64,000 nt of DNA from Curtobacterium sp. MCBD17_032 (GTDB taxonomy: Bacteria; Actinomycetota; Actinomycetes; Actinomycetales; Microbacteriaceae), in contig NZ_QKTO01000001.1 of assembly GCF_003234855.1 (NCBI RefSeq), positions 558,001 to 622,000 on the forward strand, written 5' to 3'. Of this stretch, positions 1-64,000 are shown one piece after another. The stretch's first letter is position 1. Every line of letters begins with the position of its first letter. A program made the position numbers and the translations under genes. The notes beneath the pieces are model-generated. The model was not told where the DNA came from, ran no database searches, and saw nothing but the letters and a program-made list of their open reading frames with translations.

Positions 1-1
1 G

Positions 2-682
2 AAGGCGAACCAGCCGTACAGCAACGGCCAGGGGTTCCCGGCCGCAGGCGAGTGGATCAACACCGGTAGGTCGAACGACTTCCGGACCGGATCCGTCTCG
101 GACACCTACTCCTGCCGTGCCGGGGACCTGTTCGTCAGCGGTGGCTTCTCCGGAGCGATGACGATGGCCGCCTCCGGCAAGGTATGGGTCACCGGGGACA
201 TCACCTACGGCGACCCGACGAAGGACATCCTCGGGCTGGTCGGCCAGAACGCCGTCGAGATCTACAACCCGGCCGAGTGCACGGCCTACCCCTCCACGCG
301 CAACGGCGTCGACTACACGCGGTGCACGGACGGCGGCGTGGGCCTCCTCGACCGCAGCCGGGGTGCGAAGCTCACCATCAGCGCCGCGATCGCCAGCAAC
401 GCCGGCACGTTCTGGAACCAGAACTACGACATCGGACCGCAGCTCGGCACGCTCAAGGTCGTCGGTTCCATCGCGCAGAACTGGCGCGGTGCGGTCGCGA
501 CGCTCGGGACGACGGGCTTCGTGAAGAACTACGTCTACGACCAGCGCCTCCTCACCACGGCACCGCCGAAGTTCCTGCAGCCCGTCTCGACCTCGTACGG
601 CGTCACCACGCAGGTCGAGGTGCAGTCCGCGTACACGGCGTCCGGATCGTGCGCGACCGACGCCGGTGGAGGCTGCCGATGA
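2..682 (+). CDS. Partial exported pilus-cluster protein, C-terminal 226 residues
   Basis: The frame is open from base 2, so the start lies left of the window. The visible part is rich in Gly, Ser, Thr and Asn, with paired cysteines (for example AECTAY, YTRCTDGG and a GSC...GGGC end), typical of an extracytoplasmic beta-rich protein. It has motifs such as DLFVSGGFSGAMTM and KVWVTGDITYGD. The stop overlaps the start of the prepilin peptidase gene (ATGA), and pilM, pilN and pilO follow, so it probably belongs to the type IV pilus operon as a PilX-like or surface-exposed accessory protein. That role rests on context and a loose resemblance. I do not recognise a named domain with certainty. Confidence 0.6.
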   Translation, partial: KANQPYSNGQGFPAAGEWINTGRSNDFRTGSVSDTYSCRAGDLFVSGGFSGAMTMAASGKVWVTGDITYGDPTKDILGLVGQNAVEIYNPAECTAYPSTRNGVDYTRCTDGGVGLLDRSRGAKLTISAAIASNAGTFWNQNYDIGPQLGTLKVVGSIAQNWRGAVATLGTTGFVKNYVYDQRLLTTAPPKFLQPVSTSYGVTTQVEVQSAYTASGSCATDAGGGCR

Positions 683-1518
683 CCGCCGGGGCGGAACTCG
701 CCCCCGTCCTCGTGCCGCTGTGCGCCGTGCTCGGGCTCGTCGTCGGGTCGTTCCTCAACGTCGTCGTGTACCGGGTACCGGCCGGCCGGTCGGTCGTCGT
801 GCCCGCGAGCGCATGTCCGCAGTGCGGGCACGGCATCCGCCGCCGCGACAACGTCCCGGTCCTCTCCTGGATCGCCCTCCGCGGCCGGTGCCGTGACTGC
901 GACGCACCCATCCCGGTCCGGTACCCGGCGGTCGAACTCGCCACGGGCCTCCTGTTCGCCGCCGTCGCCGGACTGACGGTGCCGACCCTGGCCGGCGGTG
1001 GCCGCGAGGTGTCTGCCGGCGTGCTGGTGGCCGTCGGACTCCTCGTCCTCATGGCGGTGAGCGTCGCCCTGGCCCTCATCGACCTCGACACCCACACCCT
1101 CCCGAACGCGATCGTGTACCCGACCGCCGTCGTCGTGCTCGTGCTCCTCGCCGCGGCATCGACGGTGGCCGGTGATCCTGCTCCCTTCCTGCGGGGGCTG
1201 CTCGGCGCCGTCGTCCTCGGCGGTGCGTACCTCGTGCTGGCGGTCGCGGTACCCGGCGGCATGGGGCTCGGCGACGTCAAGCTGGCCGTCGTCCTCGGCA
1301 TGGTGCTCGCGTACCTCGGATGGGGACCCCTCGCAGTGGGAGCTTTCGGCGCCTTCCTGGTCGGCGGTACGGTCGCGATCGTCCTCCTCGTCGTCGGCCG
1401 AGCGCGCTGGCGGGGCGGGATCCCCTTCGGGCCGTCGATGCTCGTCGGAGCGTGGCTCGGGATCGCCTTCGGCACGCCGATCTGGGACAGCTACCTGGGC
1501 CTCCTGGGCCTCGGCTGA
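679..1518 (+). CDS. pilD: Prepilin peptidase (A24 family, PilD-like)
   Basis: Inner-membrane aspartic protease that cleaves the leader of type IV prepilins and usually methylates the new N terminus; 279 aa. The N-terminal part has the family hallmark GSFLNVVVYRVP, followed by the cytoplasmic zinc-type segment with two CxxC pairs (CPQCGHGIRRRDN and CRDCDAPIPVRYPAVE). Hydrophobic segments follow, with the catalytic aspartates seen in ALIDLDTHTLPNAI and in GMGLGDVKLAVVLG (the GxGD motif). The ATG at 679 overlaps the upstream TGA, giving translational coupling. It lies directly upstream of pilM. Confidence 0.93.
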   Translation: MTAGAELAPVLVPLCAVLGLVVGSFLNVVVYRVPAGRSVVVPASACPQCGHGIRRRDNVPVLSWIALRGRCRDCDAPIPVRYPAVELATGLLFAAVAGLTVPTLAGGGREVSAGVLVAVGLLVLMAVSVALALIDLDTHTLPNAIVYPTAVVVLVLLAAASTVAGDPAPFLRGLLGAVVLGGAYLVLAVAVPGGMGLGDVKLAVVLGMVLAYLGWGPLAVGAFGAFLVGGTVAIVLLVVGRARWRGGIPFGPSMLVGAWLGIAFGTPIWDSYLGLLGLG

Positions 1519-1556
1519 CCACCTGACATGACCCCCACAGAACCGAGAGCAGCAGC

Positions 1557-2609
1557 ATGAGCAAGAGCATCGTCGGCGTCGACATCGCCGGGTCGTCGAT
1601 CCGCGCGGTCGAGGTCGCGGACGCGGACCGCGCTCGACCGACGCTGGTGCGGTTCGCCGAGGTACCGACCCCCGAGGGAGCGGTGAGCCGCGGTGAGGTC
1701 CTCGAGCCGAACACCGTCGCCGCAGCGCTCCGGCAGCTCTGGCAGCTCGGCCGGTTCCGCTCGCGGAACGTCGTGCTCGGGATGGGCAACCAGCGCGTGC
1801 TCTCCCGTGACCTGACCGTCCCGCAGGCACCGATCGCGCAGATCCGCGAGAGCCTGCCCTTCCAGGTGCAGGACATGCTCCCCGTCCCGGTCGTGGACGC
1901 GATCCTCGACTTCTACCCGACCTCCGAGAGCCACGGCGAGAACGGCCCCGTGGTGCACGGGCTGCTCATCGCGGCCATCAAGGACGCCGTGCTCGCCAAC
2001 GTCCGGGCCGTCCAACTGGCCGGGCTGAACCCGGTCGGAGTCGACCTCATCCCGTTCGCGCTGTCACGGGTGCTGGTCGGCCGGCAGGAGCGCCCCGGCA
2101 CGGTCGCCCTCGTGCAGCTCGGTGCCGACACCACGAGCGTCGTCCTCGCGACGAACGGCATCCCGCAGTTCGTGCGCATCATCCCGAGCGGTGGCACCGA
2201 CATCACCAAGTCGCTCTCGGGCCGCATCGACATCCCCTTCGACCAGGCCGAGGCGGTCAAGCGCCACCTCGGGCTCGGGCCGGGCGGGCGGACCGTCGAC
2301 GACGCCCGTGCCATCGCGGCGACCCACGACGCTGCCGGTGAGCTGATCGCGAGCCTCCGGAACACCATCAACTACTTCACGAACACCCGCCCCGCCGAGC
2401 CGGTCGGGCAGATCGTCCTCGTGGGCGGCGGCGCACGCCTGATCGGTTTCCGCGAAGCGCTCGCCGACCAGACCCGGCTGCCCGTCGAGCTCGGGACGGC
2501 GTTCACGGGTGTCGCCACCTCGCGGTCGATCCGACCGGAGGACGTGGCAGAGCACGGGGACGCCATCGCCGTCGCGTACGGACTCGCAGTCGGGAGCAGA
2601 GCAGCATGA
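1557..2609 (+). CDS. pilM: Type IV pilus assembly protein PilM (actin-like ATPase)
   Basis: Cytoplasmic actin-fold protein that binds the PilN N terminus and links the pilus alignment complex to the motor; 350 aa, the normal size. The nucleotide-binding motifs are visible: phosphate-1 GVDIAGSSIRAVEV near the N terminus, phosphate-2 around VALVQLGADTTSVVLATNG, and the adenosine motif IVLVGGGARLIGF near residue 285. GAGAGCAGC lies just before the ATG. It is followed by pilN with an ATGA overlap, so the three pil genes are co-translated. Confidence 0.92.
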   Translation: MSKSIVGVDIAGSSIRAVEVADADRARPTLVRFAEVPTPEGAVSRGEVLEPNTVAAALRQLWQLGRFRSRNVVLGMGNQRVLSRDLTVPQAPIAQIRESLPFQVQDMLPVPVVDAILDFYPTSESHGENGPVVHGLLIAAIKDAVLANVRAVQLAGLNPVGVDLIPFALSRVLVGRQERPGTVALVQLGADTTSVVLATNGIPQFVRIIPSGGTDITKSLSGRIDIPFDQAEAVKRHLGLGPGGRTVDDARAIAATHDAAGELIASLRNTINYFTNTRPAEPVGQIVLVGGGARLIGFREALADQTRLPVELGTAFTGVATSRSIRPEDVAEHGDAIAVAYGLAVGSRAA

Positions 2610-3385
2610 CCAGCGCACAGGGGCGGCCGGTCGGCCTGCCGTTCACGAAGCGCGCGGGTCGCGGCCCGTCGCGCGCGGAGTCCGAAGACACCGTCGCATC
2701 GAGCGCACCCCGGAAGGCCCCGAAGGCCGGCCGGTCGTCCGCCATGACGACCATCCGCGAACCGCGGGTCAACCTGCTGCCCGTCGAGGTGCACGTCGAC
2801 CGCCGGGAGCGCACCACGGCCCGCCGCGCGTGGATCGGGGTCGGTGTCGCCGTGGCGGTGGTGCTGCTGGGCACCGGTGCCGCGGTCGCGCACCAGCTCG
2901 ACTCGGCGTCGTCGCTCACGGCAGCCCAGGAAGCGACCTCGTCCCTGCTCGCGCAGCAGCAGCGCTACGCCGAGGTCCGGTCCACCGAGGCGGACACGCA
3001 GCTCCTCGAATCCGCGCAGGCGGTCGGTGGGTCGACCGAGGTCGACTGGGCCGCGACCCTCTCCGGCGTCCGAGCCGCGCTCCCGGCGGGCGTCGGGATC
3101 ACCGCGATGACGATCGACTCGGCCGACGCGACCCAGGTGTTCGAGCAGTCGACCGTGCCGCTGCAGGGCCCGCGGATCGCCACCATGACGCTGACGGTGC
3201 AGACCACGACGATCCCGTCGGTCCCGGACTGGAAGGACCGCCTGTCCTCGGTCGTCGGCTACGCGGGGTCGTCGATCTCCTCCATCTCGCTCGACGAGGA
3301 CTCCGGCGACTACACGGCGGTCGTCGAACTCGCCCTCGACGACCAGGCCTACGACGGCAAGTACACCGAGGGAGCCGACCGGTGA
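2606..3385 (+). CDS. pilN: PilN-like type IV pilus inner-membrane protein
   Basis: Bitopic membrane protein of the PilMNO alignment complex; 259 aa. The PilM-binding INLLP-type motif appears as RVNLLPVEVHVDRR near residues 52-65. It is followed by one transmembrane helix (WIGVGVAVAVVLLGTGAAVA), a coiled-coil-like stretch and an alpha/beta periplasmic-type domain. The first start (ATG at 2606, overlapping pilM) leaves an unusual 46-residue basic extension before MTTIREP. An internal ATG near 2743 would give the conventional PilN length, so the true start is uncertain. The stop overlaps the GTG of the next gene. Confidence 0.8.
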   Translation: MTSAQGRPVGLPFTKRAGRGPSRAESEDTVASSAPRKAPKAGRSSAMTTIREPRVNLLPVEVHVDRRERTTARRAWIGVGVAVAVVLLGTGAAVAHQLDSASSLTAAQEATSSLLAQQQRYAEVRSTEADTQLLESAQAVGGSTEVDWAATLSGVRAALPAGVGITAMTIDSADATQVFEQSTVPLQGPRIATMTLTVQTTTIPSVPDWKDRLSSVVGYAGSSISSISLDEDSGDYTAVVELALDDQAYDGKYTEGADR

Positions 3386-4134
3386 ACAAGAACAAGCTCT
3401 CACTCGTGATCGCGCTCGTCGTCACGGTGGCCGTGCTCGCCGGGGGGTGGTTCCTCGGCGTCCAGCCGCTGCTCGCCCAGTCCGCCGACAACGGCCGGCA
3501 GCAAGAGGCGATCGACAGCACGAACGAGGCGAACCAGGCGGAGCTCGCGCGCCTGGCGAAGGCAGCCGGTGACCTCGGGACCACGAAGGCGGAACTCGCC
3601 GCCCTCCGCGCCTCGATCCCGTCGTCCGAGGACACCACGCCCTTCCTGAAGGCCCTCGACGGCTCCGCGACCGCTGCCGGCGTCCGCATCACGACGATCA
3701 CGATCGGTGACGCCCAGCCGTACGTCGGGCCGACGGCGACCGACGGGGCTGACGGGGCCGACGGAGGCAGCAGCGCGACGGCGGCGACGCCGGCCCCGAC
3801 CGCGACGCCGAGCGCAGCAGCGACCCCGGCGGTGCCGACCGCGCCGGTCCCGGTCACGGACCCGGCGATCACGGGGACGAACTTCACCGTCATGCCGGTC
3901 ACGGTGGCGATCGCCGGCTCGTACGACCAGGCGCTCGCCTTCACCAAGGCCGTGCAGGGCGGTGACCGCCTCTTCCTGGTGAACCGGATCGCGGCGACCG
4001 ACGCGGACGAGGACGCGCCCCCGATGACCGCTCAGGCGTGGTCGCTCTCCGGCTTCGTCTACGTGCTGTCGGACCCGTCCGGCGACACGGAGGCCAGCCC
4101 GACGGCTTCCCCGGCGGCGGCCCCGGCCGGCTGA
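3382..4134 (+). CDS. pilO: PilO-like type IV pilus inner-membrane protein
   Basis: Partner of PilN; 250 aa. GTG start at 3382 overlaps the pilN stop (GTGA). It has a short cytoplasmic N terminus (MNKNKLS), one transmembrane helix (residues about 7-27), then a Gln/Glu/Ala-rich coiled coil (residues about 35-80). A PilO ferredoxin-like fold is interrupted by a low-complexity Ala/Thr/Pro linker (about 125-160) and ends in a second Pro/Ala-rich tail. The Ala/Thr/Pro insertions are unusual for the family but common in actinobacterial exported proteins. It is the last gene of the pilus cluster: a strong hairpin follows 30 bp downstream. Confidence 0.8.
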   Translation: MNKNKLSLVIALVVTVAVLAGGWFLGVQPLLAQSADNGRQQEAIDSTNEANQAELARLAKAAGDLGTTKAELAALRASIPSSEDTTPFLKALDGSATAAGVRITTITIGDAQPYVGPTATDGADGADGGSSATAATPAPTATPSAAATPAVPTAPVPVTDPAITGTNFTVMPVTVAIAGSYDQALAFTKAVQGGDRLFLVNRIAATDADEDAPPMTAQAWSLSGFVYVLSDPSGDTEASPTASPAAAPAG

Positions 4135-4164
4135 CCCGCACCTCCACCGAACGCCCCCCGGACG

Positions 4165-4188
4165 GGGTCCCGCCGCCACGCGGGACCC
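4165..4188 (+). terminator. Hairpin terminator after pilO
   Basis: Perfect 9-bp stem GGGTCCCGC / GCGGGACCC with a 6-nt loop, 30 bp after the pilO stop and before the -10-like TACGAT (4215-4220) of the next gene. No long T-run follows, as is usual in such GC-rich genomes. Confidence 0.7.
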
Positions 4189-4306
4189 ACTTCCGTCGGG
4201 GCGTCCCGTGCCTCTACGATGCTGGTCGGGCCCGCGCTCGCGGCTGCTCATCTCCTTCTCGGACGTCCCTCGGAACGGGCGTCCCTCGTCGTGCCCGGAG
4301 TCGCTC

Positions 4307-4981
4307 GTGTTGGTCGGTGTCGTGGAGTTCCTCGGCTGGTTCGGGGCCGTCACGGTCCTCGTGGGGTACGTCCTCTTCTCACTCGGGAAGATCGCGAACG
4401 GCCCGGTCTACCAGCTGTTCAACCTGGTCGGCGGTGTCGCGATCGCCGTGAACGTGGCCGCGCACCACGCCGTCCCCTCCACGATCGTGAACAGCATCTG
4501 GGCGGCCGTGGCTGCGGTGGTCCTCGTCCGCATGGTGGCCCGTCGGCGCCGGGGCACGGCGGCCGGAGCGGATCCGGCCCCCGAGCTGCACGCGGAACCC
4601 CCGACCACCACGGCGGTCCTGCCGGTGGTCGGCCCGGCACTCCGCGACCACCAGCCGGAGGCAGGCCACCAGCCCGAGGCGGCCCACCAGCCCGAGGCGG
4701 CCCACCAGCCCGAGGCCGACCACCGGCCGGAGAAGGAGCACGCGCCCGAGGCGGGTCTCGTGCCGGAGCCGACCCCGAGCCTCCCGGCCGGCGACGGCAC
4801 GGCCGGCGACGCCACGGGTGTCACCGGGACCGAGGCGCCCGCGCCGATGACGGAGACGGTCCCGGTCATCACGGCGACCATCGCCCTCGCGCTCGTCCAG
4901 GCGGCGCACCAGCAGCACGCCGCGCAGCAGGAGGCCGCGCAGCAGGAGACCGCGCGACCGGAACCGGCCGACGCCCCGTAG
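4307..4981 (+). CDS. Small membrane protein with CBU_0592-like N-terminal domain and His/Pro/Glu repeat tail
   Basis: 224 aa from GTG 4307, chosen because GGAG sits 6 nt upstream; a GTG at 4322 is possible. Residues 1-75 hold two or three hydrophobic helices with the pattern GAVTVLVGYVLFSLGKI...YQLFNLVGGVAIAVNV, which resembles the small CBU_0592 membrane family of unknown function. The rest is hydrophilic, with a tandem 18-bp repeat (about 4649-4731) encoding HQPEAA-like units, then Ala/Gln-rich sequence. No catalytic motif is seen. It stands alone between two terminator/promoter regions. Confidence 0.65.
   Translation: MLVGVVEFLGWFGAVTVLVGYVLFSLGKIANGPVYQLFNLVGGVAIAVNVAAHHAVPSTIVNSIWAAVAAVVLVRMVARRRRGTAAGADPAPELHAEPPTTTAVLPVVGPALRDHQPEAGHQPEAAHQPEAAHQPEADHRPEKEHAPEAGLVPEPTPSLPAGDGTAGDATGVTGTEAPAPMTETVPVITATIALALVQAAHQQHAAQQEAAQQETARPEPADAP
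4649..4731 (+). repeat. 18-bp in-frame tandem repeat (HQPEAA units)
   Basis: About four and a half copies of an 18-bp unit of the form CACCAGCCCGAGGCGGCC, with drift at the edges. They encode HQPEAG, HQPEAA, HQPEAA, HQPEAD and HRPE. The copy number is a multiple of 3 bp, so slippage would lengthen or shorten the tail without breaking the frame. Confidence 0.8.
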
Positions 4982-5021
4982 CCGCCGGACCCGGACCCCC
5001 GCGGAGCGCTACGATCGGCGC

Positions 5022-5477
5022 ATGTCCCGGTGGTTGGTGGCGACGATGGCGTCCGTCCTCTTCATCGCGCTCGTCATCGCCGTGACGGGCTTCGAGGCCC
5101 TGCTCGCCGACGTCGAGGCGATCCGGCAGGCAGACGCCACCCCCTACCTCGGCCCCGCGATGGTCGTCGGCGCCGCCGTCGCCGTCTTCCTCGCGACGGC
5201 GATGGGCGCTCGCGAGGGGAACCCGGTCGTCACCGGCCTCGTCGCCGCCGCGACGACGTACCTCGTCATGTTGGGCGTGGGCGCGGTCGGCTACGCCCTC
5301 GTCCGTTCCGACGCCGCCGAACTGCTCGTCTTCCCCGCGGGCTACGCCCTCAGCCCCTTCGTGGTCGGCGGGGTCGTCGTCGCGCTCGTCACGGTCGTCG
5401 CGGGCATCTCCGCGGTCCGGTGGCAGGGCACCCGTCCACAGGGCCAGCAGTCGTCCCCGATCCGTCCACAGGACTGA
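5022..5477 (+). CDS. Four-helix membrane protein of unknown function
   Basis: 151 aa with four predicted transmembrane helices (about residues 5-25, 43-62, 71-95 and 105-125) and a short polar tail. I do not recognise a family. The start is well fixed: a TACGAT -10 box at 5010-5015 lies exactly 6 nt before the ATG, so the mRNA probably begins at the start codon (leaderless) and no ribosome binding site is seen. The stop is followed at once by a copy of the interspersed GGGAGGCCCG element. Confidence 0.65.
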   Translation: MSRWLVATMASVLFIALVIAVTGFEALLADVEAIRQADATPYLGPAMVVGAAVAVFLATAMGAREGNPVVTGLVAAATTYLVMLGVGAVGYALVRSDAAELLVFPAGYALSPFVVGGVVVALVTVVAGISAVRWQGTRPQGQQSSPIRPQD

Positions 5478-5478
5478 A

Positions 5479-5488
5479 GGGAGGCCCG
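5479..5488 (-). repeat. Partial copy of interspersed CGGGCCTCC element
   Basis: GGGAGGCCCG directly after the stop of the membrane protein gene. It matches the core of the repeat family described in the findings, in reverse orientation. Confidence 0.45.
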
Positions 5489-5553
5489 GCCCGCGCCCGC
5501 AGGGTTCGGTACAATTCCGGAGACGAGCTGAACGACGGCATCTTGGGGGACCC

Positions 5554-6738
5554 ATGACCGACGGACCTGACGACTCGCGGGGCTGGGAGTCGGTGCCGGG
5601 GGCGGACACCCTCCGTGGCGACCGGGCGCTGCCCGCGGTGATGACCGCACCCGCGCTGCACCCGGCCCCGCACCACCCGATGGCCGGCGCTCCCGGAGCC
5701 GCTGGCAGTCGACCGCGCCGGGGGCTCCGCAAGGGCGCGGTGATCGGCATCGCAGCCGGAGCCGCCGCGCTCGTGCTCCTCGTCGTCGCGGGTGGGATCG
5801 GCTGGTCGGTCGGCTCGGACAGCCACTCGGCGGAGCGCCCCGTGCAGGCGTTCCTGCAGGACGTGGAGGACGGTCGGCTCTCCGACGCGCTCGACGCGGC
5901 AGGCATCGACCGCGATGACGACGACGTGCTCCTCACCGACGCCGCCTACGCGAAGGCGGACGACAAGGTCACGGCGCACCGCATCACCTCGGTCGACCAG
6001 GGCGACGACCACGCGACCGTGCGGGCGCTCCTGACCCAGGCCGGCCGCAGCGTCCCGGCCACGTTCGAGCTCGAGCGCACCGGCACGGACTGGGGCGTGT
6101 TCCCCGTCTGGGAGCTGCAGCCGCCGTCGCTCGGCTCGGTGGAGGTCGTCGTGCAGGGCCCGACGGCGAGCACGGTGCAGGTCGCCGGAGCGGACGCGAC
6201 GACGGACGACCTCGGAGCGGTCGCGCTGCGGGCGTTCCCGGGTTCGTACGAGGTGGCGACCGATGGCGGCGAGTGGTTCGCCGCCGACGCAGCGACGGCC
6301 GCCGTGCCGGGGTTCGGGACGGCCGGGACCCCGGTCGTGCTCACCACGACCCTGACGGACGCCGGGCAGCAGGCCGCGACGAAGGCCGTCGACGCCTGGG
6401 TGGACGGCTGCGTGGCGGCTCCGACGGCCACGCCCGACGGGTGCAGCTTCTACGCCTACGGCGAGAACCCGGCGAACACGTACACGAACCAGAAGTGGAC
6501 GCTCGACACCCGGCCGTCGGTCAGCGTCGGTGCGTGGTCGTCGAAGGGGTGGCTCGTCGAGACCCGCGCTCCGGGGTCGGCCACGTTCAGCGCGGAGTTC
6601 ACCGGTCCGAGCGGACGTGGGACCGCGACGGCCGGCCCGATCGACGTCAACGCGTCCGGTTGGATCACCGGCTTCGGCGACGGTGGCGCGACCTTCGTCG
6701 CGGCGGTCGCGAACGGCCGCACCGACTCCGGCTCCTGA
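5554..6738 (+). CDS. Single-pass membrane protein with large extracytoplasmic domain, unknown function
   Basis: 394 aa. A Pro/Ala-rich, Arg-containing cytoplasmic N terminus (about 1-65) is followed by one transmembrane helix (VIGIAAGAAALVLLVVAGGIGWSV) and an extracytoplasmic region. The first part (about 95-180: VQAFLQDVEDGRLSDALDAAGI...) looks like the DUF4878/NTF2-like fold of actinobacterial surface proteins. The remainder is beta-rich with one cysteine. The ATG follows GGGGGACC. Upstream is a TACAAT -10 box at 5510-5515. No enzyme motif is visible, so an envelope sensor or lipoprotein-like scaffold is possible but unproved. Confidence 0.65.
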   Translation: MTDGPDDSRGWESVPGADTLRGDRALPAVMTAPALHPAPHHPMAGAPGAAGSRPRRGLRKGAVIGIAAGAAALVLLVVAGGIGWSVGSDSHSAERPVQAFLQDVEDGRLSDALDAAGIDRDDDDVLLTDAAYAKADDKVTAHRITSVDQGDDHATVRALLTQAGRSVPATFELERTGTDWGVFPVWELQPPSLGSVEVVVQGPTASTVQVAGADATTDDLGAVALRAFPGSYEVATDGGEWFAADAATAAVPGFGTAGTPVVLTTTLTDAGQQAATKAVDAWVDGCVAAPTATPDGCSFYAYGENPANTYTNQKWTLDTRPSVSVGAWSSKGWLVETRAPGSATFSAEFTGPSGRGTATAGPIDVNASGWITGFGDGGATFVAAVANGRTDSGS

Positions 6739-6807
6739 GCGTCCTCGGCCCCGTCCCCGACCGGTCCACGCCCACGGCGAACGGCCCGCCGTCGGGGCCA
6801 CCGTGGA

Positions 6808-6836
6808 TTGATTTCGTCGGGCGTGGCGGCTAGGCT
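6808..6836 (+). promoter_or_regulatory. Promoter of the rpsL-rpsG-fusA operon
   Basis: TTGATT (6808-6813), 17-bp spacer, TAGGCT (6831-6836). This predicts transcription from about 6843 and a leader of about 158 nt. The leader contains a GCGCC-TTCG-GGCGC hairpin near 6846 and a longer pairing CATCCC (about 6898) with GGGATG (about 6940). No gene is seen between 6739 and 7000. Confidence 0.75.
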
Positions 6837-7000
6837 CTCCCGGGTGTGCGCCTTCGGGCGCGCCCAGATCCAGCAGGCCTCCGGCCTCCTGATCACTCCA
6901 TCCCCCATCTCCCGTCGCCGTCAGGCGGCGGTCTGCGTGGGATGAGGAAGCCGACGGACCGCGTCGGCCAGAGAGCACGAGCGAAGAACCAGGAGAACAG

Positions 7001-7369
7001 TTGCCTACCATCCAGCAGCTCGTTCGCAAGGGTCGTACGCCGAAGGTCGTCAAGACCAAGGCGCCCGCCCTGAAGGCGAACCCCCAGCAGCGTGGCGTGT
7101 GCACCCGCGTCTACACCACCACCCCGAAGAAGCCGAACTCGGCACTGCGCAAGGTCGCTCGTGTCAAGCTCTCGAACGGCACCGAGGTCACGGCCTACAT
7201 CCCCGGTGAGGGCCACAACCTCCAGGAGCACTCGATGGTGCTCGTCCGCGGCGGTCGTGTGAAGGACCTCCCGGGTGTGCGCTACAAGATCATCCGTGGT
7301 GCCCTGGACACCCAGGCCGTCAAGAACCGTAAGCAGGCCCGCAGCCGCTACGGTGCGAAGAAGGGTTGA
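7001..7369 (+). CDS. rpsL: 30S ribosomal protein S12
   Basis: Decoding-centre protein, 122 aa, starting [11 protein letters not shown] after the initiator. The start codon is TTG, preceded by AGGAGA at 6991-6996. The conserved loops [16 protein letters not shown] and [13 protein letters not shown] are intact. The lysines that mutate in streptomycin-resistant strains (E. coli K43 and K88 equivalents) are wild type, which predicts sensitivity. First gene of the str operon. Confidence 0.99.
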
Positions 7370-7374
7370 GTTAG

Positions 7375-7845
7375 ATGCCTCGTAAGGGTCCCGCCCCGAA
7401 GCGCCCCGTCGTCGCCGATCCGGTCTACGGCGCCCCCGTCGTCAGCCAGCTCGTCAACAAGATCCTCCTCGACGGCAAGAAGGGCCTCGCCGAGCGCATC
7501 GTCTACGACGCGCTCGAAGGGGTCTCCTCCAAGAACGGCCAGGACGCCGTCACGACGCTCAAGAAGGCGCTCGACAACGTCCGTCCGACCCTCGAGGTCC
7601 GCAGCCGCCGTGTCGGTGGCTCGACCTACCAGGTCCCGGTCGAGGTCAAGCCGCACCGTGCGAACACGCTCGCCCTGCGCTGGCTGACCTCGTACGCCAA
7701 GGCCCGCCGCGAGAAGACGATGACCGAGCGTCTCATGAACGAGATCCTCGACGCGTCGAACGGTCTCGGTGCCGCGGTCAAGCGCCGTGAGGACACCCAC
7801 AAGATGGCCGAGTCGAACAAGGCCTTCGCGCACTACCGCTGGTAG
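7375..7845 (+). CDS. rpsG: 30S ribosomal protein S7
   Basis: Primary 16S rRNA-binding protein of the 30S head; 156 aa, the standard actinobacterial length. It opens [10 protein letters not shown] and contains [21 protein letters not shown] and the C-terminal AHYRW. It lies 5 bp after rpsL in the same operon. Confidence 0.99.
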
Positions 7846-7932
7846 TCATCCGGCACCGTCCGGGTGCCTCGGCCAACAGCCGCGGCACCCGGACGGCCGC
7901 CACCCTCTCCTACAACTCTCTCGGAGGAACCT

Positions 7933-10047
7933 GTGGCACAGGACGTGCTCACCGACCTGAACAAGGTCCGCAACATCGGCATCATGGCGCACATCGATGC
8001 CGGCAAGACCACGACGACCGAGCGCATCCTGTTCTACACGGGCATCACGCACAAGATCGGTGAGGTCCACGACGGCGCTGCCACGATGGACTGGATGGCG
8101 CAGGAGCAGGAGCGCGGCATCACGATCACGTCGGCCGCGACGACCTGCTTCTGGGACAACAACCAGATCAACATCATCGACACGCCGGGCCACGTGGACT
8201 TCACGGTCGAGGTGGAGCGCTCGCTCCGCGTCCTCGACGGCGCGGTCGCCGTCTTCGACGGCAAGGAGGGCGTCGAGCCCCAGTCCGAGACCGTGTGGCG
8301 TCAGGCGGACAAGTACAACGTCCCGCGCATCTGCTTCGTCAACAAGATGGACAAGCTCGGTGCGGACTTCTACTTCACCGTCGACACGATCATCAACCGC
8401 CTCGGTGCGGAGCCGCTCGTGCTCCAGCTCCCGATCGGTGCCGAGAACGACTTCGTCGGTGTCATCGACCTGATCGAGATGCACGCCAAGGTCTGGCCGG
8501 GCGATGCCAAGGGTGACGTCACCATGGGTGCCCAGTACGAGGTCCAGGAGATCCCCGCGGACCTCAAGGACCGTGCGGACGAGTACCGCGCCAAGCTCGT
8601 CGAGCGTGTCGCGGAGACCGACGACGCGCTGCTCGAGAAGTACTTCGGTGGCGAAGAGCTCTCCAAGGACGAGATCAAGGCCGCGATCCGCAAGCTGACG
8701 ATCAACTCCGAGGTCTACCCGATCCTGTGCGGCTCGGCGTTCAAGAACCGTGGTGTGCAGCCGATGCTCGACGCGGTCATCGACTACCTCCCGTCGCCGC
8801 TCGACGTCCCGCCGATGATCGGCCACGACGTCAAGGACGAAGAGGTCGAGATCATCCGCAAGCCGGAGGCGACCGAGCCCTTCTCGGCCCTCGCGTTCAA
8901 GGTCGCGGTGCACCCGTTCTTCGGTCGCCTCACCTACGTCCGCGTGTACTCCGGTCACATCGACTCCGGCGCCCAGGTCATCAACTCGACCAAGGGCAAG
9001 AAGGAGCGCATCGGCAAGATCTTCCAGATGCACTCCAACAAGGAGAACCCGGTCGACTCGGTCACCGCCGGCCACATCTACGCGGTCATCGGCCTCAAGG
9101 ACACGACCACGGGTGACACCCTGTGCGACCCGTCGAACCAGGTCGTCCTCGAGTCGATGACGTTCCCGGAGCCGGTCATCGAGGTCGCGATCGAGCCGAA
9201 CACCAAGGCCGACCAGGAGAAGCTCTCCACCGCGATCCAGAAGCTCGCCGAAGAGGACCCGACGTTCCGCGTCGAGCTCAACGCCGAGACCGGTCAGACG
9301 ACGATCAAGGGCATGGGCGAGCTCCACCTCGACATCCTCGTCGACCGCATGAAGCGCGAGTTCAAGGTCGAGGCGAACGTCGGCAAGCCGCAGGTGGCCT
9401 ACCGCGAGACCCTGACCAAGGTCGTCGAGCGCTACGACTACACCCACAAGAAGCAGACCGGTGGTTCCGGTCAGTTCGCGAAGGTGCAGATCGCGCTCGA
9501 GCCGATGCCCGTCACCGCGGAGAAGGTGTACGAGTTCGAGAACGCCGTCACCGGTGGTCGCGTCCCGCGCGAGTACATCCCGTCGGTCGACGCCGGTATC
9601 CAGGACGCGATGCAGGTGGGCGTGCTCGCCGGCTTCCCGACCGTGGGTGTCAAGGCCATCCTCAAGGACGGCGCGGCGCACGACGTCGACTCGTCCGAGA
9701 TGGCGTTCAAGATCGCCGGTTCGATCGCGTACAAGGAAGCGGCCCGCAAGGCCGGTCCCGTGCTGCTCGAGCCGATCATGGCCGTCGAGGTCCGTACGCC
9801 CGAGGAGTACATGGGCGACGTCATCGGCGACCTGAACTCGCGTCGCGGTCAGATCTCCGAGATGACCGATGCGTCGGGCGTCAAGGTGGTCCGCGCGAGC
9901 GTCCCGCTGTCCGAGATGTTCGGGTACGTGGGCGACCTGCGCTCCAAGACCTCTGGTCGTGCTGTCTTCTCCATGGTGTTCGAGACCTACAACGAGGTCC
10001 CGCGCAACGTGGCGGACGAGATCATCCAGAAGAGCACCGGGGCCTGA
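7933..10047 (+). CDS. fusA: Elongation factor G
   Basis: Translocase GTPase, 704 aa from GTG 7933 with GGAGGAA 6-8 nt upstream. The G1 motif [16 protein letters not shown]2/G3 ([25 protein letters not shown]) and G4 NKMD are all present. Domains II-V follow, with the domain IV loop around [15 protein letters not shown] and domain [26 protein letters not shown] (quoted in two overlapping conserved blocks). The 87-bp rpsG-fusA gap contains a GGTGCC/GGCACC-type pairing. Typical fusA1, not a tetracycline-resistance paralogue. Confidence 0.99.
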
Positions 10048-10103
10048 CGCTCCAGCGTCATCCCCAGGCGAGGGTGCCCGGCGACGGGCCCCTCGTCACC
10101 AAG

Positions 10104-10109
10104 TAAAGT
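10104..10109 (+). promoter_or_regulatory. Possible -10 box for a tuf transcript
   Basis: TAAAGT in the 149-bp fusA-tuf gap, about 88 nt before the tuf GTG. No convincing -35 hexamer lies 16-18 nt upstream. A separate tuf promoter is common in actinobacteria, so this is the best candidate, but read-through from fusA would also suffice. Confidence 0.3.
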
Positions 10110-10196
10110 AGAGACACACACACCGCGCGCCAACAGCGCAGGGCCGACCAAGGTCCTGCCGGGGGCGACGCATCCGAGTCCTGAGGAGGACCCACA

Positions 10197-11384
10197 GTGG
10201 CCAAGGCCAAGTTCGAGCGGACCAAGCCGCACGTCAACATCGGAACCATCGGTCACGTCGACCACGGCAAGACCACGCTCACGGCGGCGATCACCAAGGT
10301 TCTGCACGACCAGTACCCGGACCTCAACGAGGCCCGCGACTTCGCGCAGATCGACAACGCTCCCGAAGAGCGCCAGCGCGGCATCACGATCAACATCTCG
10401 CACGTCGAGTACCAGACCGACAAGCGCCACTACGCGCACGTCGACGCTCCTGGTCACGCCGACTACGTGAAGAACATGATCACCGGTGCGGCCCAGATGG
10501 ACGGCGCGATCCTCGTGGTCGCCGCCACCGACGGTCCGATGCCCCAGACGCGTGAGCACGTCCTGCTCGCCCGTCAGGTCGGCGTCCCCTACATCGTCGT
10601 CGCCCTCAACAAGGCCGACATGGTGGACGACGAGGAGATCCTGGAGCTCGTCGAGCTCGAGGTCCGCGAGCTCCTCGGCTCGCAGGAGTTCGACGAGGAC
10701 GCCCCCGTCGTGCAGGTCTCGGCGCTCAAGGCGCTCGAGGGAGACGAGAAGTGGGTCAAGTCCGTCCAGGACCTGATGTCCGCCGTCGACGAGAACGTCC
10801 CGGACCCGGTGCGCGCCACCGACCAGCCGTTCCTCATGCCGATCGAGGACGTCTTCACGATCACCGGTCGTGGAACCGTCGTCACCGGCCGTGTCGAGCG
10901 CGGTGAGCTCGACATCAACTCCGAGGTCGAGATCGTCGGCATCAAGGCGACCCAGAAGACCACGGTCACGGGCATCGAGATGTTCCGCAAGCTGCTGGAC
11001 AAGGCAGTCGCCGGTGACAACACCGGTCTGCTCATCCGTGGCCTCAAGCGCGAGGACGTCGAGCGCGGCCAGGTCGTCGTGAAGCCGGGTTCGGTCACGC
11101 CGCACACCGAGTTCACCGCGAACGCGTACATCCTGAACAAGGAAGAGGGCGGTCGTCACAACCCGTTCTACGCGAACTACCGTCCGCAGTTCTACTTCCG
11201 CACCACGGACGTCACCGGCGTCATCACGCTGCCCGAGGGCACCGAGATGGTCATGCCCGGTGACACCGTCGCCATGACCGTCGAGCTGATCCAGCCGATC
11301 GCCATGGAGGAGGGCCTCCGCTTCGCCATCCGTGAGGGTGGTCGTACGGTCGGCGCCGGTACGGTCGAGAAGATCATCAAGTAA
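10197..11384 (+). CDS. tuf: Elongation factor Tu
   Basis: Delivers aminoacyl-tRNA to the ribosome; 395 aa from GTG 10197 with GAGGAGG upstream. G1 [11 protein letters not shown], switch [28 protein letters not shown] and NKADM are intact, as is the C-terminal barrel ending [17 protein letters not shown]. It has the Q-P-Q-F-Y-F segment ([14 protein letters not shown]) near which elfamycin-resistance changes occur; I see no obvious departure from the family. Closed by a very strong terminator. Confidence 0.99.
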
Positions 11385-11400
11385 CTCCGGTTGCTCCACG

Positions 11401-11436
11401 AGAGCGGGGTCGGGCCTTCGGGTCCGGCCCCGCTCT
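11401..11436 (+). terminator. Strong intrinsic terminator of the str operon
   Basis: A 16-bp stem (AGAGCGGGGTCGGGCC pairing with its 3' arm, two G-T wobbles) capped by a TTCG tetraloop and followed by TCGTCGTC, 17 bp after the tuf stop. Confidence 0.93.
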
Positions 11437-11503
11437 TCGTCGTCTCCGCAGCGGGCGAGGCGGCAGGGGCCGCCCGCGGGGTACGTTCCTGCAGCGTCCG
11501 GCA

Positions 11504-12505
11504 GTGCCGAGGGTGTTGCATCGGGTCGTGACACGTCTGCGCCGTTCCTCGACCAAGGGTCGCGGGTACCACCGCGTCCGCAGCGGCAAGGGCTTCTCCT
11601 ACCGCGACCCGTACGGCACGACGGTCGCCGACCCGGAGGTGCGGCAGCGCCTCGAGGACCTCGCGATCCCGCCGGCGTGGGACGACGTGTGGATCTCCCC
11701 GTACGAGAACGGCCACATCCTGGCCACGGGCATCGACGGCGCCGGTCGCCGGCAGTACATGTACCACCCGTCGTGGCGTGACCGGATGGACAAGATCAAG
11801 TACGACCGCGCCCTCGCCCTCGCCGAGTCACTGCCGGCTGCCCGGCGGATGGTGACGCAGGACCTGCGTCGCCCGGACCCGGATCGTCGTCGGGCGCTCG
11901 CTGCTGCGTTCCGGATGCTCGACCAGGGTTCGCTGCGTGTGGGGTCCGAGCGGTACGCCACCGAGCACGGCAGCCACGGCCTGTCGACACTGCTCTGCTC
12001 ACACGCCCACATCTCCGGGGACGACATCGAGCTCGGGTTCCCCGGCAAGAGCCACCAGGCATGGTCGTCGACGATCCACGACGCGGACCTCGCCCGGGTC
12101 CTGGTGGGGATGAAGCGCCGCGGTGCGAACGCCCGCCTGCTCTCCTTCCGCGAGCGGCGGGGGGACGACTGGCAGCCGGTGACGGCGGAGGACATCAACG
12201 CCTACGTCAAGGAGCGTGCGGGGGAGGAGTTCACCGCGAAGGACTTCCGCACGCTACACGGCACGGTCGCGGCCGCGGTCGACCTGGCCCGGACCGGTGT
12301 CCTGTCGAGTCAGGCGAAGCGCAAGAAGGCGATCTCGCACGCGGTGAAGGCCGCGAGCGAGGTCCTCGGCAACACCCCGACCGTCGCCCGCCAGAGCTAC
12401 ATCGACCCGCGGCTGCTCGACGCGTACGAGCATGGTGAGACGATCGACCCGGCGCGACTGCACGCCGCCGAGGCCGAGGTCCGGGCCCTGCTCTACCGGC
12501 AGTGA
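11504..12505 (+). CDS. DNA topoisomerase type IB (poxvirus/bacterial family)
   Basis: Nicks one DNA strand through a 3'-phosphotyrosine and swivels it without ATP; 333 aa, normal for the small bacterial TopIB family. The N-terminal half has [11 protein letters not shown] and [22 protein letters not shown], with [15 protein letters not shown]. The catalytic half has [20 protein letters not shown] (first active-site Arg), GKSHQAW (Lys region), the helix [11 protein letters not shown], and the nucleophile in [14 protein letters not shown] near the C terminus. A TACGTT box at 11482-11487 precedes it. Starts at GTG 11504, 11513 or 11528 are all possible. An accessory gene sitting between tuf and rpsJ. 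Confidence 0.88.
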
Positions 12506-12537
12506 CGTGACCGGTCGCCCGCGGTTCCCGGATGACG

Positions 12538-12543
12538 TAGCGT
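12538..12543 (+). promoter_or_regulatory. -10 box of the DarT-like gene
   Basis: TAGCGT, 49 nt before the GTG start at 12593. GGAAGGACC precedes that start codon, so this gene has a short leader and its own promoter rather than depending on the topoisomerase gene. Confidence 0.45.
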
Positions 12544-12592
12544 TGGTGGTCGTGCCCGCCCACCCCACGAGGCACGGAAGGACCCATCAGTC

Positions 12593-13390
12593 GTGACCGA
12601 CGAGTGCATCCACGGTTTCCCCATCGAGCTCTGCGACATCTGCTCCCCACGGCAGCGTGACCCGGAGACCATCACCAAGACCCCGGCGCCGCGGCGCACG
12701 CGCGTGACGACGTCGCTGCGCTCCGCCCCGACGAACGCCGCCGGGAAGGCGGTCGAGCCGACCCTGCCCGCCACCCGCGACTTCGCCGCACTGCGGGCGC
12801 ACCACGTCACGCACGTGGACAACCTGGCGTCGATCGTCGCCGAGGGCGCGATCCTCGCCGCCGACCAGGCCGCGCCGTCCGTCGACGTCAGCGCCGCGGC
12901 CACCCGGGAGGCCCGGCGTGCGGCGGTCGCTCCGGACGGTTCCAGCGTGGCCGGCCACGTGCCCTTCACCCTCTCGCCTGACGCGCGACGCTGGGACGAG
13001 CTCCGGTCCGGCGCGGAGGAGGAGCGCTGGTCCGACACCGCCCGGCGCACCCGCGCGACGGAGTTCGTGGTGCTCGTGGTCCCCACGACCGCGTTCGGTG
13101 CGTCGGTGATCCTCGCGGACACCGATGCGGAGGACCCGGACGTCCGCTTCGCCGTCGGTCCGGAGGCCGCGACGAACCTCCTCCGCCGCACCGACATCAC
13201 CGACCCGTCCATGCACGGGGTCGAACTGCTCGCCGGCCCGCGGGTCCCGCTGTCCTCGGTCGCGCTCGTGGGCGTGCCGAACGACCGTGTCCGCCAGCAG
13301 GTCAAGGCCGTCTTCGCCGAGCAGGGCGGACCGTCGCCACGTGTCGCCGTGTTCCCGCCGTGGTTCGTCCCGCCGCTGCCCGAGGACTGA
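12593..13390 (+). CDS. DarT-like (DUF4433) ADP-ribosyltransferase-fold protein with N-terminal Cys/His motif
   Basis: 265 aa. Residues 70-240 match the DarT pattern: [19 protein letters not shown] (70-88), a helix with R109 (REARRAAV), [14 protein letters not shown] (121-134; DarT proteins have VPFYF-PRSPM here), and [21 protein letters not shown] (208-228), where E211 aligns with the catalytic Glu of the AExLV motif. DarT enzymes add ADP-ribose to thymidine in single-stranded DNA and are normally paired with the macrodomain antitoxin DarG. None is adjacent here. The N terminus has C5-x-H7...C14-x2-C17, a zinc-ribbon-like cluster not part of classical DarT. The F-T-L-S-P change may alter or abolish activity. 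The family call is good; the activity is inferred. Confidence 0.7.
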
Positions 13391-13416
13391 CGCCGGACGC
13401 GACGTCCCGGACATGC

Positions 13417-13453
13417 CGACGCCCCGGTCTCCCGTGTGGGAGCCGGGGCGTCG
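13417..13453. terminator. Bidirectional terminator between converging genes
   Basis: CGACGCCCCGG-t-CTCCC pairs with GGGAG-CCGGGGCGTCG around a GTGT loop (16 bp with one bulge). It lies between the DarT-like gene (+) and the methyltransferase gene (-), and can serve both. Confidence 0.85.
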
Positions 13454-13484
13454 TGCGTCCGGTGGACCTGCTGCGTCAGCGGGG

Positions 13485-14282
13485 TCAGCGGTGCCGACGG
13501 GAGCGCGCGTAGAGCACGATCCCGGCGACGACGGAGACGTTGAGCGACTCCACCCGGCCGTCGATCGGCACGGACACGGTCTGCGTGGCGAGGTCCTGCA
13601 GCACGTCGGACGCCCCGGTCTTCTCGGCGCCGAGCAACAGTGCGACGTCCTCGTCCAGGTCGCCGATCGACTCGGGGGAGAGCGTGCCGTCCATGTCGAC
13701 GTCGACCACGCGGAGCCCGGACTCGCCGAGCCACCGGGCGACGCGCTCGCGGGTCTCGAGCAGGACCGGCACCGAGAACACGTGGCCGCGGCTGGCGCGC
13801 ACGACACGACGGTCGGCGATCGTGGGGAGGTCGCTGTCGACGAGCACGACGCCTCGTGCGCCGAGGCCGACGGCCGTGCGCACGATGGCACCGATGTTGC
13901 CGACGATCTTCACGCCGTCCAGGACGAGCACGTCCCCGGTGCCCTCGGCGAGGGCGGAGAAGCGGGCCGGTGCCGGGACGTTCGCGACGCCGAAGACCTT
14001 CGGACGCTTCTCGGAGCGGAACACCCTGGTCAGGACGGCCGGGTCGACGAGCCGGACCGACACCCCGTGTTCGCTGCAGAGCGCGGCGAGCTGGCTCGGG
14101 AACTCCCGGCTCGACTCCCCGTACACCTCGACGAACCGCACGCCGGCTCGGAGGGCCTGCACGAGGGGCTCGAGGTCCTCGACGATCGCGGTGCGGACGG
14201 CACCGCGCGAGGGCTTCGCGAGGTCGGCGAGACGCTGCACCGCGGGATCGGACGGGTCGGTGAGCACTTCGGGTTCCGGCAT
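13485..14282 (-). CDS. tsnR: 23S rRNA 2'-O-methyltransferase of the TsnR/NshR thiopeptide-resistance family
   Basis: 265 aa, close to the 269 aa of Streptomyces TsnR, and similar along its whole length as I recall that protein: N-terminal [14 protein letters not shown]-like block ([18 protein letters not shown]), an L30e-like substrate domain with VEVYG and FPSQLAALC, then the SPOUT domain. The SPOUT domain has [47 protein letters not shown] and [18 protein letters not shown], which form the trefoil-knot AdoMet site. Known family members methylate A1067 (E. coli numbering) and block thiostrepton/nosiheptide binding. A TAACCT -10 box (14294-14289) sits 6 nt before the ATG, so the transcript is probably leaderless. 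Not part of a biosynthetic cluster here. Confidence 0.82.
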
Positions 14283-14294
14283 GCGCGAAGGTTA

Positions 14295-14829
14295 GCAGCG
14301 GCGCGCAGCGCCGCTCCGGGAGGGTGGTGGCGAGCGCCCGCCGGACGCGCGTCGCGGGCGGACGTGGGCGGGCCTCCAGGCCGGATGCGCTCGCACGAGG
14401 TGCCCGTCACGGCCGTCCCGGGAGACCCGGGGGAGCGTCGCCGACACGCCGCTCGGATCGCGACACGCCCGGGTTGCACGCACGCGGGGCCTATGGGAGA
14501 CTTGTCCGGTTCCGAAATTCCGCGGGCGTTCGCGCCCGCAGGGTCACTGCTCTGGCAGTGCACAACCCCCCTGTCCAGCAGGGCTGGGTTGGGCCGCAGG
14601 CAGCAGAACACGATCGTCATCCTCGAGCACCACGGCGCGACAGTGCCCGGTGTGGGTGACGACATGTCCGCCCGGGTGGCTGAGGCCCCCGCGCGGTTGA
14701 CAGGAGAACAGCGGTCATCCCCTCCGGGCGGAGCCGGTGGTTCACGTAAACAGCCGGGCACGCGACAGCGGAGTCCCGGCGGCGTCAGGCGGCCTGCGGG
14801 TGCGCGGCGCAGAGAGGACAGGAAAACAC
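14295..14829 (+). promoter_or_regulatory. S10 operon promoter region and structured leader
   Basis: No gene is seen in these 535 bp. TTGCAC at 14474-14479 is a -35 candidate. Possible -10 boxes are GAGACT (14497, 17-bp spacing, poor match) and TATGGG (14492, only 12 bp), so the exact promoter is uncertain. Downstream lie three consecutive hairpins: GCGGGCG-TTCG-CGCCCGC (14522-14539), CACTGC-TCTG-GCAGTG (14545-14560) and AACCC/CCCTG...CAGGG/GGGTT (about 14564-14590). Their position fits an attenuator or ribosomal-protein feedback site, as known for the unrelated E. coli S10 leader (L4). This mechanism is inferred. Confidence 0.5.
14366..14384 (+). repeat. Interspersed element, full copy (CGGGCCTCCAGGCCGG)
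   Basis: CGGGCCTCCAGGCCGG inside the divergent gap between the tsnR-like gene and the S10 leader. It is identical over 16 bp to the copy at 27688-27703. Confidence 0.6.
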
Positions 14830-15138
14830 ATGGCGGGACAGAAGATCCGCATCCGGCTCAAGTCGTACGACCACGAGGTCATCGACACGTCGGCCCGGAA
14901 GATCGTCGACACGGTGACCCGTGCCGGTGCGACCGTGGTCGGCCCGGTGCCGCTCCCCACCGAGAAGAACGTGATCCCCGTGATCCGTTCTCCCCACAAG
15001 TACAAGGACTCGCGCGAGCACTTCGAGAAGCGCACGCACAAGCGGGTCATCGACATCGTCGACCCGACGCCGAAGGCCGTCGACTCGCTCATGCGACTCG
15101 ACCTCCCGGCGGACGTCAACATCGAGATCAAGCTGTAA
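14830..15138 (+). CDS. rpsJ: 30S ribosomal protein S10
   Basis: First gene of the S10 operon; 102 aa, standard. It starts [22 protein letters not shown], with [19 protein letters not shown] forming the long loop in the 30S head. The ATG follows AGAGGACAGGA. In other bacteria S10 also joins NusB in antitermination, a role that would apply to rRNA operons elsewhere. Confidence 0.99.
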
Positions 15139-15152
15139 GGGGGCTGGAACTC

Positions 15153-15806
15153 ATGGCGAACTCAACCAAGACCGTCAAGGGCCTCCTCGGCAAGAAGCTC
15201 GGGATGACCCAGGTGTGGGACGAGAACAACAAGTTCATCCCCGTCACCGTGATCGAGGTCGGCCCGAACGTGGTCACCCAGATCCGCAACGTCGAGCGCG
15301 ACGGCTACGAGGCGATCCAGATCGCCGCGGGCCAGATCGACCCCCGCAAGGTGAACAAGCCGGCCGCCGGCCACTTCGAGGCCGCCGGGGTCACCCCGCG
15401 CCGCACCCTCACCGAGATCCGGACGAACGACTCCGCCGAGTACGCACTCGGCCAGGAGCTCACGGTCGACCTGTTCGAGGCGGGCCAGAAGGTCGACGTC
15501 GTCGGCACCAGCAAGGGCAAGGGCTTCGCCGGTGTCATGAAGCGTCACAACTTCGCCGGTGTCTCCGCCTCGCACGGTTCGCACCGCAACCACCGCAAGC
15601 CCGGTTCGATCGGCGCCTCCTCGACCCCGTCGCGTGTCTTCAAGGGCATGCGCATGGCCGGTCGGATGGGTGGCGACCGCGTGACCGTCCTCAACCTCAC
15701 GGTCCACGCCGTCGACGCCGAGAAGGGTCTGCTGCTCGTCAAGGGCGCCGTCCCCGGTGCTCGTGGCCGTTCCGTCTTCGTCCGCACCGCCGTGAAGGGT
15801 AAGTGA
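15153..15806 (+). CDS. rplC: 50S ribosomal protein L3
   Basis: 217 aa. Start ATG 15153 after GGGGGCTGG. The conserved [15 protein letters not shown], the [17 protein letters not shown] stretch and the methylated-Gln region of the long finger loop near the peptidyl-transferase centre ([16 protein letters not shown]) are intact. One of the first assembly proteins of the 50S subunit. Confidence 0.99.
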
Positions 15807-15808
15807 TC

Positions 15809-16468
15809 ATGGCCACCACGACCGCAACCACGATCGACGTCCTGGACGCCTCGGGTGAGAAGTCCGGCACCGTCGAGCTCCCCGCAGCGATCTTCGACGT
15901 CGAGACCAACGTCCCGCTGATCCACCAGGTCGTCACCGCGCAGCTCGCAGCCGCGCGTCAGGGCACCCACAAGACCAAGAACCGTGGCGAAGTCCGCGGT
16001 GCCGGTCGCAAGCCGTTCAAGCAGAAGGGCACCGGCCGCTCCCGTCAGGGTTCGGTCCGCGCTCCGGAGCACACCGGTGGTGGCGTCGTTCACGGACCGA
16101 CCCCCCGCGACTACTCGCAGCGCACCCCGAAGAAGATGATCGCCGCAGCCCTGCTCGGCTCGCTCTCGGACCGCGCCCGCGGTGGCCGCATCTCCGCTGT
16201 GGAGGGCTTCATCGCGGCCGAGACGCCGTCGACGAAGGTCGCCCGCACGCTCATCGAGAAGGTCGCGCCCGTCAAGAACGTGCTCGTCGTGCTCGAGTCG
16301 GGCGACGAGCTCACGCTCAAGTCGATCCGCAACCTGCCGAACGTCCACGCGCTCTCGTACGGCCAGCTGAACGCCTACGACGTCCTCCGTGCGGACGCCG
16401 TCGTCTTCAGCAAGAGCGCCCTCGACGCCTTCATCGCGTCGAAGACCGCGAAGGAGATCACCGCATGA
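15809..16468 (+). CDS. rplD: 50S ribosomal protein L4
   Basis: 219 aa from ATG 15809, 2 bp after the rplC stop; an in-frame GTG at 15803 would overlap it. The extended exit-tunnel loop [19 protein letters not shown] is intact, the site where macrolide-resistance changes arise in other species. In E. coli L4 represses its own operon; the leader structures upstream of rpsJ make a similar loop conceivable here. Confidence 0.98.
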
Positions 16469-16764
16469 GCGGCTTCAACAAGGACCCGCGCGACATCATC
16501 ATCTCGCCGGTCGTGTCGGAGAAGAGCTACGGCCTCATCGACCAGGGCAAGTACACGTTCCTCGTGGACCCCCGTGCGAACAAGACCGAGATCAAGCTCG
16601 CGATCGAGAAGATCTTCGACGTCAAGGTCGCCGGCATCAACACGCTGAACCGTCCGGGCAAGACCCGCCGGACCAAGTTCGGGATCGGCAAGCGCAAGGA
16701 CACCAAGCGCGCCATCGTGACGCTCAAGTCCGGTTCGATCGACATCTTCACGGCTGTCGGCTGA
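16465..16764 (+). CDS. rplW: 50S ribosomal protein L23
   Basis: 99 aa. ATG overlaps the rplD stop (ATGA). It contains [13 protein letters not shown] and the loop [12 protein letters not shown]-like segment ([18 protein letters not shown]). It sits at the tunnel exit and is the docking site for trigger factor and SRP. Confidence 0.98.
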
Positions 16765-16782
16765 GGACCAGAGGGATAAATC

Positions 16783-17622
16783 ATGGCTATTCGTAACTAC
16801 AAGCCCACGACCCCCGGTCGTCGCGGCTCCTCGGTCGCCGACTTCGCCGAGATCACCCGTTCGACCCCGGAGAAGTCCCTGCTCCGTCCGCTGCCGAAGA
16901 CCGGTGGCCGGAACAGCTCGGGCCGCATCACGACGCGTCACATCGGTGGTGGCCACAAGCGCCAGTACCGCGTGATCGACTTCCGTCGTGCCGACAAGGA
17001 CGGCGTCGACGCGAAGGTCGCGCACATCGAGTACGACCCGAACCGCACGGCGCGCATCGCGCTCCTGCACTTCGTGGACGGCACCAAGCGCTACATCATC
17101 GCCCCGAACAAGCTCAAGCAGGGCGACGTCGTCGAGACGGGCCCCGGCGCGGACATCAAGCCGGGCAACAACCTGCCGCTGCGCAACATCCCCGTCGGTA
17201 CCGTGATCCACGCGATCGAGCTCCGCCCGGGTGGCGGCGCGAAGATGGCCCGGTCCGCCGGTGCCTCGGTGCGTCTCGTCGCCAAGGACGGCCCCTACGC
17301 GCAGCTCCGTCTGCCGTCGGGCGAGGTCCGCAACGTCGACGCCCGCTGCCGTGCCACCATCGGCGAGGTCGGCAACGCCGAGCAGTCGAACATCAACTGG
17401 GGCAAGGCCGGCCGCATGCGCTGGAAGGGCGTCCGCCCGACCGTGCGTGGTGTCGCGATGAACCCGGTCGACCACCCGCACGGTGGTGGTGAGGGCAAGA
17501 CGTCCGGTGGTCGTCACCCGGTCAGCCCCTGGGGCCAGGCCGAGGGCCGCACGCGCAAGCCCAACAAGCCGAGCGACAAGCTCATCGTCCGTCGCCGTAA
17601 CGCCGGCAAGAAGCGCAAGTAG
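16783..17622 (+). CDS. rplB: 50S ribosomal protein L2
   Basis: 279 aa. It begins [18 protein letters not shown] and has the RNA-binding domain with [16 protein letters not shown] and [11 protein letters not shown]. The conserved C-terminal block [16 protein letters not shown] contains the histidine close to the peptidyl-transferase centre. It follows rplW by 18 bp. Confidence 0.99.
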
Positions 17623-17633
17623 GAGTTCCGAAG

Positions 17634-17915
17634 ATGCCACGCAGTCTGAAGAAGGGCCCCTTCGTCGACGAGCACCTGCTCCGCAAGGTCGTCACGCAGA
17701 ACGAGGCCAACACCAAGAACGTGATCCGTACCTGGTCGCGTCGGTCGATGATCGTCCCGAACATGCTCGGTCACACCATCGCGGTGCACGACGGCCGCAA
17801 GCACATCCCGGTGTTCGTCACCGAGTCGATGGTCGGTCACAAGCTCGGCGAGTTCGCGCCGACCCGCACCTTCCGCGGCCACGTGAAGGACGACAAGAAG
17901 GGCCGTCGCCGCTAG
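17634..17915 (+). CDS. rpsS: 30S ribosomal protein S19
   Basis: 93 aa. It starts [19 protein letters not shown] and includes [22 protein letters not shown] and [20 protein letters not shown] lies 6-10 nt upstream of the ATG. It sits in the 30S head next to S13. Confidence 0.99.
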
Positions 17916-17940
17916 GGCGGCGACGCAGAGGAGGAACGAA

Positions 17941-18333
17941 ATGGTGGAGTCGATCGCACGCGTGCGACACATCCGCGTCACGCCTCAGAAGGCCCGTCGC
18001 GTCATCCAGCTGATCCGCGGCAAGCAGGCCCACGAGGCGCTCGCCATCCTGAAGTTCGCCCCGCAGGGCGCTTCGGAGCCCGTGTACAAGCTGGTCGCTT
18101 CGGCGATCGCCAACGCACGTGTCAAGGCGGACTCGACGAACAGCTTCCTCGACGAGCGCGACCTCTACGTGAGCAGCGTCTTCGTCGACGAGGGCACGAC
18201 CCTGAAGCGGTTCCAGCCGCGTGCTCAGGGCCGCGCCTTCCGCATCAACAAGCGCACGAGCCACATCACGGTCGTCCTCGCGACGCCGGATGAGGCCGAG
18301 GCCGCCGCGACGAGCAAGAAGGCGAGCAAGTAA
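17941..18333 (+). CDS. rplV: 50S ribosomal protein L22
   Basis: 130 aa. GAGGAGG precedes the ATG. It has [11 protein letters not shown]-type start ([18 protein letters not shown]), the tunnel beta-hairpin [24 protein letters not shown] (conserved core), and a short Ala/Lys tail. Lines the exit tunnel opposite L4. Confidence 0.98.
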
Positions 18334-19139
18334 TGGGCCAGAAGGTCAACCCGTACGGCTTCCGTCTCGGGATCACGACGGACCACATCTCCCACTGGTT
18401 CGCCGACAGCACGAAGAAGGGTCAGCGCTACGCCGACTTCGTGGCCGAGGACGTCAAGATCCGTCAGTTCCTGACGAAGACCCTCGACCGCGCGGGCGTC
18501 GCCCGCATCGAGCTGGAGCGCACCCGTGACCGCGTCCGCGTGGACATCCACACCGCGCGTCCCGGCATCGTCATCGGTCGCCGCGGCGCCGAGGCGGAGC
18601 GCATCCGGAGCGAGCTCGAGAAGCTCACCAAGAAGCAGATCCAGCTCAACATCCTCGAGGTCAAGAACCCCGAGACCGAGGCCCAGCTCGTCGCGCAGGG
18701 CATCGCCGAGCAGCTCTCCGCTCGTGTCGCGTTCCGTCGCGCCATGCGCAAGGGCCTGCAGGGTGCACAGCGCGCCGGCGCCAAGGGTGTCCGCATCCAG
18801 GTGTCGGGCCGTCTCGGCGGCGCCGAGATGTCCCGCTCGGAGTTCTACCGCGAGGGCCGCGTGCCCCTGCACACCCTCCGCGCGAACATCGACTACGGCT
18901 TCTACGAGGCCCGGACCACGTTCGGCCGCATCGGCGTGAAGGTCTGGATCTACAAGGGCGACATCACGAACAAGGAGCTCGCTCGCGAGCAGGCGAACCA
19001 GCGTTCGTCCCGCCCGGAGCGTCGTGGCGGCGACCGTCGTGGCGGCGGCCCCCGTGGCGACCGCAACGAGCGCGGTGGCGACCGTCGCGAGCAGCAGGCC
19101 CCGCAGGACGCGCCGGCCGGCGCAGGAGTTGAGGCGTAA
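18333..19139 (+). CDS. rpsC: 30S ribosomal protein S3
   Basis: 268 aa. ATG shares its A with the rplV TAA stop. It starts [14 protein letters not shown], with KH-domain motif [15 protein letters not shown] and the C-terminal domain [21 protein letters not shown] 45-residue tail rich in RGG and Gln/Ala (about 222-268) extends past the usual end, as in other actinobacteria. Confidence 0.98.
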
Positions 19140-19141
19140 CC

Positions 19142-19561
19142 ATGCTTATCCCCCGTCGAGTCAAGCACCGCAAGCAGCACCACCCGAAGCGTTCGGGTCA
19201 GGCGACCGGTGGCACCAAGGTCTCCTTCGGTGAGTACGGAATCCAGGCGCTCACCCCGGCCTACGTGACCAACCGTCAGATCGAGTCCGCTCGTATCGCC
19301 ATGACGCGTCACATCAAGCGTGGCGGCAAGGTGTGGATCAACATCTACCCGGACCGCCCGCTCACCAAGAAGCCGGCTGAGACCCGAATGGGTTCCGGTA
19401 AGGGTTCGCCCGAGTGGTGGGTCGCGAACGTCAAGCCGGGTCGTGTGCTCTTCGAGCTCGCCGGCGTCAGCGACGAGATCGCCCGCGAGGCATTGACCCG
19501 TGCAATCCACAAGCTGCCCCTCAAGGCACGCATCATCAAGCGCGAGGAGGGCGACGCATAA
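19142..19561 (+). CDS. rplP: 50S ribosomal protein L16
   Basis: 139 aa. It starts [15 protein letters not shown] and carries the [20 protein letters not shown] block that contacts the A-site tRNA and the target of orthosomycin antibiotics. The stop TAATG shares one base with rpmC. Confidence 0.99.
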
Positions 19562-19881
19562 TGGCGATCGGTTCCAAGGAGCTCCGTCCCACTGAGCTCG
19601 ACACCTTCGAGAACGAGCGTCTCGCTGACGAGCTGAAGAAGGCCAAGGAGGAGCTGTTCAACCTCCGCTTCCAGTCGGCCACCGGCCAGCTGGAGAGCCA
19701 CGGCCGTCTCCGTGCCGTCAAGCGCGACATCGCGCGCATCTACACCGTGCTCCGCGAGCGCGAGCTGGGCATCCGTGCCACGCCCGCCCCCGTCGAGACC
19801 GCCCCGAAGGCCAAGAAGTCGTCGAAGAAGGCCGAGAAGCCGGCTGAGTCGACCGAGGCCGAGACCGCCGAGGAGAACTGA
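19561..19881 (+). CDS. rpmC: 50S ribosomal protein L29 with C-terminal extension
   Basis: 106 aa from ATG 19561. Residues 1-75 are the normal two-helix L29 ([30 protein letters not shown], quoted as conserved region). The last 35 residues are Lys/Ala/Glu-rich low complexity, not found in typical 65-80-aa L29. The extension is likely disordered. The frame runs straight into rpsQ with a TGATG overlap. Confidence 0.95.
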
Positions 19882-20165
19882 TGGCGACCGAAGAGAAGGA
19901 CTCCGCAGCCCTCACCCGCGGCTACCGGAAGACGCGTCGTGGCTACGTCACGAGCGACAAGATGGACAAGACGATCGTCGTCGAGGTCGAGGACCGCGTG
20001 AAGCACCCCCTCTACGGCAAGGTCATCCGTCGCACGTCGAAGGTCAAGGCCCACGACGAGCTCGGTACCGCCGGCATCGGCGACCTGGTCGTCATCAGCG
20101 AGACCCGTCCCCTCAGCGCCACGAAGCGCTGGCGCCTGGTCGAGATCCTCGAGAAGGCCAAGTAG
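19881..20165 (+). CDS. rpsQ: 30S ribosomal protein S17
   Basis: 94 aa. It has [22 protein letters not shown] and [20 protein letters not shown], the OB-fold of S17. The start overlaps the rpmC stop. Confidence 0.98.
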
Positions 20166-20196
20166 GCCTCGGCCCGCTTCGGAATAGGAGACAGCA

Positions 20197-20565
20197 GTGA
20201 TTCAGCAGGAATCCCGCCTGAAGGTCGCCGACAACACGGGTGCCAAGGAGATCTTGACCATCCGCGTGCTCGGTGGCTCGGGTCGTCGCTACGCCGGTCT
20301 CGGTGACGTCATCGTCGCCACGGTGAAGGACGCCATCCCCGGCGGCAACGTGAAGAAGGGTGACGTCGTCAAGGCGGTCATCGTTCGCACCAAGAAGGAG
20401 ACCCGTCGTCCCGACGGCTCCTACATCAAGTTCGACGAGAACGCGGCAGTGATCCTCAAGGCTGACGGCGACCCGCGCGGTACCCGTATCTTCGGGCCGA
20501 TCGGTCGCGAGCTCCGTGACAAGAAGTTCATGAAGATCATCTCGCTCGCGCCGGAGGTGCTGTAA
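20197..20565 (+). CDS. rplN: 50S ribosomal protein L14
   Basis: 122 aa from GTG 20197, with AATAGGAGA upstream. It starts [19 protein letters not shown] and ends [10 protein letters not shown]. All family blocks are intact ([28 protein letters not shown]). A 31-bp gap separates it from rpsQ. It marks the classical spc operon boundary, though no promoter is evident here. Confidence 0.99.
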
Positions 20566-20568
20566 GCC

Positions 20569-20922
20569 ATGGCGAACATCAAGAAGGGTGACCTGGTCCA
20601 GGTCATCACGGGTGCCACGCAGGAGCGTGGCGGCGACCGAGGCAAGCAGGGCAAGGTCATCGAGGTCCGCGGCGACCGCCTGGTCGTCGAGGGCATCAAC
20701 TTCGTGACCAAGCACGTCCGCGTCGGTCAGACCCAGCGCGGTTCGAAGACCGGTGGCATCGAGCAGCACGAAGCCCCGATCCACGTGTCGAACGTCGCGA
20801 TCGTCGACCCGAAGACCAAGACGCCGACCCGCGTCGGTCACCGCAACGAAGAAGTGGAGAAGGACGGCGTCACGAAGACCGTCCGCGTCCGCTACGCCAA
20901 GAAGTCTGGTGAGAAGCTCTGA
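20569..20922 (+). CDS. rplX: 50S ribosomal protein L24
   Basis: 117 aa. It starts [30 protein letters not shown] (KOW motif, conserved block) and includes [20 protein letters not shown]. It initiates 50S assembly at the 5' end of 23S rRNA. Confidence 0.98.
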
Positions 20923-21512
20923 TGACCGACACGACTGCCGCGACTGCTGAGAAAGTTCAGCCGCGCCTCAAGCAGAAGTACCGCAACGAGATCAAGGCGG
21001 CGCTGACCGAGCAGTTCGGTTACGCGAACGTCAACCAGGTCCCCGGCCTGGTCAAGGTCGTCGTCAACACCGGTGTCGGTGAGGCCGCGCGCGACTCGAA
21101 GATCATCGAGGGCGCCATCAAGGACCTCACGGCGATCACCGGTCAGAAGCCGCAGGTCACGCTGGCCCGCAAGTCCATCGCGCAGTTCAAGCTGCGCGAG
21201 GGCCAGGCCATCGGCGCGCACGTCACCCTCCGCGGTGACCGCGCGTGGGAGTTCCTGGACCGCCTGCTGTCGCTCGCGCTCCCGCGCATCCGCGACTTCC
21301 GCGGCCTGAGCGACCGCCAGTTCGACGGCAACGGCAACTACACCTTCGGTCTCTCGGAGCAGAGCGTGTTCCACGAGATCGACCAGGACCGCATCGACCG
21401 CGTGCGTGGGTTCGACATCACCGTCGTGACCACCGCGAAGACGGACGACGAAGGCCGCGCGCTGCTCCGCCAGCTCGGCTTCCCGTTCCGTTCTGCCGAG
21501 CAGACGGTCTAA
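20922..21512 (+). CDS. rplE: 50S ribosomal protein L5
   Basis: 196 aa. A short polar N-terminal extension is followed by [20 protein letters not shown], then [38 protein letters not shown] and the C-terminal [18 protein letters not shown]. Binds 5S rRNA and contacts the P-site tRNA. A large hairpin follows, where many actinobacteria encode rpsN. Confidence 0.98.
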
Positions 21513-21527
21513 GCTACTCCGGGCGGT

Positions 21528-21559
21528 GCGGGCCGGAGGAGATTGCTCCTCCGGCCCGC
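21528..21559 (+). terminator. 14-bp hairpin between rplE and rpsH
   Basis: GCGGGCCGGAGGAG pairs perfectly with CTCCTCCGGCCCGC around a 4-nt loop (ATTG), 16 bp after the rplE stop. No T-run follows. It may act as a partial terminator, a 3'-end stabiliser or a processing site inside the operon. The remaining bases up to rpsH (21560-21668) hold no gene. Confidence 0.7.
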
Positions 21560-21668
21560 TCGCACGAAGTCACACCGATCCCGGGGAACCGCCCTGGGAT
21601 CACCTCGATCGTCGAGGTCGGCACTCGTGGAACGGGTGTCGAAACCGGACGAAGAACGGAAACGCATC

Positions 21669-22067
21669 ATGACGATGACCGATCCGGTCGCAGACATGCT
21701 GACCAGATTGCGGAACGCGAACTCGGCGCACCACGACGCCGTCTCGCTTCCGAGCTCCAAGCTCAAGCAGACCATCGCTGACATCCTCAAGCGCGAGGGC
21801 TACATCAGCGAGTGGAAGGTCGAGGACGCCCGCGTCGGGCAGACCCTCACCATCGACCTCAAGTACGGCCCCGATCGCGAGCGTTCGATCGCCGGCATCA
21901 AGCGCGTCTCGAAGCCGGGCCTCCGCGTCTACGCGAAGTCGACCGAGATCCCCCGGGTCCTCGGTGGCCTCGGCGTGGCGATCCTGTCGACCTCCTCGGG
22001 GCTCCTGACCGACCGCGAAGCCGAGCAGAAGGGCGTGGGTGGGGAAGTCCTCGCCTACGTTTGGTGA
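21669..22067 (+). CDS. rpsH: 30S ribosomal protein S8
   Basis: 132 aa from ATG 21669. It starts [18 protein letters not shown] and contains [20 protein letters not shown] and the invariant C-terminal [23 protein letters not shown] (core). In E. coli S8 is the repressor of the spc operon. An rplE-rpsH gap with a strong hairpin makes local regulation possible here, but the E. coli site lies elsewhere. Confidence 0.99.
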
Positions 22068-22073
22068 TCGATC

Positions 22074-22610
22074 ATGTCTCGTATCGGACGTCTCCCCATC
22101 GACATCCCGGCCGGAGCGACCGTCTCGGTCGACGGCCAGAACGTCGCCGTCAAGGGCCCGAAGGGCGAGCTCACGCTCGTCATCGCTGAGCCCATCCAGG
22201 CCAAGGTCGAGGACAACCAGGTCCTCGTCAGCCGCCCGGACGACGAGCGTTCCTCCCGCGCGCTGCACGGCCTGACGCGCTCGCTCATCGCGAACCAGAT
22301 CATCGGCGTCACCCAGGGCTACTCCAAGGGCCTCGAGGTCGTCGGGACCGGTTACCGCGTGGCAGCCAAGGGCAGCGACCTCGAGTTCGCGCTCGGGTAC
22401 TCCCACCCGATCACGGTCAACCCGCCGGCGGGCATCAGCTTCGCCGTCGAGGGCAACAACAAGGTCACCGTGAACGGCATCGACAAGCAGCTTGTCGGTG
22501 AGGTCGCGGCCAACATCCGCAAGCTGCGCAAGCCCGAGCCCTACAAGGGCAAGGGTGTTCGCTACGCCGGCGAGATCGTGCGCCGCAAGGCCGGAAAGTC
22601 AGGTAAGTGA
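22074..22610 (+). CDS. rplF: 50S ribosomal protein L6
   Basis: 178 aa. It starts [21 protein letters not shown] and has the C-terminal signature [21 protein letters not shown]. It sits near the GTPase-associated centre. The junction with rplR (GTGATCATGG) is identical to that between rplC and rplD. Confidence 0.99.
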
Positions 22611-22612
22611 TC

Positions 22613-22990
22613 ATGGCCATCGGAACTCGTACTCGAGGCAAGAGCAAGGCGGCTGCCAAGGCGCGTCGCCACAACCGTCTCCGGAAGAAGATCACCGGGA
22701 CCGAGACCCGTCCCCGTCTCGCCGTCACCCGTTCGTCACGTCACGTGTTCGTCCAGGTCATCGACGACGCCAAGGGTCACACCCTCGCCAGCGCATCGAC
22801 GATGGAGGCCGACCTCCGCTCGTTCGACGGCGACAAGACCGCCAAGGCCCGTCGCGTCGGCGAACTCGTCGCCGAGCGCGCGAAGTCGGCTGGCGTCGAG
22901 GCCGTGGTCTTCGACCGCGGCGGTAGCAAGTACGCCGGTCGCGTCGCCGCGATCGCCGATGGTGCCCGTGAAGGAGGGCTGAACCTGTGA
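22613..22990 (+). CDS. rplR: 50S ribosomal protein L18
   Basis: 125 aa from ATG 22613. The basic N-terminal tail ([22 protein letters not shown]) and the 5S rRNA-binding fold with [20 protein letters not shown] and [23 protein letters not shown] are present. Confidence 0.98.
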
Positions 22991-23796
22991 GCGACATCGC
23001 GAACACCAACGACGCCGAGGCCACGACCGAGGTCGAGACGACCGACGCCGAGACCACCGCGACCGAGGCGAAGGCCCCGGCTGCGAAGGAGGCCGACGTC
23101 CCGGTCGTCGAGCGTCCCGTCGAGACCGCTGCGGGTTCGGCTTCGAACAACCGCGACTCCGTGGACAACCGTGGCCGCCGTGGTGGCGGCAGCGGTGGCG
23201 GGCGTGACCGTCAGCAGGGTGGCCGTGGTGGCAACGACCGCAACGGTCGCGGCGGCGACAGCCAGTTCCTCGAGCGCGTCGTCACCATCAACCGCGTCTC
23301 CAAGGTCGTCAAGGGTGGTCGTCGCTTCAGCTTCACCGCGCTCGTCGTCGTCGGTGACGGCAACGGTCTGGTGGGCGTCGGCTACGGCAAGGCCCGCGAG
23401 GTCCCGACCGCCATCTCGAAGGGCGTCGAGGAGGCGAAGAAGAACTTCTTCCGCGTCCCGCGTGTCGGCAACACGATCCCGCACCCGGTGCAGGGTGAGG
23501 CTGCCGCTGGCGTCGTCCTCCTGCGTCCGGCCGCTGCCGGTACCGGTGTCATCGCCGGTGGTCCGGTCCGCGCCGTGCTCGAGTGCGCCGGCATCCACGA
23601 CGTCCTGAGCAAGTCGCTCGGTTCGTCCAACACCATCAACATCGTGCACGCGACCGTGACGGCGCTCAAGCAGCTCGAAGAGCCGCGTGCCGTCGCCAGC
23701 CGTCGTGGTCTGCCCGTCGACCACGTCGTCCCGGCCCGTCTGCTGCACGCCGAGGCGGCCGCACGCACGGCTGCGAACGAGAAGGCAGGTGCGTGA
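22987..23796 (+). CDS. rpsE: 30S ribosomal protein S5 with long N-terminal extension
   Basis: 269 aa from GTG 22987, overlapping rplR (GTGA). The canonical S5 begins near residue 97 ([23 protein letters not shown], core) and includes [21 protein letters not shown] and [18 protein letters not shown]. The first 95 residues are an acidic Thr/Glu/Ala segment followed by an RGG-rich stretch, likely disordered. This resembles other actinobacterial S5 extensions and roughly adds half again to the usual 165-aa size. Confidence 0.97.
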
Positions 23797-23981
23797 TGGC
23801 GATGCTGAAGATCACGCAGACGAAGTCCGTCATCAGCGAGAAGCAGTACCAGCGCGACACGCTCCGCAGCCTGGGTCTCAAGCGCATCGGCCGTACGGTC
23901 CTGCGTGAGGACAACGCCCAGAACCGCGGGTACGTCGCCACGGTGGCGCACCTCGTGAAGGTCGAGGAGGTCGACGCATGA
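23796..23981 (+). CDS. rpmD: 50S ribosomal protein L30
   Basis: 61 aa. ATG 23796 shares its A with the rpsE stop. It has [20 protein letters not shown] and [20 protein letters not shown]. The absence of L30 in some phyla makes its presence a small lineage marker. Confidence 0.98.
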
Positions 23982-24442
23982 GCGACGAGAAGAACGAGCG
24001 CGTCCAGATCCTGAAGGTCCACCACCTTCGTCCGGCAGCGGGGTCCAAGAAGGACCGCACCCGCGTCGGTCGTGGTGAGGGTTCGAAGGGCAAGACCGCC
24101 GGCCGTGGCACCAAGGGCCAGAAGGCCCGGTACCAGGTCAAGGTCGGCTTCGAGGGTGGGCAGATGCCGCTGCACATGCGCACTCCGAAGCTCCGCGGGT
24201 TCAAGAACCCGTTCCGCGTCGAGTACCAGCCCGTGAACCTGGACAAGATCGCGGAGCTCTACCCGAACGGTGGCGACGTCACCGTTGCGGACCTGGTCGC
24301 CAAGGGCGCCGTCCGCAAGAACGAGAAGGTCAAGGTTCTCGGTCAGGGTGACATCAGCGTGGCGATCACGGTCACGGTCGACAAGGTCTCGGCATCCGCC
24401 GAGGAGAAGATCGTGGCGGCGGGCGGCACCGTCACCAAGTAG
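23978..24442 (+). CDS. rplO: 50S ribosomal protein L15
   Basis: 154 aa, ATGA overlap with rpmD. It has LHHLRPA-like start ([20 protein letters not shown]), the glycine-rich [24 protein letters not shown] core and RGFKNPF. Last gene before a terminator. Confidence 0.98.
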
Positions 24443-24449
24443 TCCCCGT

Positions 24450-24480
24450 CGGCGGCCCGCGCATTGCGCGCGGGCCGCCG
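24450..24480 (+). terminator. Terminator after rplO
   Basis: A perfect 13-bp stem CGGCGGCCCGCGC / GCGCGGGCCGCCG with a 5-nt loop, followed by TTACGGTTTCC, 7 bp after the rplO stop. It separates the S10/spc block from secY-adk-map. Confidence 0.9.
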
Positions 24481-24582
24481 TTACGGTTTCCTTGATGGCA
24501 GGCTCGGAACACGGCGTCGTTCGACGTGCGTTCCCGGGCCACGGGGTCGGCGCTTCCGGCCACGGGCGTCCTCGCCCGGCTC

Positions 24583-24598
24583 GACCGGTCAACCGGTC
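24583..24598. promoter_or_regulatory. 16-bp palindrome upstream of secY
   Basis: GACCGGTCAACCGGTC: a 7-bp inverted repeat with a 2-bp spacer, which is also a direct repeat of ACCGGTCA. It lies 20 bp before the secY GTG, in the 138-bp gap that should contain the secY promoter or leader. Operator, leader hairpin or chance; no further evidence. Confidence 0.35.
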
Positions 24599-24618
24599 AC
24601 AGAAGTTCGGAGTAACTC

Positions 24619-25941
24619 GTGTTCAGAGCGGTCGCGCGCATCATGCGCACCCCAGATCTTCGGAAGAAGATCGGCTTCACCCTCGCGATCATCGCGCTGT
24701 TCCGCCTCGGCTCGTACATCCCGGCACCGTTCGTGGACTACGCCAGCGTGCAGGCCTGCCTGGCGTCCGCGTCGTCCTCCGGCGGCCTGTACGACCTGAT
24801 CAACCTGTTCTCCGGCGGCGCGCTCCTGAAGCTCTCGGTCTTCGCGCTCGGGATCATGCCGTACATCACGTCGTCGATCATCGTGCAGCTCCTGCGCGTG
24901 GTGATCCCGCACTTCGACTCGCTCTACAAGGAGGGTCAGTCCGGTCAGGCGAAGCTGACCCAGTACACGCGCTACCTCACCATCGCGCTGGGCGTGCTGC
25001 AGTCCACCACCCTGATCACCGTCGCCCGCTCGGGTGCCCTCTTCGGCACGAGCGCCTCGGCCTCCTGCACGTCGATCATCTCGAACGACAGCTGGTACGC
25101 GATCCTCCTGATGGTCATCACCCTGACCGCGGGCACCGGCCTGATCATGTGGATGGGCGAGCTCGTCACCGAGCGCGGCATCGGCAACGGCATGTCGCTG
25201 CTCATCTTCACCTCGATCGCCGCGCAGTTCCCGTCGGCGCTCTGGGCCATCGAGCAGTCGCAGTCCTTCGAGCTCTTCCTCTTCGTCATCCTGGTCGGCC
25301 TGGTCATCATGATGGCCGTCGTGTTCGTCGAGCAGTCGCAGCGGCGCATCCCGGTTCAGTACGCCAAGCGCATGGTCGGGCGCCGCACCTACGGCGGCAA
25401 CAACACGTACATCCCGATCAAGGTGAACATGGCCGGCGTCGTGCCCGTCATCTTCGCGTCCTCGCTGCTGTACCTGCCGGCGCTGATCGCACAGTTCAAC
25501 CAGCCCTCGGACGGCAGCGCGCCTGCGCCGTGGGTGACCTGGATCCAGAGCAACCTGACGTCGGGTGACAACTGGTTCTACATGGTCCTGTACTTCCTGC
25601 TCATCGTCGGGTTCACGTACTTCTACGTCGCGATCACCTTCAACCCCGAAGAGGTCGCCGACAACATGAAGAAGTACGGCGGGTTCATCCCGGGCATCCG
25701 TGCCGGGCGTCCGACGGCCGAGTACCTCGACTACGTCCTCACCCGGGTGACGCTGCCCGGTGCGCTGTACCTCGGTCTCATCGCGCTCATCCCGCTCGCA
25801 GCACTGGCGCTGTTCGGGGCGAACCAGAACTTCCCGTTCGGCGGCGCCAGCATCCTGATCATCGTGGGTGTCGGTCTCGAGACCGTGAAGCAGATCGACT
25901 CGCAGCTGCAGCAACGTCACTACGAAGGGCTCCTCCGTTGA
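24619..25941 (+). CDS. secY: Protein translocase subunit SecY
   Basis: Pore of the Sec translocon; 440 aa from GTG 24619 with GGAG 8 nt upstream. Ten transmembrane helices are predictable. Family signatures [11 protein letters not shown] (N-terminal region), [31 protein letters not shown] (plug region and helix 2, conserved core) and [22 protein letters not shown] are intact. The stop overlaps the adk start (TTGA), typical of the secY-adk-map operon. Confidence 0.99.
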
Positions 25942-26528
25942 GCGCACGCCTCATCATCGTCGGACCTCCCGGAGCCGGGAAGGGCACCCAGGCCGGTCGG
26001 ATCGCCTCGGCCCTCGGGATCCCCGCGATCTCCACGGGTGACATCTTCCGCAAGAACGTCGCGGACGGCACGCCGCTCGGTCAGCGCGCGAAGGCCCTCA
26101 TGGACGCCGGCGAGTACGTGCCGGACGACCTCACGAACGAGCTGGTCCGGGACCGTCTCTCCGAGCCCGACGCCGAGAACGGGTTCCTGCTCGACGGCTA
26201 CCCACGCACCACCGCGCAGGTCGAGTACCTCGACGGGCTCCTCGCCGAGCAGGGCACGGCGGTCGACCTCGTGGTGCAGCTCGTCGCCGAGCAGGACGCG
26301 CTCGTGGCACGCCTGCTCAAGCGCGCGGGGGAACAGGGTCGCGCCGACGACACCGAGGAGACGATCCGTCGTCGCCAGCAGGTGTACCAGGAGCAGACCG
26401 CCCCGATCGTCGCCGTCTACCAGGAGCGTGGCCTCGTCGCCGACGTCGACGGCCTCGGTGCCGTCGACGAGGTCGGGGACCGCATCGCGGAGGCCCTGGC
26501 GGCTCGCGGTCTCACGGCCACGGTCTGA
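25938..26528 (+). CDS. adk: Adenylate kinase
   Basis: Interconverts AMP + ATP and 2 ADP; 196 aa, short-lid form (no zinc lid). TTG start at 25938 overlaps the secY stop. P-loop [18 protein letters not shown] site [10 protein letters not shown] and [13 protein letters not shown], and lid residues [16 protein letters not shown] are present. Confidence 0.98.
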
Positions 26529-26542
26529 CCGGGGTCGTCTCC

Positions 26543-27373
26543 GTGCGTCGGCGGAAGCCCTCCATCTACAAGTCGCCCGACGAACTGCGAGCGATGGTGC
26601 GCCCCGGCCTCCTGACCGCGCAGGCGCTCGACGCCGTCCGCGCCGCGGTCCGGGCCGGGACCACCACGGCCGAGCTCGACGCGATCGCCGAGCGGACCAT
26701 CCGTGACGGTGGCGGCATCCCGAACTTCCAGCTCGTGCCCGGGTACCGGCACACGCTCTGCGTGTCCGTGAACGACGAGATCGTGCACGGCATCCCCGGC
26801 GCGCGGGTGCTGCAGGCCGGCGACATCGTGTCGGTCGACGCCGGGGCCGAGGTCGACGGCTGGAACGGTGACAGCGCCTTCACGGTGGTGGTCCCCGGCG
26901 GCGACCCCGCGGTGGCCGCTGCACGACAGAAGCTGTCTGACACGACCGAACGTGCGCTCTGGCACGGCATCGCGGCGCTCGCGCACGCGGAGCACCTGCA
27001 CGAGGTCGGAGCGGCCGTCGAGGACGCCATCGACGAGACCGGTGCGTGGGGGATCGTCGAGGACTTCACGGGACACGGCATCGGCCGATCGATGCACGAG
27101 GAGCCGCCGGTCTTCAACTACCGCGTCCGTGGCGCCGGCCCCGCGGTGCAACCCGGCCTCGCGATCGCCATCGAGCCGATGGTGACCGCCGGCACGATCG
27201 ACAGTTCGACGGACGCCGACGGGTGGACCGTGCGGACGCTCGACGGATCCGACGCGGCACACTGGGAGCACAGCGTCGCGGTACACGCCGACGGCATCTG
27301 GGTCCTGACGGCGGCCGACGGCGGTGCCGCCTCGCTCGCACCGCTCGGTGTCACGCCCGTCCCGGTCCCGTAG
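26543..27373 (+). CDS. map: Methionine aminopeptidase, type I
   Basis: Removes the initiator Met; 276 aa from GTG 26543. The five metal ligands are visible in DAGAEVDGWNGDSAF (two Asp), GHGIGRSMHEEP (His), IEPMV (Glu) and HWEHSVAV (Glu). The N terminus lacks the long SH3-binding extension seen in the second actinobacterial MetAP. The last gene of secY-adk-map; a repeat-rich, gene-free gap follows. Confidence 0.97.
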   Translation: MRRRKPSIYKSPDELRAMVRPGLLTAQALDAVRAAVRAGTTTAELDAIAERTIRDGGGIPNFQLVPGYRHTLCVSVNDEIVHGIPGARVLQAGDIVSVDAGAEVDGWNGDSAFTVVVPGGDPAVAAARQKLSDTTERALWHGIAALAHAEHLHEVGAAVEDAIDETGAWGIVEDFTGHGIGRSMHEEPPVFNYRVRGAGPAVQPGLAIAIEPMVTAGTIDSSTDADGWTVRTLDGSDAAHWEHSVAVHADGIWVLTAADGGAASLAPLGVTPVPVP

Positions 27374-27534
27374 CGCGGCAGCGGGGCAGCGCGGTCTCCG
27401 CCTGCCCGTGGCCGGGGGACGCGGCTCCTGACCGCGTTCGGCAAGGGGGAGCGGAACGCGGGGACCCGCCGGCCGCGCCCGGCTCGTGGCGCGCGGCCCG
27501 CGCCCCATGCCATGGGCCCATGCCGTGGGCCCAT

Positions 27535-27570
27535 GGCCCTGGCCCTGGCCCTGGCCCTGGGCCTGGGCCT
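27535..27570 (+). repeat. Hexanucleotide tandem repeat (GGCCCT)4(GGGCCT)2
   Basis: Uninterrupted 6-bp units in a non-coding gap. The GGCCC and GGGCC halves are complementary, so a hairpin with regular T-T mismatches is possible. Slippage-prone. Confidence 0.85.
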
Positions 27571-27685
27571 GCGGCCTGCTGCCAGCGTCGCCGACGTGGG
27601 TCGGCCGTCAGCGTCCTCTGTCGTGGGAGCCGCAACCCCGTGCGGAGTCGGCCCACGCACAGCGGCGGGGCCGTCGTCATCGCGT

Positions 27686-27703
27686 GGCGGGCCTCCAGGC
27701 CGG
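27686..27703 (+). repeat. Interspersed element, full copy
   Basis: GGCGGGCCTCCAGGCCGG, near the 3' end of the LCP gene. Identical over 16 bp to the copy at 14369-14384. Confidence 0.6.
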
Positions 27704-27759
27704 CGTCGTCGGGAGCGCAGCGTGATGCGCCCGACCGTGGCCGACGCTCGTGCTGTCCC

Positions 27760-29046
27760 TCAGTTCCCGACGGAACAGGTCTGCTCGGCCGCGCTCTGTC
27801 CGGTGATCGAGGACGGCAGCGGCGTCGAGGACGGGCTGCTCGTGGTGGTCGTCGGGCCGTCCGGTGTCGCGGACGCGCTCGGCGCGGCGGTCGGGGCGTC
27901 GGACGGGTCGGCGGGCGCGGACGACGGGCTCGCGGACGGCGTCGGATCGACCTGCTCGGTCGACTCCTGCGAGGCGCGGCCGGTCGACGAATCGCTGAGC
28001 GACGTGCGCTCGTCCGTCTGCAGTGCGACGTTGAGGGTGTGGGCCGCCGCCTCGTCGACGACGACGCGTGCCGCGTCCGCGGGGTCGTCGACCACGGGGT
28101 ACTGCACGAAGAGCATGCTCGAGGTGCTCATCCCGCGCAGGGTCGAGGCGAGCCCGACCAGGGTCCGTGTCTGGGCGAGGCCGTCCGAGAGCGTCATGTT
28201 GGACAGCGCCGCGCCCGCGAGCTTGTAGAGGGTGATCGGGTTCGACAGCGTGCCGTCGGCGGTGACCTGCCGGAGGAGCGCTGAGAGGAAGACCTGCTGC
28301 GAGCTGATGCGGGCGAGGTCGCTGCCGTCTCCGACGCCGTGACGCGAGCGGAGGAAGGCGAGGGCGTCCGACCCCTGCAGGGAGTGTGCGCCCGCGGCCA
28401 GGTGCAGCCCGGTGAAGGTGTCGTCGATGGGGGTGGCGACGCAGACGTCGACGCCGCCGAGGGCGTTCGACATCTCGATCACGCCGTCGAACGTGATGAG
28501 TCCGGCGTAGGGCACGGTGAGGCCCGTGAGGTTCTCCACCGTGTCGACGACACAGGAGACGCCGCCGTTGCCGAGCGCCGTGTTGAACTGCGCCGAGTCG
28601 GCGGCGGGGTAGGTCGTCCCGGTCTCGGGGTTGGTGCACTCGGGGATCGGCACCATCAGGTCGCGGGGGAAGCTGACCGCGGTGAGCTGCTGGTGGTCCT
28701 CGGAGACGTGCACGAGCATCGTCACGTCGTTGCGGGCGCCCTCGACGTCCTCGTCGGAGTCGAACTGCCCGACCCGGGTGTCGCTGCCGATGAGCAGGAT
28801 GTTCGCGCCGCCGTCGATCGCTGTGACGTCGGCGGTCTCCGCGGTGCTCTGGTCGTCGGTGCTGAGCTGTACCGTCTGCGGAGCGGCGGCGAGCTGGGCG
28901 AAGGAGATGGCGGCGACGCTCGTGCCGCTGACGAGGAGGACCGCGGCGGCGGACGCGACGACGGACAGGACGGTCGTCCACCCGCGGCGGCGGGGGAGTC
29001 GACCGTGGCGTGCGACGGGGCGCGCGCGGCCGGGGGCGTCGGGCAC
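27760..29046 (-). CDS. LytR-CpsA-Psr (LCP) family cell-wall glycopolymer transferase
   Basis: Attaches lipid-linked glycopolymers to peptidoglycan on the outer face of the membrane (known family role). 428 aa from GTG 29046 with GAAGGAGA upstream. A basic cytoplasmic N terminus precedes one transmembrane helix (about 27-48). The LCP domain (about 78-270) shows [36 protein letters not shown], and [23 protein letters not shown], which hold the pyrophosphate-binding Arg/Asp residues. The C-terminal 90 residues are Ser/Thr/Pro-rich, probably a wall-spanning spacer. Divergent from infA. Confidence 0.88.
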
Positions 29047-29209
29047 GGGGGTCTCCTTCGATGACTGCTCCCGTCACCGTACGGGTCCGGGCCCGGTTCC
29101 GGCATCGCCCGGGCTGTGGAGAAGCTGTCGAAGCGCCGATCTCCGCGCGGATCCGGCCGGTCCGTCCCCTGCACTGGGGTGCCCGTGCCGGTCCGACATG
29201 CGGGCGCAC

Positions 29210-29238
29210 TTGGCAATCCGCGGTCTACCACATAAGAT
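29210..29238 (+). promoter_or_regulatory. Promoter of the infA-rpmJ (alpha) operon
   Basis: TTGGCA (29210-29215), 17-bp spacer, TAAGAT (29233-29238). It is one of the closest matches to a sigma-70-type consensus in the window. Predicted start is near 29245, giving an 88-nt leader before infA. Confidence 0.82.
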
Positions 29239-29332
29239 CGATCTTTGGTGTGCCATGCCCTCTGGCGTGGCGCCCGACCCGCAGACCGGCTCGGGGATCA
29301 CACCGGTAATCCAACCAAGCGACAGTGAGGCT

Positions 29333-29554
29333 ATGGCCAAGAAAGACGGCGTCATCGAGATCGAGGGCTCGGTGCTCGAAGCTCTGCCCAACGCGATGTT
29401 CCGCGTTGAGCTGACCAACGGACACAAGGTCCTCGCGCACATCTCCGGGAAGATGCGCCAGCACTACATCCGCATCCTCCCCGAGGACCGCGTGATCGTG
29501 GAGCTGAGCCCGTACGACCTGACCCGCGGCCGGATCGTCTACCGCTACAAGTGA
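29333..29554 (+). CDS. infA: Translation initiation factor IF-1
   Basis: 73 aa, standard size: [20 protein letters not shown] ... RGRIVYRYK, a single S1-like OB fold that binds the 30S A site. The ATG 29333 is chosen because the family always starts at MAKK. Head of the alpha operon in this organism. Confidence 0.99.
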
Positions 29555-29624
29555 TCCGCGAGCTGGAAAGGAACGGCCCGGCGAACCCGCCGAGCACGAA
29601 GCCAGCGAGCACGAGGAACGAACA

Positions 29625-29741
29625 ATGAAGGTCAACCCCAGCGTCAAGCCCATCTGCGAGCACTGCCGAGTGATCCGCCGGAAGGGCCGCGTCATGGTGA
29701 TCTGCAAGAGCAACCCGCGTCACAAGCAGCGCCAGGGCTAG
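29625..29741 (+). CDS. rpmJ: 50S ribosomal protein L36 (zinc-binding form)
   Basis: 38 aa: begins [14 protein letters not shown] and ends KQRQG. The zinc ligands C11, C14, C27 and H33 are all present, so this is the C+ paralogue; a zinc-independent copy may exist elsewhere. ATG 29625 is preceded by GAGGAACGAACA. It lies 70 bp after infA in the usual infA-rpmJ-rpsM order. Confidence 0.97.
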
Positions 29742-29947
29742 TCCCTGTCGGGCTCCTCCGGGAGTCCGCTGCGTGAGCGGGGCCGCCGGTCGACAGGCCG
29801 CCTGCGGCTCGAGCACGAACCACAACTGAAGATCGACAACGCAGTACCAGAACCCACCCGCTCCGGCAGGTGGGGGACACCTCGGGACGGAGGCCCGGGC
29901 ACCGGTACTGCGCCACACCTCCATCGACAACAGGAGCAGCCAACACA
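29742..29947 (+). other. 206-bp rpmJ-rpsM leader
   Basis: No gene. Contains short hairpins (for example CCGCT...AGCGG near 29768-29784) and an AT-poor stretch before AGGAGC at the rpsM start. It may hold an S13/S4-type autoregulatory target by analogy with other alpha operons. I see no clear promoter. Confidence 0.35.
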
Positions 29948-30322
29948 ATGGCACGTCTAGCAGGCGTCGACATCCCGCGCGAGAAGCGCGTGGAGATCGC
30001 ACTCACCTACATCTACGGGGTCGGCCGTACCCGCGCCGTCCAGACGCTCGCGGAGACCGGCATCTCCGGCGACATCCGCGTCAAGGACCTCACCGACGAC
30101 CAGCTCGTCGCCCTCCGCGACTACATCGAGGGCACCTTCAAGGTGGAGGGTGACCTCCGCCGCGAGGTCGCCGCCGACATCCGCCGCAAGGTCGAGATCG
30201 GTAGCTACGAGGGTCTCCGCCACCGTCGTGGTCTCCCGGTGCGCGGTCAGCGCACCAAGACCAACGCTCGTACCCGCAAGGGCCCGAAGCGCACCGTGGC
30301 AGGCAAGAAGAAGGCTCGATAG
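29948..30322 (+). CDS. rpsM: 30S ribosomal protein S13
   Basis: 124 aa from ATG 29948. It starts [20 protein letters not shown] and ends with the basic tail [20 protein letters not shown] that contacts P-site tRNA and the B1 intersubunit bridges. Confidence 0.99.
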
Positions 30323-30331
30323 GAGATCACG

Positions 30332-30730
30332 ATGGCTACCCCCAAGACCGCCGCGCGCAAGCCGCGCCGCAAGGAGAAGAAGAACGTCGCCGTGGGCCAG
30401 GCCCACATCAAGAGCACGTTCAACAACACCATCGTCAGCATCACCGACCCGTCGGGTGCCGTCCTGAGCTGGGCGTCCTCGGGCGCCGTCGGCTTCAAGG
30501 GCTCGCGCAAGTCGACGCCGTTCGCGGCGCAGCTCGCCGCCGAGTCGGCCGCCCGTCAGGCCGCCGAGCACGGTGTCAAGAAGGTCGACGTCTTCGTCAA
30601 GGGCCCGGGCTCGGGTCGCGAGACCGCGATCCGTTCCCTGCAGGCCGCTGGCCTCGAGGTCGGCTCGATCAACGACGTCACGCCGCAGGCGCACAACGGG
30701 TGCCGCCCGCCGAAGCGCCGCCGCGTCTGA
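30332..30730 (+). CDS. rpsK: 30S ribosomal protein S11
   Basis: 132 aa. It has [21 protein letters not shown], the [33 protein letters not shown] core and [11 protein letters not shown] at the end. Platform protein of the 30S subunit. In many bacteria rpsD follows; here it is absent and rpoA is next, as usual in this family. Confidence 0.99.
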
Positions 30731-30744
30731 CGCGAGGAGCAACC

Positions 30745-30789
30745 GGCCGTTCCCCGCTCGTTCCCTGACCGGGACGAGCGGGGTCGGCC
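30745..30789 (+). terminator. Large hairpin between rpsK and rpoA
   Basis: CCCCGCTCGT pairs with ACGAGCGGGG (10 bp), extended inward by three pairs and outward by GGCCG/CGGCC with a small bulge. It lies 20 bp after rpsK. Probably a partial terminator or processing point that tunes rpoA relative to the ribosomal proteins. The rest of the 188-bp gap has no gene. Confidence 0.65.
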
Positions 30790-30918
30790 ATTCCTGGTCG
30801 TTCGATCGCGCACTCCTGTGCGCGTGATCACAACTGAAACAGACCCGTCGGGGCCCGGCCGGCCCCGTCGTACCGCCAAGTGTCATATAGCGGACACTTC
30901 GCCGAAAGGAATTCCACA

Positions 30919-31914
30919 GTGCTCATTGCACAGCGCCCCACCCTGAACGAGGAGTCGATCTCCGAGTTCCGCTCGCGCTTCGTCATCGAACCGCTCGAGC
31001 CGGGCTTCGGCTACACCCTCGGCAACTCGCTGCGCCGCACGCTCCTCTCGTCCATCCCCGGTGCTGCCGTCACGAGCATCCGCATCGACGGTGTCCTCCA
31101 CGAGTTCAGCACCGTTCCCGGTGTCAAGGAGGACGTCACCGAGATCATCCTGAACATCAAGAGCCTGGTCGTCTCCAGCGAGCACGACGAACCGATCACC
31201 GCCTACCTGCGCAAGCAGGGTGCGGGCCAGGTCACCGCGGCGGACATCTCCGCCCCGGCCGGTGTCGAGATCCACAACCCGGACCTCGTCATCGCGACCC
31301 TGAACGACTCCGCGCGTTTCGAGCTGGAGCTGACGATCGAGCGTGGCCGCGGCTACGTCTCGGCGACCCAGAACCGCTCGGAGTTCAGCGAGGCCGGTCA
31401 GATCCCGATCGACTCGATCTACTCGCCCGTGCTCAAGGTCACCTACCGCGTCGAGGCGACGCGTGCCGGTGAGCGCACGGACTTCGACCGCCTGGTCGTC
31501 GACGTCGAGTCGAAGCCCGCGATCACGCCGCGCGACGCCATCGCGTCGGCCGGTCGCACGCTGGTCGAGCTGTTCGGGCTCGCCCGCGAGCTCAACACGG
31601 CGGCCGAGGGCATCGAGATCGGCCCCGCGCCGGTCGACGCCGTGCTCTCGAACGAGCTGCAGACCCCGATCGAGGACCTCGACCTGTCGGTCCGCAGCTA
31701 CAACTGCCTCAAGCGGGAGGGCATCAACACGGTGTCCGAGCTCGTCGCCCTGTCGGAGACGCAGCTCATGAACATCCGCAACTTCGGTCAGAAGTCGGTG
31801 GACGAGGTCAAGGACAAGCTCACCGAGCTCGGCCTGTCCCTCAAGGACACCGTCCCCGGATTCGACGGTGCCCACTTCTACAGCGGGTACGACGAGGACG
31901 AGTCCAGCAACTGA
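30919..31914 (+). CDS. rpoA: RNA polymerase alpha subunit
   Basis: 331 aa from GTG 30919 (GAAAGGA 8 nt upstream; actinobacterial alpha begins MLIAQRPTL). The N-terminal dimerisation domain has [25 protein letters not shown] (assembly core) and the flexible linker is followed by the CTD (about 255-315) with [15 protein letters not shown] and [17 protein letters not shown]. An acidic tail ends the protein. Confidence 0.99.
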
Positions 31915-31978
31915 CCTCGCGCTGACGCGCACGCGCTCCTGACACGGGGCGCACCACCATCACCACTGGAGAACTGAC

Positions 31979-32560
31979 ATGCCGAAGCCCACCAAGGGCC
32001 CCCGCCTCGGTGGCGGTCCCGCACACGAGCGCCTGCTCCTGAGCAACCTCGCCAACGCCCTCTTCACGCACGGTCGCATCACGACGACCGAGACGAAGGC
32101 CAAGCGCCTCCGTCCGGTCGCCGAGCGGCTCATCACGTTCGCGAAGCGCGGCGACCTGCACGCGCGTCGTCGCGTGATCGCGGCCCTGCGCGACAAGACC
32201 GTCGTGCACACGCTGTTCACGGAGATCGCGCCGCAGGTGGCCGACCGCCAGGGCGGTTACACCCGCATCACGAAGCTCGGCTTCCGCAAGGGCGACAACG
32301 CGCCGCTCGCCTCGATCGAGCTCGTCCTCGAGCCCGTCTCGAGCTCGCCGGCACCCGTCTCGCGCAACGCGGCCCCGGCCGCCGCCGCGCCGGCAGCCGA
32401 GGACACCACGTCGGAGGAGACCACGGAGGCCCCGGTCGAGGAGACCGAGACCACCGAGGAGTCGACCCCGGTCGCCGACGAGACCACGACCGACGCTGCT
32501 GCCGAGGTCGAGGCCGACGCCGCCGCCAAGTCGGACGACGCTGCGGACGCGTCCAAGTAG
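31979..32560 (+). CDS. rplQ: 50S ribosomal protein L17 with acidic C-terminal extension
   Basis: 193 aa. The first 120 residues are normal L17 ([29 protein letters not shown]..., [17 protein letters not shown]). The remaining 70 are Ala/Thr/Glu/Pro repeats, likely disordered and exposed near the tunnel exit. Similar tails occur in other actinobacteria. Confidence 0.98.
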
Positions 32561-32575
32561 TCGCACCGCACCACC

Positions 32576-32611
32576 GGAAGGCCCCTGCAGCGTCTGCTGC
32601 GGGGGCCTTCC
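32576..32611 (+). terminator. Terminator of the alpha operon
   Basis: A 16-bp stem GGAAGGCCCCTGCAGC / GCTGCGGGGGCCTTCC (one T-G pair) with a 4-nt loop GTCT, 15 bp after the rplQ stop. Confidence 0.92.
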
Positions 32612-32630
32612 TGGTGACCGGGCAGTGAGC

Positions 32631-32644
32631 CGGGAGGCCCGCCG
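32631..32644 (-). repeat. Interspersed element copy
   Basis: CGGGAGGCCCGCCG between the rplQ terminator and the FUSC-family gene; reverse-orientation match to the repeat core. Confidence 0.5.
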
Positions 32645-32687
32645 ACGTCCGCCACGCCCCGTACCGACCGAGGAGACGAGGAATCCG

Positions 32688-33860
32688 ATGCAGTTCCCGC
32701 ACGTCGCCGGCGTCGGCGCGAGGGTCTGGCGGTGGAGCCGGGACTCCGGTACGCAGCCCCGCCTGCTGCACGCCGCGAAGGCCGCCGCTGCGGCGACCCT
32801 GGCCTGGGTGATCGCGCAGAACGTGCCGGGAGTGGCAGCGGAGTACCCCTACTACGCCCCGCTCGGTGCCGTCGTGGCGATGCAGACGACGGTGTTCGCC
32901 GGACTCCGGAGCGGCTTGCAGACGCTGGTCGGGATCGCCCTCGGCATCGCCGTCGCAGCGTTCACGATGTGGGTCGGCGACCCCGGGGTGCTCGCGGTGG
33001 CCATCACGGTCGGCGTCGGCGTCCTCGTCGGCGGCTTCCGGGTCCTCGGCGAGGGCAGCTCGTGGGTGTCGACGGCAGCGCTCTTCGTCCTGCTCGTCGG
33101 CGGTGCACATGCCGAGGGGTACTCGCTCGGCTACCTCGTGCAGATGGCCGTCGGCGTGGTGGTCGGGCTGCTCGTGAACTTCCTCGTCTTCCCGCCCCTG
33201 CACTTCTGGGACGCGGAGCGCCGCATCGACCAGGTGAACACCGTCCTCGCCGCGCACCTGGACGGCCTCGCGGACGTGCTCGAACAGGGCGAGCGCGACG
33301 AGCGCGCGTGGGACCAGGCGCAGGACCGCCTCGACCGTGCCATCGCGGACGTGCGGAGCCGGGTGTCGATCGCCCAGGAGAGCCGACGCATCAACCCGCG
33401 CGGTGCCCTCCGCGGGTCACGTGCTCGACTGCAGCGCGACGGTGCCCGCTTCCGCGCGCTCGAGCGCGTCGCCTGGTACACGACGGACCTCACCGAGCTG
33501 GTGGCCCGGTCCGGTCCGGTGTCGGCGAACCTGGGGCGCCCGGACGAGGCCTTCACGGCGCCGCTCGTGCACGCCGTCCGACAGGTCGCGGCGATGGTGC
33601 GTGGCGACCACCCGCCGGACGAGGGCGACCGGGCGATCGCGGAACTCGAGGAGGCGCTCGACGCCTCGCGCGAGAACCCGTCGGACGTCGCCGTGACCGC
33701 GACGGCGCTGGTGGCACTCCGGGGCATCGTCGAGTCCGAACGGCGGGCGACCCGGGACGCCGACACCGAGACCGGCCCCTCCGAGCCGCGGGGGCTCCGT
33801 GGCCGACTCGTCCGCCGCCGCGGACACGACGACGACCGCGACGGCGGTCAGCGGGGCTGA
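32688..33860 (+). CDS. FUSC/aromatic-acid-exporter-like membrane protein
   Basis: 390 aa from ATG 32688 (GAGGA 5 nt upstream; an in-frame start at 32625 is less likely). The N-terminal half has six hydrophobic helices with YPYYAPLGAVVAMQTTVFAGLRSGLQTLVGIALG, the FUSC_2/ArAE signature, and LLVNFLVFPP. The C-terminal half is a cytoplasmic helical domain rich in charged residues. Family members export p-hydroxybenzoic acid or related aromatics, but the substrate here cannot be read from sequence. It is convergent with the lipoprotein gene, only 10 bp away. Confidence 0.8.
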   Translation: MQFPHVAGVGARVWRWSRDSGTQPRLLHAAKAAAAATLAWVIAQNVPGVAAEYPYYAPLGAVVAMQTTVFAGLRSGLQTLVGIALGIAVAAFTMWVGDPGVLAVAITVGVGVLVGGFRVLGEGSSWVSTAALFVLLVGGAHAEGYSLGYLVQMAVGVVVGLLVNFLVFPPLHFWDAERRIDQVNTVLAAHLDGLADVLEQGERDERAWDQAQDRLDRAIADVRSRVSIAQESRRINPRGALRGSRARLQRDGARFRALERVAWYTTDLTELVARSGPVSANLGRPDEAFTAPLVHAVRQVAAMVRGDHPPDEGDRAIAELEEALDASRENPSDVAVTATALVALRGIVESERRATRDADTETGPSEPRGLRGRLVRRRGHDDDRDGGQRG

Positions 33861-33870
33861 CGCCGGCAGG

Positions 33871-35007
33871 TCACGAGGCGAACGACGACGCAGCCCAGCG
33901 CTCGATGGCGGCCGCGGTGTCCGGCGCCGCCCGGGTCGTCAGGTGGTACTGCGTCCAGGTCCGGTCGTGCACGACGTCGATGGTGCAGGCGAAGTCGTCG
34001 CACGTGCGCCAGGCGGCGTCCCGGGCGCCGAGCCCCGGGAGGTCGACCCGTCCGTCGCGGTCGACGGTGCCCGCGGTGAGCCGCTGCTCGACGATCCATC
34101 CACCGTCGGGCAACGAGGCGTACAGCGCCTCCGTGTCGTTCTCGGGGGAGACGAAGCGGCAGGTGCTCCCGCCGACCCGGGTCTGGGCGAACTCGTCGAT
34201 GGTCGGCGGCGTGTCGGTCTGCGACACCGAGTCCCGGAGGGTGAGGTCCGTGACGGCCGCGACCTTCTCCGGGGTGCAGGTGGTGAAGGACCAGTCATCG
34301 GGGTCGTCGCCGCTCTCCGACGCCGTCGGGGACGCGGCGACGGCCTGCCGGACGTGCTCGAGGAGCGACTCGTACGCCGGCTGCATCGCCTCCGGGGTGG
34401 CGGCAGAGGCGGTCTGTAGGCGGACGACCTCGACGTCGACCCATGCGGTCCCGGCGAGGACGCCGCCGCTGCAGTACACGCGCGCCGAGTCACTGGCGGC
34501 GCAGCCCACCGCGGTCGCGCTCTCGGCGGGCGAGGTCGCGGCGGTCTCTGCGGTCCGGAACGCGGCAGCCGCGTCCGGGAGCACGGCCACCCGCACGCCC
34601 TCGTAGGCGGGCTCGTCGACCGTGCGCGCGGCGCGGTCGTCCAGCGGCGAGGTGCCGTTCGACGCCCAGCAGTCCGTCCCGCCCGCGAGTGTGGTGGCGT
34701 TCCAGGTCGCGACCGGGTGGGCGAGCGTGGTGATCGCGTCGATGGGCTCGGCGTCGGGGACGAGCGCGCGGACGAGGTCGTCCGGCAGGAGGGCGTCGCA
34801 CGCGGGGAGGTCGCTGCCGGAGGGCTCCGTGCCGAAGTCGGTCGTGGCCGGCGAGGGGTCTGCCGAGGTCGTGGGGGCGGGGCTCGTGGCGGTCGGGGCG
34901 GGCGTCCGGTCGGCGCTCGGCGCAGGCGCACAGGCGGTCATGCCGGCGCTCATCGCGGCCAGGAGTGCGACGGCCACGACCCCCCTCGTGACGGTCTCCA
35001 TGTGCAT
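33871..35007 (-). CDS. Secreted lipoprotein of unknown function
   Basis: 378 aa. The signal peptide TRGVVAVALLAAMSAGMTAC ends in a lipobox (MTAC), so the Cys is predicted to be lipidated. A Thr/Pro/Ala linker follows, then two domains with six further cysteines, including LPACDALLPDDLVRALVPDA and TCRFVSP, loosely like DUF3558-type lipoproteins. I do not assign a function. The start at 35007 is supported by CATACT (35019-35014), 6 nt upstream, indicating a leaderless mRNA; METV two codons in is the alternative. Confidence 0.72.
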   Translation of the reverse strand: MHMETVTRGVVAVALLAAMSAGMTACAPAPSADRTPAPTATSPAPTTSADPSPATTDFGTEPSGSDLPACDALLPDDLVRALVPDAEPIDAITTLAHPVATWNATTLAGGTDCWASNGTSPLDDRAARTVDEPAYEGVRVAVLPDAAAAFRTAETAATSPAESATAVGCAASDSARVYCSGGVLAGTAWVDVEVVRLQTASAATPEAMQPAYESLLEHVRQAVAASPTASESGDDPDDWSFTTCTPEKVAAVTDLTLRDSVSQTDTPPTIDEFAQTRVGGSTCRFVSPENDTEALYASLPDGGWIVEQRLTAGTVDRDGRVDLPGLGARDAAWRTCDDFACTIDVVHDRTWTQYHLTTRAAPDTAAAIERWAASSFAS

Positions 35008-35135
35008 GTGTTCAGTATGGGGACGCAGGACCGGGCTCGGACGCGAGCGCGGATCACGTTCCTGTATCGACTGTGGTCGACGGAGCGCGGTCCGCGACAG
35101 CACCGTCGTCGCGCTGACGTCGGTACCGTGGAGGT

Positions 35136-36053
35136 GTGAGCGAGAACGGCCGGACCGAGGGCGAGGCCGGCGTACGGCTGCGGCTCGACATCGCCTACGA
35201 CGGAGCCGCGTTCTCCGGGTGGGCGCGACAGCCCGGCCTCCGGACCGTGCAGGGCGCGCTCGAGGCCGCCCTCGCGACCGTCTTCACCCGGTGGGGGACA
35301 CCGCCGCAGCTCACGGTCGCCGGCCGCACCGACGCCGGCGTCCACGCGACCGGGCAGGTCGCGCACCTCGACCTGAGCGGGGAGCAGTGGGCCGCGCTCA
35401 CCCGTCCCCGCCGTCCGACCGCCGACGGCACCACCCGGGACCCCTTCGCCGGGCTGGTCCGCCGCCTGAACGGGCTCGCCGGCCCGGACGGGGACGTCGT
35501 CGTCTCGCGGGCCGCGGTCGCACCACCGGGGTTCGACGCGCGGTTCTCCCCGGTCTGGCGGCGGTACCGGTACCGGGTCGCCGACCTCGACGCCCCCCGC
35601 GACCCGCTCCGCCGCGGGCACACGACCTGGTACCCGGGGCGTCTGGACCGGGACGCGATGGAGCGCGGTGCGCTCCGCCTGCTCGGGCTGCACGACTTCG
35701 CGGCGTTCTGCAAGCCGCGGGAGGGCGCGACCACCATCCGGACCCTGCAGGCGTTCCGCTGGGACCGCGAGCCGGACGGCGTGCTGGTGGCGAGCCTCCA
35801 GGCCGACGCCTTCTGCCACTCCATGGTGCGCGCGATGGTCGGCGGGTGCCTCGCCGTCGGCGAAGGCCGGCTGACGCCGGACCGACTCGACGAGCTCCGG
35901 GTGGCCGCCGAGCGCACGAGCGCCTTCACGGTCGCGCCCGCCCGAGGGCTCACCCTGACGGAGGTCGGGTACCCCGACGACGACGGCCTGGAGGTCCGTG
36001 CCGCGCAGACGCGTGCGCGTCGCGACGCGGCGGGACACCGGCCCGGCGACTGA
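35136..36053 (+). CDS. truA: tRNA pseudouridine(38-40) synthase
   Basis: Isomerises uridines 38-40 in the anticodon arm; 305 aa. It has YDGAAFSGWARQPGLRTVQGALEAAL, the catalytic Asp in AGRTDAGVHATGQVAH, and the C-terminal FCHSMVRAMVGGCLAVGEGRL block. GTG 35136 lies 6 nt after TACCGT (35124-35129), so it is predicted leaderless. It is usually found next to rplQ; here two unrelated genes separate them. Confidence 0.97.
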   Translation: MSENGRTEGEAGVRLRLDIAYDGAAFSGWARQPGLRTVQGALEAALATVFTRWGTPPQLTVAGRTDAGVHATGQVAHLDLSGEQWAALTRPRRPTADGTTRDPFAGLVRRLNGLAGPDGDVVVSRAAVAPPGFDARFSPVWRRYRYRVADLDAPRDPLRRGHTTWYPGRLDRDAMERGALRLLGLHDFAAFCKPREGATTIRTLQAFRWDREPDGVLVASLQADAFCHSMVRAMVGGCLAVGEGRLTPDRLDELRVAAERTSAFTVAPARGLTLTEVGYPDDDGLEVRAAQTRARRDAAGHRPGD

Positions 36054-36102
36054 CCGGGGAGCACCCGCGCCGAGCCGGCGCGCTGGGCGCTACCGTCGGG
36101 GC

Positions 36103-36849
36103 ATGGCTCCTCGTGCTCCGCGCTCCGTCGTCTCCGTCGCACCCGGCGTGGTGTTCGTCGAGGGGCCGGTGTCCAACTGGGTCGTGCTCGCCGAGGAGGA
36201 CGGGGTCGCCCTCATCGACGCCGGGTACCCGGCGGACACCGACCTCGTCCTGGACAGCGTGCTGCTCGCCGGCCACGACCTCGACGAGCTCCGCCGCGTG
36301 TACGTCACACACGGGCACGTCGACCACGTCGGCGGCCTGCCGGGGATCCTCGAGCGTCATCCGCACGTCGAGGTCCTCGCCCACGCCGACGAAGTCGCGA
36401 ACGTCCGTGGACCGGGGCGTCAGCAGGTGACGCCGGCGGAGATCGGCGGACGGCTCGCGGCCCCGCGGGTGCTGCGCTGGCTCGGGCGGGCGATCGCCTC
36501 GGACGCGCTCCGACCGACCACCGTCCCGTCCGCCCGGGCGTTCACGGCGCGGGACTTCGACGGCCGCGCGATGACGCCGCTGCCCGCGCCCGGACACACC
36601 GCCGGGTCCACCGCGTACCTGCTGCCGGCCGCCGACGCGGTCGTCACGGGCGACGCCGTCGTCACGCACCACGACACCCAGCCGGCCTCGTGGGCGCCGC
36701 GGCCGCGGATGATCACGCCGTTCTTCACGGCCGACCAGGCGCTCGCCGTGGAGTCCGCGCGCGTGTTGCCGTACCCGGCGATCGTGCTGCCGGGACACGG
36801 CCCGGCGGTGCACCGGGTGGGGTCGGAGTGGGTGCCGATCGAGGGGTGA
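36103..36849 (+). CDS. Metallo-beta-lactamase-fold hydrolase
   Basis: 248 aa. The zinc-binding motif reads VTHGHVDHVGG (HxHxDH), with further ligands in APGHTAGSTAYLLP and VTGDAVVTHHD, and LPGHGPAVH at the end. Similar proteins are glyoxalase II-like or quorum-quenching lactonases, but the substrate is unknown. TACCGT at 36091-36096 is 6 nt before the ATG, so the gene has its own leaderless promoter despite following truA closely. Confidence 0.85.
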   Translation: MAPRAPRSVVSVAPGVVFVEGPVSNWVVLAEEDGVALIDAGYPADTDLVLDSVLLAGHDLDELRRVYVTHGHVDHVGGLPGILERHPHVEVLAHADEVANVRGPGRQQVTPAEIGGRLAAPRVLRWLGRAIASDALRPTTVPSARAFTARDFDGRAMTPLPAPGHTAGSTAYLLPAADAVVTGDAVVTHHDTQPASWAPRPRMITPFFTADQALAVESARVLPYPAIVLPGHGPAVHRVGSEWVPIEG

Positions 36850-36899
36850 TGCCGAGGGCCCCACGGTGGAACGACGGGTCGACCCTCGTCCGGGGGAAG

Positions 36900-36943
36900 G
36901 TTCACCTGCTCGTAACCTGTGCGCCCGTGCAGGACCGTACGGT
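36900..36943 (+). promoter_or_regulatory. Candidate PHO box and promoter of the extracellular nuclease gene
   Basis: Two 11-bp direct repeats, GTTCACCTGCT (36900-36910) and CGTAACCTGTG (36911-36921), share ACCTG at 11-bp spacing, as in actinobacterial PhoP sites (GTTCACC units). The second overlaps a -35 position 17 bp before TACGGT (36938-36943), the arrangement seen in PhoP-activated promoters. The predicted start near 36950 leaves a 31-nt leader to ATG 36981. Confidence 0.55.
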
Positions 36944-36980
36944 CGTCGGGATCCCTGTGAACCACGAACCGAAGGTCCTC

Positions 36981-39803
36981 ATGCCCCGAACCGTCGGACG
37001 CACCCTGCTGTGCGCCACGGCTGCCGCGACCCTGGTCGCCGCACCGCTCGTCACCGTCACCGCCGCGACCGCGAACCCCGCGGGCACCGGGCTCGTCATC
37101 TCCGAGGCGTACCTCAAGGGCGGCAGTACGAACCAGCCGTTCACGAACCGCTTCGTCGAGATCGCGAACCCGACCGACGCCGCCGTGTCGGTCGACGGGT
37201 GGTCGCTGCAGTACCGGGCCGCGACCAGCACCGGCGCGGCGAGCACCGTCGTGCCGCTGACGGGGACCGTCCCGGCGAACGGCACCTTCCTCGTGCAGGG
37301 CGGTTCGAACGGCACGGCCGGTGCGCCCCTGCCGCCGCCGGACGTCGTCTCGTCGCTCAACGCGTCCGGCAGTGCGGGCACGCTCGTGCTGTCCGACCGG
37401 GCGACCGCCCTCACGCTGCCCGCCGGCGCAGTGCCGACGGGGACACCCGGCGTGGTGGACCTGCTCGGCTACGGCACGAGCAACACGTTCGAGACGACCG
37501 CCGCGACGAACCCGGCGGCGGCGAACACCACGCCGGACGCCCTGGTGCGTGCGACGAGCGGCGCGGACTCGGACGTCAACAGCGCCGACTTCACGCTCTC
37601 CCGGTCGATCACGCCGCGGAACGCGAAGGGCGAGACCGCCGCCGGCCAGCCGACGCCGACGCCGACCCCGACCCCGGGCGACGGCGGTACCACGCCGCCC
37701 GCTGCCCCCGCGGTCGCCGCGACCATCCCCGAGGTCCAGGGCACGACCGACACCTCGCCGTTCGTCGGTCGGACCGTCGTCACGAGCGGCGTCGTCACGG
37801 CCGTGTTCCCGACCGGTGGCTTCACCGGCTACACGATCCAGACGCCGGGGACGGGAGGCGCGACCGACCCCGCCACGCGGAGCGCGTCCGACGGGCTCTT
37901 CGTGTACTCCGCGGCGACCGTCGGGCGGGTCGCGATCGGTGACCACGTCGAGGTCACGGGTGCGGTCTCCGAGTACGAGGGACTGACCGAGCTCACCGTG
38001 CCGGCCACCGGGCTCCGGGTGCTCACCACCCCCGCCGCGGCACCGCAGCCGGCCACCGTCGTCTTCCCGCGCACGGACGCCGCGCGCGAGTCCCTGGAGA
38101 GCATGCTCCTCGCCCCGCAGGGCACGTACACGGTCGCCGACAACTACACGACGAACCAGTACGGCGAGATCGCCCTGGCGACGGGGACCGGCCGGCTCCT
38201 CCAGCCGACCGAGGTCGCCCGTCCGGGCAGCGCCGAGGCCGCTGCGGTCGCCGCCGACAACGCCGCGCGCAAGGTCACGCTCGACGACGGGGCGAGCACG
38301 AACTTCCTCCCGCGCGACGACCAGGGCCAGGCCGCCCGCGAGGTGCCGGTGCCGTGGTTGACGAACGCGGGCCCGGTCACGGTCGGTGCTGCGACGACGT
38401 TCACCGCCCCCGTGGTCCTCGACTACCGGAACAACGTCTGGAAGCTCCAGCCGACCACGCCGATCACCGGTGCGACCCCCGCGGCCGACCTGCCCGCCAC
38501 GTTCTCGGACGTCCGGACCGCGACGCCCGAGGCCGTCGGTGGTGACCTGACTCTCGCCGGCTTCAACGTCCTGAACTACTTCCCGACGACCGGCGACGAG
38601 GTGAGCGGGTGCACGTACTACCGGGACCGCGCGGGTGACCCGATCACGGTCGACTCGGGCTGTGACGCCCGTGGAGCCGCCGAGCAGGAGGACCTCGACC
38701 GCCAGCAGGTGAAGATCGTGAAGGCGATCAACGCCCTCGACGCGGACGTGGTCTCGCTCGAGGAGATCGAGAACTCGGCTCGGTTCGGCCTGGACCGCGA
38801 CGCCGCCGTGGCGACTCTCGTCTCTGCCCTCAACGCGGCGACCGGGACCGACACCTGGGCCTACGCCGAGTCGCCCTCCGTCGTGCCGGCCAGCGAGGAC
38901 GTCATCCGCCTCGCGCTCATCTACAAGAAGGACCGCGTCGCCCCCACCGGTGAGTCGACGATCCTGCTCGACCCGGCCTTCACGAACGCCCGTCAGCCCG
39001 TCGCCGACGCCTTCCGACCGGTCGGTGGCACCGCCGAGGACGACTTCCTCGTGATCGCGAACCACTTCAAGTCGAAGGGCTCCGGCACCGGCGAGAACGC
39101 CGACCAGGGCGACGGGCAGGGTGCGTCGAACGCCGACCGCGTGCGCCAGGCGCGTGCCCTGGTGACCTTCTCGACGGCCATGCAGGAGCGGTACGGCACC
39201 GACAAGACCTTCCTGATCGGCGACTTCAACGCGTACAGCGAGGAGGACCCGATGGTGGTGCTCCGCGACGCCGGGTACACCGACCTCGCCCCGGCGCAGG
39301 ACGAGGACGAGTACTCCTACGTGTTCAGCGGCCTGAGCGGGTCCCTCGACCACGTGCTGGCCTCGCCCGCGGCGCTCGAGACCGTGACCGGCGTGGACAT
39401 CTGGAACATCAACTCGACCGAGTCGGTGGGCCTGGAGTACAGCCGGTACAACGTGAACGTGTCGGACCTGTACCGCGACGACGTGTACCGCGCCAGCGAC
39501 CACGACCCGATCCTCGTCGGCTTCGACGTGACCGCGGCCGAGGTGCCCGGCGACCCGGCCCCGGAGCCCGCGCCGACGCCGTCCCCGGGCGCGGGGAACC
39601 CGACGACGCCGCCGGTCGCCGGCGGTGCGGGATCGACCCCCGGGGCCGGTGGTCCGGACGGGACGCCGAGCGCCGGTGGCGGCCTGGCCTTCACCGGCGC
39701 GGAGATCGGGGGCGGCCTCGCGGCGGCGCTCGCCCTCCTGGCCGCCGGTGGCGGGCTCCTCGCCCTCCGTCGCAGCCGGGCGACGGGTGGCGGCACCGAG
39801 TGA
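36981..39803 (+). CDS. Sortase-anchored extracellular nuclease/phosphatase (ExeM/NucH-type)
   Basis: 940 aa. Signal peptide about 1-33. A lamin-tail domain (about 35-170: GLVISEAYLKGGSTNQPFTNRFVEI) is followed by a linker and an OB-like domain (about 240-500). The endonuclease/exonuclease/phosphatase domain is at about 526-850, with GFNVLNYF, SLEEIEN, NHFKSKGSG, LIGDFNAY and ASDHDPILVGF carrying the catalytic Asn, Glu, Asp and His. The C terminus ends LAFTGAEIGGG, a hydrophobic helix and RRSR, a class E-type LAXTG sorting signal. Likely degrades environmental DNA or RNA for phosphate, consistent with the PHO box upstream. GTG 36957 is an alternative start. Confidence 0.88.
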   Translation: MPRTVGRTLLCATAAATLVAAPLVTVTAATANPAGTGLVISEAYLKGGSTNQPFTNRFVEIANPTDAAVSVDGWSLQYRAATSTGAASTVVPLTGTVPANGTFLVQGGSNGTAGAPLPPPDVVSSLNASGSAGTLVLSDRATALTLPAGAVPTGTPGVVDLLGYGTSNTFETTAATNPAAANTTPDALVRATSGADSDVNSADFTLSRSITPRNAKGETAAGQPTPTPTPTPGDGGTTPPAAPAVAATIPEVQGTTDTSPFVGRTVVTSGVVTAVFPTGGFTGYTIQTPGTGGATDPATRSASDGLFVYSAATVGRVAIGDHVEVTGAVSEYEGLTELTVPATGLRVLTTPAAAPQPATVVFPRTDAARESLESMLLAPQGTYTVADNYTTNQYGEIALATGTGRLLQPTEVARPGSAEAAAVAADNAARKVTLDDGASTNFLPRDDQGQAAREVPVPWLTNAGPVTVGAATTFTAPVVLDYRNNVWKLQPTTPITGATPAADLPATFSDVRTATPEAVGGDLTLAGFNVLNYFPTTGDEVSGCTYYRDRAGDPITVDSGCDARGAAEQEDLDRQQVKIVKAINALDADVVSLEEIENSARFGLDRDAAVATLVSALNAATGTDTWAYAESPSVVPASEDVIRLALIYKKDRVAPTGESTILLDPAFTNARQPVADAFRPVGGTAEDDFLVIANHFKSKGSGTGENADQGDGQGASNADRVRQARALVTFSTAMQERYGTDKTFLIGDFNAYSEEDPMVVLRDAGYTDLAPAQDEDEYSYVFSGLSGSLDHVLASPAALETVTGVDIWNINSTESVGLEYSRYNVNVSDLYRDDVYRASDHDPILVGFDVTAAEVPGDPAPEPAPTPSPGAGNPTTPPVAGGAGSTPGAGGPDGTPSAGGGLAFTGAEIGGGLAAALALLAAGGGLLALRRSRATGGGTE

Positions 39804-39826
39804 CGCCGCGCTGAGCGCGACCACCG

Positions 39827-39869
39827 ACGGGAGGCGCGGTCCGGGTCCCACCCGGGTCGCGCCTCCCGT
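39827..39869 (+). terminator. Two-tier terminator after the nuclease gene
   Basis: Outer stem ACGGGAGGCGCG / CGCGCCTCCCGT (12 bp) encloses an inner stem CCGGGT / ACCCGG. It separates the nuclease gene from the rplM promoter. Confidence 0.88.
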
Positions 39870-39895
39870 CCGTGGTACGGCGGTCCCGCGCGCGG

Positions 39896-39925
39896 TTGAC
39901 CGACCGCTCCGGCGTCCGCTAGGCT
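39896..39925 (+). promoter_or_regulatory. Promoter of rplM-rpsI
   Basis: TTGACC (39896-39901), 18-bp spacer, TAGGCT (39920-39925). Same -10 as the rpsL promoter. Leader of about 135 nt to the rplM GTG, without a gene. Confidence 0.8.
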
Positions 39926-40066
39926 CTCACCTTGGTCTGCGCGCTTTGTTGCGCCAGACAGTCAGATGGGCCCTCCACCGGGTCGTTCTCCGGGCGTCTG
40001 CCCGCGGGAACGCCCACCGGAGCGGGATTCACGGACTCCTCACCTCGACACGAAAGCAGCACTCCT

Positions 40067-40513
40067 GTGACTCGTACGTTCTCCCCGAAGCCGGCAGACG
40101 TCCAGCACGACTGGATCGTCATCGACGCGACCGACGTCGTGCTCGGCCGCCTCGCTTCGCACGTCGCCGCCCTCCTCCGCGGCAAGCACAAGGCCACCTT
40201 CGCCCAGCACATGGACATGGGTGACTACGTCATCATCGTGAACGCCGACAAGGTCGCCCTGACCGGGTCGAAGCTCGCCAAGAAGGTCTACTACCGCCAC
40301 TCCGGCTACCCGGGCGGCCTCACGGCCACCACCTACCCGGAGATGCTCGAGAAGCACCCGACCCGCGCCGTCGAGAAGGCGATCCGCGGCATGCTGCCGA
40401 AGAACACCCTCGGTCGCGAGCAGCTCAAGAAGCTCAAGGTCTACGCAGGCGCTGAGCACCCCCACGCGGCGCAGCAGCCCAAGCCGTACACCTTCGACCA
40501 GGTCTCGCAGTAA
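40067..40513 (+). CDS. rplM: 50S ribosomal protein L13
   Basis: 148 aa from GTG 40067. It starts [20 protein letters not shown] and includes [20 protein letters not shown] and [22 protein letters not shown]. Cotranscribed with rpsI, 38 bp downstream. Confidence 0.99.
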
Positions 40514-40551
40514 CAGCGGCCACGACGACTTCCAGGAACGAGAAAACACTC

Positions 40552-41037
40552 ATGGCTCAGATCGCTGACTCCATCGACCAGACCCCGGAGACCTTCACCA
40601 CCGAGAGCGCGCCCGTCGCGTCGGAGGCGGCTCCCCGTCAGATCCTCAACGTCTCGGGCGGTGCCGTCGGTCGCCGCAAGGAGGCCATCGCGCGCGTCCG
40701 CCTGGTCCCCGGTTCCGGCACCTTCTCGGTGAACGGCCGCACGCTCGAGGACTACTTCCCGAACAAGCTGCACCAGCAGCTCATCAACGACCCGTTCAAG
40801 GTGCTCGAGCTCCTCGGCGCGTACGACGTCACCGCCCGCATCACGGGTGGCGGCCCTTCGGGTCAGGCCGGCGCGCTCCGTCTCGCCATCGCCCGCACCC
40901 TGAACGAGATCGACCGCGAGAACAACCGCGCGACCCTCAAGAAGGCCGGCTTCCTCACCCGTGACGCCCGCGTCATCGAGCGCAAGAAGGCCGGTCTCAA
41001 GAAGGCCCGCAAGGCGTCGCAGTTCTCGAAGCGCTGA
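40552..41037 (+). CDS. rpsI: 30S ribosomal protein S9
   Basis: 161 aa. An acidic, Thr-rich N-terminal extension of about 40 residues precedes the core ([39 protein letters not shown]). The C-terminal basic tail ends [11 protein letters not shown], reaching the P-site tRNA anticodon loop. Confidence 0.98.
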
Positions 41038-41059
41038 TCGCCTGACGGCGGGAGATCGC

Positions 41060-42433
41060 ATGCCGCGTCTGTTCGGTACCGACGGCGTTCGTGGCCTCGC
41101 CAACGGCGAGTTGACGGCCGCGCTCGCACTGGGTCTTGCCCAGGCGAGCGCGGCCGTGCTCACGCACGGACACCATGCCGACGCTCGACGAGCGTCCGGT
41201 CGCACGCGCCCGCGGGCCGTGCTCGCGCGGGACCCGCGCGTCTCCGGCGAGTTCCTGGGTGCCGCGGTGGCGGCCGGGCTCGCCTCCGCCGGCGTCGACG
41301 TCCTCGACGCCGGGGTCATCCCCACCCCGGCAGCGGCCTACCTCGTCGCGGACATCGACGCCGACTTCGGCGTGATGATCTCCGCGTCGCACAACCCCGC
41401 CCCGGACAACGGGATCAAGTTCTTCGCCGCTGGTGGTCGCAAGCTGCCGGACGAGGTCGAGGACCGCATCGAAGCGGCCATGCACGACCAGTCCGCGCCG
41501 ACCCCCACCGGAGCCGAGGTCGGGCGCATCACGCGCTTCGCCGACGCCGAGGACCGCTACGTGGTCCACCTGCTCGGCACGCTGCCGCACCGACTCGACG
41601 GGATCCACGTCGTGCTCGACTGCGCCAACGGAGCGGCCTCCGGGGTCTCGCCCGAGGTGTTCGTCAACGCGGGCGCGAAGGTCACGCTCATCGGAGCCGA
41701 CCCGAACGGCATCAACATCAACGACGGTGTCGGGTCGACCCACATCGACAACCTCGCGCGTGCCGTCCTCGAGGCCGGTGCCGACGTCGGCATCGCCCAC
41801 GACGGCGACGCCGACCGCTGCCTCGCCGTGGACGCCGACGGCAACGCGGTGGACGGCGACCAGATCATGGCGATCCTCGCGCTGTCGCTCAAGGAACGCG
41901 GGCGACTGGTCGACGACACCCTCGTCGCGACGGTCATGTCGAACCTCGGGCTCAAGCGCGCCATGGCGGACGCGGGCATCACGGTCCTCGAGACCGGTGT
42001 CGGCGACCGCTACGTCCTCGAGAAGATGACCGAGGGCGGGTTCTCGCTCGGCGGCGAGCAGTCTGGCCACATCATCTTCAACGACTACGCGACGACCGGT
42101 GACGGGGTGCTGACGGGCCTCCACCTCGTCGCCGAGATGGCACGGACGGGCAAGACGCTCGGCGAGCTGGCGGCGTGCATGACGGTGTTCCCGCAGGTGC
42201 TCCTCAACGTGAAGGGCGTCGACCGCCACGGGCTCGACGACCAGGGCGTGCAGGACGCGGTCGCTGCCGCCGCCGACGCCCTCGGTGACTCCGGCCGGGT
42301 GCTGCTGCGTCCCTCGGGCACGGAGCCGGTCGTCCGCGTGATGGTCGAGGCCGCGAGCCAGGAGGACGCGCAGCGCGTCGCCGAGGAGCTCGCCGACGTC
42401 GTGCGTGCGCGGCTGACGCTCGAGGCCGCCTAG
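41060..42433 (+). CDS. glmM: Phosphoglucosamine mutase
   Basis: Converts glucosamine-6-P to glucosamine-1-P for UDP-GlcNAc synthesis; 457 aa from ATG 41060 with GGGAGA upstream. It begins [15 protein letters not shown]; the active-site serine is S110 in [11 protein letters not shown]. The metal loop DGDADRC and the sugar loop [10 protein letters not shown] are followed by the phosphate-binding [14 protein letters not shown]. It works with glmS 3 kb away. The two genes are separated by three minus-strand genes. Confidence 0.98.
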
Positions 42434-42460
42434 CCGCTCCCGGCGCGCGCCCCGCGGCGG

Positions 42461-42484
42461 CCCCGCGGCCCCGCGGCCCCGCGG
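42461..42484 (+). repeat. Three tandem CCCCGCGG octamers
   Basis: CCCCGCGG x3 with imperfect copies on both sides (about 42450-42492), immediately after glmM and before a long inverted repeat. Confidence 0.8.
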
Positions 42485-42506
42485 CCCGGCGGTGCCGTCC
42501 GGTCCC

Positions 42507-42566
42507 GCACAACAGGAACCCGTCCGAACCAGGGGTATCCGTGGTTCGGACGGGTTCCTGTTGTGC
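42507..42566. terminator. 25-bp perfect inverted repeat between convergent glmM and coaA
   Basis: Left arm 42507-42531 (GCACAACAGGAACCC... ending GAACCA) is the exact reverse complement of 42542-42566, with a 10-nt loop. It is much longer than the 13-16-bp terminators elsewhere in the window. Most likely a bidirectional terminator for the converging genes. Confidence 0.8.
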
Positions 42567-42617
42567 CCCGCCAGCGCACGCCGTGCGGCCGCAGAGCGCC
42601 TCGGTCGCCGATGCCGG

Positions 42618-43562
42618 TCAGATCTTGCGGAGCAGGACGCTCGTCACCTTGTGGTCGGCCGCCTTCTTGAGCACGAGGGTCGCACGGGAGCGGGTGGGCA
42701 ACACGTTCTCGAGCAGGTTGGGTTCGTTGATCGCCCGCCAGACCTCCGTCGCGGTGCGGACGGCGTCCTCGCGGGACAGGTCGGCGAAGCGGTGGAAGAA
42801 CGAGTCCGGGCTCGCGAACGCCTGCTCCTGCAACGCCAGGAACCGGTCGACGTACCAGGACTCGATGTCCTTCGTCTTCGCGTCGACGTAGATCGTGAAG
42901 TCGAACAGGTCGGACAAGGCCAGGCGTCCGTGGACGGGCGGAGCGAGCACGTTCAGGCCCTCCACGATGAGGATGTCCGGCTGCCGCACGACGATCTCCG
43001 CGTCGGGCACGATGTCGTAGACCAGGTGCGAGTAGTACGGCGCCCGGACCTCGGCGGCACCGCTCTTCACGTTGCTGACGAACCGCAGGAGTGACCGACG
43101 GTCGTAGGACTCGGGGAAGCCCTTGCGGTCCATGATCCCGCGGCGCTCGAGTTCCGCGTTCGGGTGGAGGAAGCCGTCGGTCGTCACGAGTTCGACGCGC
43201 GGTGTGTCCGGCCACCGCTTCGTCAGCTCGCGGAGCAGTCGGGCGACGGTGCTCTTGCCGACCGCCACCGATCCGGCGACGCCGATGACGAACGGCGTCC
43301 GGCCCGCACGCTCACCGAGGAAGCGGCTCGTCTCGGCGTGCAGGTCCCGCGCGCCGGCCGCGTACAGCGTCAGGAGCCGGGAGAGCGGCAGGTAGACGTC
43401 CTGCACCTCGGTGATGTCGAGGCGGTCACCCAGGCCGCGCAGCTGCACGATCTCGGTCTCGGTGAGGGAGAGGTGCTCCTTCGGCGCGAGCTGCGACCAC
43501 TCGTCACGCGGGATCTCCACGAAGGGGGTGGGGTGCGCGACGGTCGTCTCCGGGATCGGCAT
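42618..43562 (-). CDS. coaA: Pantothenate kinase, type I
   Basis: First step of coenzyme A synthesis; 314 aa. The P-loop [17 protein letters not shown] lies near residue 95; [28 protein letters not shown] and [11 protein letters not shown] are family signatures, and [20 protein letters not shown] is near the C-terminal third. A TACGCT box (43575-43570) ends 7 nt before the ATG, so the transcript is probably leaderless. Position next to glmM and glmS is usual in this family. Confidence 0.98.
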
Positions 43563-43580
43563 GGGGTCGAGCGTACTCAG

Positions 43581-43594
43581 CCGGGAGGCCCGGC
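43581..43594 (-). repeat. Interspersed element copy
   Basis: CCGGGAGGCCCGGC in the 37-bp gap between coaA and gpx; reverse-orientation match to the repeat core. Confidence 0.5.
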
Positions 43595-43599
43595 ACCGG

Positions 43600-44085
43600 T
43601 CAGGCGGGGAGGGCCGCCTCGATCGCGGCGACGACCTCGGGAGCGTCCGGCTTCGTCGTCGGGCGGAAGCGCGTGACCGTGCCGTCGGGCGCCACGAGGA
43701 ACTTCTCGAAGTTCCACGCGACCCGACCGGCCTTGCCGGAGGCGTCCGGCGTCTCCTTCAGCTCCTTGTAGAGCGGGTGCGCGCCGCCGCCGTTCACCTT
43801 GACCTTCTCGGACATCGGGAACGTCACACCCCACGTGGCGGAGCAGTACTCCTCGATGGCCTCCGACGAGCCGAGTTCCTGGAGGAACTGGTTGCTCGGG
43901 AAACCGAGGACGGTGAAGCCCCGCGGCCCGTACGTCCGCTGGAGTTCCTCGAGCTGCTCGTACTGCGGAGCGAGGCCGCAGCGTGACGCCACGTTCACCA
44001 CGAGCACGGCCTTGTCGGCGTACGAGCCGAAGGTGGTCTGCTCGCCCTGCAGGGTGGTGATGGCGATGTCGTCGAAGCGTCCCAT
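43600..44085 (-). CDS. Glutathione peroxidase family (thiol peroxidase)
   Basis: 161 aa, thioredoxin fold. The peroxidatic Cys (not selenocysteine) is in [15 protein letters not shown] near residue 36; GFPSNQF and [12 protein letters not shown] supply the conserved Gln and Trp-Asn of the catalytic tetrad. As actinobacteria lack glutathione, it probably uses thioredoxin or mycothiol-linked systems. TAGCGT (44098-44093) is 7 nt from the ATG and overlaps the stop codon of the upstream ATPase gene. Confidence 0.93.
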
Positions 44086-44095
44086 GTCGCGCACG

Positions 44096-45280
44096 CTAGC
44101 CGCCCTCGTCGGGGGTCGCCTGGCCGTCGACGAACGCATCGAGTCGCGGCACGGTGAGCGCCACCCGGTCCGGGCCGGGCATGAACAGCAGCCCCTTCTC
44201 GCACAGCGACCGCCGGACCGACGCCCAGCCGCTCGCCGACGCCGGTGCTGCGTCCACCGTGGCGACGGCGGCCGCGGTGCCGGACGCACGGGCGACACGG
44301 CGGAGGTACTGCTGCTCCAGCTCCGACGCGCGGTCCCACCACCCCGGGAAGAACCCGGCGTCGAGCTCTGCCTGACCGCGCTCGACGCCGGCCTCGGCGT
44401 CGGCCCGGGTGATCGTGCCGCCGTCGACGGCGGTCGCCCATGCGCATGCGGCGAACGTCTGCAGGTGGATCGGGTAGCCGTCGGCGGCGTCGAGCACGAC
44501 CCGGGCAGCGTCGTCGTCCCACAGCACGCCCGCCGCCCGAGCGGGGTCGCGGAGCGCCGACTCCGCGCTGGTCCGCGACAGCGGACCGACCTGCCGGAAC
44601 GCGAACATCCGTCCGGCGTACGACCGGGCATCGCAGAGGACCGCCGGGCTGTTCGGCAGGCCCGCGGCCGTGACGAAGAACGGCCAGCCGCGCTGCACGG
44701 CCCGGTGCTGGACGGTCAGGAGCGCACCGAGCAGGTCGAGGTCGACGTCCTGCACCTCGTCGACCACGACGAGCAGGGCGGTGCCCCGCTCGGTGAGTGC
44801 CGGAGCGAGGTCCTCGACGGTCTCCTGCAGGTCGATCTCGGCGACGCCGGTGTCCGCTCGTCCCACAGCGGGCTCGACACCGAGGTCGACGGACACCCAG
44901 CCGAAGGCGACGCCGAACGAGCGCACCGCGGCGAGCGCCGTCGCCGCCTGGCTCGTCATCCCACGACCGCGCAGACGGCGTGCTGCCAGCGCGAGCCCGT
45001 GCGCGAGCTGGCGGCGGACGCACGCCCGTCCAGAGGGGCGGCTCCGGCCCTCGAGCTCGACGACCAGCCAGCCGGCATCGCTCGCCCGGTCGCGCATCCG
45101 GTCGAGGAGCACCGTCTTGCCGACCCCACGGAGACCGGTGAGCACGACGCCCCGACCCGGTCGCCCGGCGGCGGTGCGGCTCACCAGGTCGTCGAACGCG
45201 CCGAGCTCCTCGTCACGCCCGGCCAGCAGGGGCGGTCGCACCCCGGACCCGGGCGCGTAGGGGTTCTGGTCGGTGTGCAT
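44096..45280 (-). CDS. AAA/STAND-type ATP-binding protein
   Basis: 394 aa. An N-terminal P-loop TGLRGVGKTVLLDRM (about 48-62) and Walker B TALLVVVDEVQDVDLDLL (about 165-182) are followed by a sensor-like region VTAAGLPNSP. A C-terminal winged-helix-like part (LEQQYLRRVA...SVRRSLCEKGLL) resembles Orc1/Cdc6-related AAA_16 proteins. Its target is unknown: DNA binding, signalling or a defence role are all possible. Start ATG 45280 is preceded by CACGCT 6 nt upstream (weak -10), so it may be leaderless. It is divergent from glmS with a 16-bp palindrome between them. Confidence 0.72.
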   Translation of the reverse strand: MHTDQNPYAPGSGVRPPLLAGRDEELGAFDDLVSRTAAGRPGRGVVLTGLRGVGKTVLLDRMRDRASDAGWLVVELEGRSRPSGRACVRRQLAHGLALAARRLRGRGMTSQAATALAAVRSFGVAFGWVSVDLGVEPAVGRADTGVAEIDLQETVEDLAPALTERGTALLVVVDEVQDVDLDLLGALLTVQHRAVQRGWPFFVTAAGLPNSPAVLCDARSYAGRMFAFRQVGPLSRTSAESALRDPARAAGVLWDDDAARVVLDAADGYPIHLQTFAACAWATAVDGGTITRADAEAGVERGQAELDAGFFPGWWDRASELEQQYLRRVARASGTAAAVATVDAAPASASGWASVRRSLCEKGLLFMPGPDRVALTVPRLDAFVDGQATPDEGG

Positions 45281-45325
45281 CACAGCAGCGTGCTGGACGG
45301 GCGCGTGTACGACCGAATCCTCCGT

Positions 45326-45341
45326 ATGTCGTCGACGACAT
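45326..45341. promoter_or_regulatory. 16-bp perfect palindrome in the glmS / ATPase divergent gap
   Basis: ATGTCGTCGACGACAT is self-complementary over 16 bp. It lies about 41 bp upstream of the glmS -10 box and about 46 bp upstream of the ATPase start. A dimeric regulator site, for example of a GntR-type repressor, is plausible for an amino-sugar gene. The protein that would bind is not known. Confidence 0.5.
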
Positions 45342-45381
45342 GTAGCGGAGCGGTGATCAGCGAGGCCCGCAGCACTGCCCG

Positions 45382-45387
45382 TAGGAT
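45382..45387 (+). promoter_or_regulatory. -10 box of glmS (near-leaderless)
   Basis: TAGGAT 7 nt before the glmS ATG; no RBS and no clear -35. No glmS ribozyme is possible in such a leader. Confidence 0.6.
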
Positions 45388-45394
45388 CGGGACC

Positions 45395-47242
45395 ATGTGT
45401 GGAATCGTCGGCTACGTCGGCAGCAACAGCAGCACGGACGTCCTCCTCGGGGGCCTCCGCCGTCTCGAGTACCGCGGGTACGACTCGGCGGGCATCGCCG
45501 TGATCGACCCGGCCGGTGACATGACCTCGGCGAAGAAGGCCGGCAAGCTCCAGAAGCTCGTCGACGAGCTCGAGGCGAACCCGATCGCCGACGGCGGCAC
45601 CGGCATCGGCCACACCCGCTGGGCGACCCACGGTGGCCCGACCGACGGCAACGCGCACCCGCACCTGGCCGACGGCGGCAAGCTCGCCCTCATCCACAAC
45701 GGCATCATCGAGAACTTCGCCCCGCTCAAGGACGAGCTGCTCGCCGAGGGAGTCACCTTCGCGAGCGAGACCGACTCCGAGGTCGCGGCGCACCTCGTCG
45801 CGCGCGAGTTCCGCGAGACGCACGACCTGACCGAGGCGATGCGCCGCACGGTGGCCCGGCTCGAGGGTGCGTTCACGCTCCTCGTCGTGCACGCCGACCA
45901 GCCCGGCGTCGTCGTCGGAGCCCGCCGCAACTCGCCGCTCGTGGTCGGGCTCGGCGACGGCGAGAACTTCATGGGCTCGGACGTGGCCGCGTTCGTCGCC
46001 TACACGCAGCGCGCCCTGTCGATCGGTCAGGACGAGATCGCCACGATCCGTCCCGACGGCGTCGACGTCATCCACTTCGACGGCACCCCGGCCGAGCCGA
46101 GCGAGTTCGAGGTGAACTGGGACGCCTCCGCCGCCGACAAGGGCGGCTGGTCCTCGTTCATGGCGAAGGAGATCAGCGAGGAGCCCGAGGCGGTGCGCAA
46201 CACGATCCTCGGCCGCGTGCACGAGGGCGCGATCACGCTGACCGACCTCGACCCGATCGCCGAGCGGCTGCAGCAGGTGGACCGCGTCATCGTCATCGCC
46301 TGCGGGACCGCGGCCTACGCCGGCATGCTCGGCAAGTACGCGATCGAGCAGTGGGCACGCGTCCCGGTCGAGGTCGAGCTCGCGCACGAGTTCCGCTACC
46401 GCGACCCGGTGCTCGACGACCGCACCCTGGTCGTCTCCATCAGCCAGTCCGGCGAGACGATGGACACGCTCATGGCCGTCAAGTACGCCCGCGAGCAGGG
46501 CGCCCAGGTGCTCTCGATCTGCAACACCCAGGGTGCCACCATCCCGCGCGAGTCCGACGCCGTGATCTACACGCACGCCGGTCCCGAGGTCGCGGTCGCG
46601 TCGACGAAGGCGTTCCTGGCGCAGGGCGTCGCGCTGTACCTGCTCGGCCTGCACCTCGCCACGCTGCGCGGCACGCTGACCGCCGAGCAGATCGCCACCC
46701 AGGTCGCCGAGCTGGAGGGTCTGCCGGAGAAGCTCCAGCAGACCATCGAGGACGCCTCCGGTGTCGCCGAGCTGGCGAAGTGGATGGCGGACACCCGGAG
46801 CGTGCTGTTCCTCGGCCGGCACGTCGGGTACCCGATCGCCCTCGAGGGCGCCCTCAAGCTCAAGGAGCTCGCGTACATCCACGCCGAGGGCTTCGCCGCC
46901 GGTGAGCTCAAGCACGGTCCGATCGCGCTCATCGAGCCCGGGCAGATCGTCTTCGTCATCGTCCCGTCCCCGCGCGACGCCCGCTCGCTGCACCCGAAGG
47001 TCGTCTCGAACATCCAGGAGATCCGCGCCCGCGGCGCCCGGGTGATCGCCATCGCGGAGGAGGGCGACGCCGCCGTGCTGCCCTTCGCCGACGAGGTGCT
47101 GCGCATCCCGCTCGCGACGCCCCTGTTCGAGCCGCTGCTGGCGGTCGCGCCGCTGCACATGTTCGGCATGGAGCTCGCCGCCGCCAAGGGGCTCGACGTC
47201 GACCAGCCGCGCAACCTGGCGAAGTCGGTCACCGTCGAGTAG
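45395..47242 (+). CDS. glmS: Glutamine-fructose-6-phosphate aminotransferase (isomerizing)
   Basis: Makes glucosamine-6-P from fructose-6-P and glutamine; 615 aa. The N-terminal Cys nucleophile is in MCGIVGYVGS, with GHTRWATHGGPTDGNAHPH of the glutaminase domain. Two SIS domains hold IACGTAAYAGMLGKY and SQSGETMDT; the C-terminal end DQPRNLAKSVTVE forms the ammonia channel tail. It starts an apparent operon glmS-acpS-alr1-alr2-tsaE with gaps of 6 bp or less and overlaps. Confidence 0.98.
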   Translation: MCGIVGYVGSNSSTDVLLGGLRRLEYRGYDSAGIAVIDPAGDMTSAKKAGKLQKLVDELEANPIADGGTGIGHTRWATHGGPTDGNAHPHLADGGKLALIHNGIIENFAPLKDELLAEGVTFASETDSEVAAHLVAREFRETHDLTEAMRRTVARLEGAFTLLVVHADQPGVVVGARRNSPLVVGLGDGENFMGSDVAAFVAYTQRALSIGQDEIATIRPDGVDVIHFDGTPAEPSEFEVNWDASAADKGGWSSFMAKEISEEPEAVRNTILGRVHEGAITLTDLDPIAERLQQVDRVIVIACGTAAYAGMLGKYAIEQWARVPVEVELAHEFRYRDPVLDDRTLVVSISQSGETMDTLMAVKYAREQGAQVLSICNTQGATIPRESDAVIYTHAGPEVAVASTKAFLAQGVALYLLGLHLATLRGTLTAEQIATQVAELEGLPEKLQQTIEDASGVAELAKWMADTRSVLFLGRHVGYPIALEGALKLKELAYIHAEGFAAGELKHGPIALIEPGQIVFVIVPSPRDARSLHPKVVSNIQEIRARGARVIAIAEEGDAAVLPFADEVLRIPLATPLFEPLLAVAPLHMFGMELAAAKGLDVDQPRNLAKSVTVE

Positions 47243-47248
47243 TCGGAC

Positions 47249-47647
47249 GTGATCATCGGCATCGGGGTCGACGTGGTCGACCTGGAACGGTTCGAGCGGG
47301 TGCTCGCGCGGACGCCCGCCATGCGGACGCGGCTGTTCACCGACGCCGAGCAGCTGCGCGACGGCGAACCGCGGCCGATCGCGTCGCTCGCCGCCCGGTT
47401 CGCGGCGAAGGAGGCGCTCGTCAAGGCCTTCGGGTCGAGTGCCGGGCTGAGTTGGCGCGAGCTCGAGGTCGTCGCGGACGACCAGCGGAACCCGTCGCTC
47501 ACCCTGCACGAGGGGGCGCAGCGGGTCGCGGACGACCGGGGCGTCTCGCACGTGCACCTCTCGCTGTCCCACGACGGCGGGATCGCGACGGCGTTCGTCG
47601 TCATCGAGGGCCGGGACCGGCCCGCAACGGAAGGAGCGGCCGCGTGA
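47249..47647 (+). CDS. acpS: Holo-[acyl-carrier-protein] synthase
   Basis: Transfers the 4'-phosphopantetheine arm of CoA to ACP; 132 aa from GTG 47249. Mg2+-binding residues are in GIGVDVVDLERF (Asp) and RFAAKEALVKAF (Glu), with LSLSHDGGIATAFVV at the C terminus. Overlaps alr1 by GTGA. The coaA product feeds the same cofactor. Confidence 0.96.
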   Translation: MIIGIGVDVVDLERFERVLARTPAMRTRLFTDAEQLRDGEPRPIASLAARFAAKEALVKAFGSSAGLSWRELEVVADDQRNPSLTLHEGAQRVADDRGVSHVHLSLSHDGGIATAFVVIEGRDRPATEGAAA

Positions 47648-48747
47648 GCGCGTTCACGGGGGTGACCGTCGACCGGGAGGCTGTCATCGCCAACTACGCG
47701 ACGGTCGCGGAACAGGTCGCTCCGGCGGGCGTCATCGGCGTGGTCAAGGCGGACGGGTACGGCCACGGTGCCGTGCAGGTCGCCCGGGCCCTGGTCGACG
47801 CGGGAGCGGACTGGCTCGGTGTCGCCGACCTCGACGAGGCGGTGGCGCTCCGGCAGGCCGGGATCGACGAGGGGGTCCGCATCCTCGCGTGGCTGCACGC
47901 CCCGGACGAGGACTTCCGCCGCGCGGCACGGTTCGGGATCACCCCGGCGGTGTCGAGCGTCGAGCAGCTCTCGACCGCGGCCGACGCCGACGTCCCTGCC
48001 GTGCACCTCGTCGTCGACACCGGCCTGAGCCGCAACGGCGCGGTCGAGTCGGAGTGGCCCGAGCTCTTCGCGACCGCGGCGGCGCTGGCCCGTGGTGGGG
48101 ACCGCACCCGGATCGAGGGCGTCATGTCCCACCTGTCGAACGCGTCGCGCGTCGACGACCTCGACCAGGACGCCGCGCTGCAGCGGGCCCTGGACGGCCT
48201 GGCGGCGGTCGGCATCCGGCCGGACGTCGTGCACCTCGCCGCGAGCGCCGGCAGCCTGGCGCTCCCGGAGACCCGACGCGACCTGGTGCGGGTCGGGCTC
48301 GCCCTCTACGGCCTGAGCCCGTTCCCGGACCGCACGTCGGCCGAGCTCGGGCTCCGTCCCGCCATGCGGGTGACCGCCGCGGTGCTCCGGATCGTGGCCG
48401 TGCCCGCGGGCGACGGCGTCTCGTACGGGTACACCTGGCGTGCCGAGCGGGACACCCGGCTCGCCGTGATCGGCCTCGGCTACGCGGACGGCTTCGACCG
48501 TGGTGCCGGAGGCGTCGTCTCGGTCCGCATCGGCGACCGTCGGTTCCCCGTCGTCGGCCGGGTCGCGATGAACGCGATGCACATCGACATCGGGGATGCC
48601 GACGTCGCCGTCGGGGACGAGGTCGTGGTCTGGGGCGACCCGGCGAACGGCGACCCGGCAGTGGAGGAGTGGGCCGACGCGATCGGCACGATCAACTACG
48701 AGGTGGTCGCCAGGGTCGGCCGCAGCGTGGAACGGAGGACGACGTGA
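47644..48747 (+). CDS. alr: Alanine racemase-family PLP enzyme, copy 1
   Basis: 367 aa from GTG 47644. PLP lysine in GVVKADGYGHG; substrate Arg region VVDTGLSRNG; catalytic Tyr loop GVSYGYTWRAERDT and GLGYADGFDR; phosphate-side Tyr in GTINYEVV are canonical. The usual MDQ after GRV (methionine loop) is changed to VAMNAMHIDIG, a departure from typical Alr. It is followed by a second family member with a 4-bp overlap. Makes D-Ala, or another D-amino acid, for the cell wall. Confidence 0.9.
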   Translation: MSAFTGVTVDREAVIANYATVAEQVAPAGVIGVVKADGYGHGAVQVARALVDAGADWLGVADLDEAVALRQAGIDEGVRILAWLHAPDEDFRRAARFGITPAVSSVEQLSTAADADVPAVHLVVDTGLSRNGAVESEWPELFATAAALARGGDRTRIEGVMSHLSNASRVDDLDQDAALQRALDGLAAVGIRPDVVHLAASAGSLALPETRRDLVRVGLALYGLSPFPDRTSAELGLRPAMRVTAAVLRIVAVPAGDGVSYGYTWRAERDTRLAVIGLGYADGFDRGAGGVVSVRIGDRRFPVVGRVAMNAMHIDIGDADVAVGDEVVVWGDPANGDPAVEEWADAIGTINYEVVARVGRSVERRTT

Positions 48748-49907
48748 GCGCACCACTCCGCCGCGCGGTCATCGACCTCGACGCCTACCGCGCCAACCTC
48801 GACCTGGTCCGGTCGTGGATGGACCCCGTCGAGCTGATGGCCGTCATGAAGGCCGACGCGTACGGCCACGGGCTCGAGGCCATCGCCCTGACCGCGGTCG
48901 ACGCCGGCATCCGGTGGATCGGGGTGCTGACGGTCCCGGCGGCCCTGCGCCTCCGGTCGATCGGTGTCGGCGAGGACGTGCGGCTGTTCACGTGGCAGCA
49001 CGACCCCGACCTGGACTTCCGGGACGCGATCGACTCCGCCGTCGACCTCGGCGTCTCGAACGTCGCGGAGCTGCAGCGTGTCGTGGACGCGGTCGACCAC
49101 CGGCCGGCCCGGGTGCACCTCGGGGTCGACAGCGGGTTGCACCGGGACGGCGCGACCGTCGGGGAGTGGCCGGCCCTGGTGGAGGCCGCTCGCGACGCCC
49201 AACGCGACGGTCGCATCGAGGTCGTGGCGGCGTACACACACCTGGCCGAGTCGTCCGACGAGGACGACGCCGCGGCCGTGGCGCACTTCGACGCGATGGT
49301 GGAGCAGGCCGAGGACCTCGGTCTCGACATCCGGTGCGAGCACGTCGCCGCCTCGTTGGCCGGGCTCGAGCGCAAGGAGTTCCGGAAGGACATGGTCCGG
49401 ATGGGGGCGAACCTGTTCGGCATCCCGGGCGCGGACGGGGTCTCCGCCGCCGACCTCGGTCTGACACCGGTGATGACGGTGACGAGTTCGGTCGCGAAGA
49501 CGAAGCGTGTGCCCGCCGGCACGGGCGTCTCCTACGACTACACGTACCGCACCGACGCCGAGACCACCCTGGCGCTCGTCCCGGTCGGCTACGCGGACGG
49601 CGTGGCGCGGGCGGCACAGGGGCGCGTCGAGGTGGCGGTCAACGGCACGCGGTACCCGATCGCCGGTCGGGTCGCGATGGACCAGTTCCTCGTCGACGTC
49701 GGCGACGACGACGTCCGCGTCGGCGACCCGGTGACGCTGTTCGGCACCGGTGAGGACGGCGAGATGACCGTCCTGGAGTGGGCGAGCGCGATCGGCACGA
49801 TCGGCGAGGAGGTCGTCTGTCGGATCGGCGGCCGTGTCCAGCGTGTCCACGAGGGGCACTCCGGTGCGGGCCGCGTCGGCGCATACCTGCGCGGGGAGCG
49901 GGCGTGA
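48744..49907 (+). CDS. Alanine racemase-family PLP enzyme, copy 2
   Basis: 387 aa from GTG 48744. PLP lysine in AVMKADAYGHG; VDSGLHRDG; loop VSYDYTYRTD and VGYADGVAR; GRVAMDQFLVDVG keeps the canonical MDQ. In contrast the TINYE-type C-terminal motif reads GTIGEEVV, so the conserved Tyr near the PLP phosphate is replaced. Diverged throughout from copy 1, with complementary losses. One copy may act on ornithine or diaminobutyrate, because group B peptidoglycans of this family contain such D-diamino acids (inference). Confidence 0.85.
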   Translation: MSAPLRRAVIDLDAYRANLDLVRSWMDPVELMAVMKADAYGHGLEAIALTAVDAGIRWIGVLTVPAALRLRSIGVGEDVRLFTWQHDPDLDFRDAIDSAVDLGVSNVAELQRVVDAVDHRPARVHLGVDSGLHRDGATVGEWPALVEAARDAQRDGRIEVVAAYTHLAESSDEDDAAAVAHFDAMVEQAEDLGLDIRCEHVAASLAGLERKEFRKDMVRMGANLFGIPGADGVSAADLGLTPVMTVTSSVAKTKRVPAGTGVSYDYTYRTDAETTLALVPVGYADGVARAAQGRVEVAVNGTRYPIAGRVAMDQFLVDVGDDDVRVGDPVTLFGTGEDGEMTVLEWASAIGTIGEEVVCRIGGRVQRVHEGHSGAGRVGAYLRGERA

Positions 49908-50401
49908 CCGTCCTGCTCGACACCACGGTGGACACGACCGAGCAGATGGGCGCCCTGGGTGCCCGGCTCGCCGCGGTCCTACGCGCCGGTGACCTCGTCG
50001 TCCTGACCGGGCCGCTCGGCGCCGGCAAGACCACCATGACCCGCGGCCTCGGTGCCGCGCTCGGGGCGCGGGGGCAGGTGTCGAGCCCGACCTTCGTGCT
50101 CGCCCGCACGCACCCGACCACGGCCGGGCCGGACCTCGTGCACGTCGACGCGTACCGCCTGTCGGACCCGGTCGAGCTCGACGACCTGGACCTCGACTGG
50201 GACGGTTCCATCGTCGTCGTGGAGTGGGGCCGCGGCATGGTCGACGGGGTCAGCGACAGCGTCCTCGACGTCGAGATCGTGCGCGCGACCGGTGGTGCCG
50301 CCGTGACCGGCGACGCCGTCGACCCGGACGACGTGCCGGACGAGCCGCGCCGCGTCGTCGTCTCCGGCACCGGTCCGCGCTGGCAGGGCGTCACCCTCTG
50401 A
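49904..50401 (+). CDS. tsaE: tRNA t6A biosynthesis ATPase TsaE
   Basis: 165 aa from GTG 49904, overlapping alr2. The P-loop is GPLGAGKTTMTRGL; SSPTFVLAR and the HVDAYRL (Asp) motif complete the ATPase site. It energises t6A37 formation by TsaB-TsaD. Its usual neighbours tsaB-rimI-tsaD are displaced by 6.3 kb. The C terminus carries a 30-residue Asp/Pro-rich insertion. Confidence 0.95.
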   Translation: MTVLLDTTVDTTEQMGALGARLAAVLRAGDLVVLTGPLGAGKTTMTRGLGAALGARGQVSSPTFVLARTHPTTAGPDLVHVDAYRLSDPVELDDLDLDWDGSIVVVEWGRGMVDGVSDSVLDVEIVRATGGAAVTGDAVDPDDVPDEPRRVVVSGTGPRWQGVTL

Positions 50402-50404
50402 CGC

Positions 50405-50446
50405 CGCGTCCCGAGATGGTCCGTCCGCGTCCCGAGACGGTCCGTC
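50405..50446 (+). repeat. Two tandem 21-bp repeats after tsaE
   Basis: Two adjacent copies of CGCGTCCCGAGA(T/C)GGTCCGTC differing at one base, followed by the start of a third (CGCGTC). They begin 4 bp after the tsaE stop. Confidence 0.85.
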
Positions 50447-50516
50447 CGCGTCTCCGGGACGCGCCGTCCGGGGGACGGGACGCCGCACGCCAGGCGGACG
50501 GGACTCCGGACGCCGG

Positions 50517-50580
50517 GTCGGACGGGAGGCCCGCCCGACGTCACCGACGTCGGCGCGGTGGTCCGGGCCTCCCGTCCGAC
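50517..50580. repeat. Paired interspersed elements forming a 16-bp inverted repeat
   Basis: GTCGGACGGGAGGCCC (50517-50532) and its exact complement (50565-50580) enclose a second perfect hairpin CCGACGTC-acc-GACGTCGG (50535-50553). Each outer arm contains the CGGGCCTCCCG core of the interspersed family. May terminate transcription from tsaE, but the nested architecture looks like a mobile or REP-type unit. Confidence 0.75.
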
Positions 50581-50611
50581 ACGCGGAGTTCGGCCAACTC
50601 GCTCGAAACGC

Positions 50612-50640
50612 TTGGGTATCGAGCGCAGACGGCGTAGCGT
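50612..50640 (+). promoter_or_regulatory. Orphan sigma-70-type promoter
   Basis: TTGGGT (50612-50617), 17-bp spacer, TAGCGT (50635-50640), pointing away from tsaE into a stretch with no plausible plus-strand gene. Confidence 0.45.
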
Positions 50641-50646
50641 CACCCG

Positions 50647-50785
50647 CGCTACACCGCGGACCCTGGCCGCGGATGCCCGATCCCTGTTCCCGGGCTGACC
50701 TCGTCGTGACCACGCGTCGTACCCGACGGCGTCGTAGCGCGAGGGCGCTCGTCGCGGAGACCCGAACCTGCCGCGAGCGCCCTCG
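50647..50785 (+). ncRNA. Candidate small RNA between tsaE and the minus-strand genes
   Basis: A transcript from the orphan promoter would end at a perfect 12-bp hairpin CGAGGGCGCTCG / CGAGCGCCCTCG (50740-50751 and 50774-50785). That hairpin can also terminate the minus-strand genes that stop at 50835, so it does not prove a plus-strand RNA. No match to a known RNA family is recognised. Confidence 0.25.
50740..50785. terminator. Terminator hairpin of the minus-strand DHFR-like operon
   Basis: A 12-bp perfect stem with a 22-nt partly paired loop, 50 bp past the stop of the 57-aa gene. Confidence 0.6.
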
Positions 50786-50834
50786 ACCCTCGTCCGACGG
50801 GGCCGGGCGGCCGGTCGTGGAGGTGCTGGGCGCG

Positions 50835-51008
50835 TCAGCGGCGCTGGCGGCCGAGCAGCACGACACCGAGCAGCACCAGGGCCGACACGACGACGACCGC
50901 GGTGACGAACAGTCCGATCACCTCGAACCCGCCGCCGCCACCGTCGTCGCACGGCACGGTGTCGGACACACATGACGCCGCTGCGTGCAGCACGGCCGTC
51001 GTCGTCAC
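50835..51008 (-). CDS. 57-aa single-pass membrane protein
   Basis: Starts at GTG 51008, overlapping the stop of the preceding gene by GTGA, the tight coupling seen for genuine co-translated genes. A short N terminus with two cysteines and a GGGGG linker is followed by one hydrophobic helix (VIGLFVTAVVVVSALVLLGVVLL) and the basic end GRQRR. Unknown function. Only context and codon pattern support it. Confidence 0.55.
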   Translation of the reverse strand: MTTTAVLHAAASCVSDTVPCDDGGGGGFEVIGLFVTAVVVVSALVLLGVVLLGRQRR

Positions 51009-51604
51009 GCCGTCGCTCCCCGGACCGCGTACCGGTGCAGGGTGACCCCGTTGTCGAACGCGCGCTGTTCGAGGAGGTCGAGCAGCAGGGGCTCCGGCAC
51101 CGGCTCGTCGAAGAGCGGTCGGCCGGTGCCGAGGACCGCCGGGTGCGTGTACAGCAGCAGCTCGTCGACGAGCCCCGCGGCGAGCAGCTGCGTCGCGAGG
51201 GTCGCACCCCCGACCGCGATGTCCCCCTCGGACTCCTGCCGCAGGGCCGCGAGCTGCGCGATCGCGTCGTCGCCGCCGATGACCCGGGTGTGGTGGTCGG
51301 CCGTCGTCCGGGTCCGCGACACCAGGACCTTCGGGATGTCGGTCCAGATGTGCCCGAACTCGCGGAACCAGTCCGGCAAGGAGTCGTCGTCGCGGGCGTC
51401 CGGCCAGAACGGGTCCATCATGTCGCGGACGACACGGCCCTCGACGAACATCGTCATCGCGCGGGCCCGCTCGTTGAACTCGCGGTGCAGGGGACCGTCG
51501 ATGCGGAGCCAGTCCGGGCCGTCGAGGCCGCTGTGGTCGCCGCGGTCCCGCTCGATGAGCAGGTCGAGCGACACGTTCATCCAGTACACGAACCGAGCGG
51601 GCAT
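51005..51604 (-). CDS. Dihydrofolate reductase/RibD C-terminal-fold protein
   Basis: 199 aa from ATG 51604 with GAAGGAG 5-6 nt upstream. It has the pattern of the RibD_C/DHFR-like group: VYWMNVSLDLLIE at the N terminus, an FVEGRVVRDMM segment in place of the NADPH-binding GR(K/R)T, PKVLVSRT, IAVGGATLATQLLAAGLVDELLLYTHPAVLGTGRPLF at the C terminus (core). Members are often annotated as dihydrofolate reductase but few are proven; a riboflavin-pathway or detoxifying reductase role is possible. Confidence 0.85.
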   Translation of the reverse strand: MPARFVYWMNVSLDLLIERDRGDHSGLDGPDWLRIDGPLHREFNERARAMTMFVEGRVVRDMMDPFWPDARDDDSLPDWFREFGHIWTDIPKVLVSRTRTTADHHTRVIGGDDAIAQLAALRQESEGDIAVGGATLATQLLAAGLVDELLLYTHPAVLGTGRPLFDEPVPEPLLLDLLEQRAFDNGVTLHRYAVRGATA

Positions 51605-51669
51605 CGGGACTCCTTCGTCGATGCGGTGACGGTACCGCCGGGCACTGCGGCCGGCAAGACACCGTCGGG

Positions 51670-52371
51670 TCAGAGCCGACCGGGACGGCTCCGCAGTCCG
51701 CAGCTGCGCCGCTCGAGGTCGGCGAGGGCCGCGATCGTCGCCGGGTCCCGCTCCCGCCACCGGTCCACGACGCCGGGTCCGAGCGCGGCCACGGCGTCGC
51801 GGGCGACGAGCGCCCGGAGCGCCAGGACCTCCGTCCCGTCCGGACCCTGGTCGACCCGACGGGTGGTCGTCGCGGTCCGCACGAACCGACCACGGGTGCG
51901 CGTCCAGACGAGGAGCAGGACCACGACGAACACGACGGTGAGGCCGCCGCCGACGAGGTGCGCCAGGTGCACGGCGGTGTCGTGCTGCTGCGCTCCCGCG
52001 GCCGCGACGGCGCCGGCGTGCTCGCTCGCCTTCCGCAGGGGTGCGCTCACGGCGTCACCGGCGAGGGGGATGTCGGCGAGGGCCCGTGCGGTCGCCGACA
52101 GCTGCCGCTGGAACGCCGAGCCCTCGTCCTGCACCCGGGTGCCGATGGACGCGAGTCGTTCGATCGAGCCGGCGACCGCCCTGCCGACCACCACGGCCAG
52201 GACCAGGCCGACGAGGACCAGGAGGTCGACGACGACCTGGCGGACACGTCGGAACGGTCGGCTGTCGTACACGACCATCACGGGCCTCCTGTCCGGGTCG
52301 ACCGGTGCCGGACGTGGCTGGTCGGTCGGCGTCCCAGTCTGCTGGTGCCGCCTGTGCTCCCGGTCCGCCAC
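51670..52371 (-). CDS. Two-helix membrane protein, unknown function
   Basis: 233 aa from GTG 52371. A Pro/Arg-rich cytoplasmic N terminus is followed by one helix (VDLLVLVGLVLAVVVGRAVAG), an extracytoplasmic Gln/Ala-rich amphipathic segment of about 75 residues, and a second helix (GGGLTVVFVVVLLLVW). It ends in a basic cytoplasmic tail. The layout resembles sensor proteins without a catalytic domain. A TAGTAC-like box 6 nt upstream is weak. Divergent from hen1. Confidence 0.6.
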   Translation of the reverse strand: MADREHRRHQQTGTPTDQPRPAPVDPDRRPVMVVYDSRPFRRVRQVVVDLLVLVGLVLAVVVGRAVAGSIERLASIGTRVQDEGSAFQRQLSATARALADIPLAGDAVSAPLRKASEHAGAVAAAGAQQHDTAVHLAHLVGGGLTVVFVVVLLLVWTRTRGRFVRTATTTRRVDQGPDGTEVLALRALVARDAVAALGPGVVDRWRERDPATIAALADLERRSCGLRSRPGRL

Positions 52372-52450
52372 GTCGTCGTACTAGGCTCGCTCTCCGGCCT
52401 CGACCCAGCCGGACGGCGGGACGCCGGACGACGACGATCGGAGGCCGCGC

Positions 52451-53956
52451 ATGCTCGTGACCATCACCACCCGTGGCGAGGCCGCGCCGGACCTGTCGCA
52501 CCTGCTCCACAAGCACCCCGGGCGCGCACAGGCGTTCGACCTCAGCGTCGGGACGGCGCACGTGTTCTACCCCGCGGACACCCCGGACGAGTGCACCGCG
52601 GCCCTGCTGGTCGAGGTCGACGCGATCGCCCTCGCGAAGAGCAAGCGGTACGGCGCCGACGCGCAGGCGCTCTCGCGGTACGTGAACGACCGGCCCTACG
52701 CGTCGACGTCGATGCTGGCGACGGCGATCGGGCAGGTGTTCCGGAGCGCGATGGGCGCCCGGAGCGCCTCGCGACCGGAGCGGGCGGCGGCGCCGATGGA
52801 CCTCGAGCTCGCCCTCACCAGTGTGCCGAGCGAGCGCGACGAGCACGGGGTGGGACTCGCGACGCGGTTGTTCGCCCCGCTCGGCTGGACCGTCGAGGAG
52901 ACCCGACGCCAGCTCGACGACACCCGACCCGAGTGGGGCGACGCCGCCACGGTCGGGCTCCGCCTCCGCGGACACGTCCGGCTCGCCGACGCGCTCCGGC
53001 AGCTCACCGTCCTGCTGCCGGTCCTCGACGACGCGAAGCACTACTGGGTCGGGGACGACGAGGTCGGCATGCTCCTCCGCCGTGGCGAGGGCTGGCTCGC
53101 GGCCCACCCGCTCTGCGAGCTCATCACGACCCGCTCGCTGGCGCACCAGCGAGGACTCGTCGACGACGCGACCACGCGCCTCCTCGGCGTCGACGCGGGC
53201 CTCGACGCCGGCGTCCCGGACGGCGGGCACGCGGATGACCGGTCGGGAGGCACGGCGCCGGTCCGCACAGCACCGCCCGCCGACGACGCGGTCGGCGAGA
53301 CGCCGCTGTACCGCCGCCGCGCCCAGGCGGTGCTCACGGCGCTCGCCGACGTGCGGGCGCACACGGTCGCCGACGTCGGGTGCGGCGAGGGTGCCCTGCT
53401 CCGGCACCTGTTCGCCGACCGGTCCTTCACGACGGTCATCGGCACCGACGTGTCGCCCCGGGAGCTCGCCCGCGCCGAGCGTCGACTGCGCCTCGACGAC
53501 GTCAGCGACGAGCAGCGCGCCCGCGTGCGGTTGCTGCAGTCCTCGGTGACGTACTCCGACGACCGGATCGCCGGGCTCGACGCGGTCGTGCTCATGGAGG
53601 TCGTCGAGCACGTCGACCCCGAGCGGCTGCCGGCCCTCGAGGCCTCGGTGTTCCAGGCCGCACGGCCCGGCGCGGTCGTCGTCACGACCCCGAACGCGGA
53701 GCACAACGTCCGCTACGAGCACCTGGCGGCCGGGCGGTTCCGGCACCCCGACCACCGGTTCGAATGGACCCGCGACGAGTTCCGGGCGTGGGCGCAGGCC
53801 GTCGGGGACCGCCACGGCTACACGGTCGAGTTCCGGCCCGTCGGCGACGACGACCCCGAGGTGGGCCCGCCCACACAGCTCGCCCTGTTCCGCCGCGCGA
53901 CGCCGACCAGCACGACGGCGACCCACACCACCCCGACCGGAGGCACCGACGCATGA
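52451..53956 (+). CDS. hen1: RNA 3'-terminal 2'-O-methyltransferase Hen1 (bacterial RNA repair)
   Basis: Methylates the 2'-OH at the broken 3' end during RNA repair, preventing repeated cleavage. 501 aa from ATG 52451 with GGAGG upstream. The N-terminal half (about 1-245) is the bacterial Hen1-N domain, with HKHPGRAQAF, FYPADTPDECTAALLVEVD and AKSKRYGADAQALSRYVNDRPY. The C-terminal AdoMet domain (about 280-490) has VADVGCGEGALL, the metal-binding EVVEHVD motif, and TPNAEHNVRYE with HRFEWTRDEFRAW. The stop overlaps pnkp (ATGA), as in other Hen1-Pnkp operons. Confidence 0.95.
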   Translation: MLVTITTRGEAAPDLSHLLHKHPGRAQAFDLSVGTAHVFYPADTPDECTAALLVEVDAIALAKSKRYGADAQALSRYVNDRPYASTSMLATAIGQVFRSAMGARSASRPERAAAPMDLELALTSVPSERDEHGVGLATRLFAPLGWTVEETRRQLDDTRPEWGDAATVGLRLRGHVRLADALRQLTVLLPVLDDAKHYWVGDDEVGMLLRRGEGWLAAHPLCELITTRSLAHQRGLVDDATTRLLGVDAGLDAGVPDGGHADDRSGGTAPVRTAPPADDAVGETPLYRRRAQAVLTALADVRAHTVADVGCGEGALLRHLFADRSFTTVIGTDVSPRELARAERRLRLDDVSDEQRARVRLLQSSVTYSDDRIAGLDAVVLMEVVEHVDPERLPALEASVFQAARPGAVVVTTPNAEHNVRYEHLAAGRFRHPDHRFEWTRDEFRAWAQAVGDRHGYTVEFRPVGDDDPEVGPPTQLALFRRATPTSTTATHTTPTGGTDA

Positions 53957-56562
53957 CCGCCCTGCCGATCCCCACCATGTCCCTCGTGCTGCTCGTCGGC
54001 ACGAGCGGCTCGGGCAAGTCCACGTTCGCCGCGCAGCACTTCGGACGGTTCGAGACCCTGTCGAGCGACGTCTTCCGCGGGCTCGTCTCGAACGACGAGA
54101 ACGACCAGGCCGCCACCGGGCCCGCCTTCGACGCGCTGAAGCACATCGCCGCGACACGCCTCCGCGCCGGCCTGCTCACCGTCGTCGACGCCACGAACGT
54201 GCAGCCCGAGGCGCGGCGCGACTTCGTCAAGCTCGCCCGGGAGCACGACGTCCTGCCGGTGGCGATCGTCCTCGACGTCCCCGAGGCCGTGTGCGTCGCC
54301 CGCAACGCGGCCCGCCCCGGCCGGGACTTCGGCGCCGACGTCATCCGACGGCAGCAGGGACAGCTCCGCCGCGGGCTGAAGGGCCTCGGCAAGGAGGGCT
54401 TCCGCCGCGTCCACGTCCTGCACGGGGAGGACGAGATCGCCGCCGCGACGATCGTCCGCGAGCCGCTGCTCAACGACCGGCGGGACGAGCACGGCCCCTT
54501 CGACGTCATCGGCGACGTGCACGGCTGCCGGTCCGAGCTCGAGTCGCTGCTCGGACGCCTCGGCTGGTCGCTCGTGCGTGACGACGCCGGGCGGCCCGTC
54601 GACGCCGTCCACCCCGACGGCCGCCGAGCGGTGTTCCTCGGCGACCTCGTCGACCGCGGCCCGGACACCCCGGGCGTCCTCCGGCTCGTGATGGGCATGG
54701 TGCGGAACGGCCACGCCCTCGCTGTGCCGGGCAACCACGAGGACAAGCTCGTCCGCGCGCTCGACGGCCGGAAGGTGCAGACCGGTCACGGCCTCGCCGA
54801 GACGCTCGCGCAGCTCGCCGAGGAGCCGGAGGACTTCCGCATCGAGGTCCGCGAGTTCTGTCGAGCCCTCGTGGGGCACCTCGTGCTCGACGACGGTCAG
54901 CTGGTCGTGGCACACGCGGGCCTCAAGGAGCAGTACCAGGGCCGGGCCTCCGGCCGCGTCCGCTCCTTCGCGCTGTACGGCGACACGACCGGAGAGAGCG
55001 ACGAGTACGGGCTGCCGGTGCGCCTGCCGTGGGCGGACGACTACCGCGGGTCCGCGACGGTCCTGTACGGGCACACCCCGACGGTCGACGCCGAGTGGGT
55101 CAACAACACCATGTGTCTCGACACCGGGTGCGTGTTCGGCGGGAAGCTCTCCGCGCTCCGCTACCCCGAGCGCGAGGTCGTCCAGGTGGCCGCCGAGCGC
55201 GTCCACTACGAGCCGGCCAAGCCGCTCGAGCCGCTGCGCACGTCGGCGACGGGAGTCGACGTACCGGACGCGGGACGAGCCTCCAGTCCGGCCGGGAGGC
55301 CCGCCGTCACCCCCGCCTCGCCCCGTCGCGTCCCCGGGCTGCTCCCGATCGAGGACGTCACCGGCAAGCAGGTCGTGGAGACCCGGCACCACGGCCGGGT
55401 CGGCATCCGCGCCGAGAACGCCGCCGGAGCGCTCGAGGTCATGAGCCGCTTCGCGGTCGACCCGCGGTGGCTGCCGTACCTCCCGCCGACGATGAGCCCG
55501 GTCGCGACCTCGGCGCTCCCGGACCACCTCGAGCACCCGGACGAGGCGTTCGCGTACTACCGCGGCCAGGGCGTGGACACCGTCCGGATGGAGGAGAAGC
55601 ACATGGGCTCCCGAGCCACCGTGCTCCTCACCCGGGACCCTGCGCGCTTCGACGCCCCGGCGGGCTGGCGCGGTGTCGTGACCACCCGCACCGGTCGCTC
55701 CTTCTTCGACGAGGCCGACACCGCGACGTTCCTGACCCGACTCGACGCCGCGGTCGAGGCAGCCGGGCTCTGGGCCGAGCTGGGGTCCGACTGGGTGCTG
55801 CTCGACGGCGAGGTGCTGCCCTGGGCGGTGAAGGCCGAGGGCATGATCCGGGACTGGTACGCCGAGGTCGGTGCCGCCGCAGCCGGGGCGTTCCCCGCGA
55901 CCCTCACGGCGCTCACCGCGTCCCGGGACGCCGGTGTGGACGTCTCGGACCTGCTCGCGCGGACGGAACAGCGTGCGATCGCCGCCGCCGCGTACACCGC
56001 GTCCTACCGGCGCTACGCCGCACCCGCGGCCGGGATCGACGACGTGCGGTTCGCGCCGTTCCAGGTCCTCGCGGCCGAGGGACGGACCTTCGCCGAGCGG
56101 CCGCACGGGTGGCACATGGACATCGCCGGGCGGCTGGCCGACGCCGCTCCCGAGGCCGTCCGTGCCACGCGGTCGCTGCTCGTCGAGGTGCACGACGACG
56201 CGTCCCGCGCAGCCGGCGTCGACTGGTGGCAGGAGCTCACCGACGCCGGGGGCGAGGGCGCCGTCGTGAAGCCCGAGTCGAACCTCACCCGTGGGCCGAA
56301 GGGACTCGTGCAGCCGGGCGTGAAGGTCCGCGGCCGCGAGTACCTCCGGATCATCTACGGGCCGGAGTACACGCAGCCGGCGAACCTGGCGCGCCTCAAG
56401 GACCGGGACCTCGGCCACAAGCGGTCGATGGCGCTGCGGGAGTACGCCCTCGGCCTCGAGTCGCTCGCGCGCTTCGTCGAGCGGGAACCGCTGTGGCGGG
56501 TGCACCAGCCCGTGTTCGGCGTGCTGGCGCTCGAGTCGGAGGCCGTGGACCCGCGGTTGTGA
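53953..56562 (+). CDS. pnkp: Polynucleotide kinase-phosphatase-ligase Pnkp (RNA repair)
   Basis: Heals and, with Hen1, seals ribotoxin-cut RNA. 869 aa. Kinase domain (1-165): GTSGSGKSTFAAQHF and SSDVFRGL. Binuclear metallophosphatase (about 180-430): VIGDVHGCRSE with D188, FLGDLVDRGPD, PGNHEDKL, LYGHTP. Adenylyltransferase/ligase domain (about 475-869): nucleotide lysine K549 in RMEEKHMGSRATVL, LDGEVLPW and EGAVVKPESN. Residues about 440-452, the linker between phosphatase and ligase, are encoded by a copy of the interspersed CGGGCCTCC repeat. ATG 53953 overlaps hen1. A copy of the well-characterised Clostridium thermocellum enzyme layout. Confidence 0.95.
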   Translation: MTALPIPTMSLVLLVGTSGSGKSTFAAQHFGRFETLSSDVFRGLVSNDENDQAATGPAFDALKHIAATRLRAGLLTVVDATNVQPEARRDFVKLAREHDVLPVAIVLDVPEAVCVARNAARPGRDFGADVIRRQQGQLRRGLKGLGKEGFRRVHVLHGEDEIAAATIVREPLLNDRRDEHGPFDVIGDVHGCRSELESLLGRLGWSLVRDDAGRPVDAVHPDGRRAVFLGDLVDRGPDTPGVLRLVMGMVRNGHALAVPGNHEDKLVRALDGRKVQTGHGLAETLAQLAEEPEDFRIEVREFCRALVGHLVLDDGQLVVAHAGLKEQYQGRASGRVRSFALYGDTTGESDEYGLPVRLPWADDYRGSATVLYGHTPTVDAEWVNNTMCLDTGCVFGGKLSALRYPEREVVQVAAERVHYEPAKPLEPLRTSATGVDVPDAGRASSPAGRPAVTPASPRRVPGLLPIEDVTGKQVVETRHHGRVGIRAENAAGALEVMSRFAVDPRWLPYLPPTMSPVATSALPDHLEHPDEAFAYYRGQGVDTVRMEEKHMGSRATVLLTRDPARFDAPAGWRGVVTTRTGRSFFDEADTATFLTRLDAAVEAAGLWAELGSDWVLLDGEVLPWAVKAEGMIRDWYAEVGAAAAGAFPATLTALTASRDAGVDVSDLLARTEQRAIAAAAYTASYRRYAAPAAGIDDVRFAPFQVLAAEGRTFAERPHGWHMDIAGRLADAAPEAVRATRSLLVEVHDDASRAAGVDWWQELTDAGGEGAVVKPESNLTRGPKGLVQPGVKVRGREYLRIIYGPEYTQPANLARLKDRDLGHKRSMALREYALGLESLARFVEREPLWRVHQPVFGVLALESEAVDPRL
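55276..55304 (-). repeat. Interspersed element pair inside pnkp
   Basis: GAGCCTCC at 55277-55284 and CCGGCCGGGAGGCCCG at 55288-55303 form facing arms. The second is a full 16-bp copy identical (in reverse orientation) to 62711-62726. It falls in frame in the inter-domain linker. Confidence 0.65.
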
Positions 56563-56662
56563 CCGGGCCCGTCCCGGACCCTCCGCGCTGAGCGACAGCA
56601 CTCGTGGCCGTCGCGCCGCGGGACCGTCGCTCGGCACGAACGGTCCGGCACGGCACCGCGCC

Positions 56663-56668
56663 TACGAT
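56663..56668 (+). promoter_or_regulatory. -10 box of leaderless tsaB
   Basis: TACGAT ends 6 nt before the GTG at 56675. The stretch 56563-56662 between pnkp and this box holds nothing else recognisable. Confidence 0.65.
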
Positions 56669-56674
56669 GGACGG

Positions 56675-57295
56675 GTGCTGCTCGCGATCGACACCTCCGC
56701 CGGGACCTCCGTCGCCGTCGTCGACCCGACGACCCGGCAGGTCCTCGCCGAGCGCGCGACCGACGACACCCGCCGGCACGCCGAGGTGATCGGCCCGTTC
56801 CTCGACGAGGTCCTGCGCGCGGCCGGGGTCGCTCCGTCGGCGGTCACGGGCGTCGTCGCCGGCATGGGTCCAGGCCCCTTCACCGGCCTCCGTGTCGGCA
56901 TCGCCGCCGCCAGGACCTTCGCCGCCGCGCGGGCTGTCCCGTTCCTCCCCGTCGTCAGCCACGACGCGGTCGCCGCGGGGGACCCCGGGCCGCTCGTCGT
57001 CCTCACCGACGCCCGCCGTCGCGAGGTCGCCTGGAGCGCCTACGACGCCGACGGCGCGCGCGTCGCGGGCCCGGGACTCGCGAAGCCGGCGGACCTGGAC
57101 GACGTGCTGCGGGCCTCCCGTCCGGAGGCGGTCGCGTGGCGACGCGTGACGGCCGCGACCATACCGGCCGGGAGGCTCGGGGCGCTCGCCGCGGACCGGC
57201 TCGCCTCCGGCGCGCCCCTGGCCGCCGACACCCCGGTCTACCTGCGCGAACCCGACGTCACCATGCCGGGAGCGCCGAAGCGGGTGGCCCGGTGA
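56675..57295 (+). CDS. tsaB: tRNA t6A biosynthesis protein TsaB
   Basis: 206 aa, actin-like fold, partner of TsaD. It has MLLAIDTSAGTSVAVVD and GVVAGMGPGPFTGLRVGIAAARTFA. Two inverted copies of the interspersed repeat lie within the gene (57110-57123 and 57164-57180), encoding RASRP and PAGRLG in a surface-like region. The stop overlaps rimI (GTGA). Leaderless. Confidence 0.95.
   Translation: MLLAIDTSAGTSVAVVDPTTRQVLAERATDDTRRHAEVIGPFLDEVLRAAGVAPSAVTGVVAGMGPGPFTGLRVGIAAARTFAAARAVPFLPVVSHDAVAAGDPGPLVVLTDARRREVAWSAYDADGARVAGPGLAKPADLDDVLRASRPEAVAWRRVTAATIPAGRLGALAADRLASGAPLAADTPVYLREPDVTMPGAPKRVAR
57110..57180. repeat. Inverted pair of interspersed elements inside tsaB
   Basis: CGGGCCTCCCGTCCGG (57110-57125) and CCGGCCGGGAGGCTCGG (57164-57180) face each other 38 bp apart, with the same arm length and order as the pair at 50517-50580. 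Confidence 0.6.
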
Positions 57296-57837
57296 CCGCC
57301 GTGCTGCCGGAGGGGCTGCGGCTCCGTCGCGCGCACCCGCAGGACCTCGACGACGTCATGTGGCTCGAGCACGCCTCGTTCCCGACCGATGCCTGGTCGG
57401 CGTCGCAGATGTCCGGTGAGCTGCACTCGCCGCACGGCCACTACGTCGTCATCGAGACGACCTCCGAGGGCACCGCACCGACGGTGGTCGGGTACGCGGG
57501 ACTGTCCTCGCTGCCGGGCAACCCGGTCGCGGACGTGCAGACCATCGCGGTCGCGGCGGACCAGCGGGGCAAGGGGCTCGGCCGGGTGCTGTTCACGGAG
57601 CTCCTCGACGAGGCGCGTCGCCGCGGGGTGCACGAGGTGTTCCTCGAGGTCCGCGCGGACAACCCCGTGGCGCAGGCGATGTACTCGGCGTTCGGGTTCG
57701 AGCAGATCGCCGTCCGGCCGCGGTACTACCAGCCGGACGGGGTCGACGCCTGGGTGATGCGCGCGGAACTGCCGGCGCTCCCGACCACGACCGGCGTCGG
57801 CCCGATCGGACAGGAGGCGCTCGATGACCGCGGCTGA
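57292..57837 (+). CDS. rimI: Ribosomal-protein-alanine N-acetyltransferase-like GNAT enzyme
   Basis: 181 aa from GTG 57292. GNAT motif A is [17 protein letters not shown], motif [24 protein letters not shown]. It acetylates the N-terminal Ala of S18 in E. coli. It sits between tsaB and tsaD and overlaps the latter by 14 bp, the standard order in actinobacteria. Confidence 0.94.
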
Positions 57838-58879
57838 ACCACTGGTGCTCGGCATCGAGACCTCGTGCGACGAGACCGGTGTCGGCATCGTGCGGGGGAC
57901 CACCCTGCTCGCGAACGTGATCGCGTCGAGCATGGACGAGCACGCCCGCTACGGCGGCGTCGTGCCCGAGGTCGCCGCGCGGGCGCACCTCGAGGCGATG
58001 ACCCCGACCCTGCACCAGGCACTCGAGCAGGCCGGGGTGACCCTCGACGAACTCGACGCCGTGGCCGTCACCGCCGGGCCCGGGCTCGCCGGCGCGCTCA
58101 TGGTCGGGGTCGGTGCGGCGAAGGCGCTCGCGGTCGCGACCGGCAAGCCGCTGTACGGCGTGAACCACCTGGTCGGGCACGTCGGTGCGGACGTCCTGCG
58201 CACGGACGGCTCCGAGATCGAACTCCCGACGGTGGCGTTGCTCGTCTCCGGCGGGCACACGTCGCTGCTGCTCGTGCGGGACCTCGTCGGGGACGTCGAG
58301 CTGCTCGGCGAGACCATCGACGACGCCGCGGGCGAGGCGTTCGACAAGGTCGCGCGGCTCCTCGGGCTGCCGTACCCCGGCGGACCCCAGATCGACCGTG
58401 CGGCAGCCGACGGCGACCCGACGGCCACCCGGTTCCCCCGGGGCCTGACGCTGCCGAAGGACATGGCGGCGCACCGCTACGACTTCTCGTTCTCCGGCTT
58501 GAAGACCGCCGTCGCCCGCTGGGTCGAGCGCTGCCGTGACGAGGGCCGGGAGGTCCCCGTCGCCGACGTCGCCGCGAGCTTCCGCGAGGCCGTCGTCGAC
58601 GTCCTGCTGACGAAGGCGCTCGCCGCCTGCCGGGACACCGGCGTGGACCGGCTGCTGCTCGGCGGCGGGGTCGTCGCGAACGCGCGCCTGCGGCAGGTGG
58701 CGGAGGAGCGCTGCGCGGCCGCCGGGGTGGCGCTGCGGATCCCGCCCTTCGACCTCTGCACCGACAACGGCGCCATGATCGCCGCCGTCGGTGCCCGGCT
58801 CGTGGCCGAGGGGCACGCTCCGAGCGACCTCGGCATCGCTGCGGACTCCACCCTGCCGGTCACGACCGTCCAGGTCTGA
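57824..58879 (+). CDS. tsaD: tRNA N6-adenosine threonylcarbamoyltransferase
   Basis: Transfers threonylcarbamoyl to A37; 351 aa. It begins [19 protein letters not shown] and has [19 protein letters not shown] (metal His), [34 protein letters not shown] (core), and [17 protein letters not shown] 57824 overlaps rimI. Together with TsaB and TsaE it forms the bacterial t6A complex. The TsaC partner is not in this window. Confidence 0.98.
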
Positions 58880-58977
58880 CGGGTACCGACCCGGGTCGCT
58901 CGCGCTCCTGAACGACGCGGGGAGCCGTGTGGGAGGATCGGTGCCGGTGGTCGACCGGCCACCGGGAGGGGTGACAC

Positions 58978-59886
58978 GTGTCCGATCAGAACGACCGATC
59001 GAAGCCGGACGAGACGCCGGACCAGGCGTCGGGTCAGGAGTCGAGCCAGCCGGAGCGCGGGCACGACGCCCCTGCGCACGACCCGTTCGCGACGTCCGGC
59101 CAGGGGTCGGCAGCGCAGGGCGTCACGGACCCCGCGGGCGACCCGAGCGGACGTGCGGCGTTCTCCGGGCCGTCGGATCCCGGGCAGACGGACCGCGGGC
59201 AGCAGAACCCGTACACGACGCCCGGGCAGCCCGGGTCGCATGCTGCCTACGGCTCGCAGGGTCCCTCCGCCTCGCAGGCTGGTCAGTACGGCGCCGGCCA
59301 GGCTGGTCAGTACGGCGCCGGCCAGGCGGGGCAGTACTCGTCGCAGAGCCCGTACGGGGCGCCGGGCCAGTACGGTTCGCAGCAGGCGGGCCCGTACGGT
59401 TCGCAGAACCCGTACGGCAGTCAGAAGACCTCAGACCAGCAGCAGTACGGCCAGCAGTACGGCCAGCAGCAGCAGTACGGGCAGCAGCAGTACGGCAGCC
59501 AGCACCGCACCACTGCCGGTCACAACCCGTACGCGGCCTCGAGCCAGAACCCCTACGGGCAGCCGCGGAAGACGAGCGTGCTCGCCATCCTGTCGATCGT
59601 CTTCGCCTTCGGCGGACTCCTCTTCGGACCGCTCACCGTCCTGACCAGCCCCGCCGGCGCGATCATGGGGCACATCGCCCTCGGCCGGATCAAGCAGACC
59701 GGTGAGCAGGGTCGGGGCCTCGCCCTCGCCGGCATCATCGGCGGGTGGATCCTCACCGCGCTCGCCGTCCTCGGCATCGTCGCGTTCATCCTGCTCGCGG
59801 TCTTCGCCTCCGAGAACCCGGACTACGGAGGGTACGACGGGTACGACGGCTACGACACCAGCAGCACGACCGCGTTGATCGCCTGA
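58978..59886 (+). CDS. DUF4190-like membrane protein with Gln/Tyr-rich N-terminal region
   Basis: 302 aa from GTG 58978 with GGAGGGG upstream. Residues 1-195 are low-complexity, dominated by Gly, Gln, Ser and Tyr; between 100 and 180 there are repeated QYG, PYG and QQYGQ units. Two transmembrane helices follow (about 200-222 and 245-270), with the conserved KTSVLAILSIVFAFGG and AGAIMGHIALGRIKQTGEQGRGLALAGIIGGW of DUF4190. The final YGGYDGYDGYD motif extends the pattern. Function unknown; possible envelope scaffold or condensate-prone protein. Confidence 0.8.
   Translation: MSDQNDRSKPDETPDQASGQESSQPERGHDAPAHDPFATSGQGSAAQGVTDPAGDPSGRAAFSGPSDPGQTDRGQQNPYTTPGQPGSHAAYGSQGPSASQAGQYGAGQAGQYGAGQAGQYSSQSPYGAPGQYGSQQAGPYGSQNPYGSQKTSDQQQYGQQYGQQQQYGQQQYGSQHRTTAGHNPYAASSQNPYGQPRKTSVLAILSIVFAFGGLLFGPLTVLTSPAGAIMGHIALGRIKQTGEQGRGLALAGIIGGWILTALAVLGIVAFILLAVFASENPDYGGYDGYDGYDTSSTTALIA
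59275..59337 (+). repeat. 24-bp in-frame tandem repeat
   Basis: Two perfect copies of a 24-bp unit (CAGGCTGGTCAGTACGGC...) encode QAGQYGAG twice, with a partial third copy. Confidence 0.9.
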
Positions 59887-59896
59887 CCGGCACCGC

Positions 59897-59940
59897 ACGA
59901 CGACGGGGCACCGCCACCTCGGGCGGCGCCCCGTCGTCGT
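59897..59940. terminator. Bidirectional terminator
   Basis: ACGACGACGGGGC pairs with GCCCCGTCGTCGT (13 bp), with an inner CCGCC/GGCGG stem, between the DUF4190-type gene (+) and the methyltransferase gene (-). Confidence 0.92.
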
Positions 59941-59959
59941 TCCGGTGTCCGACGGGTGG

Positions 59960-61162
59960 TCAGCCGGCCACGTCGGTGAGGCGCTCGCACAGGACCGCGG
60001 TGTGGCGGCCCTCCAGTCTGGTGAGCACGAGTGTGACGCGATTCCGCCCGCGCAGTCGCAGGCGCTTGCGGAACGCGGCCGGGTCCACGTCGACGCCGCG
60101 CTTCTTGATCTCGACGGTGCCGACGTCGTCCGCCGCGAGGCGGGCCGCCAGCCGCTTGACGTCGAGCGGCATCGTGTCCAGCACGCGGAACCCCTGGGCG
60201 AACGGCGTCGCGACCGCCTGGTCGCTCGTCACGTAGGCGATGCCCTCGGAGAGCATCCGGCCGTCGATCGACCGCGCCAGGTCCCCGATGAGCCGGGCAC
60301 GGATGACGGCGCCGTCGGGTTCGTAGAGGTACGCACCGAGGGGCCCGACCTCGACGTCCTCGGCGTCGGCGGCGCCCGTGAGTTCGGCGATGCCGTGCGG
60401 ACCGATGACGGTCGCTGCACGTCGGACTCCGGGACGGGCGAGCGGACCGAACCACAGGGCGAGCTCGACGACCTCGCGGTCGACGGACGTCCACTGCGCC
60501 TCGGCGGTGTCCGGGATCAGGTCGCGGTCGATGCCCGGGCCGAGCTTCACGCCCGTCGGGGTCGTCGTCGCGGCGGCGAACACGGTGTCGAGCGAGGGCG
60601 ACCAGTCGTCCGGGTCGGCCAGCCGTCGGGTGTCCGAGTGCCCGCTCGTCCGCCGGGCCGGGTCCATCCAGACCCCGTCGACGGAGCCGACGTCGAACGT
60701 GGCGGCGTCCCCGAGCTCGACGCGTGCGTTCGGCCACGGCGCGAGGTTGTGCGTCGCGACGGCAGCCGTCACCTCGTCCCGGTCGACCGCGGTGACGTCG
60801 AGGTCGAGCGCAGCCATCGCGAGCGCGTCCCCGCCGATCCCGCAGCCGAGGTCCGCGACCCGGTGCAGCCCGGCGGCGGCGAACCGGCCGGCGTGCTGCG
60901 CGGCCACCTGCAGCCGCGTCGCCTGCTCCAGTCCGGCCTCGGTGAAGAGCATCCGCGCCGCGAAGTCGCCGAACTTGCCCCGCGCCTTCTGCCGGAGTTT
61001 CGCCTGGGTGAGGACCGCTGCGACGAGTGCCGGGTCGTGACCCTCGGCCCGGAGACGGGACACCACCCGGACGATCTCGCCGCCGTCCGAGACCGAGGGC
61101 GTACGGTCGAGCAGGTCCATCCCCGCCGGGGTCAGCAGCTGGGTGAGTTCGGCGGCGTCCAT
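59960..61162 (-). CDS. THUMP-like class I SAM-dependent methyltransferase
   Basis: 400 aa from ATG 61162 (GGGAGGA about 9-10 nt upstream, with a possible GAGGAT -10 overlapping). The AdoMet motif is VADLGCGIGGDALAMAA near residue 110, with VTAVDRDE and VWMDPARRTSG. The C-terminal THUMP_like domain includes PLDVKRLAARLAADDVGTVEIKKRGVDVDP and RGRNRVTLVLTRL. The fold suggests RNA as substrate; the target base is unknown. Confidence 0.82.
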   Translation of the reverse strand: MDAAELTQLLTPAGMDLLDRTPSVSDGGEIVRVVSRLRAEGHDPALVAAVLTQAKLRQKARGKFGDFAARMLFTEAGLEQATRLQVAAQHAGRFAAAGLHRVADLGCGIGGDALAMAALDLDVTAVDRDEVTAAVATHNLAPWPNARVELGDAATFDVGSVDGVWMDPARRTSGHSDTRRLADPDDWSPSLDTVFAAATTTPTGVKLGPGIDRDLIPDTAEAQWTSVDREVVELALWFGPLARPGVRRAATVIGPHGIAELTGAADAEDVEVGPLGAYLYEPDGAVIRARLIGDLARSIDGRMLSEGIAYVTSDQAVATPFAQGFRVLDTMPLDVKRLAARLAADDVGTVEIKKRGVDVDPAAFRKRLRLRGRNRVTLVLTRLEGRHTAVLCERLTDVAG

Positions 61163-61199
61163 GCCCCGATCCTCCCAGGTGCGGGCAGAGCCGGACGCG

Positions 61200-61226
61200 C
61201 TGGCACTCGGATTGACCGAGTGCCAG
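61200..61226. promoter_or_regulatory. CIRCE operator 1 (HrcA site)
   Basis: CTGGCACTC-N9-GAGTGCCAG: a perfect 9-bp inverted repeat with a 9-bp spacer, matching the CIRCE core (TTAGCACTC-N9-GAGTGCTAA) at most positions. The -35 hexamer lies within its spacer. Confidence 0.9.
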
Positions 61227-61240
61227 TGACGTCCTACAGT
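61212..61240 (+). promoter_or_regulatory. groES promoter
   Basis: TTGACC (61212-61217), 17-bp spacer, TACAGT (61235-61240). The predicted start lies near 61247, at the left edge of the second CIRCE. Confidence 0.85.
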
Positions 61241-61245
61241 TGGGG

Positions 61246-61272
61246 TTGGCACTCTCCCCAGGGAAGTGCCAA
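61246..61272. promoter_or_regulatory. CIRCE operator 2 (HrcA site)
   Basis: TTGGCACTC-N9-AAGTGCCAA, one mismatch in the arms. Situated at the transcription start, so it would lie in the 5' leader and could also fold as RNA. Confidence 0.9.
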
Positions 61273-61320
61273 CCCGGTTTTCGTCAGTACCGAACACGTA
61301 CCGAGAAAGAAGAGGTCACC

Positions 61321-61617
61321 GTGGCCGTCAGCATCAAGCCGCTCGAAGATCGCATCGTCATCCGCCAGGTGGAGGCGGAGCAGACCACCGCGTCCGGTCT
61401 GGTCATCCCGGACACCGCGAAGGAGAAGCCCCAGGAGGGCGAGGTCGTCGCCGTGGGTCCGGGTCGCATCGACGACAACGGCAACCGCGTGCCGCTCGAC
61501 GTCGCCGTCGGCGACAAGGTCATCTACTCGAAGTACGGCGGCACCGAGGTCAAGTACTCGGGTGAGGACCTGCTCGTCCTCTCCGCCCGCGACGTCCTCG
61601 CGGTCATCGAGAACTGA
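61321..61617 (+). CDS. groES: 10-kDa co-chaperonin GroES
   Basis: 98 aa from GTG 61321. It has [20 protein letters not shown], the mobile loop [18 protein letters not shown] and the beta-barrel end [11 protein letters not shown]. Heptameric lid for GroEL. GroEL is not adjacent: a strong terminator follows, so the chaperonin is encoded elsewhere. HrcA regulation is indicated by the two operators upstream. Confidence 0.98.
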
Positions 61618-61628
61618 CATCTGCTCCA

Positions 61629-61663
61629 CGAACGCCCCGTCGGCCTGGCCGACGGGGCGTTCG
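61629..61663 (+). terminator. groES terminator
   Basis: A 15-bp perfect stem CGAACGCCCCGTCGG / CCGACGGGGCGTTCG with a 5-nt loop, 12 bp after groES, followed by TCGTCC. Confidence 0.93.
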
Positions 61664-61687
61664 TCGTCCCGGGAACACCGCAGACCG

Positions 61688-61700
61688 CCGGGAGGCCCGG
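61688..61700 (-). repeat. Interspersed element copy
   Basis: CCGGGAGGCCCGG between groES and the rarD-like gene; reverse-orientation core. Confidence 0.5.
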
Positions 61701-61741
61701 AGCCGGGCGCGCCCGTCGGTCCGCCTTCCTAGGATGGTTCC

Positions 61742-62695
61742 GTGAGTGAACCGAGTCCCGCGCGTCCGGCGCGCAGCGAGGCATCCGTCGGCGTGGTGCA
61801 GGCCCTCGTCGCGTACGGGCTCTGGGGACTCATGCCCCTGCTCTTCGCGGCCATGGCCCCGGCGGGTGCGTTCGAGATCGTGTCGTGGCGCATCGTCTTC
61901 GGCCTGGTGTTCTGCGCCGTGGCGATCCTGGCAACCCGGTCCTGGCTCCGTACCCGGTCCCTGCTCGTGCAGCCCCGGGTGATGGGCGTGATGGGGGTCG
62001 CCGCCGGGCTCATCCTGGTCAACTGGACCGTGTACGTGCTCGCGACGACCACGGGACACACCGTCGAGGCCGCCCTCGGCTACTTCATCAACCCGCTCGT
62101 CACCATCGCCCTCGGCGTGCTGGTCCTCCGCGAACGCCTGCGACCCCTGCAGTGGACCGCCGTCGGCATCAGCGTCCTGGCCGTCGTCGTCATCGCGGTC
62201 GGCTACGGGCGGATGCCGTGGATCTCCCTGGCGCTCGCGTTCTCGTTCGGGATGTACGGCCTCGTGAAGAAGCGGGTCGGTGGCACGGTCGACGCGCTGA
62301 GCGGTCTCACGATCGAGACCGTGTGGCTGCTCCCGCTGGCGGTGGGGACGCTCGTCGTGCTCGGCGTCACGGGGATCGGTGGCGGGGTGACGTTCACGAG
62401 CGAGGGCTGGCTGCACGCCCTCGTCACGGTGCTGACCGGGCCGGCGACCGCGGTGCCGCTCCTGCTCTTCGCGTCCTCGGCTCGTCGGGTGAGCCTGTCG
62501 ACGCTCGGGCTGACGCAGTACCTCGCTCCCGTGATGCAGCTGCTCGTTGGGGTGCTCGTGCAGCACGAGCCGATGTCGGCCTCGCGCTGGGTCGGCTTCG
62601 GCATCGTGTGGGCCGCGCTCGTGCTGCTCACGGTCGACTCGTCCACCGCTGCGCGGCGGGGTGCGCGACGCGAGGCCGTGACCGAGCCGGCCTGA
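61742..62695 (+). CDS. rarD: RarD-type EamA/DMT-family transporter
   Basis: 317 aa, ten predicted transmembrane helices. The N-terminal ALVAYGLWGLMPLLFAAMAP and FEIVSWRIVFGLVF match RarD, as do LGYFINPLVTIALGVLVLRERLRPLQW and LTQYLAPVMQLLVGVLVQHEPM (cores). Substrate unknown; an earlier chloramphenicol link of RarD is not proof. The GTG is 6 nt from TAGGAT (61730-61735), so it is predicted leaderless. Confidence 0.88.
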   Translation: MSEPSPARPARSEASVGVVQALVAYGLWGLMPLLFAAMAPAGAFEIVSWRIVFGLVFCAVAILATRSWLRTRSLLVQPRVMGVMGVAAGLILVNWTVYVLATTTGHTVEAALGYFINPLVTIALGVLVLRERLRPLQWTAVGISVLAVVVIAVGYGRMPWISLALAFSFGMYGLVKKRVGGTVDALSGLTIETVWLLPLAVGTLVVLGVTGIGGGVTFTSEGWLHALVTVLTGPATAVPLLLFASSARRVSLSTLGLTQYLAPVMQLLVGVLVQHEPMSASRWVGFGIVWAALVLLTVDSSTAARRGARREAVTEPA

Positions 62696-62710
62696 GCCGG
62701 CGGGGCGGGG

Positions 62711-62726
62711 CGGGCCTCCCGGCCGG
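62711..62726 (+). repeat. Interspersed element, full copy
   Basis: CGGGCCTCCCGGCCGG, directly after the rarD-like stop; identical to the pnkp copy. Confidence 0.65.
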
Positions 62727-62742
62727 TGCCCGCCGGGTGCGA

Positions 62743-62823
62743 GCGAGACGCACCCGTCCGCTCGGGACGCCGTGGTCCATCGGCACCCCGCGCGCGAGAC
62801 ACGTCCGTCTGTGCGGGACGCCG
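62743..62823 (+). repeat. Two imperfect 30-bp direct repeats
   Basis: Copies at 62743-62772 and 62794-62823 both start GCGAGAC and end CGGGACGCCG, with small indels between. Similar words (GTCCCGAGA) occur in the tandem repeats after tsaE. Confidence 0.55.
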
Positions 62824-62832
62824 CTCCGACGT

Positions 62833-62862
62833 CGAGACGCCGCCATCATCGGCGGCGTCTCG
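62833..62862. terminator. 12-bp hairpin after the rarD-like gene
   Basis: CGAGACGCCGCC pairs perfectly with GGCGGCGTCTCG around a 6-nt loop, in the gap between two converging genes. It lies 138 bp after the rarD-like stop. Confidence 0.7.
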
Positions 62863-62908
62863 GTCGGTCCGCGGCGTCGCCCGCTGACACCGGCGTCTGC
62901 CCACGCGA

Positions 62909-62942
62909 ACGGCCCCCGGGAGCAGCTGCTCCCGGGGGCCGT
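62909..62942. terminator. Terminator of the ABC binding-protein gene
   Basis: A perfect 34-bp palindrome (17-bp arms beginning ACGGCCCCCGGGAGCAG) 15 bp past the stop of the minus-strand gene. Confidence 0.9.
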
Positions 62943-62957
62943 CGCTCGTGCGGGGTG

Positions 62958-64000
62958 TTACTTCGAGACCGAGCCCTGGATGGCGCTCTGGTACACGGGC
63001 TTGTTGTCGCCGTCGAACTTGTAGATGCCGATGTAGGCGCTCGACGGGTCGTTCTTGTCGTCGAACGGACCGATGCCGGACGGGCCGGTGTAGTGGATGT
63101 CCTCGCCGCCGTCCAGGAGGTCCTTGCACTCCTTGAACGTCGAGCACTCGGTGCCACCGTCGGCGCCGGAGACCGCAGCCATGTTGGCCTGGATCGTGCC
63201 GGAGTCGGTGCCCTTGCCCTTCACCGCGGCCAGGGCGGCGAGGGTCGTGGCGTCGTAGGACTCGGCCGCGTACGAGAAGTCAGCGAGGTCCTTGTTCGAG
63301 GACTTCTTGTAGAAGTCGACGAGGCGCTTCTTCAGGTCGTCCTTCGGGCTGGCGCCGGGGATGGTGCCCTGGGCGCCCTCGAGGGTGCCCTTGTCGAAGT
63401 CCTTCGAGTAGTCCGCGGTGTTGCCGTCGGACATGTAGATCTTCGCCTTGTTCCCCTGCGAGACGAGCTCGGGGATGATCGACTTCGTCTCGTCGAAGGC
63501 CAGGACGACGATCGCGTCGGGCTCCGTGGCGAGCGCCGCGGTCACCTCGGACGAGAACGTGGTCTGGCCCGGCGGGAACTCCTGGCCCTTGCCCTTGGCG
63601 CCGTAGACGACCTGGCCGCCGGCGGACTCGACCGCTTCCTGGACCGAGTTGCGGAGGCCGGTGCCGTACGTGTCGTTGAAGACGAGGAACGCGACCTTGG
63701 CGTTGCCGTCACCGGTGACGAGCTGTCCCAGCGCGGACCCCTGGACGGAGTCCGGCGGCGCCGTGCGGTAGTAGTGCGACGAGTAGCCGGACAGGTCGGT
63801 CGCCGTGTTCGCCGGCGAGATCTGCACCATGCAGTTGCTCGTGAGCTGGTCGATCACGTTGAGCGTGACGGAGGACGACTCGGCGCCGATGACGACCGGG
63901 ACCTTCGCGTCGACGAGCTTCGTCGCGGCGGAGCTCGACACGGTCATGTCGTTGCTGTCACCGGAGTCGGTGGCGGGGTCGATCGTGACGTCCTCGTCCA
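62958..64000 (-). CDS. Branched-chain amino-acid-type ABC substrate-binding protein, 5' end outside the window
   Basis: About 347 residues of a type I periplasmic-binding (Leu/Ile/Val) protein; the frame is open to the right edge, so signal peptide and N terminus are missing. It contains the first-lobe motif VVIGAESSSVTLNVIDQL, QISPANTATDLSGYSSHYYRTAPPD, and VVLAFDETKSIIPELVSQG (cores), then the hinge and IGPFDDKNDPSSAYIGIYKF near the C terminus. The rest of the transporter is probably upstream, beyond 64 kb. Ligand unknown. Confidence 0.88.
   Translation of the reverse strand, partial: DEDVTIDPATDSGDSNDMTVSSSAATKLVDAKVPVVIGAESSSVTLNVIDQLTSNCMVQISPANTATDLSGYSSHYYRTAPPDSVQGSALGQLVTGDGNAKVAFLVFNDTYGTGLRNSVQEAVESAGGQVVYGAKGKGQEFPPGQTTFSSEVTAALATEPDAIVVLAFDETKSIIPELVSQGNKAKIYMSDGNTADYSKDFDKGTLEGAQGTIPGASPKDDLKKRLVDFYKKSSNKDLADFSYAAESYDATTLAALAAVKGKGTDSGTIQANMAAVSGADGGTECSTFKECKDLLDGGEDIHYTGPSGIGPFDDKNDPSSAYIGIYKFDGDNKPVYQSAIQGSVSK

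Follow-up and report, generated by a model that had tools for sequence, protein, structure and literature searches.

Why would a bacterium keep two genes of the alanine racemase (Alr) family side by side? The question is raised by the window, a stretch of 64,000 nucleotides from Curtobacterium sp. MCBD17_032, in which the two genes lie among conserved neighbours:

45395..47242, + strand: probable glmS, conserved neighbour upstream (named from its sequence; traced by similarity across loci)
47249..47647, + strand: acpS, conserved neighbour upstream (PF01648)
47644..48747, + strand: copy 1 (alr1, T1), alanine racemase family, GTG start, 367 amino acids
48744..48747, + strand: GTGA overlap of 4 bases between the copy 1 stop and the copy 2 start
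48744..49907, + strand: copy 2 (alr2, T2), alanine racemase family, acidic-pocket clade, GTG start, 387 amino acids
49904..50401, + strand: tsaE, conserved neighbour downstream (PF02367)

The earlier note on this DNA had described adjacent, overlapping Alr-family genes that both keep the lysine for pyridoxal phosphate (PLP), with MDQ changed to MNA in copy 1 and TINYE to TIGEE in copy 2, and each of these observations holds. Both proteins exceed the cut-off of 168 bits for the alanine racemase model TIGR00492 (276.4 bits for copy 1, 244.9 for copy 2). The PLP lysine is Lys35 (in VVKADG) in copy 1 and Lys36 (in VMKADA) in copy 2, and the catalytic tyrosine is also present in both, as Tyr261 (equivalent to Tyr265′) and Tyr264. 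MDQ is intact in copy 2 and TINYE in copy 1. From the GTGA overlap we infer translational coupling of the two genes; as the start nearest the stop was taken, our spacing count is biased toward overlaps.

Copy 1 occupies the place that the single alr gene holds in relatives, where the order is glmS-acpS-alr-tsaE. The pair stands between acpS and tsaE in 15 of 19 tandem loci, the window among them, so its presence here is not due to chance. In the other four loci (L027, L030, L032 and L038) acpS was seen and tsaE was not.

Could copy 2, or else copy 1, be a decaying or regulatory pseudo-racemase that has no activity of its own? Inactive-looking partners do occur among the sister pairs described below. 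In the window, however, both copies retain catalytic lysine and tyrosine, and AlphaFold2 gives high-confidence models of both (pLDDT 92.7 for copy 1 and 93.3 for copy 2). A structure comparison, made for copy 2, confirms the two-domain Alr fold (Z 49.2, rmsd 1.4 over 376 residues against 1vfh). Both copies are under purifying selection and evolve at equal rates, with dN/dS of 0.19–0.20 for each in comparison with two congeneric genomes and about 0.55 for each in comparison with one genome from another genus. Loss of function in either copy is thus very improbable.

If both copies are enzymes, what do they racemize? They share fold, PLP lysine and catalytic tyrosine with characterized Alrs (EC 5.1.1.1, TIGR00492; 1vfh of Streptomyces lavendulae, 5fac of S. 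coelicolor and 1xfc of Mycobacterium tuberculosis), and copy 1 also shares the ordinary alr gene position. As far as is known, Alrs are homodimers whose two sites are equal, whereas the chains encoded in the window have diverged from each other and the gate tyrosine is missing from copy 2. The positions at which the chains differ are listed here; in our alignment, position 361 corresponds to Tyr354 and position 227 to Ile222 of Geobacillus Alr, Tyr270′ to Tyr265′, and 171 is the position in S. lavendulae Alr.

48571..48576, + strand: copy 1 Asn310-Ala311 (MDQ to MNA), in the loop that Alr donates to its partner's active site
48697..48699, + strand: copy 1 Tyr352 (equivalent to Tyr354), inner-gate tyrosine retained
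49248..49250, + strand: copy 2 Glu169 (position 171), acidic in 62 of 62 copy-2 rows
49407..49409, + strand: copy 2 Ala222 (position 227; Ile222 in Geobacillus Alr)
49680..49685, + strand: copy 2 Asp313-Gln314, MDQ retained
49806..49808, + strand: copy 2 Glu355, where Geobacillus Alr has Tyr354

Two features serve as tests for an alanine-specific racemase, and each copy departs from one of them. The inner-gate tyrosine is Tyr in copy 1 and Glu355 in copy 2, which is therefore not filed as alanine specific; the MDQ loop is kept by copy 2 and is MNA in copy 1. Complementary change in the window pair is limited to the gate and this loop, neither copy having lost its catalytic lysine or tyrosine. 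Tyr265′ and Tyr354 determine alanine specificity and are replaced by Thr or Ala in lysine and broad-specificity racemases, in which Gly replaces Ile222 in a table of PLP contacts (PMC3485190). Broad-spectrum racemases have Asn instead of the MDQ Asp, a residue donated by the adjacent protomer (PMC10288493). In one studied Alr, alanine activity was reduced by a charged residue at position 354 (PMC4517790), which fits a non-alanine site but also a weakened one.

The earlier note listed the two motif changes as complementary losses, one in each copy. Both are real, but since each Alr chain lends its MDQ loop to the site of its partner, they are better read as two sides of one shared site than as separate losses. 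An Alr site draws its PLP lysine and Tyr354 from one chain and Tyr265′, Met312′ and Asp313′ from the other, and in a mixed dimer the MNA of copy 1 and the TIGEE of copy 2 would face each other. We therefore propose, with a probability of about 0.55, that the pair forms a heterodimeric racemase with unequal sites, one for alanine and one for a diamino acid, most likely L-ornithine, for group-B peptidoglycan. Site A would combine the lysine and Tyr354 equivalent of copy 1 with Tyr265′, Asp313′ and Gln314′ of copy 2 and yield D-Ala. It would hold the canonical catalytic and gate residues except for the carbamylated lysine; since this lysine is absent from window-type copy 1 and copy 2 alike, site A would not be fully canonical. 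Site B would be built from the lysine, Glu355, Glu169 and Ala222 of copy 2 together with Tyr265′ and the MNA-loop Asn and Ala of copy 1. Such a widened, acidic site would racemize a diamino acid, most likely L-ornithine, to supply the D-amino acid of group-B peptidoglycan. The sequences, gene order, partition of residues and tree positions are observed; from them we infer the heterodimer in this genome, its substrate and its role in the wall.

How general is this partition? Residues were counted over 62 copy-2 rows (39 from tandem pairs and 23 from the sister pairs) and 186 rows of single Alrs, about 137 of them from the family and the remainder from other actinobacteria. Identical sequences were counted once and tandem pairs per genome, and the counts leave out 13 other Alr rows that are unlinked (tag U). 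Tandem loci were taken from the top of the score ranking rather than drawn at random; four (L027, L030, L032 and L145) were classed as tandem by their residues, acpS or tsaE being unrecognised in the stretch examined, and in L011 the order of partners was set by hand. Position 361 is Glu or Asp in 62 of 62 copy-2 rows and Tyr (184) or Trp (2) in the single Alrs; position 171 is Glu or Asp in 62 of 62 copy-2 rows and in none of the 186. Copy 2 is a member of a clade of its own, which these two acidic residues in the pocket set apart. In a quick tree, calculated without a known root, a branch with SH-aLRT support of 100 has all copy-2 rows on the same side.

The tandem pairs are of two kinds. 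In 17 of 39, copy 2 has Glu361, Glu171 and Ala or Ser at 227, and copy 1 always has Asn319 followed by Ala or Ser at 320. In the other 22, from Herbiconiux, Subtercola, Planctomonas and three more genera, copy 2 has Asp361, Asp171 and Ile227, and copy 1 always has Asp319-Gln320, its residue 361 being Tyr (21) or Trp (1). Another residue takes the place of Gln320 in window-type copy 1 (17/17), in the V1 chains of the sister pairs (23/23) and also in their V2 chains, where the loop would no longer be used; Gln320 is retained in single Alrs (186/186, all with the MDQ Asp), in the other copy 1 proteins (22/22) and in tandem copy 2 (39/39). Since nine genera contribute to this perfect cross-chain matching, and the window's own genus accounts for 12 of the 17 genomes of window type, it may reflect very few events. 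Residues 171, 227 and 361 may nevertheless form a substrate code across genera.

A simpler reading, in line with the earlier note, has two separate homodimers, an alanine racemase made of copy 1 and a diamino-acid racemase made of copy 2, whose genes are mere neighbours in an operon. The retention of the lysine and of Tyr265 in both window copies would fit, as would the canonical residues at 319, 320 and 361 in copy 1 of the 22 pairs. It is harder to see why window-type copy 1 should have altered precisely the loop that serves its partner when copy 2, the chain with Glu355, retained MDQ, and the sister pairs look as if they could function only as mixed dimers. We consider two independent homodimers rather unlikely.

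These sister pairs, V1 and V2, speak for mixed dimers. We collected 23 pairs from 22 genomes of Microbacterium and six other genera. V1 has lost the PLP lysine (23/23) and most residues of the lysine side, and retains residues that Alr donates across the dimer, namely Tyr270′ (equivalent to 265′), Arg295′, Arg315′ and Met318′ (each 23/23). V2 retains Lys38, Tyr42, Arg136, His168, Ser209, Arg224 and Gly226 (each 23/23) and has lost the catalytic Tyr270′ (23/23). Neither chain looks functional alone, and because the decay is complementary, with the lysine side lost in V1 and the tyrosine in V2, we expect these pairs to be obligate heterodimers that share one composite site. At 319, a donated position, 20 of 23 V pairs have Asp, so Asn is not needed opposite Glu.

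V2 groups with window-type copy 2 (support 97) and V1 with window-type copy 1, a grouping that is only moderately supported (94 in one tree, 81/91 in another, of 130 columns); in these trees the window pair is the nearest full-length relative of the V pairs. Where looked at, V-pair genomes also keep an ordinary alr. In Microbacterium and the other genera with a separate Alr, the sister pair would have lost site A, with site B remaining. Overall, it seems to us an even bet that a duplicated Alr became a two-site heterodimer in this family and then, in Microbacterium and others, a one-site racemase of a lysine barrel and a tyrosine partner, and that this is the missing D-ornithine enzyme of the group-B wall. 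The barrel subunit would carry the PLP lysine, and the partner supplying the catalytic tyrosine would be about 215–250 residues long in its shortest forms. The series from single alr through two full paralogues and matched changes across a shared site to two half-dead partners is unusually complete and illustrates how the two catalytic bases of a homodimeric enzyme can come to be split between two genes.

Is the pair confined to the family? An order-level search covered 248 genomes, 20 from the family and 228 from others. The top match in the latter (397.8 bits) lies below the family's top single Alr (432.8 bits); this is a soft criterion for a pair outside the family, as scores of similar height are also reached by V2 rows from Microbacterium. 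By match count, the pair is absent from Microbacterium sp. Yaish 1 and Microbacteriaceae bacterium PS02068.

It is also conceivable that both copies make D-Ala (or D-Ser), the duplication providing dosage or tolerance to an inhibitor. The top sequence matches of both are alanine racemases, and the Asn that replaces Asp in copy 1 falls, by alignment, structure list and paper, at the position of M. tuberculosis Alr D322N, which reduces affinity for cycloserine. Two acidic pocket residues in 62 of 62 copy-2 rows would be unexpected in an alanine enzyme, and the ordinary alr that V-pair genomes keep as well, where looked at, speaks against it too; we consider this reading improbable.

The wall chemistry bears on the heterodimer's proposed substrate. 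There are good grounds for applying the earlier suggestion, a diamino-acid racemase that supplies the cross-bridge, to copy 2, in which the alanine-gating Tyr354 has become Glu, Glu is present at 171 and the bulky residue 227 has become Ala, but ornithine as the substrate is questioned by Microbacterium gubbeenense, which is reported as L-Lys (PMC10757982) and yet carries an intact-looking V pair. Our comparison of chemistry within the genus drew on 80 mixed loci, 16 of them titled Microbacterium, with few named species of known diamino acid. Rathayibacter and Agromyces, genera known for diaminobutyrate, have a single Alr only (one record each). The literature searched yielded no enzyme to which synthesis of the D-ornithine, D-lysine or D-diaminobutyrate in group-B walls is ascribed, and no published description of the pair; the pair offers a concrete, assayable candidate.

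Known enzymes provide partial parallels. The racemases Lyr and Bar/BsrV (4dza, 4dyj, 4beu) depart from Alr at Tyr354, at 222 (a small residue) and at the MDQ Asp (Asn); copy 2, with Glu and Ala, differs from Alr at the same two sites as these solved lysine and broad-specificity enzymes, and the Asn is found in copy 1. The pair differs in its acidic 171 and 361 and its two genes, and Glu at 354 occurs in neither Lyr nor Bar. Nor are these its closest relatives, as copy 2 scores 258 bits to S. coelicolor Alr (5fac), 125 to Bar and 108 to Lyr. The VanT serine racemase (VanG type) is likewise an Alr-family enzyme of altered specificity; the copies reach 210.8 and 208.6 bits with the VanT-G model, under its cut-off of 460, and no van genes were among the neighbours identified. 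We rank the VanT, pseudogene and plain dosage readings below the heterodimer. Trypanosomatid AdoMetDC-prozyme and deoxyhypusine synthase, enzymes activated by a catalytically dead paralogue, are also reported to have arisen by duplication followed by asymmetric loss, giving an active mixed complex; these enzymes are unrelated, and in the V pairs the two partners would instead contribute one catalytic base each to a single site.

An ATP-grasp gene (PF14397 in locus L173) adjoins V pairs in Microbacterium, and we considered it as a candidate bridge ligase. Homologues with at least 69% identity to the query are present in 12 of 14 genomes taken as V-pair-bearing (nine were read; two have none), 12 of 12 genomes taken as lacking V pairs have a homologue whose best place reaches at most 66%, and 10 genomes of other genera have no match at E 1e-20. 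Since these identities may be confounded by relatedness to the query, the association is only a lead.

Finally, if site A makes D-Ala, is it the sole source? Of 13 genomes from the window's genus, 9 gave only two matches, which are the pair itself, with the best four or fewer candidates scored per genome; for G028 and G095 this also holds with all candidates scored. The window's genome and three others of the 13 have a third Alr-family match, which could be a source of D-Ala. The window's genome also has two weak PF01168 matches elsewhere. The surroundings of its third Alr, judged by eye, are nearer the VanT kind.

The racemase genes of the window, copy 1 and copy 2, lie between acpS and tsaE:

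45395-47242, + strand, glmS
47249-47647, + strand, acpS
47644-48747, + strand, copy 1, alanine racemase family, full-length
48744-49907, + strand, copy 2, alanine racemase family, full-length
49904-50401, + strand, tsaE

The two copies overlap by GTGA and each encodes a full-length protein of the alanine racemase (Alr) family, bearing out the overlapping tandem arrangement described in the earlier note; that observation is confirmed, and its interest is greater than first stated. The nearest solved structure is M. tuberculosis Alr for copy 1 and Streptomyces Alr for copy 2. Mean pLDDT of the predicted models is 92.7 (copy 1) and 93.3 (copy 2), and the copy 2 model matches 1vfh with Z 49.2 and rmsd 1.4 over 376 residues. 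Elsewhere in the window, a PF12623 match (306 bits) identifies the gene at 52451-53956 as Hen1, a component of the bacterial RNA-repair system, and a large ORF lies next downstream of it.

Using copy 2 as query against 149 genomes of Microbacteriaceae, including Microbacterium (g78), Herbiconiux (g11), Subtercola (g8), Planctomonas (g65), Rathayibacter (g41) and other genera, we retrieved 100 stretches from among the matches listed. The loci read comprised 102 with a single alr linked to acpS or tsaE, 19 with a tandem pair (T1, T2) in this same place, and seven with a distinct pair of diverged Alr-family genes (V1, V2) away from the acpS/tsaE locus; the tandem loci were chosen for reading by highest score against copy 2 or its profile and do not form a random sample. 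V-pair genomes, where checked, keep a single alr alongside. Among the papers listed by a literature search, with most subscription journals outside its coverage, none described the T or V pairs or an ornithine or diaminobutyrate racemase for Microbacteriaceae peptidoglycan.

Residues of aligned families are numbered as in S. lavendulae Alr, whose positions 38, 129, 136, 227, 270, 319, 320 and 361 correspond to 39, 129, 136, 222, 265, 313, 314 and 354 of Geobacillus Alr. All 186 single-Alr rows carry Lys38, Tyr270, Asp319 and Gln320; position 361 is Tyr in 184 and Trp in 2, and position 171 is acidic in 0. Across 39 tandem pairs, counted by genome, positions 361 and 171 of copy 2 are each Glu in 17 and Asp in 22, and position 319 of copy 1 is Asn in 17 and Asp in 22. 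Every pair with Asn319 and Ala or Ser at 320 in copy 1 has Glu171, Ala/Ser227 and Glu361 in copy 2 (17/17, including the window; hereafter window-type), and every pair with Asp319-Gln320 in copy 1 has Asp171, Ile227 and Asp361 in copy 2 (22/22), the Asn319-type and Glu-type sets coinciding exactly. Since the window-type pairs come from three genera (12 of the 17 from the window's own genus) and the other 22 from six, few independent events probably lie behind these matched sets. The carbamylated lysine at position 129 is absent from both copies of window-type pairs, where copy 1 has Cys or Val and copy 2 has Gly, Asn or Thr; it is present in 182 of the 186 singles, both copies of all 22 other tandem pairs, and 23/23 V2. 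Among the pairs examined by the nearest-start method, a 4-base start/stop overlap occurs in 18/23 V pairs, 16/16 window-type pairs and 22/23 other tandem pairs.

Twenty-two genomes supply the 23 V pairs: Microbacterium accounts for 15 of the pairs, a Microbacteriaceae MAG for one and six further genera for 7. Lys38 is found in 0/23 V1 rows, which are 213 to 435 long (median 231); the barrel is mostly deleted in the shorter ones, and barrel-length V1 is still found in three genera. V1 keeps the residues that in Alr are donated to the partner chain: Tyr270, Arg295, Arg315 and Met318 in all 23, Tyr289 in 22 (Phe in 1), and Asp319 in 20 (Asn in 3). V2 keeps Lys38, Tyr42, Arg136, His168, Ser209, Arg224 and Gly226, each in 23/23, has neither Tyr270 nor Met318 (0/23 for each), and carries Glu (20) or Asp (3) at 361 and Glu at 171 (23). 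These counts show the decay of V1 and V2 to be complementary. Neither looks like a complete Alr singly, a putative V1:V2 dimer would contain one full site and no more, and we strongly infer from the alignments that V pairs are obligate heterodimers.

An unrooted quick tree built from 87 full-length rows (including 16 V2, 16 T2, 16 T1 and 26 Microbacteriaceae singles) has a branch of SH-aLRT 100 with every T2 and V2 row on the same side of it, and places T1 among ordinary Alrs; within this tree, V2 groups with window-type T2 (support 97). For the C-terminal domain, V1 groups with window-type T1 both in a separate quick tree, also of 87 rows (support 94), and in a careful tree of 64 rows that includes 14 of the 23 V1 (81/91). 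Among rows still using the loop, loss of Gln320 is confined to window-type T1 (17/17) and V1 (23/23). By these joins and this shared loss, the window pair is evidently the full-length relative of what, in other genomes, resembles an obligate heterodimer.

How might such a pair work? The MDQ-loop Asp of M. tuberculosis Alr is supplied by the adjacent protomer, and Asp to Asn replacement in this loop occurs naturally in broad-spectrum racemases (PMC10288493). PMC3485190 describes a gate held to about 2.7 A by Tyr265′ and Tyr354, which fix alanine specificity; in racemases that act on lysine or have broad specificity, residue 354 is Thr or Ala and, according to the table of PLP contacts, Gly replaces Ile222. 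If, as is less likely, copy 1 and copy 2 formed two homodimers, the MNA loop of copy 1 would lie beside its own Tyr354 and the MDQ loop of copy 2 beside its own Glu355, leaving the pattern unexplained. In a copy 1:copy 2 dimer, site A would set copy 1 Tyr354 opposite the copy 2 MDQ loop, and site B would set copy 2 Glu355, Glu169 and Ala222 opposite copy 1 MNA. Site B would be the site that V pairs retain, and its two acidic groups, together with a more open pocket, would accommodate the second amino group of ornithine or of a comparable acid. Site A may work unlike standard Alr, since the carbamylated lysine is lost from both window-type copies. On the most likely reading, the window pair would be a heterodimer with two unlike sites and with ornithine as a probable substrate.

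Species wall types bear on this assignment. Microbacterium walls contain D-Orn, L-Lys or diaminobutyrate, varying by species; according to the same source, the M. testaceum clade has D-Orn except M. enclense, M. sufflavum has D-Orn, and M. oxydans is a reference strain for which we take a sentence on close neighbours to mean D-Orn (PMC10757982). V pairs with Glu171, Ala227 and Glu361 occur in M. testaceum, M. sufflavum and M. oxydans, and M. allomyrinae also carries a V pair. However, an intact-looking V pair is present in M. gubbeenense, whose wall is reported as L-Lys (PMC10757982), and this is direct counter-evidence to the ornithine link. Subtercola vilae, with a tandem pair carrying Asp171, Ile227 and Asp361, has B2-gamma peptidoglycan with diaminobutyrate (PMC5945732). 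Very few named species thus suggest a putative code in which Glu/Glu/Ala specifies ornithine and Asp/Asp/Ile diaminobutyrate. Among 59 Microbacterium genomes, 10 have a single match, two (G408 and G435) have two, and 47 have three or more, with a V pair in 9/9 of those read from the 47; the second match of G408, when read, was not V2, and that of G435 scores 183 bits. One Rathayibacter record and one Agromyces record have a single Alr only. Rathayibacter walls contain mainly the L isomer.

Two different V pairs occur in one M. sufflavum genome (L297 and L298). At a Microbacterium locus (L173; 3398-5694, 3-1340), the V pair has next to it a PF14397 ATP-grasp gene on the opposite strand and a PF01996-like gene, with a GyrB/ParE-type gene on the other flank; L176 and L177 likewise have PF01996-like genes close to their pairs. 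Genomes that carry a V pair have a different ATP-grasp version from those that lack one, and the gene beside the V pair is a possible candidate for a cross-bridge ligase.

On the question of which enzyme supplies D-Ala, the pair was the only match in 9 of the 13 genomes from the window's genus, with up to 4 candidates scored in each. The genome that holds the window differs from these in having a third homologue, its one further Alr-family gene, on a different contig (L003, G000 C26:71377-72036), as well as two weak PF01168 matches (L004 and L005, on C9 and C5). By eye, the L003 gene adjoins response regulator-, D,D-peptidase-like and D-Ala ligase-like genes in a van-like cluster, and, among the queries compared, it is the one that scores best for an Okibacterium racemase (L295) and Microbacterium racemases (L301, L302).
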